A stretch of 64,000 bases of DNA from positions 1 to 64,000 of the forward strand of contig BGKB01000057.1 of the NCBI GenBank assembly GCA_003116975.1. The letters are read 5' to 3'. How positions within the stretch are numbered: the first letter of the stretch is position 1; every line of letters begins with the position of its first letter. The notes beneath the pieces are model-generated. The model saw only the letters and a list, made by a program, of their open reading frames with translations. It searched no databases and was not told the origin of the DNA. The position numbers and the translations under genes were made by a program. Below, piece by piece: positions 1 to 64,000 of the stretch. This DNA comes from Aurantiochytrium sp. KH105 (Eukaryota; Sar; Bigyra; Thraustochytrida; Thraustochytriidae).

Positions 1-1351
1 CATCATGCACAGTCTTCAGGAAAACGAGATCGGCGACGATGGCGCCGTTGGGCTCGGGGAAGGCTTGGGCAAGAATAGCACGCTTACGTATTTGAAGTAA
101 GTTGGTTCGGTTGTAGGCAAGACTTTGGATTGGACAACGGAAGAAGGTGGCATGCGTGAACTTCTGCGTGAAGGAAGGCAGGTAGGCGTTCGTGGCGGAG
201 AGCAGAAAGGCGGGATTGCGCCGAGACGACGGCGACGGCGACTGCGACGGCGACATGAGGGTGGACACTGACAGCCATTCGCGCTCATCAACGAATGCAA
301 TTTTAATGCCATGCCACACCACAATCATCATGCACAGTCTTGGTTTGAACAACATCGGCCCAGATGGCGCCGTTGGGCTCGGGCAAGGCTTGGGCAAGAA
401 CAGCTCGCTTACGTCTTTGTAGTAAGTTGGTTCGGTTGTGTCGTCCTGCTTTTGATTGGAGGCAAGACTTTGGATTGGACAACGCAAGAAGGTGGCATGC
501 GTGGATTTCTGCGTGAAGGAAGGCAGGTGGGCGTTCGTGGCGGGGAGCAGAAAGGCGGGACTGTGCCAAGACGACGGCGACGGCGACATGAGGGTGGACA
601 CTGACAGCCATTTCGCGCTCATAAATCAATGCAATCAATGCCATGCCACACCACAATCATCATGCACAGTCTTTACAAAAACGAGATCGGCGACGATGGT
701 GGCGTTGGGCTCGGGGAAGGCTTGGGCAAGAACAGGTCGCTTACGTCTTTGAAGTAAGTTGGTTCGATTGTGTTTTGCTGCGTTTGATTGGAGGCAAGAC
801 TTTGGATTGGACAACGCGAGAAGGCGGCATGCGTGGATTTCTGCGTGAAGGAAGGCAGATGGGCGTTCGTGGCGGAGAGCAGAAAGGCGGGACTGCGCCA
901 AGACGACGGCGACGGCGACATGAGGGTGGACACTGACAGCCATTTCGCGCTCATCAATGAATGCAATCAATGCAATGAATGCCATGCCACACCACAATCA
1001 TCATGCACAGTCTTGAGCAGAACAACATCGGCGACTCGGGCGCCGTTGGGCTCGGGGAAGGCTTGGGCAAGAACAGCTCGCTTACGTCTTTGTCGTAAGT
1101 TGGTTCGGTTGTGTTTTGCTGCGTTTGATTGGAGGCAAGACTTTGGATTGGACAACGCAAGAAGGCGGCATGCGTGGATTTCTGCGTGAAGGAAGGCAGG
1201 TGGGCGTTCGTGGCGGAGAGCAGAAAGGCGGGACTGCGCCAAGACGACGGCGACGGCGACATGAGGGTGGACACTGACAGCCATTTCGCGCTCATCAATG
1301 AATGCAATCAATGCAATGAATGCCATGCCACACCACAATCATCATGCACAG
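1..1351 (+). repeat. Tandem LRR exon-intron units, about 325-341 bp each
   Basis: The acceptor-side landmark CATCATGCACAG starts at 1, 326, 658, 999 and 1340, giving periods of 325, 332, 341 and 341 bp. Each unit is one 84-nt LRR exon plus one intron (97-337, 422-669, 754-1010, 1095-1351). The third and fourth introns are both 257 nt and differ at only three positions by my alignment. The units duplicate a whole exon with its splice sites, so adding or removing one leaves the reading frame intact. Confidence 0.9.
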
Positions 1352-4300
1352 TCTTCAGTCGAACAACATCGGCGTCGCTGGTCAGACGACGATTGCCGAG
1401 GTGCTCTTGTCGAAGAATGGTTGCTTGCGTCAAATCTTGTAAGTTGTGTTTGGACATGACTTTTGCTTTGCAGAAAGTATTAAAATTCTGCATACTGACC
1501 CTTCCGTTCTCTGGAATCAGTGGCCTACCTAATCTACCATCAAGCTCGTGGACCGAGCTGCTCCAAACTTCGAAAGGCGGCGCCAGGGTGAAGCGAATTC
1601 GGGAGTATCTTTTCGACAAGGATGAAGAAAAATGGACGTTGGCCGCGCATGAGCTGGCTGGGGAATCGGCGCACATATTCGCGCTCTTTGTTATTCTTGT
1701 CACTCGAGAATACGCGGAGATGCAGGAGACGCAGATGCGTCTCGAGAACCCTGATTTTTGGCTTCTGAAGCATGAAAGTGCGAACGACGAGGAGAAAGAG
1801 GGACAGGACGAAGACGCCAATCTTCCATTGATCCATGCACTGTTTGACTGTCACGCGACCAGAACGGAATTTTCCCTTCCGCGACGATTTTGCGATGAAG
1901 TTCTCATGAAGTTCCTTTCTCTCAAAGATGGTCTACTGTTGATGAAGGCTGAAGACAACGGTGGTCGAACGGTTCGTTCACTTGCGCTCACTAATAAGAA
2001 TACCAAGGGGTGGGCCAAAATGTATGGCACATATCTCGATCGTTACAGTGTCATGGAAGGCCCTCCAGTTCATGAATCCAAAACATGCGCGGTTCATTTC
2101 GCGACGGACATCCTAACAAACAAAGCTGTGGCGCTCAAGATCATGCGTGAAAAAGACCAATACGATCGCGAGATTGTTGCACGCACAGCTGCAGACGGCG
2201 GAGATGCGAATCTTGAAGGCTGTTTGCCGCTTCTCCACCGCGAGGATTCGGCGTTCGCTGGACGCCTGAAAAATGAGCTTTGCCTGGTGATGAAAAGAGG
2301 CTCGCGGTCGCTTTTTGAAGCCATTAATACGGAGCGCTTTGCTGGCCGCGATCTGCAAAAGATCCGCACGATCGCGTACAAGATTCTTTCTGCAGTCAAA
2401 AGTCTGCACGACAGCGGTCGAATTCATGGTGACATCAAGCCGCGCAACGTTGTGCGTGTCGCTGCTTCAAAGCAGTACACGTTCTCGGACAAAGGCAAAG
2501 GAGGTCGTCTCGAGGTGCCTCAGGAATGGCGAGACAACGTGACGGGAGAGCGCTCAGACGTTACAAGTGACGAAGACTGGCAACTTATCGATTTGGACGC
2601 ATCGGCGAAGATGGAGGATCTGATTACTGAAAAGGTGAGCACAGGTTACGCAGCCCCCGAATTAGCCAAATGGCATTTCCTGCCCAAAACAAAAAGGGAC
2701 AAGGCGCCCCCGGCTGACCCAGCGATTGATGTTTGGGGCTTCGGCGTGGTGCTTTTTCAGATGCTCTCGGGCACGAAACTTTTCATGGTTGACGAGTCTG
2801 ACGACAACCTCGTGACGAACCACGACAAGGTGGAGCTAATGAATTGGCTTGCGCTGGACGACGAACGTCTTCGTCGCATCAAGAGTCGTCATGAGAAAGA
2901 TGAGGAGAAGGAGGGAGAGAACGGCGGTGAGATGATTGGGGGTGAAGATAGCGTGAATACAGATGGTCTCGATGCGGATGCTTACCAGATCGAGGCCGCG
3001 CGCGACTTGGTGCGACTTTGCCTTCGCGGCGATGCGAACGAACGCATAAAAATAGATCAAATTCTCAACGAGCATCCGTTTTTTGAGACCCTTCGCAACC
3101 TAAGCCATGAGAGCGAAGAGGTAGATACGGCCACCAAGGTCGCGCGCGCGAACAAGCGCGATTTCTCTCGTTTCTCTCGCCGTGTGATGAGCCTTCACAG
3201 GCGCGTGGTTCCCAGACGATTCAGTCTTTTCGGTAGCACGACCAAGTCGCGACTGAACAGAAATACAAGGTCGAGTATCTTTTACGAGGAACGTGCCCAT
3301 AACGAACTCATTGCGCTCCCAACATACCACTTTTTCCTGTCGCACATGCAGGCACAGGCGGCAGGGACTGTCAAGGACCTTGCAGCTGGCCTCGAGCGCC
3401 ATCGAATGTCATCTTGGGTTGATATGAATGCGACTGAGATTAGCCTTGAAGGCATGCATCGTGGCGTGCTTTCGTCGCAGTGCTTTATCATGGTGCTCAC
3501 CGAAGATGTACTGTTTCGGCCCTACTGTCTCGCCGAGTTGCATTATGCCGTTGAGTACTTTGGCCAAACAGAAGGTGGGCTGGCGAAGCACATTTTTTTC
3601 ATTGTCGAAGAAGATGACCGATTTCATCCATGGAATGATCATAACGTGCCATGGCATTGTCCTTCCGAAGATCTAATTGCGGACGAGGACCATTCGCATC
3701 GACAAGGGGCCGGCGATGACAGAGCTTCCAGTCCTAGCACAGTCTTAAGCAAGCTGGGCGCATGCACCTTTAGGTCAAAGAGGCAAGACGATGCGTCGCA
3801 GCATACTGGCGGCGACGAGGCAGATGCAGTAAGACATGCATCCAAACTTGAGAATTTACAAAAGTCATTGAAGGAGCTAAAGCTGCAGGACTGGAAAGGA
3901 GTTCCTGTGCGGCCAGAACAGATACTGAACAATGCGGAGACGGCTCTGTCAGAATGCAAACGTATCACATATCGTCGACGTCTCTTTGAGGAAGATGCAA
4001 TGCTGCGTGTTCTGGCAGAGAGAGCAGATTTCCAAGCCATCCCACGTCACATTGGGAAAATTGCTACAAACGAGAAGGAAGATCTTCGACTAAAGGTGGT
4101 GGGCAAACAAAGCTCCAAGGCAGTCAAAAACTTTGGACTCAAGCTCGGTAAGCAAAGGGTTTCTTTGAGAAGCGAAAAACCTCACGTCGTGGTGGTCGTA
4201 CTTGAGAAAGATTGCTGGGACGACGTTCAAAGGTTTTGGGAGAGCCAACCCCAAAAAGGAAGCGATGCTGAGGAAATGGGCGCTCCTCTTCTTGCAGTCG

Positions 4301-4530
4301 CGGTCTGCGGTACTGATGAGGAGTGGGATTTCAAGGACAAGAATAAGTTTAAAAACCCTGCACTCCGTTCTGAACTCTTTGACAGCCTCGAGGTGCTCAT
4401 GTGGCGGGATGCTCCTGGCGCCAAAAACCGGGATCCGGAAAAGTACATTGTGGAACACGAGGAACCAGCGCTCATCACGGAGCTTTGCTCACGTGCGAAA
4501 ATGTTGCAGCGGTCTCCTCTTAATATCTGA
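13..4530 (+). CDS. LRR - protein kinase-like - TIR receptor-like protein (5' partial)
   Basis: Six exons can be modelled: 13-96, 338-421, 670-753, 1011-1094, 1352-1438 and 1521-4530. Each of the first five begins after a CAG acceptor, ends before GTAAGT, and is spliced in the same phase, so the frame stays open into the last exon. Each encodes one 28-residue ribonuclease-inhibitor-type leucine-rich repeat (pattern L-x5-IG-x2-GAVGLG-x-GLGKN-x-SLT). The last exon holds a kinase-like domain: VALKIM at 2128-2145, HGDIKPRN at 2422-2448, DLD in place of DFG near 2590, and an APE motif at 2650-2664. A TIR domain follows (about 3310-3610). It starts FFLSH and contains CLAEL at 3526-3540, whose Glu aligns with the catalytic Glu of NAD-cleaving TIRs. 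No NB-ARC or NACHT domain is visible in this part. The 5' end, and so further LRRs, lies upstream of the window. Role in recognition and signalling is inferred. Confidence 0.8.
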
Positions 4531-5768
4531 ACCCCCTTTGACAACAATTAGATTCCTTTTGCATCCTTGCTCATCGCTCAAGAGAAGCTCGACGTTGAAA
4601 CTGATCGTTTGCTGTATGAAGGGTCCCGCTTTGACATTTCTTGAATTCCCCGCGCCACAAGAGACTCTCTGAGGTTCAAATCGATGAGTTGTACAGGTGC
4701 AAGGGGACAGAATAATGGGTCTTGGTGAGCAAAACTATCTTGCCAATTTGCAGCATCTGATCCTTGACGGAGTTTATGAGCTGAGGCATATTTTAAAGGT
4801 CCTTTGCCAAGGTTTGCGGCACGATGAGGGTAGCTGAAGGCATGTTGCGCATCCGAGTCATGCTTAAAGTGCTCTGCAGATTAGAAGATAGCGCGAATCC
4901 AATTTCAGCAGCAGCAGCAGCAGCAAAAGCGACACGAGACAGCGGTTATAGTCATAGCGAAACGGATGTCTCTTGCTTGATTTCAATAGATGGATGATCC
5001 AGGAAGTGATGCGCTCTGGGAATGCCAGACCAGCTCGGACGCTCATCGTACCAAGACTAAACGGTCATAACACATAGTGGCTGAGCGATGACTATCAGGC
5101 ATGCTCGTCGCGTACCTGGCGAATGTTGCTTGCACACTTTGACTTTGAATGCATCTGTGTCCTTTCTATCTGAAGCTTCAAGTGTTCTTTTCGTGGCCTC
5201 CACATTGAAATTCAAAAAAAAAAAGTATCAAAACCCTCGAAATAAGTTTGATGTGAAGGGAGACTTCTTCCAAGTTTTAGCGTAGACTTGCTCATGATGT
5301 CACTGTGTCGTGCAAGTTTACAAGTTGCGATTAACTTGACGCCGAATTATTTTTCTTGCATGAGGGACGGTGGCAGACTTCTTCTTAAGATCTTCTTGCT
5401 TTGACTGAGAGTATACCTTGCATTTTATACATACACGAAGTCGACGCGGTTGTTCAGATTTGACATCGTTCCTTCTGTTTTTCAAGATTTAGTCTTTTTG
5501 GCCATTGGACTTCTTCTCAAGATCTTCTTGCTTTGACTGAGAGTATACCTTGCATTTTATACATACACAAAGTCGACGCGGTTGTTCAGATCGACTTTGA
5601 GTTTCAAATTCACCTTTTCCCTCAAACAAGCCTGGCTGGGCCAAGGTCCAAAAGAAGCGCCGTTTACGAAACAGCCATGTGTTTGTTTTATGTAAACGCG
5701 TGCTCTGCCTGTTCTCACCACTACAACACGTTGAACAAGAAGAGAGGGGAAAAAGAAAAAAGTCAAAC
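4531..5768. other. Intergenic spacer between converging genes
   Basis: This is the tail-to-tail spacer between the LRR-kinase-TIR gene and CFAP52. I see no convincing gene. It contains a short CAG tract at about 4904-4924 and a duplicated 84-bp block described separately. The short open frames here have no recognisable similarity to anything and no supporting context. Confidence 0.6.
5376..5591. repeat. Direct repeat of an 84-bp block, period 132 bp
   Basis: The block at 5376-5459 recurs at 5508-5591 with about two mismatches. Both copies run from GACTTCTTCTT to GGTTGTTCAGAT. They lie immediately downstream of the CFAP52 stop codon (minus-strand gene), so one or both may fall in its 3' untranslated region. 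No coding or structural role is evident. Confidence 0.85.
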
Positions 5769-7637
5769 TCATTTGTGGCCCATTGACCTTCCTGCTGCCT
5801 TTGCCTCCTCGTCGCCAGCGTCATCGTCGAGATACACATTCCAGACCGCAATACACTTGTCTGAAGCCACCGCCACAAGTTGCTTCTGGTCAGGGCTCCA
5901 CGCCAAATCCTGAATCCCTCGCACCGTGTTGCCGGCAGACGTCGCCAAAAGTCGTCCAGAAGAGAGAGCCCACACGCGGACACGACCGTCCGTTGCAGCT
6001 GCAGCCAAAAAGGCTCCGTCCCCGGGAGACACGCGCACCGCCGTGAAACCTAGCGCCTTGGAACCATGAACCGAAACCTCTGAAACAGGCTGGTCCAAAT
6101 CAAAATCCCACGTGCAAATGCGGCCATCCGAACTCGCGGTAATGAGCTCGTTCTCGCTGTCGAGACGCTGCGTCATCGAGCTCGGAACGCCTCCCTGCTG
6201 CGGAATTTGATGCTGGACCATGCGCCGCTCCTTCTTGAGGTCGTATGTGAAAATGCTTCGATCCTCACCGCACGAGTGAAGCAAGTGCGCAGCGCGGCAG
6301 TCTGGAAGCACGCTCGTGACCGCGCGCCCCACATGGTCCGAAAACTCAAAGAGCTGCGCTCGTGACGATCGTGCCCACAGACGGACGCCGCCTCGCAAGC
6401 CACCCGTCGCATAATACAGCTGCGTGGCGCACACCGACGACACGCCATCACGGTGTGCGGTGGCAATCTCCCACGAAAGAGGCGCGGCATCCGACTTGAC
6501 TTCGCGCCATGCTCGAACAGCACCAGAAGCAAAACCTACAATCACCTCGCTCGCAACATCGTCAAAAGCAAGGCAGGTGCCCGCGTCCCGGTGTCTCGGC
6601 TGCGCCTGCGTCACCACAGAATAATCCGACAGATCCCAAACGCGAACCATGCCCGCTGCATTCAACGTCGCAAAGCGAATCGAACACGACGCTTTAAAGG
6701 CGACCGCAACAACGCTTGCCGTCTCACTTTGGAATTCGCGAAGCACCTTCAGCGTCGCAACGTCGAGCTCGTAGCAACGACCCTCGCTAGTACCAACCAG
6801 GACGCGCTCGCTTCCGCTCGCAGACAGACTCGTGACGCTGCCAAAGACGCTCATCTCGGCATCGAGTCTCCACTCCGCACCGCGTCCCGTAAGTCGCTTG
6901 ATTGTACCATCTCCACCGCCCACAAACACATAGACGCCCGCGGCGCACATACTTCGAGCACCGCCACTGCACACTGGAAAACTAGCACGATACACCTGCG
7001 AGTCCAACTGATAGACACTAACGTCGCCTACGCTTGTACACAGCAGCAAAGTCTCGCCGCATGGAGACTGACAAACGTCAAGGTACTCGCGGATCAAACC
7101 GGCAGGGAGCCGAAAGGGCAGCTTCGAGACTTCGTATTGCATGTTGCCAACAGAGTAGCGGAGCTGAAAGGAAAGCACCTGAGGCCCCACCGTAGCGTAC
7201 AAAACATATTCGGGCCTCCGCGAGCCTTCGACACGACGTGCCGGACCCCATTCAAGGGCAGTGGGCACCAAGCCGCTGCCCAAGCCCAAGCTGGCAATAA
7301 TCTCGCCAGTTTGCATGTCCCACACATACAGGGTGCCATCGCGCCCCGATCCGGCGAGGAAGACCTCATCTCCAGAAAAGGCGAGGCAAACTGCCGCCTG
7401 GCGAATGCCCTTGAGTCTATACACGTCCACTTGCTGGGCGAGGTCCCACACAATCACTTGCGCTTCTGGAATTGCCATGCGTCGTGAACCCTCCTGGCCC
7501 GACGCAGCTAGCGTTCCCTTTGCAGAAACAGCCACCACCGAGACCGTCTCGTCGTGTCCTTGCAGAAATCGCTGATTGTGGTCATCGCGTAGATCCTGAA
7601 TGACAACATTGCATCCCATCCTGGTTTCGTTTGTCAT
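5769..7637 (-). CDS. CFAP52: Cilia- and flagella-associated protein 52 (WD40-repeat, WDR16)
   Basis: The 622-residue protein is almost the same length as animal CFAP52/WDR16 (about 620). It opens with the family-typical GCNVVIQDL segment, followed by a QGHDETVSVVAVS strand and two WD40 propellers. Blade ends are visible as VIVWDL, TLYVWDM, MVRVWDL, ICTWDF, RVRVWAL and IAVWNV near the C-terminus. CFAP52 is a microtubule inner protein of axonemal doublets and is needed for ciliary motility in known systems, so its presence argues for a motile flagellated stage. The gene is intronless. The start at 7637 is the ATG just before the conserved N-terminus. A short acidic tail follows the last blade. 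Recognition is from sequence pattern, with no database search behind it. Confidence 0.88.
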   Translation of the reverse strand: MTNETRMGCNVVIQDLRDDHNQRFLQGHDETVSVVAVSAKGTLAASGQEGSRRMAIPEAQVIVWDLAQQVDVYRLKGIRQAAVCLAFSGDEVFLAGSGRDGTLYVWDMQTGEIIASLGLGSGLVPTALEWGPARRVEGSRRPEYVLYATVGPQVLSFQLRYSVGNMQYEVSKLPFRLPAGLIREYLDVCQSPCGETLLLCTSVGDVSVYQLDSQVYRASFPVCSGGARSMCAAGVYVFVGGGDGTIKRLTGRGAEWRLDAEMSVFGSVTSLSASGSERVLVGTSEGRCYELDVATLKVLREFQSETASVVAVAFKASCSIRFATLNAAGMVRVWDLSDYSVVTQAQPRHRDAGTCLAFDDVASEVIVGFASGAVRAWREVKSDAAPLSWEIATAHRDGVSSVCATQLYYATGGLRGGVRLWARSSRAQLFEFSDHVGRAVTSVLPDCRAAHLLHSCGEDRSIFTYDLKKERRMVQHQIPQQGGVPSSMTQRLDSENELITASSDGRICTWDFDLDQPVSEVSVHGSKALGFTAVRVSPGDGAFLAAAATDGRVRVWALSSGRLLATSAGNTVRGIQDLAWSPDQKQLVAVASDKCIAVWNVYLDDDAGDEEAKAAGRSMGHK

Positions 7638-8129
7638 TGTCGTTTGTCATCGTCGTCGTCGTCATTGTTTTCGTGTGATAATTCACCGTCCATCCTTCTC
7701 GTTGTTAGAGTTCGTCCACGTGATCGCGGAGACAAGACGTCATACCATCTATTAGACTTACCCCATAAGGCACAGGTCTGCATTCTTCGGGTGTCCGCAG
7801 AGCACCTTGCTATGCTCCCCGGAAAATCCAATCACGTGTTCCAGCTCAACCGGGTCCATCGTTTCCCGCCTCTACTTGCCTTGCCACACGCTTGATCCCC
7901 GAGGCGTCAATCACCCCTCCGCGCGCGCGCGCGCGGCCTACACAGCTCTTCGCTCTGTCTTCTTCCTCTCCTTTTCCTTTTTGCAGCTCTGTCTGCTTTT
8001 CCTCTGATTCTCGCATTGCATCGTGAAAGTTTGAACTTTTAGAACCGTAACGGCCATCAACAACGTATACTTTTTGTCAACAATAAAGGGGCCCAAAGAC
8101 TTTTTCTTTTTTTAAAATGTCAGTGTAAA
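7638..8129. promoter_or_regulatory. Spacer upstream of CFAP52, with alternating GC tract
   Basis: This 492-bp interval lies between the 5' end of CFAP52 and the 3' end of the next minus-strand gene, so it should carry the CFAP52 promoter. It includes an alternating (GC)n tract at about 7919-7935 and a C/T-rich stretch at 7955-8005. I see no defined promoter element or gene. Confidence 0.4.
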
Positions 8130-11100
8130 TCACGAGGAATCCTCCACCTTGGAGATGACCAATGAACGCATGCGCCCAAACCCGCGCGTGACATAGTCAA
8201 GTCCCAGCTCTTCACAAACTTCAGTCACCACGGCTTGAACTTCAGGCCGCAATACAGGCGTACTTATTTCGTTGCAGTCCTTGTGCTCGCGTAAAAAACA
8301 TGTCAGCCACTTTTCCACGCCATACTTTGACCAGTCAGAGTTATTTAACCACGATGCGGCATGCGCGACGTCATCAAAGGGCGCGTCATCCTCCAATGCG
8401 TCAGTATTGGCAGCATTGTCGCCCGCGTCCAAGTCATCAAGATCTTTCTGTGCGCCGTGAGCGTCGTCGCGAAACTCGAGCGGGATATCGTACGTGCTTT
8501 CTCCCGTGGCAAGGTTGTAGTAGTAGTTGTGTCCAGATGCTGGGTCATGATACTCTTGCCAAGGTCCAGATTCTCGTAGAGGTCCATCGTTTTCTTCCTC
8601 CGCAATCTTGTCAAAGTCTGTGGGACGCTCATACTGAAGTGCACCAGTGATCGTATTCTCGTACACCATGACGCCCGAGTCAGCATCGACGTACTTGGTC
8701 CAGCCATCAGCGCCCTCTTCAAAGCCAAGTGGGCGCGGGGTCTCAAATCCATCGGGGCGCATGTATTGCGTTGCCCCTGAAGTCTCATTATAGTAATAGT
8801 CGCGACCCACCGTTTCATCATGAAATTTCATCCACACGTCATCGCGTGGGGTGTCGTACCCCGGTGGTCTGTCGTATTGCGAGGCGTGAGTCTCATGATT
8901 GAAATAGTATGGCGTTCCCGACGACGCATCCACATACCGGCTCCACGTTGGGTGATTGTGTCGGTAGCGCGCATCTTCAGGATCTTCGCGCGGCGACTCG
9001 TATGCTGCGGGTCGCTCAAACAAAGAAATTCCGGTCGCCGCATTGTGGTAAAAGGCACGCCCGGTCTCCTCTTGAAAGACCTTGACCCACTCTTCTGCAT
9101 GTTTTTCTTCATCGACGCTCGCTCCTCCATCGCCATTTTTAGAATCCGGTGGTAAGGCCTCGTCGCCCTGCACGAGAAGTGCGGGATTATCGTACGTGGA
9201 TTCCCCCGTCTTGAGATTGTACCAATACTCTACTTGGTTTTCCTCATCAAAGTACTCCTTCCATGAATCCTCGACGCGCGGCGACTCGTAGTCTGCAGGT
9301 CGTTCGAAACGGACCTTTTGCTTTTGTCGATGCAAAAAGATCTCTCTTTCATTTTCGTAATCCCATAGCCTTTGCCATCGAGCCACCGCCGTACCTTCTG
9401 ATTTCATCGGTGCTTCACTCTCGCTGTCACTAAGACTTTCAGACTCACTATCAGCGTGGCGAGAATCGTCATCCTTGCTCTCCTTGCGCCTGCGTTTCTC
9501 GGCCTCTCGTACTATATCCGCTTCGGGGTCCAGCTCAGGGATACCTGCGGTAACCGGTAGACCTTGCTCCATTTGCTCGGCACGCAATTTACGGTGCCAC
9601 CCAAGACGATCATCTTGCTCAATTTCAGAAGGCCATATGGAGGGCCACTCGCCATCGCCATAATCAATGCGTTTTCCATACGCATCATAAAGTGCGCGAT
9701 AAGGGTGGTCCTTGCGATACCCTCCATGATGAACTTGGCCCCAGCAAGCTTCACAAAAGAACTCAGCGCAGGTTCCGCACTCCACATACGCATCTACGCT
9801 CTCGCAGTTCGTGCACGCGGGTCTTGGAAGGAGATCGAGCATGTCTTGTGGCATGCGCCAGCGCACTTCGCCCGTATCTTGATTGTAGTAAAAGGGGCGA
9901 TCCTGCTCGACATCATGCATTTGCTTCCAGCGGCGCTTACGCTCTTCGCGAAAGATGATTGCGCGCTTGCGCCCAATGCGTCCTCGATATTGTTTTTGCA
10001 CGAGAATGGCAGCCCACGTATCGAGGTCGCGCTGTCGACGCTCGCGATCCAGCTTTTCCTCGCGCACAGCCGCCACCTTGCGACGCGCAAGGCGTTTTCG
10101 AAGCAAGCACTGCATACGTTGCGCAGCAGCTTGTTGCTCGGCTTCGCGCGCCGCGCGAACCTGACGAATCATCTGCACCGCAAGCTTGCCCTGGCGTCCA
10201 CGCCAAATGGCCTGCACCTTGAGCGCGGCCCTCTCGGACGCAGCTGCTCGTTTGGCAGACCTCAACATGTGCACAGCAAGGCTTCCCTTTTTCGCACGCC
10301 ACATGCACTGCAGCTTGATAGCAGCTCGTTCTCTCTCCTCCACGGCTTCACGCTTGCGAGCAAGCTTTCTCCGCGCCAAGCGCACCCGCGCCGCCTGTTG
10401 CATTTTGATGCTCGCCTGCACCTTGCGCTCCGCCTCGAGCGCTTCCAGTTCCTTGCGCTGCGCAGCTCTGCGACGCTCGCGTCGTCCACGCATGATGCTC
10501 TGCAGCTTGGTCGCGGCGGCCTCCTCGGCGGCCAACTTTGCGAGCCGCACGGCGCGCAGCATCTCAAAGCGCTTGCGTCCCAAACGCCCTCGCCACAGCG
10601 TCTGCACGCGCGTGGCGGCACGCGCACACTTTTCAATGTACACTTGTCGAGCCCTGCGCGCGGCGTACAAGAGGTCCTTGGCGAGTTTGCCGCGCCAGCG
10701 CGTCTGAATGTAGATTGCGGCAGCCTGGCGGCGGCGCTCCAGCGCCTCGGCGCGTCTGACCGCGGCAACTTTTTGCGCCTGGCGCGCGCGAAAGAGACTC
10801 TGTAATTTTGTCGCCGCCTCGATCTCTTTGCGTCGCTGCAGTCGCCGCAAAATGGCGTACTTGCGCGCGACGCGGCCACGCCAGTGTGCCTGCAGACGTC
10901 GCGCGGTCCAATGCATGAGACGGATTTCGCGCCGTCGCGCAGCTTCGCGTCGGGCCATTCGAGCACGATGCGTGCTCTGGATGAGCACGGCGGCTTTCCA
11001 CACGGCGCCGTAGTCATCGATGAACCGCATGTCCCTGCACTTATCGTCTGGGGCCACGCCCACGAATTGTACGCCCTTGTGTACGTGCGTGTATTTCCAG

Positions 11101-13328
11101 TGCCCTACAAGAGCCTGTAGGCCGCGATACGAAACAGCATTGCAGCCAAAGACATTGAGCTCGAGCACGGTCGGCACCTTTTCTGCTAACCACGCCAGGC
11201 CTGTCTCAGAGACGCCTTCACAGCCTCGAAAATTCAATCGCTGCAGTCCTGGATCGTAGCCCGCATCGGAGAGTGCGAGGAGAGCAAGGTCGCCCACGTG
11301 GCGGCAGCCGGAAAGATTGAGGTCGCGCAGCGGCCGCCCTCGTGGCGAGACTCGACACATGGCGGTGATTCCACGGCTCGAAATTTCGGCGCAGCCCGCC
11401 AGACTTAGCGACTCGAGCGCGGCACAGTGTCGGCCAATAATACGAAGCACTCTGTCGCGCATTCCCTCGCAGCCGGCGAGGTCCAACTTGACGAGGGTTC
11501 CCGAAGCGCGGCCTGTGAGAACAGGTTCAAGCGCCGATGCCGAGACGCGCGGCATATTGCGCAGACAAAGTCCTTTTAAAGCGTGTCCAAGCTTGCTCGA
11601 CTTGAGCTCTGTAAGAGGGTCGATGCCCTCAGACAAAAGGCGCAGAATGCGGGGCCCGACTTGAAAGCATTGCGCCAAGCCTAGGTATTCAAGATCTGCA
11701 CAGGCTCCCACAAGCGCTTGGAGTCCCTCGATGCCAAAGTCACGCTGCACGCCATCCGTGAGCATGTACACGTTGGCGCACTCGAGATGCTTGAGGCGTT
11801 TGCACCCATCTGCCAAGTACCGAATGCCTACATCGCTAACCTGTTTGAGACCGGAAATGTCGAGCCACACGAGCTCAGGGCAGCCGTCGCCAAGAGCGCG
11901 AATTCCAGCATCAGAAACTTTGAAGAGACCATTGAGCGTGAGCTTCTCAAGCGCGTGGCATCCCGAGGCAAGCCAACTCACACCAACGTCGGTGACAAAG
12001 TCGTTTCCCGCAAGCAGCAGCGTGCTCAAGCCTGGACAGCGCTCCGCCAGTGATAACAGACAGACGTCGGTGATTTTGTGACGGAGAGCGTTGCGTCGCA
12101 AGTCAAGGTGCTCGAGACCGGGGCAGCACTCTGAAAGCGCAAGAACGGCCACATCGGAAAGCTCGCGGCAGTACGCGAGGACCACTTTTTCGAGCTTGCG
12201 ACACCTATTTGCGAGCGTGCGGATCGTGTCATCGGTGACCTTGAGAGATCTGGAGAGATCGATCTCGCGCAGGTCGGGGAGACCGGTGGCGATGCGTTTG
12301 AGAAGCCATTCTTCCGAGGCGGGGCACTCGCGTAGTCTGAGTACACGCAGCCTTCGACAGCATTCTCCGATCGTCACCAGTCCTGCGCCCTGGACGTGTG
12401 GACATTGGGACAGATCAACTTCTTCGAGATACTCGTTTTGTTTGGCGAGCGCGCGAACTGCGACGTCTGTTATTTGAGTGCACTGGGCAAGGTTCAATCT
12501 TCGAAGATTTTGACAAGTACGCGCGAGCGCAAGAAGACCTGCGTCTGTGACCTTGTTCGCATTGGGAATGATGAGTGAGCGAATTCCATCAAAGGGTACC
12601 CGATCAGGAATCGCGCGCGGGGGCGCGGGGGCCGATGGCGCAGGGGGCGCATCGCTGGGCAACGCTTCTCCATGATTTTCGTGAGTTCGGTGGTCTTTTT
12701 CCTCACCGTCCAAGTTTGCTGTTTCTGCCTCGGCGTCGGTTGTGGAGCTTGCGCGATTACCGTACATGTTTGAAAGCAAGGTGACAGCACCGACGGCCGG
12801 ATCTAAGGCGGCGCTTTTCAGCTGAGAGCCGATGGGAACGCCATTTTGGACGCGAGATTCGTTGCTGCGCGCGAGTTTCCGCAAAAAGGGGTCGTCGACA
12901 AGGGCTGTCCATACAGCGAGCTCGATGTCTTCGGCGTCAAAGAGGGCGCTGGGAATCTCGCTCAACGAAAGACCTGCAGCCTCCTGCGCCTTTTTGAAGA
13001 CGGCGCTGAGGTCCGGAAGTATGACCTTGTTGTTTCTAGAGCCTGCATTGGGGCTGTTGTTGTTGCTGCTTGTATCATCGTGATCAGAGACGTTGTTCCC
13101 GTGGGCCAGCAGCAGGTTGTCTTGCGCCTCTTCGCGTTGTTCTTCTTCCCACGCGCGCAACTGTTCGGCTTCGCGGTGAAGTGCTTCTCGACCGATTTTG
13201 GGGTCTGCAGCCTTGCGGAGACGCTGCATGGCCGGGCTATTTGCCAAATTATTTGTGCGCAGACGCGAGCGCGTGGTAGTCGTGGCGGTGCCGGTGGTCG
13301 CCGGGTCATCACCTTCACTTGGCTGCAT
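8130..13328 (-). CDS. Large LRR / IQ / B-box-like / WW multidomain scaffold protein
   Basis: This is one uninterrupted 1732-codon frame. After a low-complexity N-terminus come cysteine-containing (AMN1/F-box type) leucine-rich repeats, about residues 250-760. Next is an array of about 11 IQ motifs (for example AAVLIQ, RRLQAHWRGRVARK, AATRVQTLWRGRLGRKR), residues about 775-1125, which should bind calmodulin-like proteins. A WW-like repeat follows (FYYNQDTGEVRW). A Cys/His cluster resembling a B-box is next (CTNC, CGTC, FCEACW, residues about 1175-1215). A series of WW-like repeats (YYYN, TYDNP, QYDRP type) occupies about residues 1320-1610. The extreme C-terminus could be an R3H-like fold, but this is weak. 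The order suggests a cytoskeletal or signalling scaffold. I do not recognise a named orthologue. The start at 13328 is the first ATG in frame and precedes a plausible N-terminus. Confidence 0.85.
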   Translation of the reverse strand: MQPSEGDDPATTGTATTTTRSRLRTNNLANSPAMQRLRKAADPKIGREALHREAEQLRAWEEEQREEAQDNLLLAHGNNVSDHDDTSSNNNSPNAGSRNNKVILPDLSAVFKKAQEAAGLSLSEIPSALFDAEDIELAVWTALVDDPFLRKLARSNESRVQNGVPIGSQLKSAALDPAVGAVTLLSNMYGNRASSTTDAEAETANLDGEEKDHRTHENHGEALPSDAPPAPSAPAPPRAIPDRVPFDGIRSLIIPNANKVTDAGLLALARTCQNLRRLNLAQCTQITDVAVRALAKQNEYLEEVDLSQCPHVQGAGLVTIGECCRRLRVLRLRECPASEEWLLKRIATGLPDLREIDLSRSLKVTDDTIRTLANRCRKLEKVVLAYCRELSDVAVLALSECCPGLEHLDLRRNALRHKITDVCLLSLAERCPGLSTLLLAGNDFVTDVGVSWLASGCHALEKLTLNGLFKVSDAGIRALGDGCPELVWLDISGLKQVSDVGIRYLADGCKRLKHLECANVYMLTDGVQRDFGIEGLQALVGACADLEYLGLAQCFQVGPRILRLLSEGIDPLTELKSSKLGHALKGLCLRNMPRVSASALEPVLTGRASGTLVKLDLAGCEGMRDRVLRIIGRHCAALESLSLAGCAEISSRGITAMCRVSPRGRPLRDLNLSGCRHVGDLALLALSDAGYDPGLQRLNFRGCEGVSETGLAWLAEKVPTVLELNVFGCNAVSYRGLQALVGHWKYTHVHKGVQFVGVAPDDKCRDMRFIDDYGAVWKAAVLIQSTHRARMARREAARRREIRLMHWTARRLQAHWRGRVARKYAILRRLQRRKEIEAATKLQSLFRARQAQKVAAVRRAEALERRRQAAAIYIQTRWRGKLAKDLLYAARRARQVYIEKCARAATRVQTLWRGRLGRKRFEMLRAVRLAKLAAEEAAATKLQSIMRGRRERRRAAQRKELEALEAERKVQASIKMQQAARVRLARRKLARKREAVEERERAAIKLQCMWRAKKGSLAVHMLRSAKRAAASERAALKVQAIWRGRQGKLAVQMIRQVRAAREAEQQAAAQRMQCLLRKRLARRKVAAVREEKLDRERRQRDLDTWAAILVQKQYRGRIGRKRAIIFREERKRRWKQMHDVEQDRPFYYNQDTGEVRWRMPQDMLDLLPRPACTNCESVDAYVECGTCAEFFCEACWGQVHHGGYRKDHPYRALYDAYGKRIDYGDGEWPSIWPSEIEQDDRLGWHRKLRAEQMEQGLPVTAGIPELDPEADIVREAEKRRRKESKDDDSRHADSESESLSDSESEAPMKSEGTAVARWQRLWDYENEREIFLHRQKQKVRFERPADYESPRVEDSWKEYFDEENQVEYWYNLKTGESTYDNPALLVQGDEALPPDSKNGDGGASVDEEKHAEEWVKVFQEETGRAFYHNAATGISLFERPAAYESPREDPEDARYRHNHPTWSRYVDASSGTPYYFNHETHASQYDRPPGYDTPRDDVWMKFHDETVGRDYYYNETSGATQYMRPDGFETPRPLGFEEGADGWTKYVDADSGVMVYENTITGALQYERPTDFDKIAEEENDGPLRESGPWQEYHDPASGHNYYYNLATGESTYDIPLEFRDDAHGAQKDLDDLDAGDNAANTDALEDDAPFDDVAHAASWLNNSDWSKYGVEKWLTCFLREHKDCNEISTPVLRPEVQAVVTEVCEELGLDYVTRGFGRMRSLVISKVEDSS

Positions 13329-16300
13329 CTTGGCGCGCTGCTTGCCTCAAGCTTGCCCTTGGCGAGCAGACCAAAGAAGCGCGCCAATTGGCGCGTGCCA
13401 GCCAGCGAGCGGGGCCGTGCCTCTCCCGCTTCGCCGCGGCGGCCGCGGCGCGCCTCTGTCTGTCTGTCTGTCTTTCTGTCTGTCTGTCTCCCCAATTTCT
13501 GCTTGCGATCGCCGGTCGCTTCCGGAGACGAGAAAAATATATACGTTGACGGAGAGAGTCTTGGCCCGCCTTAGTACTACGTGCTTCGAGCACTTGCAAT
13601 GAAGAGAACACATGGGAAGCTCATGCTCATGCGCCGGCGGTGGGCAAAGGAGAGCGGAGCAATGGTGAGCCAATCTGATATGCCGACCGGCCGGAATACC
13701 GACCGACCGAGCGTTGATGAGGTTTACATCCGCCCGAGCGGACGACCGCCGTGCCGGGGTACAAAGAGTCGTACGAGGATGGGCCCTCAGAACTTGGAGA
13801 TGATATCCTTCAGGTCGTCCCCGCGAAAGAAGGCTCGTTCCACACTGGCAGGCAGCTCTACTTTTTCCTACCCTTTCCTTCTTGTCCCTCCCCTTGAGTC
13901 CAAACAACGACGGACGCACGACGAATCAAGGAATGGTGGACGCAGCCGCCGCAGCAGCCAGCCAGCCGCAGCTGCCGCGCACGAAGGTGACGGCTCCCCA
14001 TCTCGCGCGGGCGCCATCTTGCCGAGGCAGGCCGGGCAGGCAGGCAGGCAGGCAGGCAGGCACGGCCCTACCGGGCTCCAGGGCGCGCGCATTGGCCGCC
14101 TCGCCGCGCCGGGCTCCAAGGCGGCCCAGCGCGTGCGGGAGCTGCGGCGCGAAGGTGTTGCAACAGCGGCGGGAGCAGCGTCCGCGTCACGCAGCGCGCC
14201 GCGGTGTGGCCGCCCGGGAGAAGCACGGTGTGGAGGGGCGGAGGGGCCGGCGGGCTGCCTCGAGGAAGGCGCCCGCGGCTTCAGCGAGCGAAAGTCGTGA
14301 TGGTCACGCCCCTGACCGCGTCTCGACGTCTCGATCTCGAGGAGTGCCTCGAGCCTCGGCGAGGGCGGCGTGCCGTCGTCCGTCCATCGTGGAGGACGCG
14401 TTGACGCGTTGATGCGTGCTCGGCAGGGGTCGGTGGATGGGCGAACGGCCAGAGGGACGGGGAGGGAGGAAGGGTGGCTCGTGCTGCAGCTGCGAGCTCG
14501 CGAGGTGACGCGGAGGTGATGTGAGGAAATGTGATGGGATTGATGCGGTGCGATGCGATGCGAAGAGGTGTGGCGAGGGGTGCACGACAGACGGGCAAGG
14601 GAAAAACAAAGCAAGCAAGCGAGCGAGCAAGCAAGCAAGCAAAAGAAGCGAGCGAGCAAGCTGTTTCTGGGCAAGCGGGGTAAGGTTTAGTTACACGGTG
14701 GGCGCGGCGACGCTCCCTTTTGACCCCGCCGACGGCCGCGGTCGACGGACAGGCCGTCGGGGAGCGGGGCGGCGACCAACAGCTAGCTTCTTTTTGCACC
14801 GATTTGTAGTGAGGGTGCCCGCAGAGGAGGGGGTCCAGCACCGCGCGTAGGGTCAGTAGGGCATTGTGGGGGCCCAGTGGCGGTGTAGCTGGGCGCGGGG
14901 TCCACTGAGGGGGCGGTAGCTGGAGGGTGGGGGCTGGCTCGCGGACCCGCGCGCACGGCACGTCACGCGGAGCAGCAATCTCGGCGTGACGGGACCGCGC
15001 GCGGATACTGCGGCTCGTGTCGCTGGCAGCCAGGCAGCTAGCCGTGCTGGGTGCCGCCACGCGCCGAGCCAGGCGTGCTTGGGGAGGGCTTGGCTCGCTT
15101 GGCATGCCGCGGCTTGCTGTTCAACAGCTTGCCCTGCCTCGCCTCCGCTTCGTTCGCCCTGGTTTCGCCTTAGCTTCGTTCGTCTTGGCCAGCTTCGCTA
15201 TGTCTGCTCTGCTCGGCTCGCAGTTGGCTGCGCTGCTGCGCTGCAGCATCGTAGTCGGGGGGGAGGGGGGGGTCCGCTTCGCGCCATCACGACACCTTTC
15301 CTCTGCTTGCTCCGTGGCTTGGCTCGGCTTGGCTTGCATGCGTGCTTGCTGTTCGCTTGCGATTCGCTAGATTTGCTTGCTTTCTTGGCGCTGGACTCGT
15401 TCGCCGACCGCGGAGAGCTAGTGAGAGAGACAGAGAGGCCTGCGCCTCGACGACGCAGCTCGAGGCGAGCGACGAGCTGCCGCGAAGACGCGCACGCGAG
15501 TATGCGAGCGAGGGACTCGGAGGGAAGGAGGAAGGGAGGGAGGGGGGGAGGAGGGAGGGAACGGCGGCCGCGCGAAGCGTGGTTTCGTGCTCGCTCGCTG
15601 GCCGGGCCGTCGTCCAGAAGAGCCGCCACAGCGGCCGCCGCAGCTTCCCCACAGCGTCTGGCTGGGTGTTTGTTACACGGCCGGCTTGGCTGTGGGCGGC
15701 GGTGAGTGAGTGTGTCTGTCTGTTTGTCTGTTTGTCTGTTTGTCTGTCAGTCTGTGTCTGTTCGACTGGCTGGTTGGTCCGTTTTATTTAGTTGTTTGTT
15801 TGACTGTTTTGTTCCCGCTCCTGTGACCGCTGTGCCCGCCACCGCGCCTCGCTCGCTCCTCTCGCGCCGTCCGTCCCGTCGCGCGCCGCGCCCTGCAGAC
15901 GATCGACGGCAGAGCAGGAAAGCCACGGAGGCTGGCAGAGCGCGCTCGCCAAGCCACGCTAGCGGCGCACAAGAAAGAAGGAGGCAAGAGCCTCCTCTCC
16001 CCCAGCGCGGTCACCGCCCCACGCGCACTCTCTCTCCCTGTCTCTCTCGCCTGCCTTCCCTCCTTCCTTCCTTACTTGCCTTGCCTTGGCTTGGCTTTTG
16101 GCTTGGCCGCGCCAGTCCCAGATCCCGAGCAGCGCAGCGCACGGAGCGCAGGCAGCGCCCGCTCGCTCGCGGGGCAGCAGCAGCAGCAGCAGGCAGGCAG
16201 CAGGCAGGCAGCAGGCGGGCGGCAGGCGCGCGCGTCGCGGCGGCCGCAGCGAGCGCAGGGCTTTTTTTGTCGTCGTCCCTGGCGCCGTCGCATCGCAGCA

Positions 16301-16809
16301 GAATTCCATCCATCCATTCATCATCCCTCCCTCCCTCCATCCATCATCCATCCCTCCATCCGTCGATCGAGACGGCGCTACAGCGTCGCCGCCAGGCCGC
16401 AGCAGAGGCAGGCAGGCAGGCCGGCCGCGGCGCAGTCTGCCTGCCCGCCGCTCGGCCGTCGTCGTCCTGCCGCGAGATCCTTTCGGCCCAGACGCGAGGA
16501 GAATCCCTCTTTCCAGTCGCAGCCGCGGCGTGACGAGACGAGACCAACGAGACCAACGAGACGTGACGGCGAGCCGAGCGCGAGGAGAGCGCGACGGCGA
16601 GCGGCCGGGGCGCGGCCTGGGACCTGTTTCTGACGGAGGAACGGTGGACTGGCGGGCTGAGTGATTGGTTCAATCAGATTGAGCGTCGAGTTCGTGTCTC
16701 TCGGCCGAGGCGGGCGGGCGGTCGGTCGTTCGCGTGCGGGCGGTCGGGCGGGAAAAAACGCTCGCGCGCGGCGCCGCGACGCGCTGCGCCCGGGGCGCGA
16801 GGGCGCAAG
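13329..16809. promoter_or_regulatory. 3.5-kb divergent spacer rich in simple repeats
   Basis: This interval separates two genes transcribed away from each other. It is very GC-rich and packed with short tandem repeats: (GTCT)n at 13455-13489, (GGCA)n at 14036-14062, (GCAA/GCGA)n at 14611-14660, (TGTC/TGTT)n at about 15708-15760, CAG/CAGG mixtures at about 16168-16230, and (CCAT/CCCT)n at about 16305-16370. Open frames exist on both strands but they are compositionally simple and overlap one another. I find no domain or RNA gene. It most likely holds two promoters and long 5' untranslated regions. Confidence 0.5.
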
Positions 16810-17129
16810 ATGCAGCACGAGGCGCAGGAGGAGCTGCGCGCCTTCTTCGCGGGTCTGACGCAGCAGAGCAGGAAAAGCAAGGCCTTCCGGGGCAACGAGA
16901 GTGCCGAGAGCGAGGACAGCGACTCGGACGATGACCGCGACCGCAGGCTCGGCAAGTCTCGCATCCGAAACACAAACTCGGTGCTCGATCAGGCGCAAAA
17001 CAGGCTCGCGCAGGGACCTCTTGCGAGCCACCAATTGTCACATCAACTCTTGAGCCAACCTCCTCAACAATTGTACCATTCGTTTCAACAACCGCAGCAG
17101 CAACAGCAACAGCAACAGCAACCGCAACC

Positions 17130-17168
<39 letters not shown>

Positions 17169-17370
17169 ACCGCAACAACCTTTTTACCAGCACCAACAGC
17201 CAACATTTGTCCACCAGCACCAACAGCTTTTTGCCTCATCGGATCCGAATCCGTTGCAGCAAAATTTTGCCCCGGGTACAGTCGGCCCAAACGCCACATA
17301 TCAAGCTGCTATGGGGTGGCCCAACCAACCATCAAACATGAACTTGCAAGCTGGTCCGTGGTCAATAAAT

Positions 17371-17406
<36 letters not shown>

Positions 17407-17489
17407 CAATTACAACAACAGTATCTGCGAAATGAACAGCAAAAGCAACAACAACAGCAACCTCAATTCTACCCAAACCAGCAGCAACA

Positions 17490-17520
<31 letters not shown>

Positions 17521-18720
17521 CAACAACAACAACAATTCTACCAGAACCAACAGCAACCGCTGGCAACCATTGCATACCAACAAGCCATGCAGAACGGAAA
17601 CAACGCGCAGCATGGCCAGCCACAAACTGTATATGCGCCAATGAATTCCTTCAGCCAGAGCACACAACAGCCGCTCCATCAGCAGCAGCAGTCGCAACAA
17701 CAACAACAACAACAGCAGCAGTCGCAGCAGCAGCAGCAGCAGCAGCAAGCACCGCAACATCCCTTCGGCGTCGGTGGCATGCTCGCGTACCCCATGGGCG
17801 CGTCGACCACGCAGCCTGTGCTCGTCTCAAGACCTCAAGCCTCTCTGAACACAAATGCTATGACAATGCAATCGCCTCGCGTCATGGGGACCGAGAATAG
17901 AGCGCCTTCGGGCGCTCTCACGGATGTGCAACAAGGCTCCAAGGACACTTCAAGTGATGCTTCGAGTCGGCGCACAGTGAGCGTTGGCGAATCGGCAAGT
18001 AGATCGATTGCGGACCTGCTGAGAGTCCGCACAGACAAGCTCGGCGCCCAGGGCCTCTTTATGGGGCAAACGGCCACACCCACGCCCGATGGCGCCCTGC
18101 CGAGTATGCCCGAAGACCCAAACAAGAAGAAACGACCTCGTGCAGGCAATCAGCTCGAGGCCGACGTCTCAACACCAAGCTCGGATGCAACAGAGTCTCA
18201 CGACCAGGAGCTCTTATCCAAGATACAAAAAAAGGGGTCAAACAAACCCCTTCGCTTTGAGTGCTCATTCCCGGGCTGCAAACGACGATTTGCATGGAAG
18301 TGGACCATGGAGACGCACGCGAGGACCCATCTGGGAGACGCCGGCCGCGTCTTTGTCTGTAAGACGTGCAAGAAGGGCTTCTTTACCGTTGGCTGCCTTC
18401 GCAGTCACGAAAAGATCCACTCCCGCTCAGAAAACCCGTTTCCGTGTTCCCACCCTGGATGCAAAAAGGGCTACCGAACCTCCGAGGGGCTCAGTCTCCA
18501 CATCAAGAACCATCACTCTGGCGAGAAAAAGTGGAAATGCCCCGTCGCGAAATGCAACAAGTCCTTTGTGCGCCAGGCAGACTGCAAGCTTCATGTTCTA
18601 CGAGTTCACTGCAAGGAGAAACCCTTTCCTTGCAGCGTGGCCTCGTGCGACAAGAGCTTTGCCTGCCTCACGGAGCTCAAGCGTCATATCAAGATTCACA
18701 AGCGCGAGAACAGCGCCTAG
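16810..18720 (+). CDS. Poly-Q C2H2 zinc-finger protein, putative transcription factor
   Basis: The 636-residue protein starts with a short acidic/serine stretch, then a glutamine-rich middle (residues about 95-315) with several long Q runs encoded by mixed CAG and CAA. The C-terminus has five consecutive C2H2 fingers, residues about 480-633. The first begins FECSFPGC and the last ends ELKRHIKIH. Three fingers have the C-x4-C spacing typical of TFIIIA/ZIC-like fingers and one has C-x2-C. An upstream serine/proline-rich linker holds a basic KKKRPR segment that may act as a nuclear localisation signal. A sequence-specific DNA-binding role is inferred from finger type; the target is unknown. The ATG at 16810 is chosen because upstream sequence is low-complexity. 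The next gene downstream is RPA1 on the same strand. Confidence 0.85.
17089..17754 (+). repeat. CAG/CAA trinucleotide tracts encoding poly-Q
   Basis: Four main clusters lie at about 17092-17170, 17371-17416, 17449-17536 and 17680-17746. Uninterrupted CAG runs reach about ten units (17131-17160) and are broken elsewhere by CAA. Mixed codons show that length changes have been diluted by substitutions. The opposite strand reads as poly-leucine frames, which are artefacts. Confidence 0.9.
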
Positions 18721-19193
18721 GACACCCCTATCTCACGAATCCTGTAACATCGATTTGTCCACCTTTACTTTCTTTCTTCGCGCCTTGCACATTGGCCACA
18801 CGCTTTCTTCTTTTCTTCTTCCCTCTTCCTCTCTCCTTCTCCTTCTCCTTCTCCATCTTCATTTCATTCATTCATTCGTCCTCCAGTCATTGGGTCCACC
18901 CGCCTCGAACCGAACCCGCTTTCCGGTGGACAGAGGGTAAAACTCTGGCCTGTCTGGGCCAGTCAATTTTGCCCCCGACCGGACAACAAGAGAGAGACAG
19001 ACCCAAGCAAGGCGAGGCAAGGCAAGGCAAGGCGCAGACAGCAAAGCGAGGCGCGCCACCAATCCCCGAGGGCCCGGCCGAGGCGCCAGCCCCGCGCCGC
19101 GCCAGCCAGACCACCAGTCAGCCAGGGCAGCCCCCGAGCGAGCAGGAAAGCGAGTGGCGAGTGGCGAGCGAGCGAGCGAGCGAGCGAGCAAAG
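18721..19193 (+). promoter_or_regulatory. Spacer and presumed 5' region of RPA1
   Basis: This 473-bp interval holds a CT-rich block (18770-18880), GGCAA repeats near 19010-19035 and a (GAGC)n tract at about 19165-19190 that ends four bases before the RPA1 ATG. There is no gene in it. It should contain the 3' end of the zinc-finger gene and the RPA1 promoter. Confidence 0.4.
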
Positions 19194-22100
19194 ATGAGCT
19201 TCTCCAGCGAGATCCCGCCCGAGAGCACCTCCGGGCGGTTCGCCATGCTGCAAGAGGTGGGCGAGGTCGCCTTTGGCTTCTTCACGCCAGAAGAAATCGG
19301 CAGGCTGAGCGTGAAGCGCATCACGAATGGAGACTCGTACGACGCGCTCAACAACCCCGTCCAGAATGGACTCTACGATCTCGCGCTCGGACCCACCGAA
19401 CGCGAGCACGGCAAGTGCCCCACGTGCGGTCTTGACTCCATGCAGTGCCCCGGCCATTTGGGACACATTGAGCTTTGCGTCCCGGTATACAACCCGTTGC
19501 TGTTTCCCACCCTCTTCAAGCTCATCAAAATGATGTGCCCCATCTGCAAGCACTTTCGTATGGCACGACACGAGGTGCGCGTAACGCGCGTCAAGCTCTT
19601 GCTCTGCGAGGCGAATTTGTACGAGGAGGCAAGCAATCTCGATGCCGAATTGAACGCCATTGGTGTCTTTGGCAGCTCCAAACGCAAAGCAGCCATCGAT
19701 GACAAAATGTCACACATGGACCGCGTGCTTGCAAAGCACGAAGCAGCTGCGCAGGAAACACTCAATGCTGCGCTCCTCGAGGCCGAGGCTGATCGCGCCA
19801 AGGTCGGCGCCTCTCGCAAGCCTCGTGTGCAAATGCACATGCAGTCTCGTTCCCTGTGGCGCTCTGTCGTCAAGGACTTCATGAAGGCCCAGCCCCCTGT
19901 GTGCCATTCGTGCCATGTGCCCGCGCACAAGTACCGCAAGGACGGCTACATTAAAATCTTTCGGACGCCCATGAGTAGCGGCGGGAAACGCGGTCAGACC
20001 TCGGCGCCCGCGGTGCATCGCGTCGAGGACGTCGTCTCGGGTCTCTCCAACGAGCAGGATGGCAGCGACAGTGACAGCGACACGGAAATGGCCGAGGTCA
20101 AGCAAAAGGCTGCCGCGCCTATTGTCCCGTCGACGTCCGCATCCGAGAGCGGCAATAATGACACGAACCCGAGTGGTGAGGTCTACGTGCACCCCTCCGA
20201 GGTGCAGGATCAACTCAAGGCGCTGTGGAGGGCCGAGAGTGCTCTGTGCAACCGCATTTGGTCTCGTGTCCGCGGTGGCACCAACGCGCTTGGTTACACA
20301 GCCTTTTTCTGCCAGACATTGGCTGTGCCGCCCTCCCGTTTCCGCCCCCCAGCCCGCATGGCAGACAACACGTTTGAGCATACGCAAAACACGGCGCTCA
20401 GTTCGATCATCAAAGCGGACGAAAAGCTTCGCATGCTCTTTGCAGAGTCCGAAGTCACGGCCGGACCAGATGACTCGTCTTCTGACGAGTCTTCTTCCTC
20501 TGATGACGACAGCGACGACAACGACTCGTCGAGCGACGAGGGCGAGCAAAAGAGGTCGAAGAAGAAGACGAGTAGGTCCAATAAGAAGAAGATGAACAAG
20601 GCAAACAAGAACGGCGAAGCTAGCCGAAACGAGCCGGCCAAACTTGGTGGCATGGACGAAGACACCTTGACCATGGCGTTGAATCAGTGGGTGCAACTCC
20701 AGGAAGCTGTAAACGGGTACCTGGACTCATCCAAGGTCAACACGCGTGACCCGCCGCCGGGCGTGCGCCAGGGACTTGAAAAGAAGGAGGGTCTTTTCCG
20801 GCAAAACATGATGGGTAAGCGTGTCAACTACGCCGCGCGCTCCGTCATCTCGCCAGATCCGTACATTGGCACGGACGAGGTTGGTCTTCCTGTCCGCTTC
20901 GCCCGCAAGCTCAGCTACCGCGAACCCGTGACGAGCTGGAACGTAGACGAGCTATCGAAAATGGTCCGCAATGGCATGGAAAACTACCCAGGCGCTGCCT
21001 ACCTCGAGGACGAGAACGGCCGCATGATTGATCTCTCGCGCCGCACGGAGCGCCAGCGCGAAGAGCTTGCCGAGAAGATGAACAACCTGCACTCAATGAA
21101 GCTTGCGGAGGACGCTGCGGTGCGCGCGTCGCGCGCCCGTCCCGGCACGGATGACGGCGTATTTTTGCAGGAGCAGAACCGCGCTCATGCGCCGCTCTCG
21201 CTGCACGGGCAGATGAAGGTCTGGCGTCACGTTCGTTCTGGTGACATTATGTTGGCAAACCGTCAGCCGACCCTGCACAAGCCTTCGCTAATGGCGCACA
21301 AAGTGCGCGTCATCAACAACGAAGCGATGCAAACCATTCGGCTCCATTACGCCAACTGCAACTCTTATAATGCTGATTTCGACGGTGACGAGATCAACCT
21401 GCATCTTCCGCAGTCCGAGCTCTGTCGCGCAGAGGCGTACGAGGTCGCATACACGAACCACCAGTACTGCTCGACGACGGATGGCGAGCCGCTGCGCGGT
21501 CTTATTCAGGATCACGTCGATATGGGCGTCATGCTCACCAAGCAGAACACATTTTTGACCCGCGAGGAGTATACGCAAATGCTCGTCGAAGCATGCAGCG
21601 CGATGAAGTCGAGGTCTCCCGAGATCAAGCTGCAGCCGCCGTGTATTCTCAAGCCAAAGGCCATGTGGAGCGGCAAGCAGGTCATTTCCACAATTCTCAT
21701 GCATCTCGTGGGCACCACAGACCCCGACCAACTCATGACGATGGGGCCTGGCAAGACCAAGACGCCTGCCAACGCCTGGAAGGTCTATCCGGAGCCCAAT
21801 CTGGAGGATATGAGCGCCGAGGAGCTGCGCGCCATTGAGCTCGTGGGCGAAGAGGATGGAAAGCTTGGTCAAACGCAAGTTGTCTTTCGCAAGGGTGAGC
21901 TCTGCACGGGTATTCTTGACAAGGCACAATTCGGTGCCTCCAAGCACGGTCTCGTGCACTCTGTTTACGGTACGTCACAGTGTACATGGTTGGGGATAAG
22001 AGAGTGAGGGAGTGACACGGACACAAGGGATGAGCCCGAGAGCGCAGCAAGGACCTATGTTGGTTTTTGTCTCGCCTTCGATTACGAGGTTCTTTTCAGT

Positions 22101-25100
22101 TGTCCGCACATGAACAAGGGCAGGTATGCGTCTGGATGTGAATTTCACATTCGCTTCATCGTTTCATGTCATTAAAAATTGATGATGGGGTTTGGGCGCG
22201 TGCCGCCGACATGCTGTGTGCGGGAAAAAAGGAGGTAGAGCAGGCTGGGCTGGGGGATGGGCAAAGAAAGTGGACGAAAGGAAAAAGAAAGTGCAAACAG
22301 CGAGAGACTAACGAATGATGAATTTGGGGGGTGCGAATAAAATGTCAAAAATCAACCACGTCAATAACAACGGTACGCTATAACAGAATTGTATGGACCG
22401 AACGCTGCTGGAGAGCTTCTTTCGTCGCTCGGACGGCTTTTCACGTACTGCGCGCAAAAGTGGGGACATACATGTGCTCTTGAGGATCTCGTGTTGAACC
22501 GCGACGCCGAGGAGTTCCGCACGGCTCGCATTCGGGACTCTGTGGCCAAAGGTGTCGAGCTTTCTGCAGAGTTTGCCGGTCTCGAAGATGGTGAAGCGAA
22601 GAGCAACGAAGAGGTTGCGCGCGCTCTGGAGCGGCGCATTCGCTCGGAGGGCGAAGGTGACATCGACGAAGCCATTCTGGACTCGAACATGCAGGGTGTG
22701 ACGAGCGCAGTGACTTCTGAGATTATCAAGGAGTGTCTGCCCAAGGGCCAGCGCAAGCCTTTTCCGGCCAACTGTTTTTCCCTGATGGTGTTTACAGGTG
22801 CAAAGGGATCTCTGGTGAACCATTCGCAGGTGTCTTGCGCTCTGGGCCAGCAGGCGCTCGAAGGTCGACGTGTGCCTCGCACGATTGCAGGCAAGTCGCT
22901 TCCGTGCTTTTCAGCTTTTGACCCGACCCCTCGCGCGGGTGGTTTCGTGAGTGATCGTTTCTTGACGGGCGTGCGCCCGCAAGAGTACTACTTTCACTGC
23001 ATGGCAGGTCGCGAGGGTCTCATTGATACTGCTGTGAAGACGGCACGTTCGGGATACCTGCAGCGGTGTCTCGTCAAACATCTGGAGAACCTCACGATTG
23101 GGTACGATCGTACGGTGCGCCAGGCTGATGGCGGTGTGGTGCAGTTTACCTATGGTGGAGACGGTCTCGATGCGCTCAACACGAGCTATCTGCACGGCGA
23201 CGACTTCACGCTTGGGTTCTTGCACACGAACGCAAGCGCCTTGCTGAAGCGTCTGCGCGTGGGTGCAGGCGCACATGAGCTCAACGTCAACGCGGAGACG
23301 GGCGACAAGGGCATTAACTTTACCGAGGCGCCTACATGGCACAAGCGCGTCAAGCGGACGTTGGAAAAAGCTTCTCGCAGTGCTTCGGGCCAAGTACCGC
23401 TCTTTGCGACAGGCGAAGTCCTTGCGCGTCGACCTCGGCAAGACACGAATAGCGAAGAGGGCGTGCCTACGACAGAGGCCGCCTTCCTTCCAGGTCTTCA
23501 CAAGGGTCAGATTGTCAAGACGCACAAGACGTTGAGTTGTGTGGACGTGCAGTTTGCAAGCGATAAGAAGACGTTTCGCATTCCGCTCGCAACGGAGCGA
23601 ACGCAAATGGTCTTTGGGCGCGTCCCAGACCCTGTCATGGCGGAGCTGTCTCCGGACATGTACCTGGGTTCGGTCAGCGAGAGTCTGCAGGCAAAGATCG
23701 ATGGTTTCGTGGCCTCGAACCCGGATGGTCTTCTCAAATCGTCGGCGGACGCCAGTCAGTTGCGCAAGCTTGTCTATACGAAATACCTGAAGTCGCTGTG
23801 CTCGCCAGGCGAGAATGTTGGCGTGATCGCTGCGCAGAGCATTGGTGAGCCGAGTACACAGATGACCCTCAACACTTTTCATCTTGCCGGCCACGGCGCC
23901 GGCAACGTGACGCTGGGTATCCCGCGTCTGCGTGAGTTGCTCATGACTGCGTCCAAGTCCATCAAGACACCGTCAATGGCGATGCCTCTGCGCCCGGGCC
24001 TCGGCCAAAAGGACGGTGAAAAGATTCGAGCGACGCTCTACCGCGTCAAGCTCGCCGAGCTCTTGCGCGCGAACGGCGGCATTGAGGTCCGCGAGGCGCT
24101 TTGCCGCCGATCAGGTCGCACGGGCCAGATGGCGTACGGTGCGGAGGCTGCTGAGCTCTCTCGCACGGAACAGGGCTCGGGTGAGTGGTACCGCGAGTAC
24201 ACGCTGACGATGCGTCTTCAGCCGCTGGGCAGCATTGCCGAAGAGTTTTCGCTGGACCTCGAGGAGATTGCTGCTGGCTTTGGCACGGAATTCACTCCAA
24301 AGCTGGCCAGGGCAATGATTCGCGAGATGCGGCGCGTGGCGCGTACTGTGAGCAAGTCCAAGGCCGAGACAGTCAAGGAGGCCAGCATGTCGAATAATGC
24401 TCGAGGACGTGCCAACTCTGGCGACTCTGACGGGGATGCGCGAAAGAAGACCAAGAAGAAGGCCCTCAAAAAGCAAGGCAGCGCCTCTGCGGACGAAAGC
24501 GAGGGCAACGTCGAGGAGGAAGAGCTGGACATGGAGGAGACCGGCGGCAGGGTCGCTGTGGGTGTTGGCAGCGACGATGACGACGAGGAGGACGAGCGCG
24601 AAGAAGAGGCCGAAGCCAAGGGCGCCGGTGAGCGTGGCGAGAACGATACGTTGCGCTTGGGCCGCAAGAAGGAGATGGACGGCTACGACGATGTGGACGC
24701 GGAGGAGTCTGGATCGGATGACGATAGCGCCAGCGACTCGGACAACAGCCGTTCGAGTTTGAGCTCGGCCGCGCGTGGTGGTGGCAGGACCACGGAGACG
24801 TCCGCCCTGGGCAGCGAGTCAGATTCGGGAGCCTCGGACGGTGAAGAGAAGCCCGCAAAGCGCGTGACAGTGAGCAAGAACCGCACGAAGCGGAGCGCCG
24901 TGCGTGGCTACCCCGTAAAGGTTCCGGATAGCATGCTGCGGCATAACTTCTTTGTTTCGTGCGAGTACTCGAACGAGAGCAAGACGGGAAAGCGTGCGGC
25001 GCGGCTCGAGGTGAAGCTTCGCTTCAAGGCGATGCAAAAGAAAATTCTTCTTGTTGGCATTGCAGAGGAGGTGGCACGCGAGTCTGTGGTCCGCGCGACC

Positions 25101-25598
25101 CCGGGTATCCAGGCTTCCTACGTGGTTGAGGCCAAGGGCGAGAGCAAAGAGCTCTCGATTCAGACGGACGGATGCAACTTTTTCGAGGCCTGGGCACTCT
25201 CTGACAAGGTGGATGTGAATCGCATCCGTTCGAACGACGTCGGGGCCTGGCTCAAGACGTACGGCGTGGAGGCGGCTCGCGCGGCCATTGTGAACGAGGT
25301 CAAGGGCGTCTTTGGCGTCTACGGCATTGGTGTCGATGAGCGCCATCTTGGTCTCGTGGCTGACTACATGACGTACGAGGGTGATTACCGCGCTCTGAAT
25401 CGCGGCGGCATCGATAGTTCCTCCTCGCCCTTTGTGCGCATGACTTTTGAGACAAGTACTAATTTCCTCATGGCTGCGGCGCTCGAGGGTGAGTCTGACT
25501 CACTGGCATCTGCCTCTTCGCGTCTCTGTTTGGGCCAGCTCCTTACTACGGGTACTGGCGCTTTCGACCTGCTCGTGCCCAACAAGGGACGTGCCTGA
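19194..25598 (+). CDS. RPA1: DNA-directed RNA polymerase I largest subunit (RPA1/A190)
   Basis: Two exons, 19194-21969 and 22387-25598, join in frame (Tyr codon plus split G|AA) to give about 1995 residues. The 417-nt intron has a GTACGT donor and a TAACAG acceptor. It interrupts the segment that reads HSVYELYGP once spliced, and the downstream GRLFT segment continues a known Pol I pattern. The clamp zinc site (CPTC...CPGHLGH, near residue 75) and a second CPIC motif are present. So is the [19 protein letters not shown] block and the catalytic [10 protein letters not shown] loop (about residues 725-735) with its three metal-binding Asp. The trigger-loop region [21 protein letters not shown] is near residue 1410. 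An acidic/basic disordered insert at about 1595-1760 is typical of the Pol I jaw. It transcribes rRNA in the nucleolus. The start ATG follows the CT-rich and GAGC leader. Confidence 0.93.
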
Positions 25599-25852
25599 GT
25601 GAACAAAAAACATCTTTCTTACTTTTTATAGGCCTATCTTGCACTTGTGATTTCTTGATGTTGAAAATAGATACAGGAGATCATCAGAAGGGTACAGCGA
25701 AGGCACAAATAGCAGCTGAAGTGGGCCGAGCCGAGGCGGAACATACCACGCGCTCGAGGGCAGGAGGAAAAGAAATCAAGGACAACTGCAGAAGCCCTTG
25801 CAGAATCACCTACAAATGTATAGTATTTTGGCTCAAGGAGATGCAAATGATG
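25599..25852. other. Short spacer between converging RPA1 and receptor-like gene A
   Basis: Only 254 bp separate the RPA1 stop from the stop of the minus-strand ankyrin-kinase gene A. Both 3' untranslated regions must lie here and may overlap. I see no gene. Confidence 0.5.
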
Positions 25853-28800
25853 CTAGAAGCGAAAGTTGTCGCCGACAATGTCTGGAGTTAGAAGAGGACG
25901 CAATCTATTTTGCACGCTGGCACGTACGTCTGCGCCTTTCACGCGCCTTGCCATGTAGCGACGAAGACGCTGCGCTCGAAGCTTAGCCCATGCTTGCTGT
26001 ACAACAGAGAAATCGCTAAAAAAAGGGTTCATTTCGCCAGCAGGCTTTGACGCGCACCTCGCAACGTGCCGATGACAAGCATTTGAGTCATCGCCAACGT
26101 CCTGCAGACACCACGCGCAAAAGTAGCACGGGCAAGTGCCACATTTGAGAGCACAGCAGTCATCAAAGTCAACAAAGACCACCGAGCAACGAGGGCATGA
26201 GACATTCAAGACCTCGTTCTGGATCGTGCGAATGTGATTCTGCGTCGTCGGGTCAAGCCCATGCTCACGAAGCGCTGCATCGAGACGAAGCTGAAGCTGA
26301 CGCTCTTGTTCGACGGCAGCGTCTCGCTCAAAGTGCGCGCGAACGATGTCAAGAAGAGCTGCAAAGTCCTCCTTTGGAACCGCGGATGCAATGGCATGTC
26401 CCGTGATGAGGAGCTCACAGTCTGGAGTGACACAGCACATGCTTCCATCTCGTAGTACGTTGACGTGCGCATTAGGCTGAGTAGCCGCACGTACAGACCC
26501 GCTCAGGCACTCTTTGCACGTAAAGTGATCATCAGCGCAAGAGACGCCCTCGCTGATGGGGTAAATGTCAAGGCAAATGGCACACGAGACCTGCTTCACG
26601 GGCTTGACCTGAAAGGCTTCGTGACGCAAGGCCTCGAGCGCAGTGAGCCGCTTTGACGGATGTGCAGACTGTAAAGACGAAATGAGCGTGTTGGTGGCGT
26701 CAGATACCTCTGTGCTCTTGAAGAGGTCCGCGATAACCATACCCGCGGAGAAGAGATCCACGGCAGAGTCCACTTTTTCGACATTTCCGTAACGGAGTTC
26801 CGGCGCCATGTACTTGATGGTGGCTTGCATAGGCTGCGTCATGGTCACATTGTGCATTTGAACACCATCAAAGTCGCCAAGAACAGGCGAAAGGCCTGGG
26901 GCGAGGAAAACATTCTCTGGCTTGACATCGCAGTGCACGAAACCTTGCGAGTGCAAGTCATGGAGTCCAGACAAGAGACCGATCGCAATGCGTCTGCGCG
27001 CAGCCAAGTCCGCATGCGGGTTGTCGCGGATCCAGGTGGCAAGATCGCCGCCCGAATAGAACGGCATCAGAGTGCATCCCTGATGCGCATCTTGCATGAA
27101 CACGCCTTGAATGCGCACGATGTAGGCTGATTTGATCTGGGCAAGCGCTGCGACCTGGCGATAGAAACGACTGCTCCACTCTTCATTGGCGAGATGAAAG
27201 GACTTGAGCACAAATTCTCGGCCGTTGAGATCGCGTACTTTAAGCACGGACTTGCCGGGCTTGGACGCAAGCTCCGAGATGGTTTTAAAATCCTCGCGCT
27301 TTGCATTCGTCAGCCAGAGTCCCAGCGTTGACAATTCCCGAGGTACGCTGTTGTTCACGCCCAACCTCCTGATCCACTTTTCATCTCGGAGCAACTCTGG
27401 GTTGTGTTCTTCCGCGTGCCTCAGCACCCGTGCGCGCTTCTTGCGCAGGTCACTGTCCAGCTTGTAAACAATCTCAAGCTGAGCAAGCTCTTGCTCGAGG
27501 CCAGAAATTTTCGCCTGCGCTTTAGCATCTCCGTCATTGGCATCCTCGCGGATTCGCTCGAGGTCACGCTCAAGATCTTCTCGTTTTCTTTTGTTCTGGC
27601 GAACCTTCTTCATCGTTTCCGTTACCTGTGACGTGTCCGGCGCCGAGAGTCCGGGAACGTGACGGGAAAGAGAACTTGACAGGTCTTTGGCGGCCTTTTG
27701 TAAGCGCGAGACTTCGTTTTTCAATGCGCAAGTGTAGAACGATATCGTGCTGGCCAATGCACGCCGCACCTCCTCCAACGGAACGTCTGTCATGGGATCG
27801 ACGTCCGTCAAAATGCTGAGCTCTGCTTTCAGTGCTTGCTGTACGTTCTGTAGCTCCATCGCGACATGCCTTGTCTTTTCAGGATGTCTCAACGTCATAA
27901 AGAATGTCGCTTGGATACCGAGGCGCTTGGTGCTCTCTTCCAAAGCATCGATGGCTGCCTCAGTACGCTTACACGCAGCGCTCGTGTCGTGCCGAGCCTC
28001 CCAGGCCTCAACAGCCTCTACCGCGTCTCGCGTTGCTTCCTGTACTTGGTCAAAGGTGGCGGGTGCGACAGCATCGTCGACGACCACGGATTCTTTCGAA
28101 ATCTCTTTCCATAGACTACGGCAGGAGTCCACCACGGCCTTGGTTCCTGGATCCGCGAGTACTTTCTCAAGCTGACCTTCGATACCCCCTGACAAGGCAT
28201 CCCGAATACCCGCGACAAGGTCGCGTCGGGTTTTATTTCGTTTGGATACCTTTTTCGAGTTCGTCTTGACAGCCTCCTGGAGCGCAATCAGCTCTTGCTC
28301 TTTTTCGCGAAGACTGCTTTGCTGCTCGTCAAAATCTGCAAGAGATGCGACCGGATCCTTGCGCAAAAGCTGCTCGGCAAGGAATTCAGTCAAACTCGGA
28401 TGTAAAATAGCTTCCCCTTCCTTGCGCTTTGTCCTTGCACGTGAGACCTTTTGCGCGAGTGCTTCGAGATTGATTGTTTGCCCAGAAATCGCAAACAACA
28501 TGAGCAACTCGCGGCGATCTGGCGCACTTGATATCCCTAGTTGCTCAAGACGAGCAGATGTGAGATTTTGGGCGTCTCCCAGTGTTCGCACACCCTCATC
28601 GAAGAGCTTGACAACCATCACTCGCAGTTCGTTGCGGTGGAAATGTTCCAGCGGTAACGAGTGTATGAAAGAAAGAAAGGTAGACAGCTCCATGCGACTC
28701 TCGGAAGAAACCTGCGCAAGAGCTATCTCAATCCCGAGGGAGTCGTTCGAAAGGCCTCCGCTGTGCTCGAAAAGAAGCTTTGCAAGAGATAGAGCGCGTC

Positions 28801-29864
28801 TGCCTCTGTTGAATTTGCAAGCGTAGATCATTGGGGTGAGGCCAAATATGTCAGGCGCATCGATCTGTGCCCCGTCCGCCACGAGCTTTTTTGCCCTCGC
28901 AATGTCGCCGTTCTTGCATGCCCGCATGAGAGGCGTCTGGCTATTTTCGTACAAAAGGCGGCTGAGAGTGGCTTGGAGCTCTGCAAATCCGTCGCTGAGA
29001 CTTTATAGATGAACGAACGTCAGAACAAGAAAGGTGGCGCAGACTCCATTGTTCCTGTGTACTAACTTACTCCGAGTCTTGCGAAAGCAACGACGCCGCC
29101 ACGACGCTCCGCGGTTGCTGCAACATACCCTGTACACCCCGCGCCACCTCCAACATAGTCGCGAACTCCAGGAACGCGACGGCGTCGCCGCGATCCGAGC
29201 TCCTGGCCACCGCCAGCGCGTCCTCCTCGTTATCAGTTTTCAACTCCAGGTCGGCGCCCGCCCGGCAGCAGAGCTTGATGCAGCTCAGGCTGCGATGGCT
29301 TTCATTTGATTCACAACATGCCACCATGAGCGCGGTCCAGCCCTCGTTGTTCTGCAGGTCGAGCTTGGCGCCGCGCTGGATGAGCAACCGGGCCGCGTCG
29401 GGCTGGTCGTACTCGCACGCAAACATGAGCGCGGTCCGGCCCTCGTTGTTCTGCACGTCGAGCTTGGCGCCGCGCTCGATGAGCAACCGGGCCGTGTGGT
29501 CGTACTCGCACGCAAACATGAGCGCGGTCCAGCCCTCGTGGTCCTGCACGTCGAGCTTGGCGCCGCGCTCGACGAGCAACCGGGCCGTGTCGGGCTGCTC
29601 GCAGCGGCACGCGAGCATGAGCGCGGTCGAGCCCTCGTGGTCCTGCACGTCGAGCTCGGCGCCGCGCTCGACGAGCCACTGCGCGATGGCGGGCTGGCCT
29701 CCGGAGTCCAGATGAAGGGCCCACAAGAGCGGCGTGTGCTTATTCGCCGTCACCGCCGCGTTGAGCAGGGCGGGGTCGTCCTGCACGGCGCGCTGCACGC
29801 CGGCGAGGTCGCCGTCCTTGATGAGGTCGCGCAGGCGCCTCCTTGCGCGCGCGCGCGTGGCCAT
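25853..29864 (-). CDS. Ankyrin - SAM-like - coiled coil - kinase-like - RBR-like E3 protein, copy A
   Basis: Exon 1 is 29071-29864 and exon 2 is 25853-28994. The 76-nt intron has a GTAAGT donor and a CTCAG acceptor and joins the exons in frame, giving about 1311 residues. The start at MATRARARR is chosen because frames upstream differ between the three paralogues. Exon 1 encodes ankyrin repeats, including three near-identical units of 33, 31 and 33 residues. Exon 2 adds ankyrin-like SQTPLMRACKNGD, a SAM-like segment (about 389-425) and charged coiled coil. A kinase-like domain follows (about 820-1055), with VLK lysine, HCDVKPEN, DFD instead of DFG, and APEL. Next is a RING-like CAIC domain (about 1068) and a second Cys cluster, CPRC...CCALKCGTC (about 1199), which matches the RBR Rcat pattern including the transfer Cys. 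It may be a regulated ubiquitin ligase; function is inferred. Confidence 0.8.
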
Positions 29865-30318
29865 GGCGTGCGCGAGGCGCGGCGGGCTGGAGAGCACGAG
29901 CAGGGCGAGGACGGAGACCGGGACGGAGGGCGAAGCGGAAGGCCTGCCGCAGCGCAGCAGCGACCGCAGCGCGGCGGCGAGGGCGGGCGGGGAGGGCGAG
30001 AGCGCCTTGGGAGCGCCCGCAGATTGATGGATGGATGGATGGATGGAGACGGAAGCCGCAGGATCGTCACGGGGCCGGCCGGAGAAGGGCGGGCCGAGGC
30101 ACCGCGACTCGTGCGCCGTAGAGAGCGCGTGGGCGAATGCCGCCGAGCCGCTCCAGAGGTGCTGCTTTCTGTGTCTGCGCAACAGAGCGTGCGTCAGCGT
30201 GCAGCATTGGTCGATGCAGACGCACTGCCTGGCGAGAAGACCGGGAGACCAGCAGCAGGTTGGAAGTAGATGAGACTGAAAGTCGCCATGGTCGCTGAAA
30301 GTCCAAGTCGGAATAAAA
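29865..30318. promoter_or_regulatory. Bidirectional spacer between copy A and the small plus-strand gene
   Basis: This 454-bp interval separates the divergent starts of copy A (29864) and the putative five-exon gene (30319). A (GATG)n tract lies at about 30026-30048. The corresponding interval upstream of copy B is 35903-36360 (458 bp) and similar in sequence. It is the likely shared promoter region of the pair. Confidence 0.4.
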
Positions 30319-31254
30319 ATGACGTCGTCGTCGCACAGACCGCTGCCGCGACGTCTCAAGTTTGCGCGCACGGCATGGACGCAAGCTCGCGCATCGACGG
30401 TGAGTGCAGTCCTTCGAGCTGACGCGGGCGAGAATGGGGCGAGGTCTTCATTTTGCAGGAATTTGCAAAGAGAGCGACGTGGATCTGGAGGAGCGAGAAA
30501 TCACAGCGAGGAAAAGAAGAAAGGCGATACAAAAAATTTCTAGAGCAAAGCGCGAGTCAGCAGCAAGCGAGCTGCACTGGACAGCTTGTCTGCCTTGACT
30601 TTGGTGGCCGTGCTTCGTGGACAATGGCAAAAGCCGAAGAGCGAGTTGTGCAGCGGCGAGGTCCAAAATGATCGAAGCGAGAGGTGTGGAGTGAGATCAT
30701 CTCAGAAGGGCCACGTGAGAAGAAGATGATCGCTATGGCGATGTTAAAACTTTTTTAGCTGCGGCAGAGTGAACAGCTTTCATGGACTGCAAGACTTTAC
30801 GAATTCAACTTCTTTGCTGCTCTACATTGCAGACGGACAAATTGCTTGCCAAGCGAGATGTTGTATCGGCAGGCAGCCCCGGGGCTTGGCTGATAGCGTC
30901 AAAAGTCTGCAGTGCGCGGGCGGGCGTACGTTCGCTCGTAACAATGCCTGGCGCAAACGTTTGCCGCTAGGATCAGCTACAATTCCAACAACGAAGACAA
31001 AGAGCAACAAGGGTGTCGAGCGCGAGCGCCGGCGGCATGAGTGAGCCACAAAACGAGCAGTGGTCCAGGGTGTGGCTGAGTCTGGCGATTTTCGGTGAGT
31101 CCAGAAGATTGTTTTGCGCTGCCTGACGACTCGATCTTGTCTGACAACAGCAAGCAAGGCCAAGAAGACCGCAGCAGCGCCTTGGGCCTCGGCGACCACT
31201 TCAGGTCCCAGAGTGACACAATGTCAAGACAGTGAGCTCAATAGACAACAATAA
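30319..31254 (+). CDS. Putative five-exon protein of unknown function, copy 1
   Basis: I infer exons 30319-30399, 30544-30714, 30833-30925, 30971-31094 and 31151-31254, with GT-AG introns of 144, 118, 45 and 56 nt, encoding 190 residues. The model begins MTSSSHRPLPRRLKFAR and ends CQDSELNRQQ. The protein is basic and serine/alanine-rich, with no domain I recognise. Support comes from the copy at 36361: all five exons have identical lengths and phases, splice dinucleotides are kept, there are no indels, and several codons differ only at silent third positions. Against it, I count about 9 silent to 17 replacement codon differences, so constraint is weak. It is divergent from copy A and its stop lies 18 bp from that of copy B. 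An unspliced non-coding transcript is the alternative. Confidence 0.4.
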
Positions 31255-31272
31255 ATATGTTCTCAGCATTTA

Positions 31273-34200
31273 TTAGTCAAAACTAAAGTTGTCGCCGACA
31301 ATGTCCGGCGTCAGGAGAGGACGCAATCTCGTCTGCACGCTGGCACGTACGTCTGCGCCTTTCACGCGCCTTGCCATGTAGCGACGAAGACGCTGCGCTC
31401 GAAGCTTAGCCCATGCTTGCTGTACAACAGCGAAATCGCTAAAAAAAAGGTTCATTTCGCCAGCAGGCTTTGACGCGCACCTCGCAACGTGCTGATGGCA
31501 AGCATCTGAGTCATCACCTGTGTCCTTCAAGCACCATGCGCAGAAACGACATGAGCACGCGCCGCACTCCAGAGCACAGCAGCCGGCAAAGTCAGCGAAG
31601 GCTGCCGCGCAACGAGGGCACGACATGGTGAGAATCTCATTCTGGATCGTGCGAATGTGATTCTGCGTCGTCGGGTCCAGCCCATGCTCACGAAGCGCTG
31701 CATCGAGACGAAGCTGAAGCTGACGCTCTTGTTCGACGGCAGCGTCTCGCTCAAAGTGCGCGCGAACGATGTCAAGAAGAGCTGCAAAGTCCTCCTCTGG
31801 AACCGCGGATGCAATGGTGCGTCCAGAGATGAGGAGCTCACAGTCTGGAGTGACACAGCACATGCTTCCATCTCGTAGTACGTTGACGTGCGCATTGGGC
31901 TGAGTAGCCGCACGTACCGACCTGCTCAAACACTCTTTGCACGTAAAGTGATCATCGGCGCAAATGACGCCCTCGCTTATGGGGTAAATGTCAAAGCAAA
32001 TGGCACACGAGGCCTGCTTCACGGGCTTGACCTGAAAGGCTTCGTGACGCAAGGCCTGAAGCGCAGTGGGCCGCTCTGACGGATCGGCAGACTGCAGGGA
32101 CGAAATGAGCGTCGTAGTTGCGTCAGACACCTCTGTGTTCTCGAAGAGATCCGCGAGCATCACGCCTACGGAGAACATGTCCACGGCAGGCTCGACCTTG
32201 TCGACATTTCCGTTACGGAGTTCCGGCGCCATGTACTTGATGGTGGCTTGCATAGGCTGCGTCATGGTCACATTGTGCATTTGAACACCATCAAAGTCGC
32301 CAAGAACAGGCGAAAGGCCTGGGGCGAGGAAAACATTCTCTGGCTTGACATCGCAGTGCACGAAACCTTGCGAGTGCAAGTCATGGAGTCCAGACAAGAG
32401 ACCGATCGCAATGCGTCTGCGCGCAGCCAAGTCCGCATGCGGGTTGTCGCGGATCCAGGTGGCAAGATCGCCGCCCGAATAGAACGGCATCAGAGTGCAT
32501 CCCTGATGCGCATCTTGCATGAACACGCCTTGAATGCGCACGATGTAGGCTGATTTGATCTGGGCAAGCGCTGCGACCTGGCGATAGAAACGACTGCTCC
32601 ACTCTTCGTTGGCGAGATGAAAGGACTTGAGCACAAATTCTCGGCCGTTGAGATCGCGTACTTTAAGCACGGACTTGCCGGGCTTGGACGCAAGCTCCGA
32701 GATGGTTTTAAAATCCTCGCGCTTTGCATTCGTCAGCCAGAGTCCCAGCGTTGACAGTTCCCGAGGTACGCTGTTGTTCACGCCCAACCTCCTGATCCAC
32801 TTTTCATCTCGGAGCAACTCTGGGTTGTGTTCTTCCGCGTGCCTCAGCACCCGTGCGCGCTTCTTGCGCAGGTCACTGTCCAGCTTGTAAACAATCTCAA
32901 GCTGAGCAAGCTCTTGCTCGAGGCCAGAAATTTTCGCCTGCGCTTTAGCATCTCCGTCATTGGCATCCTCGCGGATTCGCTCGAGGTCACGCTCAAGATC
33001 TTCTCGTTTTCTTTTGTTCTGGCGAACCTTCTTCATCGTTTCCGTTACCTGTGACGTGTCCGGCGCCAAGAGTCCGGGAACGTGACGGGAAAGAGAACTT
33101 GACAGGTCTTTGGCGGCCTTTTGTAAGCGCGAGACTTCGTTTTTCAATGCGCAAGTGTAGAACGATATCGTGCTGGCCAATGCACGCCGCACCTCCTCCA
33201 ACGGAACGTCTGTCATGGGATCGACGTCCGTCAAAATGCTGAGCTCTGCTTTCAGTGCTTGCTGTACGTTCTGTAGCTCCATCGCGACATGCCTTGTCTT
33301 TTCAGGATGTCTCAACGTCATAAAGAATGTCGCTTGGATACCGAGGCGCTTGGTGCTCTCTTCCAAAGCATCGATGGCTGCCTCAGTACGCTTACACGCA
33401 GCGCTCGTGTCGTGCCGAGCCTCCCAGGCCTCAACAGCCTCTACCGCGTCTCGCGTTGCTTCCTGTACTTGGTCAAAGGTGGCGGGTGCGACAGCATCGT
33501 CGACGACCACGGATTCTTTCAAAATCTCTTTCCATAGACTACGGCAGGAGTCCACCACGGCCTTGGTTCCTGGATCCGCGAGTATTTTCTCAAGCTGACC
33601 TTCGATACCCCCTGACAAGGCATCCCGAATACCCGCGACAAGGTCGCGTCGGGTTTTATTTCGTTTGGATACCTTTTTTGAGTTCGTCTTGACAGCCTCC
33701 TGGAGCGCAATCAGCTCTTGCTCTTTTTCGCGAAGACTGCTTTGCTGCTCGTCAAAATCTGCAAGAGATGCGACCGGGTCCTTGCGCAAAAGCTGCTCGG
33801 CAAGGAATTCAGTCAAACTCGGATGTAAAATAGCTTCCCCTTCCTTGCGCTTTGTCCTTGCACGTGAGACCTTTTGCGCGAGTGCTTCGAGATTGATGGT
33901 TTGCCCAGAAATCGCAAACAACATGAGCAACTCGCGGCGATCTGGCGCACTTGATATCCCTAGTTGCTCAAGACGAGCAGATGTGAGATTTTGGGCGTCT
34001 CCCAGTGTTCGCACACCCTCATCGAAGAGCTTGACAACCATCACTCGCAGTTCGTTGCGGTGGAAATGTTCCAGCGGTAACGAGTGTATGAAAGAAAGAA
34101 AGGTAGACAGCTCCATGCGACTCTCGGAAGAAACCTGCGCAAGAGCTATCTCAATCCCGAGGGAGTCGCTGGAAAGACCTGCGCTATGCTCGAAAAGAAG

Positions 34201-35902
34201 CTTTGCAAGAGATAGATCGTCTCCATCCTCGTTGAATTTGCAAGCGTAGATCATTGGGGTGAGGTCGAATATGTCACGCGCATCGATCGGTGCCCCATCC
34301 GCCACGAGCTTTTTTGCCCTCGCAATGTCGCCGTTCTTGCATGCCCGCATGAGAGGCGTCTGGCTCCTTTCGTACAAAACGTGAGCGCGATCGAGAATGG
34401 CTTCGGGCTCTGCGTCTCTATTGCTGGAAGTGTATAAAAAAACGAACGTCAGAACAAGAAAAGTAGCGCAGACTCCATTGTTCCTGTGTAACTTACTCTT
34501 GCGAAACGAACGACGCCGCCCCGACGCTCCGAGTCCGCACCTGCTGCAACCTACCCTGCACACCCCGCACCACCTCCGCAATCGTCACGAACTCCAGGAA
34601 CGCGACGGCGTCGGCGCGATTTTCGTCCTTGGCCACCGCCAGCGCGTCATTGCCGTTCTTATTTTTCAACTCCAGGTCGGCGCCTGCCCCGTAGCAGAGC
34701 TTGATGCAGCGCAGGAGGCCCGACGCGGTGTGATGCGCTTTAGATGGCTGCTGACATGCCACCATGAGCGCGGTCCATCCCTCGTTGTTCTGCAGGTCGA
34801 GCTTGGCGACGCGCGCGATGAGCAACCGGGCGATGGCGGGCTGGTCGTAGCAGCACGCGAGCATGAGCGCGGTCCATCCCTCTTTGTCCTGCAGGTCAAG
34901 CTTGGCGTCGTGCTCAATGAGCAACTGGGCCGTGTCGGGCTGGTCGTGGCGGCACGCAAACATGAGCGCGGTCCATTTCTCGTCGTTCTGCAGGTCGAGG
35001 TTGGCGCCGCGCTCGATGAGCAACTTCGCCGTGTCGGGCTGGTCGTAGCGGCACGCGTACATGAGCGCGGTCCACTCCTCGTCGTCCTGCAGGTCGAGGT
35101 TGGCGCCGCGCTGGATGAGCAACTGGGGCGTGTCGGGCTGGTCGTAGCGGCACGCGTACATGAGCGCGGTCCATCCCTCGTTGTCCTGCAGGTCAAGCTT
35201 GGCGTCGCGCTGGATGAGCAACTGGGCCGTGTCGGGCTGGTCGCAGCAGCACGCGAGCATGAGCGCGGTCGATCCCTCTTTGTCCTGCAGGTCAAGCTTG
35301 GCGTCACGCTGGATGAGCAACCGGGCCGTGTCGGGCTGGTCGTAGCGGCACGCGTACATGAGCGCGGTCCATCCCTCGTTGTCCTGCAGGTCAAGCTTGG
35401 CGCCGCGCTCGATGAGCAACTGGGCCGTGTCGGGCTGGTCGTAGCGGCACGCGAACATGAGCGCGGTCGATCCCTCTTTGTCCTGCAGGTCAAGCTTTGC
35501 GCCGCGCTGGATGAGCATCTGGACCGTGTCGGGCTGGTCGTAGCTGCATGCGATCATGAGCGCGGTCCAGCCCTCGTTGTTCTGCAGGTCGAGCTTGGCG
35601 CCGCGCTGGATGAGCATCTGGGCCGCGTCGGGCTGGCCGTCGCTGCACGCGATCATGAGCGCGGTCCAGCCCTTGACGTCCTGCAGGTCGAGCTTGGCGC
35701 CCTGCTCCACGAGCCACTGCGCGATGGCGGGCTGGCCTCCGAAGCTCGGGTCGAGGGCCCACAAGAGCGGCGTGTGCTTGTCCGCCGTCACCGCCGCGTC
35801 GAGCAGGGCAGGGTCGGCCTGCACGGCGCGCTGCACGCCGGCGAGGTCGCCGCTCTCGATGAGGTCGCGCAGGCGCCTCCTTGCGCGCGCGCGCGTTGCC
35901 AT
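31273..35902 (-). CDS. Ankyrin - SAM-like - coiled coil - kinase-like - RBR-like E3 protein, copy B
   Basis: Exon 1 is 34497-35902 and exon 2 is 31273-34423, joined across a 73-nt intron (GTAAGT ... TTCCAG) in frame for about 1518 residues, the longest of the three. Exon 1 contains nine exact 33-residue ankyrin units of the type GWTALMYACRYDQPDTA followed by QLLI-R-AKLDLQ, flanked by more divergent repeats. Exon 2 is laid out as in copy A, with the SAM-like region near 597, kinase HCDVKPEN near 1157, RING-like CAIC near 1273 and Rcat-like CPRC near 1405. The Rcat-like block here reads AGCCALECGAC, closer to the usual G-C consensus than copies A and C. The stop codon TAA overlaps an AATAAA on the minus strand. 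Without splicing, the ankyrin part ends at a stop just after the donor, so it is easily misannotated as a separate gene. Confidence 0.82.
34764..35654 (-). repeat. 99-bp minisatellite encoding ankyrin repeats (9 units)
   Basis: On the plus strand the landmark ATGAGCGCGGTC recurs at 34764, 34863, 34962, 35061, 35160, 35259, 35358, 35457, 35556 and 35655, exactly 99 bp apart with no indels. Each unit encodes one 33-residue ankyrin repeat. Equivalent arrays hold three units in copy A (29326-29616, one of 93 bp) and two in copy C (40996-41193). Confidence 0.95.
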
Positions 35903-36360
35903 GGCGTGCGCGAGGCGCGCGGCGGGCTCGAGCGCGGCGGCCGCGGCGGGCTGGAGGACGAGCAGGCGAGGACGGAGCGCGAGGACGGAGACCGAGGCGG
36001 AGAGCGGAGTGAAAGGGTCTGCCGCAGCGCAGCAGCGCTCGCAGCTGCAGCGCCCGGCGGCGAGGGCGGGCGAGAAGGCGAGAGCGCCCTGGGAGCGCCT
36101 GCAGATGGATGGAGATGAAAGCCGCAGGATCGTCACGGCGCCGGCCGGAGAAGGGCGGGCCGAGGCACCGCGACTCGCGCGCCGTAGAGAGCGCGCTGGC
36201 GAATGCCGCCGAGCCGCTCCAGAGGTGCTGCTTTCTGTGTCTGCGCAACTGAGCGCGCGTGCAGCATTGGTCGATGCCGACGCACTGCCTGGCTGGCGAG
36301 GTTGGAAGTAGATCAGACTGGAAGTCGCCATGGTCGCTGAAAGTCCAAGTCGGAATAAAA

Positions 36361-37296
36361 ATGACGTCGTCGTCACAGAGACCGCTGCCGCGACGTCTCA
36401 AGTTTGCGCGCACGGCATGGACGCAAGCTCGCGCATCGAAGGTGAGCGCGGTCCTTCGAGCTGACGCGGGCGAGAATCGGGCGAGGACATCGTTTTGCAG
36501 GAATATGCAAAGAGAGCGACGTGGATCTGGAGGAGCGAGAAATCACAGCGAGGAAAAGAAGAAAGGCGATACAAAAAATTTCTAGAGCAAAGCGCGAGTC
36601 AGCAGCAAGCGATTTGCCCTCGACAGCTTGTCTGCCTTGACTTTGGTGGCCGTGCTTCGTGGACAATGGCAAAAGACGAAGAGCGAGTTGTGCAGCGGCG
36701 AAGTCCAAAATGATCGGAGCGAGATGTGTGGAGTGAGATCATCTCAGAAGGGCCACGTGAGAAGAAGATGATCGCTTTGGCGATGTTAAAACTTTTTTAG
36801 CTCCGGCAGAGTGAACAGCTTTCATGGACTGCAAGACTTTACGAATTCAACCTCTTTGCCTCTCTACTTCGCAGACGAAGAAATTGCTTGCCAAGCGAAG
36901 TGTCGCATCGGCAGGCACCCCAGGGTCTTGGCGAATGGCTTCAAAAGTCTGCAGTGCGCGGGCGGGCGTACGTTCGCTCGTAACAATGCCTGGCGCAAAC
37001 GTTTGCCGCTAGGATCAGCTACAAATCCAACAACGAAGACGAAGAGCAACAAGGGTGTCGAGCGCGAGCGCCGGCGGCATGAGTGAGCCACAAAACGAGC
37101 AGTGGTCCAGGGACTGGCTGAGTCTGGCGACTTTCGGTGAGTCCAGAAGATTGTTTTGCGCTGCCTGACGACTCGATCTTGTCTGACAACAGCAAGCAAG
37201 GCCAAGAAGACCGCAGCAGCGCCTTGGGCCTCGGCGACCACTTCAGGTCCCAGGGTGACACTTTGTCAAGACAGTGAGCTCAATAGACAACAATAA
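36361..37296 (+). CDS. Putative five-exon protein of unknown function, copy 2
   Basis: The inferred exons are 36361-36441, 36586-36756, 36875-36967, 37013-37136 and 37193-37296, each the same length as in copy 1, encoding 190 residues. Donors are GTGAGC, GTGAGA, GTACGT and GTGAGT, and acceptors are CTAG, GCAG, CTAG and ACAG. It starts 459 bp from the divergent start of copy B and ends 18 bp from the stop of copy C. As in copy 1, the stop codon TAA sits inside AATAAA. Differences from copy 1 cluster in exon 3. No homologue or domain is recognised, and coding status is an inference from conserved gene structure. Confidence 0.4.
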
Positions 37297-37314
37297 ACAT
37301 GTTCTCAGCATTTA

Positions 37315-40300
37315 TTAGTCAAAACTAAAGTTGTCGCCGACAATGTCCGGCGTCAGGAGAGGACGCAATCTCGTCTGCACGCTGGCACGTATGCCTGCGT
37401 CTTTGATGTGCTCTGCCATGTAGTCGCGAAGACGCTGCGCTCGAAGCCGAGCCCATGCTTGCTGTACAACAGAGAAATCGCTAAAAAAAGGGTCCATTTC
37501 GCCAGCAGGCTTTGACGCGCACCTCGCAACGTGCCGATGACAAGCATTTGAGTCATCGCCAACGTCCTGCAGACACCACGCGCAAAAGTAGCACGGGCAA
37601 GCGCCACATTTGAGAGCACAGCAGTCATCAAAGTCAACAAAGACCACCGAGCAACGAGGGCATGAGACATTCAAGACCTCGTTCTGGATCGTGCGAATGT
37701 GATTCTGCGACATGGGGTCAAGCCCATGCTCACGAAGCGCTGCATCAAGACGAAGCTGAAGCTGACGCTCTTGTTCGACGGCAGCGTCTCGCTCAAAATG
37801 TGCGCGCACTATGTCGAGCAGAGCTGCAAAGTCCTCCTTTGGAACCGCGGATGCAATGGCATGTCCCGTGATGAGGAGCTCACAGTCTGGAGTGACACAG
37901 CACATGCTTCCATCTCTTAGTACGTTGACGTGCGTTTCAGGCTGAGTAGCCGCACGTACCGACTCGCTCAGGCAACCTTTGCACGTAAAGTGATCATCGG
38001 CGCAAGAGACGCCCTCGCTTATGGGGTAAATGTCAAGGCAAATGGCACACGAGGCCTGCTTCACGGGCTTGACCTGAAACGCTTTGTCACGCAAGGCCTG
38101 AAGCGCATTGGGCCGCTTTGACGGATTTGCAGACTGCAGGGACGAAATAAGCGTCGTAGTTGCGTCAGACACCTCTGTGTTCTCGAAGAGGTCCGCGAGC
38201 ATCACGCCTACGGAGAACATGTCCACGGCAGGCTCGACCTTGTCGACATTTCCGTTACGGAGTTCCGGCGCCATGTACTTGATGGTGGCTTGCATAGGCT
38301 GCGTCATGGTCACATTGTGCATTTGAACACCATCAAAGTCGCCCAGCACCGGCGACAGACCCTTTGCGAGAAAGACATTCTCGGGTTTCACGTCGCAGTG
38401 CACGAAGCCTTGCGAGTGCAAGTCGTGTAGACCAGACAAGAGACCGATCGCAATGCGTCTGCGCGTCTCCAGATTTGCACGTGGATTCCTGCGGATCCAG
38501 GTGGCAAGATCGCCGCCCGAATAAAACGGCATCAGAGTGCATCCCTGATGCGCATCTTGCATGAACACGCCTTGGATGCGCACGATATAGGCTGATTTGA
38601 TCTGGGCAAGCGCCGCGACCTGGCGATAGAAACGACTGCTCCACTCTTCGTTGGCGAGATGAAAGGACTTGAGTACAAATTCTCGGCCGTTGAGATCGCG
38701 CACTTTAAGCACGGACTTGCCGGGCTTGGACGCAAGCTCCGAGATGGTTTTAAAATCCTCGCGCTTTGCATTCGTCAACCAGAGTCCCAGCGTTGACAGT
38801 TCCCGAGGTACGCTGTTGTTCACGCCCAAGCTCCTGATCCACTTTTGATCTTGGAGCAACTCAGGATAGTGTTCTTCAGCATGCCTGAGCACCCGTGCGC
38901 GCTCTTTACGCAGCTCGCTGTCCAGCTTGTAAATACTCCCGAGCTGAGCAAGCTCTTGCTCGAGATCGGGAATCCGAGCTTGAGCTTTTGCATCGCCTTT
39001 TTTGGCCTTCACTTGAGTGCGTTCGAGATTGCGCTCAAGATCTTCTCTCTTCCACTTGCTATCTTGAAGGTTCTCGATCATTTCTGTCACACGCGATGTG
39101 TCTGGCGGCGCGAGCCCGGGAACGTGCTTTGAAAGAGAACTTGACAGGTCTTTAGCGGCCGTCTGCAAGCGCGAAACATCGTCTTCCACCGTACAGGAAG
39201 AGTAGAATGAGATGATGCTGGCCAATGCACGTCGCACCTGCTTCAAGTGGGCGTCTGCCATGAGATCGACGTTTTCCAAAGCGATAAGCTCTTCTTTAAA
39301 CGCTTGCTGTACGTTTTGAAGCTCCACTGTGCGATCCTTTGTCCTGTTACAATGCCTCAACGTCGTGAAGAGCCTGATGCAGGACATAAAACTTCCAACG
39401 ATGGGAGCAGCGACAACGTAGGGCGAACGCCTCCATTTGTTGCTTTGCATCGTTGACGTTATCATCATCACCAGTAACAATAACAACAACATCAATGGCA
39501 ACAACCCAAAGTCGCCAACCACTTCGCTTATCATCAACGCCATCACAATAATCATTTGCCGCATCGACTGGATATTAAAGAGCCCTGAGCTCTCATCTAA
39601 AGCGATTAGAGCTGCTTCGGTTTGCTTTCGCAGAGCAATCGTGTCGTGCCGATCCTCCAATACCTTCACAGCGTCTACCGCGGCTTGTGTTGCTTTTTGC
39701 ACTTGCGCAAAGGACAATGGTTTGACAAAATAGTCAACGTCCACAGATTCTTGCAGAATCTCCTGCCACAGATTCTTGCAGGAGTCCAACACTACGATTT
39801 TTTTCCGAAGCTGACCTTCAACTCCCTCTGACAAAGTATCCCGAATACCCTCGATAAGGTCGCGTCGGGTTTTATCCCGTTCAGATACCTTCTTCGAGTT
39901 CGACCTGACAGCTTTTTGGAGCCCAATCAGCTCCTGCTCCTTTTCGCGAAGAATGGTTTTCTGCCTGTCAAAATCTGCAAGAGATGCGACCGGATCTTTG
40001 CGCGAGAGCTGCTCGGCAAAGACCTCGGCCAGCCTCGGATGAAGAACAGGCTTTCCTTCCTTTCGCTTCGTCCGCGCAAGGGTAACCTTTGCAGCTAGTA
40101 CTTCGACTTTAGCTATTTGCTCAGAATCCGCAGATGAGTCAAACATTTCATGACGATCTGGTGCGCTCGAAATGCCCAGTTGCTTGAGACGAGCATATTT
40201 GAGACGAGCTTCTCTCAGCGTTCGCACACCGTACATAAAAAGATTAGCTGCGCAGGGGATGTAAATCATGGAGATTATACTCCGTCCTACGTTGCTGTGG

Positions 40301-41417
40301 AAATATTCCAGCGGTAACGAGTGTATGAAAGAAAGAAAGGTGGACAGCTCCATGCGATTCTCGGAAGAAACATGCGCAAGAGCCATCTCAATCCCAAGGG
40401 AGTTGCTTGAAAGACCTGCGCTGTGCTCAAAAAGAAGCTTTGCAAGAGATAGACCGTCTCCATCCTCGTTGAATTTGCAAGCGTAGATCATTGGGGTGAG
40501 GCCCAATTTGTCACGCGCATCGATCTGTGCCCCGTCCGCCACGAGCTCTTCTGCCCTTGCAAGGTTGCCCTTCATGCATGCACGCATAAGAGGCGTCTGG
40601 CTCTTTTGGTACAGATCTTGAGCGCTGTCGAGAATGGCTTCGGGCTCTGTGTCTCCATTGCTGGAAGTTCATACAAAGAACGAACGTCAGAACAAGAAAG
40701 GTGGCGCATACTCCATCGTTTCTGTGTAACTCACTCTTGCGAAAGCAACGACGCCGCCACGACGCTCCGCGGTTGCTGCAACCTACCCTGCACACCCCGC
40801 GCCACCTCCAACATAGTCGCGAACTCCAGGAACGCGACGGCGTCGCCGCGATCCCAGTACTTGGCCACCGCCAGCGCGTCATCACCATTTTCATCTTTCA
40901 GATTCAGATCGGCGCCCGCCGCGTAGCAGAGCTTGAGGCTGCGCAGGAGACCCGACGCGGTGTGATGCGATTCCTCTGGCAGCTGACATGCCAGCATGAG
41001 CGCGGTGTATCCATGATTGATCTGCAGGTCAAGCTTTGCGCCGCGCTCGATGAGCAACTGGGCCGTGGCGGGCTGGTCGTAGCGGCATGCGTACATGAGC
41101 GCGGCCCATCCCTCGTTGTTCACCAGGTCAAGCTTTGCGCCGCGCTCGATGAGCAACTGGGCCGTGTCGGGCTGGTCGTAGCGGCACGCGATCATGAGCG
41201 CGGTCCATCCCTCGTTGGTCTGCAGGTCGAGGTTGGCGTCTTGCTCAACAAGCCACTGCGCGATGGCGGGGTGCCCCCCGGAATCTGGATGAAGGGCCCA
41301 CATGAGCGGCGTGTGCTTGTTCGTCGTTACCGTCTCGTCGAGCAGGGCGGGGTCGTCCTGCACGGCGCGCTGCACGGCGAGGTCGCCGTTTTTGATGAGG
41401 TTGTACATGCTCGCCAT
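37315..41417 (-). CDS. Ankyrin - SAM-like - coiled coil - kinase-like - RBR-like E3 protein, copy C (with hydrophobic insert)
   Basis: Exon 1 is 40735-41417 and exon 2 is 37315-40660. The 74-nt intron has a GTGAGT donor and TTCCAG acceptor, and the frame gives about 1342 residues. The start MASMYNLIKNGD aligns with MATRARARR of copies A and B. Exon 1 has only two regular 33-residue ankyrin units. The SAM and coiled-coil region is the most divergent of the three, while the kinase and 3' parts are nearly identical to copy B or A in blocks. A 65-codon segment (39374-39568, residues about 592-656) absent from the others encodes strongly hydrophobic stretches such as FGLLPLMLLLLLLVMMI, which would be membrane-spanning if translated. 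HCDVKPEN lies near 982, CAIC near 1098 and CPRC near 1228. Upstream similarity ends near 41765, and no partner gene is seen there. Confidence 0.8.
39374..39568 (-). other. 195-nt in-frame insertion encoding hydrophobic segments, or an unusual intron
   Basis: The interval is exactly 65 codons with no stop. On the minus strand it begins GTCGAT and ends GCATCAG, so it has GT-AG borders but a poor donor. Removing it restores the alignment with copies A and B (ATCCA joined to GCTCTTC). It encodes two or three hydrophobic stretches. Confidence 0.5.
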
Positions 41418-42188
41418 CCTTGCACGCGCGGGCACGATGCCGTGGCGTGGGCAAGGCGCGCGGGTCTGGCCCGAGGGCGGCGGCCGGGACGGGCTAGAGA
41501 GGACAAGGGAGAGGGAAGGGGAGACCAAGACGAAGTAGGGGTTTTGCTCCGCGGTGAGCGGTCGGCGGCGGGCAAAAGAGAAATGGAGATTTAGGTCGCG
41601 GGCGGCCGAAGGACTGCAGAGCGGGACGAAGCACCGGGGCGCGTGGACACTCGAAAAAAACGTTGACGGACGCTGCCGGGTGGCTCAGAGATGCTACGTT
41701 GCGCTGTGTCTCGGCGATGATGCGCGTAGCAGCATTGGTTGATGCAGACGCACTGCTCTGTGAGAGCATTAACAGGCCAAAATTACCTACTAAGTGCCCT
41801 AAGAGAGGCCTCGAAATGGGGGACTCTGAGAGGCAACATTGACCTTTGCGAGGAGTTTCGTAATGCTCGGGCGTGCAGCGGCCAGCGGACACGAGGGCGA
41901 ATCGCTGGCGGGGTCTTGCTCTGTCGGTGTCTTGCTCTGTCGGGGGCGGCGTAGTCGTCGAGAACGAGGTGCTCAAAAGCGGGGTTGGGCGAAGTTGCCT
42001 AAACTGGATAAGAGTACGCGAGACTCGGCGCCAGGGCCCAGGCAGGCCTGGGCAGTCTCCTGGCGGTCTTCGGGACCCTCTGCGGCGAGCAGGGAGCGCG
42101 GGAGACAAGTTTCGAGCTCGCAAGGAGATGAGATGAGATAAGATGAGATGAGATGAGGTCGTTTTAGCGGGCAGGCCTAGGGCCTGGA
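41418..42188. other. Spacer at the distal end of the tandem array
   Basis: The first about 350 bp resemble the 5' flank of copies A and B, then similarity ends near 41765. A (GAGAT)n tract lies at about 42122-42156. No gene is supported. Confidence 0.45.
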
Positions 42189-42728
42189 CTAGTTCGAGCG
42201 CTGCTGTCGCTTCTTGGCGGCAGTGAAAGCTCTCTTGAGCTGGTCGTCGTCAGGCGCGACCCCGTCGATGCCGACCAGGTCCGGGAAACTCTCGCGAATG
42301 ACCTTGACCACATCCCGAGGCTTGATGTTCGGGTTGGCACTCGCACGCTCGCGGAGGAATCTTTGGACTTTGTCTGGCACTTTGCTCTTGCGACCGCGCT
42401 TGCCGATCGTCCTTCTCGTCTCTTGGACCACCCTGGAAGTGTTGCCTTTGGACTCCATGACGAATGCCGAGATGCGAGTCTCAATCTCGGCGACGCCCGG
42501 CAAGGAGTACCGCGCGTCGGGCGCGGCCTCCATGAGACGTTCGTGTATCTGGTCTGGGCCTTTCTTGGCGGAAGAATCCACAACGCCTTCGTTGAAGAGC
42601 GCGGCGATTTGCTCGCTATACTTGTGGACGTAGTTCGCACCGTACTGCTGCCCACGCGAGGAGCGCCTTGCCCAGCCCTGAGAGCGCGAAGGCGTCGCGT
42701 AAAGGTTTGCGAGCGCGTACTCATTCAT
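42189..42728 (-). CDS. Unknown protein, paralogous to the ORF inside the 43.5-45.3 kb element
   Basis: The 179-residue frame begins MNEYALANLYA and contains QGWARR, a YGANYVHKY block, a basic GRKSKVP segment, and a helical C-terminus ending in AAKKRQQRSN. The same blocks (EYALAD, QGWARR, YGSDYMGPY, GRKGMEV) occur in order in the minus-strand ORFs at 43903-44480, so the two are related. I do not recognise the family. The basic helical character and association with an inverted-repeat element suggest a transposon-derived DNA-binding protein. It may be the second exon or a frameshifted continuation of the ORF at 42767-43315. Confidence 0.45.
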   Translation of the reverse strand: MNEYALANLYATPSRSQGWARRSSRGQQYGANYVHKYSEQIAALFNEGVVDSSAKKGPDQIHERLMEAAPDARYSLPGVAEIETRISAFVMESKGNTSRVVQETRRTIGKRGRKSKVPDKVQRFLRERASANPNIKPRDVVKVIRESFPDLVGIDGVAPDDDQLKRAFTAAKKRQQRSN

Positions 42729-42766
42729 GTCTCCGTGGCTCAGCGTGGCAGTCCTTGCGCGCCTTC

Positions 42767-43315
42767 TTATGCGTCAACCCGCCTAGGGTAAATCACATTC
42801 GTTTTGCGGTGCTCCTCGGGCGTATTGCTGGAGACGCCCTTGACGAGCACAGCGCGCGCTGTGCGGCCCTGGAAAGGACCTTTCGGGGCTACTCGAATGA
42901 TCGATGTCGTCGCCCCAATTACGTTGCGCAGCTCGCGGGTCTTGTCCATGCTGCCCGCAAGCTTCTCGCCGGCTAGCCTTTGCAGGATGCTTGGGTCCCC
43001 AGGGTACACGAGCTCCGCCATGCGCACGGTGGCGGGCACGATGTTATTGACCATTATACGAAGGCGAGGGTCGTCCGCCGAAGGCTGACCTTGATTGCGA
43101 TCATGCACGCTGGGCAGTCTCTTGAGGTAGTTCTCGCCAAACCCAAAGGCTGCCGTGAAATCCGCCACGGCCCTGATGAGGCGAGGATCCTCATCGTCGA
43201 CATCTTGAGATGCGTCAGCGTTGGAACCCGCATCCTCAGCCGCACCAGCTTTGATTGCCTCGGTGGCCTCGATCGCTGCTCCGCGGTGACGCTTCGCCCT
43301 CGGCGGCATCCGCAA
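42767..43315 (-). CDS. Unknown protein, upstream partner of the 42189 ORF
   Basis: The 182-residue frame starts MRMPPRAKRHRG, has an acidic stretch (DVDDEDP), a GFGENYLKRLPSVHDRN block, and a VNNIVPATVRMAEL segment similar to VAYAVRRMVELM in the ORF at 44358-44861. Together with the next frame (42189-42728, 38 bp away) it mirrors the two-part arrangement inside the nearby element, so both are probably copies of one ancestral gene split by an intron or frameshift. No function can be assigned. Confidence 0.45.
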   Translation of the reverse strand: MRMPPRAKRHRGAAIEATEAIKAGAAEDAGSNADASQDVDDEDPRLIRAVADFTAAFGFGENYLKRLPSVHDRNQGQPSADDPRLRIMVNNIVPATVRMAELVYPGDPSILQRLAGEKLAGSMDKTRELRNVIGATTSIIRVAPKGPFQGRTARAVLVKGVSSNTPEEHRKTNVIYPRRVDA

Positions 43316-43539
43316 GATGTTCCATTTGCCTGGCTGGCCGCCACGCTTGCGCCCCGAGAGGTTCGCGCCTTTAGCCCCGGTGTTTTCGGCGCCCTTTGCA
43401 CGTGATGATGAGATGGAGCGCGGCTTCGTGCAAACCTAGCGCGGCCTACAGCAGCCCTCAGCCCTCGAAACTCCGGCTGCGAGGTCCCGGGGCCCAGGCG
43501 AGCTCCTTAAGCGCGCGGCAGCGCCGAGGCGCATTTTTA

Positions 43540-43628
43540 TTTTTTTTAAGACCGTCTCCACGTAAGACCAGGAGACGATTTCCCATATTGGGTTACGGAG
43601 ATTTGGCACTCGCGATATTCCGCACTTC
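43540..43628 (+). repeat. Left terminal inverted repeat
   Basis: This about 89-bp end pairs with the reverse complement of 45178-45254. The outermost 17-18 bases are identical, inner parts diverge, and it carries about 11 extra bases (CCCATATTGGG region) relative to the right end. Confidence 0.6.
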
Positions 43629-43902
43629 AGCCAATCGCCTCGCCAGCGCGCAGGCTCGCTCCGCCGCCGCCTGGCTGCCCAGAACACCCGGCGGCACGGC
43701 CGTGCAAGCCTTCGTTGTAAAGTTGTGTCACCCCCCTTTTTTCACCTCATGCGTCTAATCACCGACGATGGACCAGCGCAGAACTGCGCGAAAGGGCAAC
43801 TTTACGCGGGCTTTGTGACCGTGTTCGTGGAGAAGACTGCCGCGCAGCTGGGCTAGATGGCAGGCACAGGCAAGGAAACGCGTGGAGAAGACAAACTTGC
43901 TG

Positions 43903-44861
43903 TTAAATATCGTTGTTGGTCGGTTTTGCTTGCATTTTGCGATATTTGGTCTTCACGTTGGCAATCTTTGCCTTGATCTGGGTCTCTGCAGGGAAGCTAG
44001 CTGGCTTGGGCCCAACGTGTTGATCAAGAACAGTCTTCATGTTCTGCTTAAGTGTCTTGCTTGGGTTCGTGACCGTAAGAAGTTGGATCTCGTTGGCAAA
44101 TTTGACTTCCATGCCTTTTCGCCCCCTTCCTGATGACCCAGACTGCATAACTGCTGCAGCTACTGCGTCCTTTGGTGCAAGCTCTGCTGCCCTTGCCATT
44201 CTTTCAGCTTGCTCTCGAGCCTTCTGTTGAGTGCTGAGCTGCCCGATGAGCAACTTAATGCGTTCCTCAGAAGGAAGACACAATCGTCCTGGGAACTCCT
44301 TCTCGAGATGCGCGCGCATCGCACCTGGCCCCATCTTGTGCGACGAGTTCTCGACGCCTAATTCAAAAAGCTCTTCGACTCGCTCCCTGTAAGGGCCCAT
44401 ATAGTCGCTACCGTAAGTCGAATTGTGATGAGGCCGCCGCGCCCAACCTTGAGGTTTCGCTTGAAGAACATGGTGTCCGCGAGCGCATACTCTGGCATAT
44501 AGCTTCTCCCGTCTCGCAGGCTGATCGTCGCTTGCGAGTCATTGCTTGCTATTGGCGTTGCGTTGTCCACGCCGATCGTCTCGCACGCTTGCTCAATTGT
44601 ATCCTCGTCATTGTGGGCATCATCACACAAGTCGATCCCAGTCGAGGTCGTGGCTCGCATAAGCGAGTCCCCACTCTGGCCCATCAACTCCACCATGCGA
44701 CGAACTGCGTATGCAACGACACCTTGCCGCTCGGAATCGACAAAGCTTGCTGATCGTTGTTGCTGGGATCGATGTTGCTGACAAGCTGTCAGAGCCTTCG
44801 TTTCTTGCACCGATCGGTGAAGCATGACGCCCAGGCCGACGAGGACCAAGAACTGTGCCAC
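43903..44861 (-). pseudogene. Broken unknown ORF carried by the inverted-repeat element
   Basis: Two overlapping minus-strand frames, 44358-44861 and 43903-44400, together match the ORF pair at 42189-43315. The change of frame falls between the EYALADTMFFK block and the QGWARRPHH block near 44440-44460, consistent with a small indel. The upstream part has VAYAVRRMVELM and the downstream part has GRGRKGMEV and a helical lysine-rich tail. It is probably the element's own former protein, now disrupted. The family is not recognised. Confidence 0.5.
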
Positions 44862-45177
44862 AACGAAACACGCTTAGCGAGTGTACTCCCCAAGAGCGGT
44901 TTCTCGAACAAGATGCCATCACTCACTGCACCAGGAGCTTGTCCAGGATGCGGGGAGTTTCGACAGTCAATAGTACCTTATTAGGCGCTTTTGCGTCTGC
45001 CTTTGCCCTATTACGACTTGGTTCTCTCTACCCATATTAGCGCCTATTACCACCACCCCACGCGGCCCGCAAACGCGATAACTTTTCGTCTACGAAATTT
45101 TGTGGCTCGAAAAGACCAGATTCGCGCCCTCCAGGCCGAGCCGAAGCCAGGCGTCCTCGCCGCGGTCTGCGAAACGC

Positions 45178-45254
45178 AAGTGCGGATTTTCGGGTCTGTC
45201 AAATCTCCGTAATAATTTGCTCCTGCTCTTATAAAAAGACGGTCTTAAAAAAAT
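45178..45254 (-). repeat. Right terminal inverted repeat
   Basis: This is the mate of the left end at 43540-43628. The adjacent outward sequence (45255-45290) is a run of A/T, which obscures the exact boundary and any target duplication. Confidence 0.6.
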
Positions 45255-45417
45255 TAAAATTTTATATAAAAAAAAATTAAAAGCAAGTTCAAAATGTCAG
45301 TGATTCAAAACCGCAACTCCAATCAAATTCAAGCGAAGCCAAGCGAAGTCAATTCCAGTCAAGCCAAGCCAAGTCGAACCACGTCAGTTCGATTCAAAAT
45401 CCCTTCCATTAGGTCCA

Positions 45418-46610
45418 AGATGAGTACCAGATCAGAACAATGCGTGAGCATGTCATTTTGCGCCCTCACATGTATGTGGGGGCGGTCGCGAGCCAGGCGG
45501 AGGACATGTTCCTTTACGATGACACCACCTGCTCGATTCGTAATGTGGAGGGTGTTCCCGTCAATCACGGCTTCCTAAAAATTATTTTCGAAGCCATCGA
45601 CAATGCCATCGACAACACTTACCGCACTCCCCCGGCCGAGACAAATCCGCGTGACGCTTGACTTGGTCCGCAACGAAGTGAGCGTATCGAATGACGGTCG
45701 CCACATCCCCGCCAAGCGCCATGACTTTGGCAAAGGTGTCGTGGACTGGGTGCCTTCCGTCATTTTCGGGAGATTATTGTCAGGCTCCAACTACTCTGGA
45801 GTCCGCAAAAGCACAGGCATGAACGGGCTCGGTGTGAAGCTCGTCAACATCCTTTCGGATAGCTTCACTGTAGCCTGCTTCGACCCGGAAGAAGGCAAGC
45901 TTTTCAAGCAGGACTGGTCAAACAACATGGCCAACAGTGGGGTGGCTATCGTGAAGGGCCGAAAGAATGCGCCCCCTGGGAATGCTGTGACAATTGTCCA
46001 GTTCGTCCCGACCCCCGAGCGTTTCAATGGCAAGACCCTGGATACGAATGTCCTTGCACAGGTTCGCACGCGTCTAGTCACGGTGGCCGCTACCCTGGAG
46101 CAGCGTGACGTTAAGATCTACCTCAACGGGAAACGTCTCAAGGTGCCCACCTTCAAGGCATTCATCGGTCTCTTCAACCCGGGCCGTTTTCTCAATGATG
46201 AGGTCGTGGGCGATGGCTTCACTTTGCAGTATGGCGAGGGCATGTCTAGGACTGACAGCTTCGAGTGCACCTCTTTCGTGAACTCGCTGGAGACCACGAG
46301 TCCCAAGAGCACGCATACCTCGCAAATCTTGCGCGCTGTGGTGGACGTTATTGGCAAGCACTTCAAGAAGTCCAAGGCACATGCGAACGTCCGCTTGGAT
46401 AGGTCCACCATCACAAGCAAGTTGCAAATTTGGGCAAACCTCCACATGGCGGACCCAACGTTCACGACACAGTCCAAGAAGGAACTCTGCTCCAAAGTGC
46501 CCCTTCACCATCGACGCAGACAAGGTACTGCGCATGGTGAAAAATGCTGGGATTTTAAAGGATCTTGAGCAGGCCCTGGAGGCCAAATCGATGACCGCGC
46601 TAGGCCCTGC
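45418..46610 (+). pseudogene. Topoisomerase II ATPase-domain fragment, frameshifted
   Basis: The first frame carries the N-terminal topo II signature MREHVILRPHMYVG and the GHKL N-box region EAIDNAIDNTYR. The second carries VSNDGRHIP and the ATP-lid-like GMNGLGVKLVNILS. It then continues through the transducer region to TFTTQSKKEL, which corresponds to the QTK loop. The frame changes once near 45625-45635, in a run of C, and again near 46498-46504, also in a C run. After that a third frame still reads like topo II (DADKVLRMVKNAG). Everything after the ATPase/transducer module is absent. Frameshifts plus truncation mean a pseudogene, unless both C runs are assembly errors. It lies next to a degenerate transposon, so it may have been copied there from a host or viral source; origin cannot be decided here. 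Confidence 0.75.
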
Positions 46611-47664
46611 AAGATATTGCTTCGTAGCAGAAGGTTAGGAAGGAGCGTGCATGAACATTCTGAAAAAACTGCGACGAAGAGTCTTGCTCCTGTTGTCCCA
46701 ATCAAAATCTCGATCAACAGCCAGCATTCAGAGTTTCTCTGTCGCCTCTGGCAGCAACTATGGCTCGACTAGGTCCTCGCGAGACGGTCGCAGCTGCAGC
46801 CGACCGACGGGGGCCTCCGCCTGTCTGTCGGCCGTCAGCGTCAGAGCCGATTCGGCAGCCAAGGCTGAGCCTCGCGGCCTGGAGCGGTCGTTGGTTGACG
46901 CGCAGGATATTAGCCTGTCATCATCACCGTCACGATGCTGATCGAAAGAAGGCAAGAAGGCGAGATTAAAAATAACGGCGACGGGGGGCGATAAGACAGA
47001 GAACCAACGTACGAGCACCATAGCGACGAGCGGCCGTGTCGGTAACGTCGCGTCGTCAGCGCCTGGAGATCAGATCTTCGCACGATGCCTGTCCTGCAGA
47101 CCGCTGCCGACGACCATGGCGGCTGATAGGCGCGATCTCGTTGCCGCCATGATCGACGCCGGCCATCATTTCGCCTTCGCTCGGCCCCGTCCGCGCCAGG
47201 GGTCTCCTCTCTTCGTTCTCGCCCACTATCTATCCACAGGCGGCCGCACCGTCAGCGTCGCCAGAGCGATCGAGTCTTCGTCTTGGAAACGATCCTCCCT
47301 CCCCTTCGACCCAGCGCGAGCGGAGTGCGGCCGTGCGGCGTCGATCGAGGCGCGCCCCCGCTCGCGAAGGGCGGAGACCCAGCCGCAGCTGCTGCTGCTG
47401 CTCGTCTTGTCGCTGCTGCTCGTCTTGTCGCTGCGCCTCTCCACTTCAGTCGCAGCGCCTGCAACGCAGCTGCTGCTATCTTGGTTCTTCCTCTCGCTCC
47501 CTGCGAGTCCTTGCTCGGGCACGGTCGGGCAGAGCCTCGCGAGGCCGAGTCCGAGGCGACGAGCCGCGGCAGTCCGGGTTCGAGCGTCACTGGAGCGCGC
47601 GAGGGAGACGAGCGCGGGCAGCAGCGCGGGCACGCACGCGCACGCGGACGCGGACGCGGCTACG
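46611..47664. other. Spacer upstream of the charged-protein gene
   Basis: This about 1-kb GC-rich interval has several overlapping short frames but none with domain support. CTGCTGCTGCTG and CTCGTCTTGTCGCTG repeats at 47388-47440 produce a leucine-rich frame that I regard as artefactual. It probably contains the promoter and leader of the gene starting at 47665. Confidence 0.4.
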
Positions 47665-48306
47665 ATGGCGGTGGAGCTGCGCAGGAGCACGCGCGCGGCG
47701 CGCAAGGCGAGCGACGCCAAGGCGGCCGAGCGCGGGAAGAAGAACTCCAAGGCGGCCAAGAAGGAGGAGGAGGAGGAGGGCAAGGAGGCGGAGAAGATGG
47801 CGGAGGAGGGCAAGGAGGCCGAGGTGCAGGAGGAGCAGCAAGGGGAGCAGCAGGGCAAGGAGGAGGAGAAAGAAGAAGCCGGGGAGGAGCAGGAAAAGCA
47901 AGAGCAGGGCGCCGAGGAGGACGAGGGACCCGCCAAAGAGCAAGAGCAGAAAAAGGTCCCGGAAGAGCTCGTGAATGACAAGGAGGCTGACCTGAAGGGC
48001 GAAAAGGACACGGAGCCGTCGCGCGCGGAAAAGCTGATTGGAGGTCATTGCGTGGAAGCCAGAACCGCGACGCAAGTCATCGAGGCGCAAAAGCACGTCT
48101 CGAACGAAAAGGCAAGAGGAATCATCCCCAATACGAACTCGGACAAGCCCGAGGACTCGAACAAGCGCAAAGAGCCCGAGGGCGGCGCAGAGGAGTCGGA
48201 GAATGCGCCCAAGGCAGCCAAAGAGTCGGAGAAGGACGAAAAGGAAGACGATGAAAAGGACGGTGTTCGACCTGAAGTTGCCGTTCATGCTTGCCAAGGC
48301 TCCTAA
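47665..48306 (+). CDS. Highly charged Lys/Glu-rich protein, probably chromatin- or nucleus-associated
   Basis: I start at the ATG of MAVELRRSTRAARKASDAK rather than an in-frame ATG 549 bases upstream, because the extension is a low-complexity Arg/Leu/Ser translation of the leader. The 213-residue product begins with a basic stretch, followed by long E/K/Q-rich low-complexity sequence with many EE and KE pairs, predicted disordered or coiled. The acidic content and basic N-terminus recall nucleosome-binding or histone-chaperone-like tails, but no domain confirms this. It sits at one end of a run of genes for small charged proteins, which fits a chromatin role. An unspliced intron inside the second half cannot be excluded. 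Confidence 0.55.
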   Translation: MAVELRRSTRAARKASDAKAAERGKKNSKAAKKEEEEEGKEAEKMAEEGKEAEVQEEQQGEQQGKEEEKEEAGEEQEKQEQGAEEDEGPAKEQEQKKVPEELVNDKEADLKGEKDTEPSRAEKLIGGHCVEARTATQVIEAQKHVSNEKARGIIPNTNSDKPEDSNKRKEPEGGAEESENAPKAAKESEKDEKEDDEKDGVRPEVAVHACQGS

Positions 48307-48949
48307 GTGGATGGGCACTTCCGCCCGGCTGCTGCGTTTACATAATACCTTGCGAATCTGATTTTCTGATCTCCCTAAAGCTTTGTCCTCGGCCCTTGAT
48401 GGACGTAATTGCTGCCTCTTGGAAAAAGTGATAGTTACTTGGAGAACCCGATATACTCTGGAGCATGCTTTTGCATGCGAAGGAATTTGTATGACGGTCG
48501 GCGGATCGAGGTGAAAGATCAGTTTATTGCTTTTTCTGCGAAAGACCCATGGGGACAAGAAGTGTGCATATTCACCTGACTGTGAGGCGAGATCGTGAAT
48601 ATCCAGGAAAGTTCGATGCGAACCAACAAGTTTAGATTGCCCACATCATCATTTTTGCTGCACGCACGAGCAAGAAAAGGGACCGAACAAGCAAATAACC
48701 GTAATATTTTGCATCATCATCATACACACAATGGGATAAGTTCTAGGCTTGAATTGAAGCCTCCCTCCCCCCCCATCAAAACGCAATGAGACCCAATCAG
48801 ACCAGATTAGATCTGCGCGCAGGTAGGCAGGGAGGCAAAGCAAGTAAGCTTAGAACGGAATCGCGATTCCCTTGCGCCCAGCCGTGGGCACAGACAGGGC
48901 TCGTGAATCGGAAAAAGAAAGTTTGAGATTCAAGGGAGCAAAGGCGCGC
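48307..48949. other. Converging 3' spacer
   Basis: This 643-bp interval separates the stops of the Lys/Glu-rich gene and the minus-strand linker-histone-like gene. It is less GC-rich than its neighbours and has no supported gene. Confidence 0.5.
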
Positions 48950-49378
48950 TTACTTGGCCTCCTCCTTGGTCTCCTCGACGACGGCAGGCTCCTCGGCAGG
49001 CTTGACCTCCTCGAGCTTGGCCTCCTCGACGGGCTTGGCCTCCTCCTTCTTGGCCTTGGAGGCGGCGGGCTTGCGCTCCTTCTTGGCCTTGGGCGCAGCG
49101 GGCGCCTTCTTGGCGGCAGGGGCCTTCTCCTTCTTGGCCTTGGGCGCGGCGGCAGCCTTGGGCGCGGCGGCCTTCTTGGCGGCGGGCGCCTTCTTGGCAG
49201 CGGGGGCCTTCTTCTCCTTGGCCGGCTTGGCGGCGGCGGCGGCCTTGGGGGCGGCCGCCTTGCGCGCCTTCTTGGGCTTGACCTCGGCGGTCTCCACGGG
49301 GGTCGTGTCCTTCTCCACGACGGGCCGCTTGCGCAGCACGCGGTCTCCGACGGGCATGGCGATGGCGGCGGTGCTCAT
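48950..49378 (-). CDS. Linker-histone-like Ala/Lys/Pro-rich protein
   Basis: The 142-residue protein is built mainly of A, K and P in repeats such as AAKKAPAAPKAKKE. After a short N-terminus (MSTAAIAMPVGDRVLRKRP) there is no room for a winged-helix globular domain, and the C-terminus turns acidic (VEEAKLEEVKPAEE). This composition matches the C-terminal tails of histone H1 and the H1-like proteins of some protists and bacteria, which bind linker DNA and compact chromatin. The 5' leader, read on the minus strand, has a CAG-rich tract and carries the shared ACCTGCAACTCGA element at 49473-49493. The start is the only sensible ATG. Confidence 0.75.
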   Translation of the reverse strand: MSTAAIAMPVGDRVLRKRPVVEKDTTPVETAEVKPKKARKAAAPKAAAAAKPAKEKKAPAAKKAPAAKKAAAPKAAAAPKAKKEKAPAAKKAPAAPKAKKERKPAASKAKKEEAKPVEEAKLEEVKPAEEPAVVEETKEEAK

Positions 49379-49401
49379 ACTTCTCCTTGTTTTTCTCTCT
49401 C

Positions 49402-49432
<31 letters not shown>

Positions 49433-49472
49433 CTCTTGCTCTGAATGCTCCTTTTTCTCCTCCTTGAAGATC

Positions 49473-49493
49473 TCGAGTTGCAGGTTTGCGATC
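49473..49493 (-). promoter_or_regulatory. Shared 5' element upstream of the linker-histone-like gene
   Basis: The element has core ACCTGCAACTCGA preceded by GATCGCA, and lies 94 bp upstream of the ATG. Three other small basic-protein genes have the same core at 58-74 bp from their starts. Confidence 0.55.
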
Positions 49494-51004
49494 CTAGCCT
49501 CGCCGCGCGCCGCCGCCGCCGCCGCGCGCGGATTTCCCTCGCCCTGTTTCCGCGCGCCTCACGCCTCGCGCCTCAGCGCCGGCCCTCTCCGCGCCCCGCG
49601 GCGCTGCTTGCCGCCCCTTTCCGCGCGGCGCCTCCGCCGGCTCGCGCCCACACGCTCCTTCGCCGCCGATCCGCGCCTCTTCGGGCCGCGTCCCGCTCTT
49701 CGCGCCGCCGCGCCCGCTGTGGGTACCGCGCCTACCGTGCCCTCTAGCCGCCTCCATTCCTGCGTCGCAGAGTTACCTCGCAAGACGAAAAGATCCGGAC
49801 CGGTACGCCCACACGCGCCTCGCCTTCCCCCAGAACCGGCGCGGACGCGGCTCCTAGCGTTCCCCCTACTTATACCTAGTCGTTCCCTCACGTTCCCCCG
49901 CCAAACTTCACCAGCGCGCCCCGAACACCTGGCCGACTTCCCGCAGTCACGTACGCAGGTCCTACGCTTCAGCTACTCCGGGAGCCCGCTGCGGAGGCTA
50001 TAGCGGTCCCTAGGCCCCAGCTACGCCGACGGGGCCGGGAGCCAGCCGGCGCCGGCGCCGCGGCAGTTAGGCGCAAGGCGCGCGAGCACTCACAGTCACC
50101 CTCACTTCGCGAGCACCAGCACCCACCGAGAAGTCCCGGTCGCCTCGACTACGACCTAGCGGCCTCTTCGCGCCGCGCCGCTTCCGACTTGTACTGCCGG
50201 CAGCAGCCAGCTGGCTGGCAGGGCGGGCCCGGTGGTTGGGCGTGTTACCGTCTTATGCAGCACGCGACGGCCGTCCACGGAGCTTTTCGCTTCTCCGCGC
50301 CTAGCCTTCTGCTAGTGAAAATGGTACGACCGGCGGGCCGGTCGCCTGGCGGCGAAGCGAGCCGGCCGCGCGAGGAGCCGGAGATGCGGCGACGCGACGC
50401 GACTCGCGAGACGAGACGAGACGAGACGAGAAAGCCGACGGCGCGAGGCGCGGGAGCGGGCGCGGCGCCGCGTCTCTCCGGCTCTGGCGGGCGGACGGCG
50501 CCCGCCCGCGACGCGACGGCGTAGGCGCTGCGACGGCACGGCGCCTGGGCTCTGCGGCCAGCACGGCGAGAGACGAGTGGCGGAGAGAAAGACGCGAAAG
50601 ACACGCTGCGGAGGGACTCTTAGTTTCGCGCGACGCGGTCCCCCACAGCTGCGCGGGCGGCGGCGGCGGTAGGCGCAGGAAAGAGGCTGCGAAGGCGGCG
50701 ACGCTTCTGGAGGGAAAAGGAGCGGGCCCACGCGGGCAAAGTGTGCTTAGCCGGTCGTCGGCGGCGACTCGCGAGCAGCCAGGGCAGGAAGAGTCCAGAG
50801 TCCAGGATCCAAAGAATAGCCTGGCGCGCCAGTACCCGAGGCGGTTTATGACAAAGGAGGATTGATTTTTAGACGCTGCTAGGCGCAGAAGCAAGGCAAT
50901 TGCCTGCGATGTCGCAGCCTGGTCTTGTGTATCATGTCCAAGCCCGACTTGCGTCGTGCCGGGTTGTTTGATTCGTTGAAAAGCAAGGGACTTCGCGCGA
51001 GGTC

Positions 51005-51028
51005 GATCGCAGCAGACCTGCAACTCGA
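51005..51028 (+). promoter_or_regulatory. Shared 5' element upstream of the 49-aa gene
   Basis: This is GATCGCA then a short spacer and ACCTGCAACTCGA, ending 58 bp before the ATG at 51087. It is identical over 24 bases to the elements at 52413-52436 (minus) and 53165-53188. Confidence 0.6.
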
Positions 51029-51086
51029 CCTCCATACAGGCGCAAGCAGTCTCAAGCAGACTCAAGCAACACCACCAACAGCAAAA

Positions 51087-51236
51087 ATGGGTGACGGCAA
51101 GCAGCAGCAGCCTGCTGCGGAGGCGGGCTCCAAGAGGAGGGGCCCCCAGATCCCCAAGGCTTCCAAGGCTTTTGCCGAGAAGCCAAGCAAGGCCGCAGGC
51201 GGCAAGAAGAAGGCCACTCCCAAGGCCAAAAAGTAG
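51087..51236 (+). CDS. 49-aa Lys/Ala-rich basic protein
   Basis: The product starts MGDGKQQQPAAEAGSKRRG and ends KKKATPKAKK. It is a diverged relative of the identical 47-aa proteins at 52207 and 53263 (shared GDGKQQ/ADGKQQ start, AEAGSK and AAGGKKK blocks). It is too short for a globular domain. High Lys with Gly/Pro/Ala suggests nucleic-acid binding, for example an HMG- or protamine-like role, but this is inference. The in-frame ATG farther upstream is not used because the shared 5' element and the paralogues place the start here. Confidence 0.6.
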   Translation: MGDGKQQQPAAEAGSKRRGPQIPKASKAFAEKPSKAAGGKKKATPKAKK

Positions 51237-52206
51237 ATCGTCGAGCCCTCCTCGTCCCTCGTCAAGCCTTCCTTGATGGTGTGACCTGCAGACGACTCTG
51301 ACGAGAAGATTACGAAAACCAAAATAATTAAACGGATGAGTTGTCGGCATATGTATGATCGTCTCAGCTTTCTGGGATCGTCTCAGCTTTCTGGAGGAAA
51401 TGGATCAAGTTTTGCGTCTCAGGAAACTGTGAAGCGAGTTGGGATCGTCTCCGGGGAATGATGGAAAAAAGTCGGTCCAACATATCGAACTGAGAAGACT
51501 CAATCGTTCTGTTATGAAAGGTCCCAATCGTTCTTGAAAGCCGTTGTTCGTAATCTTCGGTTGACTTGCAAGGACTCTGTCTGTTGCCGAGGTGCTCGTA
51601 GCGTTTGCTGCGTCTTGCTGAAGTTTTCTCCAGCAAACATGGCGAGCGGCGTTTCTTGTTGTCGTCTCGACTCATTCTTTAACTGGAAACGAGCAGCCTG
51701 AGGTTTGCTACTAGGGTTTTGACGCAACGGCTACGAGGTCTGTCGATCGTCGTTTTAGGCGTGATAGCCCCTCCGTCCCGAATACGCTGTGGTGCAAGGT
51801 AATAGTTGGTGATGCTTGAGCCAGAATGAGGTCATATCCATGCCCTCATTTCCAGAAGAATGAGGTGGAATAAGAAAGGAAAATGACGGATAATGAAATT
51901 GACGGAATGGCTCAGTCGGCTCATTTTCTTTGACCAGATGTCCGAAAGGCGTGACCTCGATGCACCTGATCAAGTTCTACAGATCACTCTTCTGTGCTTT
52001 TCTTTTTCTTCAAAAATTTGGCAAGCAGATGCACAGAACTTCTTCTTATTCTAAGCCAATTGCATGACATCAACAATATCTTTTTACTTTTTCACAGTTG
52101 GTTTATACACGTCATGTCGGTTGGTTGGACAAAGGCCACTTGCGCGTGATCACGCAAGTGCATCTCGCATTACGAGGGAAGATGAAAAGCGAAAAGTAGC
52201 GACTCT
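51237..52206. other. Spacer with weak minus-strand frames
   Basis: Two minus-strand frames (51364-51675, 103 codons, and 51755-51973, 72 codons) look less biased than random frames here and could be exons of an unknown gene, but I cannot link them by convincing splice sites. A 17-18-bp direct repeat (TCGTCTCAGCTTTCTGG) occurs at 51360-51395. Confidence 0.3.
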
Positions 52207-52350
52207 CTACTTCTTGGCCTTGGGGGCAGCCTTCTTCTTGCCGCCGGCGGCCTTCTTGGGCTTGTCCTCGGCGATGGCCTTGGCGCCCTTGGGCATCTTG
52301 GCGCCCTTCTTGGAGCCCGCCTCCGCAGCCTGCTGCTTGCCGTCAGCCAT
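52207..52350 (-). CDS. 47-aa Lys/Ala-rich basic protein, inverted copy 1
   Basis: The 47-residue product begins MADGKQQAAEAGSKKGAK and ends KKKAAPKAKK. It appears identical in sequence to the product of the gene at 53263. The gene lies in an inverted repeat arm and carries the shared 5' element 62 bp upstream. A chromatin or RNA-binding role is suggested only by composition and by neighbours of similar character. Confidence 0.65.
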   Translation of the reverse strand: MADGKQQAAEAGSKKGAKMPKGAKAIAEDKPKKAAGGKKKAAPKAKK

Positions 52351-52412
52351 TCTTCTTGTTGGTGTTGCTTGAGTTGCTTCTTGAGCTTGCTTGTATTTGC
52401 TTTCTTGGGTCG

Positions 52413-52436
52413 TCGAGTTGCAGGTCTGCTGCGATC
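52413..52436 (-). promoter_or_regulatory. Shared 5' element upstream of inverted copy 1
   Basis: This is the same 24-base element (core ACCTGCAACTCGA), 62 bp from the ATG. Because it is inside the inverted repeat arm its identity with 53165-53188 is not independent evidence, but the matches at 49473 and 51005 are. Confidence 0.55.
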
Positions 52437-53164
52437 TGCCTCGCGGCCGCCTCCAGCTTCTCGCCTTTGCATCCCTATCTCCCCTGCTCTTCAGTCCTTC
52501 TGGAAAAGTACCTACCCGCCGACATCGCAGCGGCCAGATCTCAAGATCTCAGCCTCTCTCCAGACAATGCAGGCTGACGACGGCCAGCCGGCCGGCCGGC
52601 TTCTCGAGCACTCAGCCTTTGCCCGGAAGCGTCGTCGGCTCGAAGACGCCTTCTTTCCCCAGCCGTCCGGCCGTTTACACACGTATATTGAGATTCCGCT
52701 GCTGCTATGGCGGCTGCTCTCGGTCCCGATCCGGATCTCTCTCTCTCTCGCAATCTCGCTCTCTCGCTCTCTGCGTCAGCTTCGCCGCCTACCGCCGAAG
52801 AGTCAGCGCGGGCTGCGGGCGCATGGGCCTGCGCCAGAGCCGCGCGAGCAGGCGCGGGAAGCCGGCTGCGGGAGCCGGACAGTCGCTGTGGGGGTGGGGA
52901 GGATGCCAGCGGCCTTGGCGGCAGCGCGCGTGGCGGCCTGGCCGTTCGTCCGGATCTTTCCGAAACTTAGGACGCGCAAGGCGCTTAAGATGGGCGAGGT
53001 CTTAACCCCGCCCGCCCGCGCCCTTTTGCTTTGCATTGCAATGCATTGCGCTGTAAACTTGGCTTGGTTTGCTAGGCAACGCCGAGGACAGGAGCAAGAG
53101 CCGACGAGGCTCGCCTTGACGGGATAGGGATGCAAGGCGAGAAGCTGGAGGCCGCCGCGAGGCA

Positions 53165-53188
53165 GATCGCAGCAGACCTGCAACTCGA
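53165..53188 (+). promoter_or_regulatory. Shared 5' element upstream of inverted copy 2
   Basis: This element has core ACCTGCAACTCGA, ending 74 bp before the ATG at 53263. The greater distance than in copy 1 reflects the 12-base leader duplication. Confidence 0.55.
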
Positions 53189-53262
53189 CGACCCAAAACA
53201 GCAAATACAAGCAAGCTCAAGAAGCAACTCAAGAAGCAACTCAAGCAACACCAACAAGAAGA

Positions 53263-53406
53263 ATGGCTGACGGCAAGCAGCAGGCTGCGGAGGCGGGCTC
53301 CAAGAAGGGCGCCAAGATGCCCAAGGGCGCCAAGGCCATCGCCGAGGACAAGCCCAAGAAGGCCGCCGGCGGCAAGAAGAAGGCCGCCCCCAAGGCCAAG
53401 AAGTAG
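53263..53406 (+). CDS. 47-aa Lys/Ala-rich basic protein, inverted copy 2
   Basis: This is the same 47-residue protein as the minus-strand copy at 52207, with a second TAG directly after the stop codon. The coding sequences are almost identical, including silent positions, so the pair is either very recent or kept alike by gene conversion between the palindromic arms. Confidence 0.65.
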   Translation: MADGKQQAAEAGSKKGAKMPKGAKAIAEDKPKKAAGGKKKAAPKAKK

Positions 53407-53644
53407 TAGAGAGTCGCTACTTTTCGCTTTTCATCTCCCCTCGTAATGCGAGTAGCTCCCTTGCAACACTGCGTGGGTGCTCTGAAAGCTTGACAACGCA
53501 ACTTTGACATCGGCTTTGTCTTGTAAAAAAACACCATTGTGAAAAAGTAAAAATGAAAATCATCATTGTCAACTTATCCTATAATACGCTTCTTGTTTTT
53601 CTTTTGCCTCTGAGCACCATTGTTGTGATTGATCCATGCGACCG

Positions 53645-53652
53645 TGACGTCA
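53645..53652. promoter_or_regulatory. CRE-like palindrome TGACGTCA
   Basis: The perfect 8-bp bZIP half-site palindrome lies 261 bp upstream of the EF-hand-like gene. An 8-mer can arise by chance, so this is only a candidate site. Confidence 0.2.
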
Positions 53653-53905
53653 GTGCGTGCTGCGTCTTTTTTATATCCCGACTTGACGTTCTCCATCGAG
53701 TGACAGAAACTGTACTGTCAGCCGTACCAGTGGTCGGAGTATCATTCCCCTGTCCCTGGCTGACTGACAGTAGAATTTAGACCGACTGGCAGGGCACTCT
53801 CTGCATTGTCAGGCGAGCCGCAAAAATTTTCAACGGTCAAATTCGTCGCCCCCGGCACGAGACAATCTCGAGACGATCATCGAGCAAAGAAGGCTAGAAC
53901 GAGCT

Positions 53906-56119
53906 ATGCAGCGCGACGCGGAGTCCGTGCGAGGCCTGGCGCACGGCCTAGGGGCTCTCGGGCTCAACCTCACAGCCGCTCAAGTGAACCGTCTGCAAGA
54001 GCTCGCAGGCAAAGATGTCTTACGGTCCATTGTTGGAATGCAAGCCCGAGCCCAGGCGGCTGCAGAGTCCCCGAAGGCAGGTATTCTGCACATGGCCGAA
54101 GCCATGCCGTCGTCGCCATCCCATACGTATAATCAAAAATCCTCACACGCCGAGCAGCATTGTGTCAACTCACGCAAGAGTATGCGAAACTTCAAAAATT
54201 TATCTGCCGAGGTTTCAGGTGTTCTCAAAGACGGGTCAGCGGCAAGTGCTGCATCAACGTTGACCTCAAGGCGCCCTACACGTCCACGCAACATGTCCAG
54301 CAACGACTCTGGACCCGTGCGAGCCTTGTTGCGCCCGGGCAATGGGCCTCCTGATCCCATGACCGAGCATCTCTTGACCCCCAAATCACCTCGCAAACGA
54401 GCGGTCCCTGCGAGTGCCAAGGCAGCATTTATGGGCAAGTGCTCCAAAAATCTAATTCACTACGAGAGCATGCCGAAACCGACTCCCAAGCAAATCATGG
54501 ATTTGCATTGCAAAACAAATATCGAGTCGCCCAATCACGCCCAGGCGCAAGGCCGACGACGGGTCAAAACGTCCATCATTCGCAAGATCACTTCGTGTCT
54601 TCTAGACACCTACGGCGAGGATGTCAGCCGTCTTCAGGACCTCTTTCACGAAGCAGACAGCGCAAATAAGCGTCATCTAGACCGGGCCGACTTTCAGCGC
54701 GTGCTTTCTAAGCGTGCTGGTCTCAACCTGGCTTCCAAAGACCTTGATGTGCTGGCGCGCGCGTACCAAGGAGACAATCGATCCGAAATTCACTACGATC
54801 GACTGCTTGACGACCTCGCTCACACTGCACGGGCCGTCATGCCAGATACGAGTGTTCATCAGGTCAATGGCGCGCATCGCCGTCGCCTTGCGATGCAGCG
54901 AATGTTTGGGTCTCGTCTGCTCGCGGCATCGCAGGGTAACCCTCGTCTCGCGTTTAGTTCCTGCAAAGGCGGGGACGGTCGCGTCACAGGAGCTTCGATT
55001 CTCGCGCATCTCGAGCGCAACCTTGGTATGCAAGTCTCCGCAAGAGATAAGGCCGTTCTCATCGCAGAACTCAAGCGAGCCGCGCCGCGCGCAAGCGCCA
55101 CCGGTCTCAATGAAAGCGCCTTTTCGAAAGTCGTGCTTGGGCAGTGCGCGCAGCCCGTGACACATGCGCTCTGGGAAGACGAGGCCAAATTCGATACGCG
55201 CGAAGAGTTTCGTCAGCCACGTGATCTCGAGCAAGCACGAGTCGCGGCCAAACTCCGTGACTGGGCCGAATGTCGGCGACACTCTCTTCGCGATGTCTAC
55301 CTGCAGGTCATCGACCGTGATCGCGATGGGCCTCTCACTGCAGAGAAAGCGGTGGCCAATCTGTCGCGTCTCGGACTCAGTCTCACCCCTGCAGAGTCTC
55401 AAACTCTACAAAGACTTATTGCTACAAACTCGGGAACCTGCACATTTGACTCGTTCGCCAAACCGATGGCAAGCGAAGAGAAAAAGTCCTCTGGCTTATT
55501 TCCATGGCAGCCTCGCAAATCACAGCCGGCCCTCGTGTCATCAGCGTTCTCGTCAATCACACCGCATGTAGAGCAAAGCGTGCCTCGTCGAGCCCATGCA
55601 ACATGGTCGCCAGCGGAGAGGCAAAATGTACATGAAACCAAAACAGAGCAGCAGGAAAAACCCAGCGGTTCAACTCGTGAGAGCAAGCGCTCGACTCGGC
55701 ATGCGATTGCGTGCGTCAAAACGAGGCGGAAAAGCGTTAATAGTGCATATCTGCTCATGAAGCAAGGCCAGCCATTACCCGCTGAAGACCTCTATCAACG
55801 TCTGTGCGAGGCTGACAACGCCAGTCTCGACCGAGCTGACTTTGATGCAACCTTGCGTTCCGCTGGAATCGCACCATCATGCCCAGACATTCGCTTTGAC
55901 CAGTTTAACAGGCTACTAGCAATGGACATCAAGCCTGAATTCAGCAAGAGCAACGACAATCCACCACCACCACCACCAACAACAACACCACCACCATCGT
56001 CGCCGCGGACGAAGGTTTTGCACTTGCGCGCAGCGCCTCCCGCGCCCGGCATACACTATTGCATAACGAAAGATGAGGAGTCCAGAGACGAGGCCTACGA
56101 TTCTATCATTCAATGTTGA
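53906..56119 (+). CDS. EF-hand-repeat protein, function unknown
   Basis: The 737-residue protein has several degenerate helix-loop-helix units: residues about 235-305 (FHEADSANKRHLDRADF), about 330-410, about 465-520 with the best loop, DRDRDGPLTAEK, and about 615-670 (EADNASLDRADF). The loops often lack the final acidic ligand, so calcium binding may be weak. Linkers are basic and serine-rich, and the C-terminus has proline and threonine runs (PPPPPTTTPPP). Repeated degenerate EF-hands in a long basic protein recall EFCAB6-like or flagellar calcium-binding proteins, but I would not name it. The frame is open some distance upstream of the ATG at 53906, so an earlier exon or start is possible. 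Confidence 0.7.
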   Translation: MQRDAESVRGLAHGLGALGLNLTAAQVNRLQELAGKDVLRSIVGMQARAQAAAESPKAGILHMAEAMPSSPSHTYNQKSSHAEQHCVNSRKSMRNFKNLSAEVSGVLKDGSAASAASTLTSRRPTRPRNMSSNDSGPVRALLRPGNGPPDPMTEHLLTPKSPRKRAVPASAKAAFMGKCSKNLIHYESMPKPTPKQIMDLHCKTNIESPNHAQAQGRRRVKTSIIRKITSCLLDTYGEDVSRLQDLFHEADSANKRHLDRADFQRVLSKRAGLNLASKDLDVLARAYQGDNRSEIHYDRLLDDLAHTARAVMPDTSVHQVNGAHRRRLAMQRMFGSRLLAASQGNPRLAFSSCKGGDGRVTGASILAHLERNLGMQVSARDKAVLIAELKRAAPRASATGLNESAFSKVVLGQCAQPVTHALWEDEAKFDTREEFRQPRDLEQARVAAKLRDWAECRRHSLRDVYLQVIDRDRDGPLTAEKAVANLSRLGLSLTPAESQTLQRLIATNSGTCTFDSFAKPMASEEKKSSGLFPWQPRKSQPALVSSAFSSITPHVEQSVPRRAHATWSPAERQNVHETKTEQQEKPSGSTRESKRSTRHAIACVKTRRKSVNSAYLLMKQGQPLPAEDLYQRLCEADNASLDRADFDATLRSAGIAPSCPDIRFDQFNRLLAMDIKPEFSKSNDNPPPPPPTTTPPPSSPRTKVLHLRAAPPAPGIHYCITKDEESRDEAYDSIIQC

Positions 56120-56283
56120 TTCAATCTTGGCGTGCGCGACGACCAACGCAGGGTTGGGGTGCAGTCGCGAGGCGCACGCGGTCGCCCTCGCACGCTGGCG
56201 AGCACGCTAGCTAGCCAGCGAGCGAACGAGCAAGGACACCAAGTGGTAGAGCCAGCAGACATCGAAACGACGCCGGCTCTGGG

Positions 56284-57258
56284 ATGGACCTGGACCTCGG
56301 CTCCTCTGCGTCGTCAGCCAGCGCCGCCGCCGCTGCTGCTGCAGGTGCTGCCGTGCCAAGGCCGTACTCTGCAGAAGCGAGCTTGACGACCATGGTGCAG
56401 GAGCTTCACGGTCAAATGAGCGTCCACGCACGCGAGAGCGAGCTCGGACAGGGAGACTTCTGGACGGCGCTGAGCATGAGCATGATCGCGGGCTTGGCAA
56501 CGGGCGTGGGCGCCCTTTCCGTTGTCCTTCTCGATCGCAAACCGAAACCAAAACACATGGCCTTCTCCATGGCGCTAGCCGGAGCGGTCATGCTCACTGT
56601 TTCTGTTTTTGACATGTACATTCCCCTCGTCCAAGAGGACGGCTTCCTGTACCCCACGCTCGTGGCCATCGGGGGCGGCCTCATCTTTGACCTCTTGCTG
56701 CGCATGCTGCCTCAGCCAGAACGCATGATGCTGCCACAGTTTCATCGCAAGATGGCACATAAGAACGACGACGAAATGACGCCGGCACAAACATCAAGTG
56801 TCAAGCAGTTGCGTCTCGGCATGATCATGATGGTCACCTTGACAGCGCACAACTTTCCCGAGGGCCTCGCAGTGAGCATGGCCAACATCAAATCTGACTC
56901 GCTCGGATTTGTCGTCACACTTGCCATTGCCTTGCACAACGTTCCCGAAGGACTCGCCATTGCCGTACCTATTTATGCCGCCACGGGCCGCAAATTTTAC
57001 GCCATTGGCATGGCTCTTCTTAGCGGGCTCAGCGAGCCTCTGGGGGCCGCTATTGCGCTCACTGTTTTCCAAAGCTACTTTCGCAAGTACCCTTTTCTAG
57101 TGTCTTACCTTTTGTGTTTTGTCGCTGGCATCATGACGGCTGTCTCTTTCCGCGAGTTAATACCAGAGGCGATCGCCTACAATGAGCCCAAAGCAGCCTT
57201 ACTTGGCTTCCTTTTAGGATTTCTTATTATGATGGCAACAATCCTAGCCGAACCATGA
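56284..57258 (+). CDS. ZIP-family divalent metal transporter (ZupT/ZIP11-like)
   Basis: The 324-residue protein has an Ala/Ser-rich N-terminus, then about eight hydrophobic segments. The fourth and fifth hold the paired metal-site motifs HNFPEGLAVS (residue about 189) and HNVPEGLAIA (about 218), followed by GLSEPLGA, the hallmark of the GufA/ZupT/ZIP11/ZTP29 branch. These proteins move zinc and sometimes iron or other divalent ions toward the cytosol, from outside or from an organelle. A cytosolic loop between about residues 150 and 175 replaces the His-rich loop of other ZIPs. The ATG at 56284 leaves a plausible short tail before the first membrane segment. It is intronless. Confidence 0.88.
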   Translation: MDLDLGSSASSASAAAAAAAGAAVPRPYSAEASLTTMVQELHGQMSVHARESELGQGDFWTALSMSMIAGLATGVGALSVVLLDRKPKPKHMAFSMALAGAVMLTVSVFDMYIPLVQEDGFLYPTLVAIGGGLIFDLLLRMLPQPERMMLPQFHRKMAHKNDDEMTPAQTSSVKQLRLGMIMMVTLTAHNFPEGLAVSMANIKSDSLGFVVTLAIALHNVPEGLAIAVPIYAATGRKFYAIGMALLSGLSEPLGAAIALTVFQSYFRKYPFLVSYLLCFVAGIMTAVSFRELIPEAIAYNEPKAALLGFLLGFLIMMATILAEP

Positions 57259-58284
57259 ATGCGGCAACGAATTAAAGGCTACAGGCAATCCGACGAGACT
57301 GAATCATCAACTCGCGAAGAGGGGCAAGAATTGAGTCTGGGAAAATGTGAAAAGAAAAGAAGAAGATGAAGAAAGTGGCTGCCTCATCACAATGCTTGCA
57401 ACAACCACGTTGCGCTCAATTGTTTGATCTGAAAAAAATGCGAGAAAAAGAAATCCTTGAGACTAAGAAATGCTTGAGACCAAGTGTCTGGCTGGCCGGC
57501 AATCCTTGCAACAACACACCCTCTCCCTAAAGTCTCCCTGCGTGAAAAAAAAAATATAAAAGATTAAAAACTATTTGGTCCAGATGGCTGGCTACCTTGC
57601 AGCCTTTGCATGACTTCCCCTTCATGAGCCAAAATCCGCCGTCTTCGTACAACCCCAAGTACTCGCGGACTGGACCGTTCCCATGATGTACAGCCAGCTC
57701 CAACTGACCTCTTATCAGTCTCGTATCAAAATCCAACTCAAGGCTGGCCTTTCCTTTTCACCCAATGCAAAGTCCACTTTCCGCCCACGTGCAGCCAGTC
57801 TGCCTGCTTTCTTTCGCCTGGCTGCAGAGTGTCCATTCCATCCTCCCATTGTAAAAGCTAGCATGTATCCGGTGAGAGCGGGACGAATCCAAAGTGTCCC
57901 TCCGCGGCGAGTATGCTGCTAATTTTTGCTAGTACAGCCGGGGTGGTCCGGTCCATGCATGCATGCATGGTGCAGCCTCTTGCCTGCTTACTTGAAGAGC
58001 GCTTGGAGCTAGTTGCTAGCAAAGACTAAGGGGTAGTCGTGCGTGCGCAAAAAGTTGATCTCAGCCGCTGCGCGCGTTGCAGCCTAGACCAATTCGAACA
58101 GGCGCGCCCGCCGTCGCCAGAGTCACGTCGCGAGAGCGGAGCTCGCTAGCGAGCGAGCGAGGGAGGGTGAGGACGAGGAAGGCCTGCACGAAGCAAAGCA
58201 GGATAGGCACGCAGACAGGAAGTCTATAAGACAGACACAGAGCGAGCGGGCGGACACGCGCCGTGAGAAATAAAGAAGAACGCC
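57259..58284. other. Spacer between ZIP and PKA-R genes
   Basis: This interval contains a possible degenerate coding remnant on the minus strand (listed separately), a CATG repeat at 57955-57968 and a (GAGC)n-like tract at about 58145-58165. It also carries the presumed PKA-R promoter and leader. Confidence 0.4.
57544..57872 (-). pseudogene. Possible frameshifted coding remnant of unknown identity
   Basis: On the minus strand one frame reads DWLHVGGKWTLHWVKRK and stops. One base out of phase, the next frame continues SLELDFDTRLIRGQLELAVHH and then GLYEDGGFWLMKGKSC. Both stretches have unbiased, protein-like composition unlike the surrounding low-complexity frames, and the switch occurs within a few bases near 57735-57745. 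I do not recognise the protein, and chance cannot be excluded. Confidence 0.25.
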
Positions 58285-59373
58285 ATGGAGGTCGAAGCGA
58301 ACACGCCGTCCGGCGACATGACCCCGGTGCCCACCACGGAGGAGGACGACACCTTTGTCATGACCGAGGACGTCCCCGTTGTTGCCAGTAACATGGAGAA
58401 GCCAAATGTGCCCAAGCGACGCAACCGGCGCAAGTCCGTATCTGCAGAGTGCTTCAACCCTGCAGAGCAGAACGCCTTCGTTCCGGTTATTGTGGAGAAG
58501 AGCGCAGAGGAGAGGGAGCGCATCGAGCGCGCCGTGGACTCGAACTTTCTGTTCAGCTCTCTCGATGAGGAGCAGCGCAATCAAGTCTTTGGGGCAATGG
58601 TCGAAAAGACCGTCGACGATGGAGCCGAAATCATCGCGCAAGGGGCAGCCGGTGACTTCTTCTACGTTCTGGATCAGGGATCGGCTGACGTCTTTGTGGA
58701 TGGAACCAAGGTTCTCACGTACAATGATGGCAGCTCCTTTGGCGAATTGGCGCTCATGTACAATTGCCCGCGTGCCGCCACAGTTAAAGCCACGTCGCCG
58801 TGCGTTCTTTGGGCCCTCGACCGCCAAGCTTTCCAGCACATTCTCTACGCCAATCAGAGTGCCAAGCGTTCCAAGTATGACTCTTTTCTCCAAGGCTGCG
58901 CGCTCTTTGCGAATCTGGAAAAGCAGGAGATCAGCCGCATTGCCGACGTCCTCGTGGAGCAGCAGTTTGATGCGGGAAGTGTCATCATTTCCGAGGGCGA
59001 CGACAACTTTGCTGCCATGAAGTTTTACATTGTCATCTCTGGAGAGGTGGAGGCCTTCAAGGGCGAGGATCGCTCTGTCGTCGTCGGGCGATCCGGTCCA
59101 GGTGACTTTTTCGGCGAAAAGGCGCTCATCGAGAGCAAGCCTCGTGCGGCCTCCGTTGTGGCCAAGACACCGGTTCAGTGCGCCTACCTCGACATTGCTG
59201 CCTTTGAGCGTCTCTTGGGATCCTGCAAAACCATCATGCGGCGGCAAATTGACACCTACAATGTTGCCATCGAAACAAGCCCACCAGCAGGCTCCGCGGT
59301 GCAAGCCGCACGCGCGCTCACACCGTCGTCGGCCTCGAGCGAGAGGATTTCCCTGAGCCAGGATCAATCCTGA
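58285..59373 (+). CDS. cAMP-dependent protein kinase regulatory subunit
   Basis: The 362-residue protein has a short acidic N-terminus, then the inhibitor segment RRNRRKSVSAE (about residues 45-55), a substrate-type site with a phosphorylatable Ser as in RII subunits. Two cyclic-nucleotide-binding domains follow: CNB-A with FGELALMYNCPRAATV (about 152-167) and CNB-B with FGEKALIESKPRAASV (about 275-290). Both keep the Glu that binds the ribose 2'-OH and the Arg that binds the phosphate. It should hold the PKA catalytic subunit inactive until cyclic nucleotide binds. The N-terminus is too short for the usual dimerisation/docking domain, so it is probably monomeric and not AKAP-anchored. Some protist R subunits respond to nucleosides rather than cAMP, so the ligand is not certain. 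Confidence 0.92.
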   Translation: MEVEANTPSGDMTPVPTTEEDDTFVMTEDVPVVASNMEKPNVPKRRNRRKSVSAECFNPAEQNAFVPVIVEKSAEERERIERAVDSNFLFSSLDEEQRNQVFGAMVEKTVDDGAEIIAQGAAGDFFYVLDQGSADVFVDGTKVLTYNDGSSFGELALMYNCPRAATVKATSPCVLWALDRQAFQHILYANQSAKRSKYDSFLQGCALFANLEKQEISRIADVLVEQQFDAGSVIISEGDDNFAAMKFYIVISGEVEAFKGEDRSVVVGRSGPGDFFGEKALIESKPRAASVVAKTPVQCAYLDIAAFERLLGSCKTIMRRQIDTYNVAIETSPPAGSAVQAARALTPSSASSERISLSQDQS

Positions 59374-59767
59374 ACTTGATCAAGATGGATGCCATGAGAA
59401 GGAGCTCTTCTTTGATTCTCTGCTTGCCTCGTTGGGGTGTGTGTCCCGACGAGCGCTTCATCTGCGACGACGTCCCTGTGTGTGATTAAACGAGACGACA
59501 GTCAATTGCGAAGTACGCCAATTTTAACATTTGTAACAGACGCAACTCATTTTACTTTACTTATGCCACTCATCCGCATCTTCACGATACTACGCGAGCT
59601 ACAAAACTCGTGATCGGTTTGAAACCAGCGAACAACAGTAACAGACGCATTTCAATTTACTTGACTTTTGCCAGTGCAAGCAAGAGCTCTCTCATGGCGG
59701 CTCACTATAGAACTCATGAACGTTGTGACAGAATCTTGTCCATACCCCCAGCTCAGATCAGTTCAGC
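59374..59767. other. Converging 3' spacer
   Basis: This 394-bp interval between the PKA-R stop and the ZRANB3-like stop has no supported gene. Two similar AAC/AGC-type stretches around 59535-59665 (CAACTCATTTTACTTTACTT and ACGCATTTCAATTTACTTGA) suggest a small degenerate duplication. Confidence 0.4.
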
Positions 59768-62700
59768 TCACCCAGTAGATTTTGCAAAGAAACCGCGAAT
59801 ATCTCTGGAGCCCTGGGCAGCCTCTTCGAGCTTGCGACCGCGCAGCGCTCGCATTAGAGCCTTGGTCTCACGCTCGTGGCATGGGCAGCAAAGTGTGCGG
59901 AAATTGAGCATGCTTGCTTGTCCTCCACCAAGCGCCACGGCGTGAATATGGTCAGCTTGCCAGAAATCGCCCGCACGGGGATTCTCGAGGCGCTGTTTTG
60001 TCGGCTTGAACTTGCTTCCCACGAGCATTTGGTACCGCTCAGCTGACGTAACAGACTTGATCTTTTCGTAGAGCGCTTGGGCGTTTTCAGAGCACAATTG
60101 GCACACCCCATGCTCTAGGGAAAACAGCTGACGTCGAATAGCAGACGATCCAAGTTTGACGCGGTATTTGGTCGCGCACTCATACGAACAAAGCGTAGTC
60201 ACCTGCAGCTTGACCAAGTCAGCCGGGATCTCACGTTGGCACTCGAGACAGTGAGGCGGGCCATTACTTTCGCTCGAGGTCGGGTTGCTGTCCTTGTCTT
60301 GTGACGTGCTACTCAATTCCGGGGCCCCATCTGCATTTGGTGCTGGACGTACGATGTAGCGGTCAAAGCAAAGACCCTGCGCAGAGCGCTTGGCGTGCAG
60401 TTCCTGCACAAGAGGTAAAAGTGGAGGGCGCAGCACCCGATCCGCAAGCGCACTTTGTTCTGCGGCACGAAGACCGCGCCACTGACGCGCAAAGCGTTGA
60501 ATGGCGATTTGTACGGCTTGATCGTCGCGAATGAGAGATGGCAAGGGCGGGGCGCCATCCCATTTGCCATCGAGGGCCCGATCTGGGGTCAAATTGATGC
60601 CCAGAGGCTCCTTGTTCCCGTCAAAGAGAAATATACGGCCCGTGTTGCCGGATACAGAAAAGTGCAGGGCAGCGGCAAGGGGGCTAGGGGCTGGATCATC
60701 CTCCATTTCGTCTTCAATCTCGTCGAGAAGATCCGCGTCGTTTATCAAAGCTCGAGCACTTGGAGGCGGTGATCGCGTCATGCTCAGTTTTCCCATCTTT
60801 CTCCCGCTGTTTCCCCTGGACTCTTTCTTGATAGACTCTTTCTTGTCTTGTTTCTTTGTGCTGTGATCGTTGCTGCTACTTTCCTTTTCAATCTTTGGAG
60901 TAAGGACAGATTTGTCTGCGTTTTCCCAGGCATCGTTTGACATGGTGAGGTCCATGACGACTGATTCCGAGCGCGTCTCGAGCATTGCGCGTTTGCCTTG
61001 ACGGACACGCTTGAGTGGAGTAAGATCAACAACGGGAGACGGAACGGCGTCAGTAGCAGTGTCGTGTGGTGTGTCGGCGCCGTTCTCACGTTGACGCTTC
61101 GTTGCCGTCGTCGTTAATGCGCGAGGGGTCGTTGGCGCGACAGTAGATTCAGATTCTTGATGATGTTGCTTTTCTTGCTGCTGGTTTTGAAAAGCGAGAG
61201 GTCGGGCTGCGGGAGAAAACCATGTGCGCACGTCGCCCTTGGGAAAGACGCCGTTTGTCTCATTGCTATTGGTGGACGCAGAAGCAGAGGCGGTCTCATC
61301 CTCGAGCGCGTCACCTGCAGTGGCGTCGACGTGGTCTGCGAGACGCGAGGTCGTTTTATCCGTTTGCGCAAGCATGTTTTGGCGGCGGTCACCATCGAGA
61401 GCCTTGCCCACGGTATCTAGCTTGCGTCGCACCATGGGCCAGACAATGTCGTCGAGGGTGCCCTTGCCGTAGAGATAAACAATGTTGACAGCGTTGACTT
61501 GGCCGATGCGATGTGCGCGATCTTCAGCTTGCACGAGCACACCCGGCGTCCAGTGCATTTCTACAAAGACGACCGTGGATGCTGCAGTGAGCGTAATGCC
61601 TTGGCCCGCGGAGGTGAGTCCGAGCAGAGCGACCGAGACCTTGGAGTCAGGATCCTGGAAACGCTTGACGTGGGCGTGTCGATCGGCCGTGGAGACCGAA
61701 CCGTCGATCCGAATGAGGTTTACCTTTTTCCGAGTGAGAGCCGTCTGAAGGTCGTCGAGAACGGCGAGATGATGTGCAAACACGATGAGCTTGCCAGCGC
61801 TCTCTGCAGTGGAACACACATAGTCTGCTGCGGCCTGGACCTTGGCGGCGCCGGTTGCCTTGTATAACTTCATGAGGGTGGTTCGTTGTTCGGTTCGCTT
61901 GCTCATAGCCTCGCGATAGATCTCGCGATCAATGCCTCCTTCGTTCACAGCGGCCATAATGCTTGACATATCGACGTTGCGAAGTTGCTCGCGCAGGTCT
62001 TTGACTTCTTTCATGGCCGGTGAGTTGGGCGCAATATCGAGGCGGAGGAATTGCCGGCGCTTGGGCGGTAGCTGGCGTAGAACGTTGCGCTTTTGGCGGC
62101 GCACGAGCAGGCCCTGAAGACGCTCATGCAGCTCCTCGAGGTTTGAGGCGCCGTTGAGGTCCATGCCCCAGGGGCGCCGCGTTGGTTTGCAAAAGCGCCG
62201 GGTAAAGGCTGTATACTGTGGGAAGAGGTCTGGCCGAAGCGCGTGGACTTGTGTCCAGAGCTCAATGGGGCGCGCGAGGGCTGGCGTGCCGCTGAGCAAA
62301 GCGACGCGACGTGCGGCCTTGAGGACGGGCGCAAGCATTTTCGTGCGCAGAGCAGAGGAGCTCTTGAGGTAGTGACTCTCGTCGACGACAACGACCCCAA
62401 ACTTGCGCGCCTCAATGGCGGCGGCCACCTTGCTCCCGCGTGCGAACATGCCATAGGTGATGATGGTGACGGGCTTGTCGAGATCGCCAGGAAAGGAACG
62501 CGACTTGACGACGTTAATGTCGCCGGGCTGCAGGCTCGGGGCCCACTGTTCGAGCTCGTCGGCCCAATTCAATTTGACGGACGAAGGGGCCACGATGAGC
62601 AGTGGCCACTCGTTGCGAAAGGCGAGAGCAAATCCAATCGCCTGCACAGTTTTACCGAGGCCCATTTCGTCGCCAATGAGCACTCGTCCTTTGCATTGTT

Positions 62701-63256
62701 GGACCGCAAAGGCGACACCCTGTTTCTGGAAGGGCATGAGCATGTCAACAAAGCGCTGTTCGAGCCCGACGGTCGGGGAGACAAGGGCCTTGGAAGCCTC
62801 AGCCGGAGGAAGTAGGCGCGCATCATAGAATCGATCGCGGGCGTCCTCGTTGGTTGCATTTGTTGCTTTGGAAGTGGAGTTGTCGTCATCGACGTCGTCG
62901 TCGTCGCTTCGTTTTGCCTTGGTCTTTGCTTTACTTTTGGCGGGCGTTGAGGACGATGCCGCAGAGCTGCGCCCACCGAGACGTTTGAGAACCTCCAGAT
63001 TGTCGCTCATGTGGAGGCCGTCCATGGCGACGCTCTCCATGCGAGCCCATCGCGCTTGCGGAAAGCAGTCGAGGTGGAAAAACCTCGTGCCTGTACGAAA
63101 GGCGCCGCCCACGCGTTGCTGATATGTTTCGCATACGCGCAATTCGTCCTTTTGGATGGGCTTGCCGCACGCACGACCTCGGCATGCACTTCGGCCGCTC
63201 TTGCTGTACTCTACGCGCACGCCGTCGTCTCCCGCATCACCATGTGCCGTGGTCAT
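59768..63256 (-). CDS. ZRANB3/SMARCAL1-like SNF2 helicase with N-terminal PARP-type zinc finger and C-terminal HNH nuclease
   Basis: The intronless frame encodes 1162 residues. An N-terminal PARP-type zinc-finger-like segment (YSKSGRSACRGRACGK ... HLDCF, about 10-60) is followed by an SNF2 ATPase. Its motifs include DEMGLGKT (Walker A), DESHYLKS (Walker B), SGTPALARP and the helicase C-lobe segment AEDRAHRIGQ. A basic, disordered stretch leads to a Cys-rich segment (CLECQREI ... CSYEC) and an HNH nuclease with ADHIHAVALGGGQ, NFRTLCCPCH (about 1100-1130). This SNF2-HNH order matches animal ZRANB3, a fork-remodelling translocase and structure-specific nuclease recruited by PCNA. The extreme C-terminus SRDIRGFFAK resembles a PIP box with Ser in place of Gln. 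The NZF finger of animal ZRANB3 was not seen. Likely role: replication-fork restart in the nucleus. Confidence 0.88.
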   Translation of the reverse strand: MTTAHGDAGDDGVRVEYSKSGRSACRGRACGKPIQKDELRVCETYQQRVGGAFRTGTRFFHLDCFPQARWARMESVAMDGLHMSDNLEVLKRLGGRSSAASSSTPAKSKAKTKAKRSDDDDVDDDNSTSKATNATNEDARDRFYDARLLPPAEASKALVSPTVGLEQRFVDMLMPFQKQGVAFAVQQCKGRVLIGDEMGLGKTVQAIGFALAFRNEWPLLIVAPSSVKLNWADELEQWAPSLQPGDINVVKSRSFPGDLDKPVTIITYGMFARGSKVAAAIEARKFGVVVVDESHYLKSSSALRTKMLAPVLKAARRVALLSGTPALARPIELWTQVHALRPDLFPQYTAFTRRFCKPTRRPWGMDLNGASNLEELHERLQGLLVRRQKRNVLRQLPPKRRQFLRLDIAPNSPAMKEVKDLREQLRNVDMSSIMAAVNEGGIDREIYREAMSKRTEQRTTLMKLYKATGAAKVQAAADYVCSTAESAGKLIVFAHHLAVLDDLQTALTRKKVNLIRIDGSVSTADRHAHVKRFQDPDSKVSVALLGLTSAGQGITLTAASTVVFVEMHWTPGVLVQAEDRAHRIGQVNAVNIVYLYGKGTLDDIVWPMVRRKLDTVGKALDGDRRQNMLAQTDKTTSRLADHVDATAGDALEDETASASASTNSNETNGVFPKGDVRTWFSPAARPLAFQNQQQEKQHHQESESTVAPTTPRALTTTATKRQRENGADTPHDTATDAVPSPVVDLTPLKRVRQGKRAMLETRSESVVMDLTMSNDAWENADKSVLTPKIEKESSSNDHSTKKQDKKESIKKESRGNSGRKMGKLSMTRSPPPSARALINDADLLDEIEDEMEDDPAPSPLAAALHFSVSGNTGRIFLFDGNKEPLGINLTPDRALDGKWDGAPPLPSLIRDDQAVQIAIQRFARQWRGLRAAEQSALADRVLRPPLLPLVQELHAKRSAQGLCFDRYIVRPAPNADGAPELSSTSQDKDSNPTSSESNGPPHCLECQREIPADLVKLQVTTLCSYECATKYRVKLGSSAIRRQLFSLEHGVCQLCSENAQALYEKIKSVTSAERYQMLVGSKFKPTKQRLENPRAGDFWQADHIHAVALGGGQASMLNFRTLCCPCHERETKALMRALRGRKLEEAAQGSRDIRGFFAKSTG

Positions 63257-64000
63257 GGAACCGGCCTGTGCACGAATCTAAATCCGCGGCCACGCCCACG
63301 GTTCTGACGAAGCAACGCGGAGAGCGTGCGGCGGACTCGAGCGAGGTGGTGCTCGTCGGCCAGCCTGCCTCTCGGCCTCTCTGGCGAGCGTGGCGTCGCT
63401 GCCAGTGTCTCGGGTCTCTGTTTGTTCGTTCCCTCGAGCGATCGAAGCACTACTCTCGTTACGGTTAAGTCGCGCAGTCTGAAGGGGCCTAGCCGAGCCT
63501 AGCACGGTCTTAGAGATCATCTGTCTGCATGGCAGGCAGGGTTATTCACGTCTTTTTCTCGCCACCGAGACAGCACAGGAATCGGCATGAGCGAGTTTTG
63601 CATAACGAAAGTTGAGATGTCAATAGTATGCAAGGCAATTTATGCTCTTGTATGCAAGGTATTCTCTGCTCGTGGCGCATTTGACGAGAAGGATTGGTCG
63701 CGTTTCGATCGACATGTACGACAAGGGCGAGAAGAACCATTGCGTACATCACCAGGTCCTATCGTCGTAAAGGTAGGCAGGCAGCCCGTCAAGATAGGTC
63801 AATGGCTCTCATTTTTCTCAACTTGAAGGCAGAGTGGGAACTCCATCTGCCTCATTGATCCAAGAACAAGGTAAAGTTAATATGCTCGCTCCGAGCCCAA
63901 TCTTGTCGCCGCATTTGCGCAAGTTCATGGCGCTCGATCTCTCGAACCCACGGTGGTGTTCATTCAACCTCTGAGCTCCTGCAATGCTCTCCAGCAGCGT
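63257..64000. other. 5' flank of the ZRANB3-like gene to the window end
   Basis: This interval should hold the promoter of the minus-strand helicase gene. Two short frames on opposite strands around 63546-63826 overlap each other and have no support. I see no RNA gene or repeat of note. Confidence 0.4.

Follow-up and report, generated by a model that had tools for sequence, protein, structure and literature searches.

An array of probably exchangeable single-LRR exons at the 3' end of a putative kinase-TIR receptor gene in Aurantiochytrium sp. KH105

The LRR-ROC-COR (ROCO) genes of brown algae carry one LRR per exon, in phase 2 and as 72-nt repeats, and the available text of Teng 2024 (PMC11378527) describes exon shuffling, selection on the concave face and alternative splicing of such arrays. 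The arrays described here come from the thraustochytrid Aurantiochytrium sp. KH105, a stramenopile as the brown algae are. They share with the algal genes, as that text presents them, one-LRR exons of uniform length, phase 2, apparent shuffling and positive selection on the concave face, estimated here by counting (dN relative to intron distance 5.8, 4.4-10.3); KH105 has LRR-ROC-COR genes too. The two systems differ in repeat length, 72 nt in the algae against 84 nt in the RI-like repeats of KH105 (87 nt in the cap), and in effector, ROC-COR in the algae against Pkinase-TIR, without ROC-COR, in the gene studied here. Beyond what is available on the algal genes, the KH105 effectors scanned also hold TIR, kinase-TIR genes share the pool of units, and intron homogenisation and sub-exon blocks have been measured.

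Group III LRR genes of Tetrahymena are arrays of 90-bp exons (84 in KH105) with phase-2 introns, according to the accessible sections of PMC6564038. Uniform exons and phase-2 introns are common to both organisms, as are clonal expansion, intergenic ectopic recombination and an exon number that varies between paralogues; intron length in T. thermophila is near 257 nt. The term "positive selection" is absent from the main text of that paper, and the association with REP retrotransposons is reported there for Tetrahymena. On these comparisons, the brown-algal and Tetrahymena arrays are close precedents, of which the KH105 arrays appear to be a variation. An evolutionary parallel only is the exon segment switching of snake three-finger toxin genes, where, in the available part of PMC2474615, intron segments are very similar while some exon segments are distinct and alter the molecular surface. 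The toxins, unlike the products considered here, are secreted venom proteins with no tandem one-repeat exons. Likewise, in MHC class I and II genes the codons of the binding face are hypervariable, the introns are more homogeneous and gene conversion acts on segments, but these genes vary allelically at few loci, whereas KH105 varies between tandem units and across many loci. Our literature search returned no account matching 84-bp phase-2 hypervariable LRR exons together with their introns, a statement about the search and not about what is in print. Titles and abstract openings yielded no paper on stramenopile genes combining ROCO, TIR, kinase and LRR, and among the matches listed for thraustochytrid or labyrinthulomycete LRR receptors none named the group.

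The window, by which we mean the whole 64,000-nt stretch analysed (contig BGKB01000057.1), begins within a single-LRR exon array and, judged by its predicted exon chain, contains the 3' end of a receptor-like gene of the LRR-kinase-TIR type (Table 1). The uniform phase and the exon lengths given by an earlier sequence-only reading of this DNA were confirmed, and every exon of the array has AG/GT flanks. The joined LRR exons match Pfam LRR_6 (3.4e-25) and fit the 28-residue RI-like repeat LxxLxLxxNxIxxxGAxxLxxxL, and their best sequence match of solved structure is chain 5irm_A (E 8e-32), which we take to be rabbit NOD2; other structural matches include ribonuclease inhibitors and NLRP proteins. 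The effector exon matches Pkinase (3.9e-21) and TIR_2 (2.1e-8; 35.1 bits against a curated cut-off of 28). Repeats of 28 residues are shared with the RI-like LRR domains of animal NOD/NLR proteins, but Pfam listed neither NACHT nor NB-ARC in the six effector frames scanned (window, L009, L012, L019, L020 and L021).

Table 1. Predicted features of the receptor-like gene at the start of the window
Feature	Position	Strand	Observation
LRR exon 1, 84 nt, phase 2	13..96	+	AG/GT flanks, open frame
Array intron 1	97..337	+	p 0.044-0.057 vs the window's three other array introns
LRR exon 2, 84 nt, phase 2	338..421	+	AG/GT flanks
Array intron 2	422..669	+	window sequence
LRR exon 3, 84 nt, phase 2	670..753	+	AG/GT flanks
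Array intron 3	754..1010	+	3/257 differences vs intron 4
LRR exon 4, 84 nt, phase 2	1011..1094	+	AG/GT flanks
Array intron 4	1095..1351	+	1/257 differences vs intron of ROC-COR-TIR locus L013
C-terminal LRR cap exon, 87 nt, phase 2	1352..1438	+	AG/GT flanks
Predicted intron, cap to effector exon, phase 2	1439..1520	+	GT 1439, AG 1519-1520; inferred
Large effector exon	1521..4530	+	Pkinase ~2101-3084, TIR ~3331-3618, stop 4528-4530

The same reading had reported that exons 3 and 4 differ at 14 of 84 bases, with seven amino acids changed and one silent difference, while the introns that follow them differ at only 3 of 257, and a recount reproduced these figures exactly (Fisher p = 4e-7). Exon divergence exceeds intron divergence in all six pairings of the four 84-nt units at the window (mean 0.159 vs 0.049), and the pattern survived wider sampling: 54 exon-intron units from 12 loci give 1,431 unit pairs, of which 87% show it, and among the 39 pairs of adjacent units the share is 77%. 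The pattern fails where introns are more than 20% apart (43.5% of 46 pairs), and the exon excess is weak at L014 (61% of 36 internal pairs) and L016. Third positions of the framework codons beside variable codons diverge by 0.105 and introns by 0.104, so that the introns look like ordinary recently related DNA. We therefore prefer to describe the introns as roughly neutral but homogenised and the binding-face codons as accelerated, rather than the introns as more conserved than the exons. Neutrality is approximate, since framework pS is 0.140. Among 43 pairs chosen for introns less than 3% apart, exon sites off the concave face have a pS of 0.096 and the introns a divergence of 0.022, which reflects either exon histories older than those of the adjacent introns or bias in the choice of pairs. 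Framework divergence follows intron distance (rho 0.42) and the divergence of the variable codons, picked from these same data, does not (rho 0.003).

The seven changed residues had been placed mainly around the beta-strand face. This stands for four of them (codons 2, 3, 5 and 28); of the others, codons 9 and 22 vary but lie off the strand, while codon 11 belongs neither to the variable positions nor to the strand face. Across the 63 intact exons, 13, 14 and 10 amino acids occur at codons 2, 3 and 5, while codons 1, 4, 10, 14, 24 and 27 each show a single one. The predicted concave face, a set of positions taken from general LRR knowledge rather than from a structure, has a pN of 0.433 against 0.104 for introns (54 units), and its dN, by the counting method used throughout for dN, dS and dN/dS, exceeds the intron distance by a factor of 5.8 (4.4-10.3, 95% bootstrap over loci). 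The remainder of the exon has a dN/dS of 0.57 (0.46-0.70), and the effector frames 0.21-0.42 in 11 pairs with poorly aligned columns excluded. Exon acceleration thus appears to be concentrated mainly at the putative binding face, where recognition would take place.

Two comparison sets mostly show the usual order, with introns diverging faster. In the genes that carry the arrays, the fixed N-terminal exons diverge by a mean of 0.102 and the intervals between them by 0.21 and 0.19, and two older array pairs give 0.022 and 0.061 for exons against 0.064 and 0.076 for introns. Between genes, array introns are closer than both N-terminal intervals in all 21 testable gene pairs. A single genome supplies internal controls for claims that candidate immune receptors of protists arise by exon shuffling, in fixed exons, older unmoved arrays and silent sites beside selected codons.

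Similar array DNA is present on 17 contigs of the KH105 genome. Of the 66 units scoring at least 60 bits, 63, from 14 loci, are intact 84-nt phase-2 exons; of the three set aside, one holds an N run, one meets a contig end and one is an intact exon misregistered by 2 nt. Phase-2 cap exons of 87 nt recur at L011, L012, L014, L015, L017 and L019. Loci L009 and L020, which carry Roc, COR-A and TIR, draw on the same unit pool as the window gene, so that the pool is shared by two effector classes, kinase-TIR and ROC-COR-TIR, and the same recognition cassettes would serve two classes of receptor. The regions examined seem to be present twice in the genome, and some of the loci may accordingly be alleles; an allelic counterpart of the window gene is absent from the 8 kb of sister region on C77.

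We propose that each array is a set of exchangeable one-LRR exons belonging to an interlocus pool with homogenised introns and a hypervariable concave face, a reading that is probably correct, its splicing and function being predicted from sequence. Sequence comparison places the exon-intron units in a pool that covers many loci and both effector classes, and finds pool introns and framework codons alike when set against the fixed portions of these genes. Arrays would recombine by unequal crossing over and gene conversion, assisted by the similar introns and the uniform phase-2 84-nt exons; units would thereby be gained, lost and exchanged without a shift of frame, and neutral DNA would be homogenised, while diversifying selection would retain variants with different binding faces. 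The products may be sensors of self or non-self, with kinase, ROC-COR and TIR domains for signalling, and an immune function is presumed. A bolder version, in which a genome-wide pool of LRR cassettes is dealt out among receptor genes whose signalling ends differ, in blocks of a few codons and either recently within the strain or somatically, is in our judgement unlikely. If true, it would mean that a combinatorial repertoire of receptors exists beyond animals and plants. Thraustochytrids are kept in culture, and a culturable host would make somatic or population-level receptor repertoires of protists directly testable.

The sequence-only reading had offered recent duplication with diversifying selection, or templated exchange, and the data fit both together: the concave-face excess speaks for selection and the 21 gene pairs speak for exchange. 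Recent tandem duplication with strong positive selection on new point mutations, and without exchange between units, would account for the dN excess at the predicted concave face, and new mutations do contribute: one-off codons occur at sites 2 and 3 (four glycine codons, once each, at codon 3), and single-step intermediates are present at codon 9 (GCT) and between TCT (46 units) and GAA (9) at codon 26 (GCT and TAT, two each), so that recurrent mutation may have acted at these two codons. At L009, one tandem duplication of an intron and the next exon suffices for the shared intron of units 4205 and 4546 and the shared exon of units 4546 and 4887, which are therefore not evidence of conversion. 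As a general account, mutation after tandem duplication is nevertheless unlikely, for it does not explain the closeness of array introns relative to N-terminal introns in every gene pair. At the window, a purely tandem origin was rejected because the flanking exons mismatch whether the upstream or the downstream intron is taken into the unit; intron 4, moreover, is nearer to an intron on another contig than to its neighbour intron 3 (Table 1), so that local duplication is insufficient. For 42 of 54 introns the nearest relative lies in another locus. Codon 8 is GAC in 34 of the 63 exons; in 23 units, spread across 10 loci, it is CCA, three bases away. The six codons intermediate between these two are all absent, and all four combinations of the codon 8 and codon 26 alleles occur. 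When two units agree in amino acid at a given variable site, they use the same codon in 91% of pairs, against 11% at different sites (codon 28, Met and Trp left out), as expected of alleles common by descent. Between variable codons, r2 falls from 0.25 at 1-3 nt to 0.016, the chance level, at 30-80 nt (intron-intron LD was taken at 8 informative sites). With all alleles counted, 7 of the 36 pairs among the nine variable codons are associated at p < 0.05 (2-3, 2-5, 3-5, 8-9, 2-28, 25-26 and 2-9) and 29 are not; this test overturned the free combination of codons 2, 3 and 5 seen with the two commonest alleles only, and left short reassorting blocks (2-3-5, 8-9 and 25-26-27), between which the alleles associate almost at random. 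Both processes seem to apply: loci exchange units, even where one gene is kinase-TIR and the other ROC-COR-TIR, and diversifying selection acts as well.

Conservation of the introns by function, for instance in the role of pairing elements that serve the alternative splicing of exchangeable exons, is suggested by the uniform exon length and phase, which would permit in-frame skipping, by the alternative splicing described for brown-algal ROCO arrays in the available text of PMC11378527 and by a framework pS somewhat above intron divergence. This explanation was dropped and we consider it highly improbable: the introns diverge about as much as neighbouring third positions, in both of the older array pairs their divergence outpaces the total divergence of the exons, and in window positions 1-5000 Rfam found no family at gathering score, its lone match (2601-2666, in the effector exon) falling far below. 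Targeted hypermutation of the exons without selection would suit variation limited to a few codons within 84 nt, and is largely refuted by the third positions, which reach only the intron level, and by L1, N4 and I6, near-invariant between the variable codons (63, 63 and 61 of 63); together these rule out a mutator blind to amino acids and leave the idea with scarcely any probability. Exchange between arrays could also be mimicked by an assembly that joined reads across similar introns, and some of the links among exons, introns and loci may be assembly errors, given that 7 of the 17 array contigs terminate within the array and that an N check of four loci found runs of 100 at L011 and 1,312 at L016 and a single N at L014. 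That the whole mosaic is such an artefact is very unlikely. The contrast of exon and intron divergence is independent of linkage because the divergences belong to the sequences themselves, and the blocks reassort inside 84 nt, normally within one read at the read length that we assume. L009 (ROC-COR-TIR) and L021 (kinase) have in common a 1.57-kb block of 91% identity, of which about 0.9-1 kb, before the array, is absent from L013 and L018, the relatives of L009.

The sequence-only reading had described tandem LRR exons more divergent than their introns, two exons differing at 14 of 84 bases and the introns that follow them at 3 of 257; its exon and intron coordinates and difference counts all proved exact when the sequence was re-read. 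The gene is truncated at its 5' end because the window is the start of its contig, C57 (380 kb; the genome totals 76 Mb in 367 contigs). The LRR repeat is RI-like, with a Pfam match to LRR_6, and the best solved-structure relative is chain 5irm_A, presumably NOD2.

Coordinates of features in the window and in its sister region on contig C77
Feature	Position	Description
LRR exon array	13-1438	four exons of 84 nt, then a cap exon of 87 nt; boundaries all phase 2
Frame into which the array leads	1521-4530	protein kinase and TIR domains
End of C77 homology	near 5374-5478	
Direct repeat	5374-5570	two copies
C77 sister side (L029)	C77:268200-276200	8 kb
99-nt tandem repeat array	29325-29697	
99-nt tandem repeat array	34763-35735	within a minus-strand frame
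99-nt tandem repeat array	41025-41228	

Array DNA, searched twice against the same genome, gave close matches on at least 17 contigs, the same set both times, and more distant ones on at least C5, C21 and C68; the first search additionally listed C97, C229, C102 and C40, with C102 and C40 matched through a short intron stretch only. Twenty regions were taken, comprising the 16 close contigs besides C57 and four more distant arrays. An exon profile built from 42 seed exons detected 66 units at or above 60 bits in the close loci, 63 of which are intact, stop-free 84-nt exons with AG/GT borders, distributed over 14 loci (1 to 12 per locus, several loci being truncated) and encoding 60 distinct proteins. 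One array (L014, on C116) encodes the same LRR twice, 3.2 kb apart (L014:5101 and L014:8326), which suggests block duplication of several units. The effector of another locus (L015, on C215) aligns only to residues 1-156 and 840-1002 of the window protein, contiguously; it lacks the kinase and TIR parts and so looks like a broken member.

Exon and intron divergence was compared among the 54 units, from 12 loci, whose following intron is clean and 200-300 bases long (nine were excluded). The excess of exon divergence held under this wider sampling, in 87% of 1,431 unit pairs (means, exons 0.184 and introns 0.104), 288 of which have introns less than 6% apart. It is confined to nine codons (2, 3, 5, 8, 9, 22, 25, 26 and 28). 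Six of these, 2, 3, 5, 25, 26 and 28, which we take to be the LRR strand-face sites, form the concave set fixed beforehand from the LRR consensus; their pN is 0.433, and once corrected its ratio to the intron distance is 5.8 (4.4-10.3 when loci are bootstrapped). The dN/dS is 0.57 in the exon outside the concave face and 0.21-0.42 in the effector frames (11 pairs).

Third positions of framework codons adjoining variable codons diverge by 0.105 (0.085 further off), close to the intron mean, indicating that the array introns are, on average, under no unusual constraint and that codons of the putative binding face are accelerated. This comparison is qualified by framework pS, which at 0.140 somewhat exceeds the introns, and by the 43 pairs with introns less than 3% apart, where the exon excluding the concave face has a pS of 0.096, versus 0.022 in introns; either selecting pairs by intron biases this pS, or the exons may have histories older than those of the adjoining introns. 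The contrast weakens with age: exons are the more divergent in 43.5% of the 46 pairs with intron divergence above 20%.

Three fixed N-terminal LRR exons of array-bearing genes (10 loci, 45 gene pairs) served as a control. In 43 of the 45 pairs (all but L016-L024 and L021-L024) these exons have diverged less than the first N-terminal intron, and in every pair less than the second interval, part of which is a further LRR-like segment rather than intron. For the 21 pairs that have array introns as well, means were 0.102 for N-terminal exons, 0.21 and 0.19 for the intervals and 0.107 for array introns, the last being closer than the N-terminal intervals in every pair. Units correspond one to one in two older array pairs. 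The C5/C21 pair follows the usual order, introns diverging faster, in all seven units (exon 0.022, intron 0.064). In C68/C21 (0.061 and 0.076) exons exceed introns in 5 of 18 units, clearly in three (L027:4287, 4739 and 4996 against L028; exon 0.107-0.119, intron 0.048-0.075), while the rest of the pair is static, hinting at mild diversification there as well.

Within the exon, the same residue at the same variable site is encoded by an identical codon in 91% of pairs, versus 11% across different sites (codon 28, Met and Trp omitted). At codon 8, CCA is present in 23 units from 10 loci. Three substitutions separate it from GAC, and the six codons lying between the two are all missing from the 63 intact exons; codons 26 and 9 have a few intermediates. 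All four combinations of codon 8 and codon 26 alleles are present. When every allele is counted, association is seen for 7 of the 36 codon pairs, chiefly 2-3-5, 8-9 and 25-26; r2 is 0.25 for sites 1-3 nt apart and drops to 0.016 at 30-80 nt, where chance would give about 0.019. The pattern fits recombination or short-tract conversion together with selection for difference; point mutation plays a part too.

For 42 of 54 introns, and for 45 of the 63 exons, the closest counterpart is in a different locus; random placement would put about 90% in other loci, so a degree of locus signal persists. A single base in 257 separates window intron 4 from an intron of L013, whose effector is 94-95% identical to the ROC-COR-TIR frame of L009. 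L009 shares a block of 1.57 kb, at 91% identity, with L021, a gene of the kinase type; some 0.9-1 kb of this block does not occur in L013 and L018, the relatives of L009, although L009 and L013 match at 93% on the 5' side. The difference could reflect a gain in L009 or a loss in the other two.

The window gene's flank matches C77 at 96% over 3 kb, the homology ending where the window has a direct repeat; the 8 kb compared on the C77 side have no further match to window 1-9000 and lack the LRR-kinase-TIR gene, suggesting a presence/absence breakpoint. The flank of L014 has a sister on C44 (87%), a contig that neither the array-DNA nor the kinase-TIR-protein searches of this genome listed. In the sister-like L010 and L012 (5' flanks 93%; L010 interrupted by the contig end), the closest of 25 exon pairs differ at 8 of 84 bases.

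Published accounts describe the same LRR-exon-array design in brown-algal ROCO genes (PMC11378527) and Tetrahymena LRR genes (PMC6564038), from which exon length and effectors differ here, and, in snake toxin genes (PMC2474615), a parallel for alike introns with switched exon segments. As far as literature searches show, one cassette pool common to two TIR-bearing effector classes is new, as are controls based on silent sites and a block structure inside the exon. Architecture and selection together point to a putative immune or recognition receptor role.

The genome has 67 stretches matching the kinase-TIR protein and 59 matching the ROC-COR-TIR protein, several with internal stops, a large TIR-bearing receptor-like repertoire. 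Among eukaryotes, pfaD-type genes typically belong to thraustochytrid PUFA synthases; four above-cut-off matches to the pfaD family, on contigs C72, C155, C17 and C58, form two pairs of equal score within each pair and lie in frames of 2,081, 2,152, 1,845 and 1,857 residues. These paired matches and the two-copy pattern suggest a thraustochytrid host whose assembly holds both haplotypes or whose genome is duplicated. Elsewhere in the window are three 99-nt tandem repeat arrays, the second of which encodes ankyrin repeats (Ank_2, 1.1e-86) within a 627-aa minus-strand frame and is overlapped by a plus-strand frame of 573 aa.
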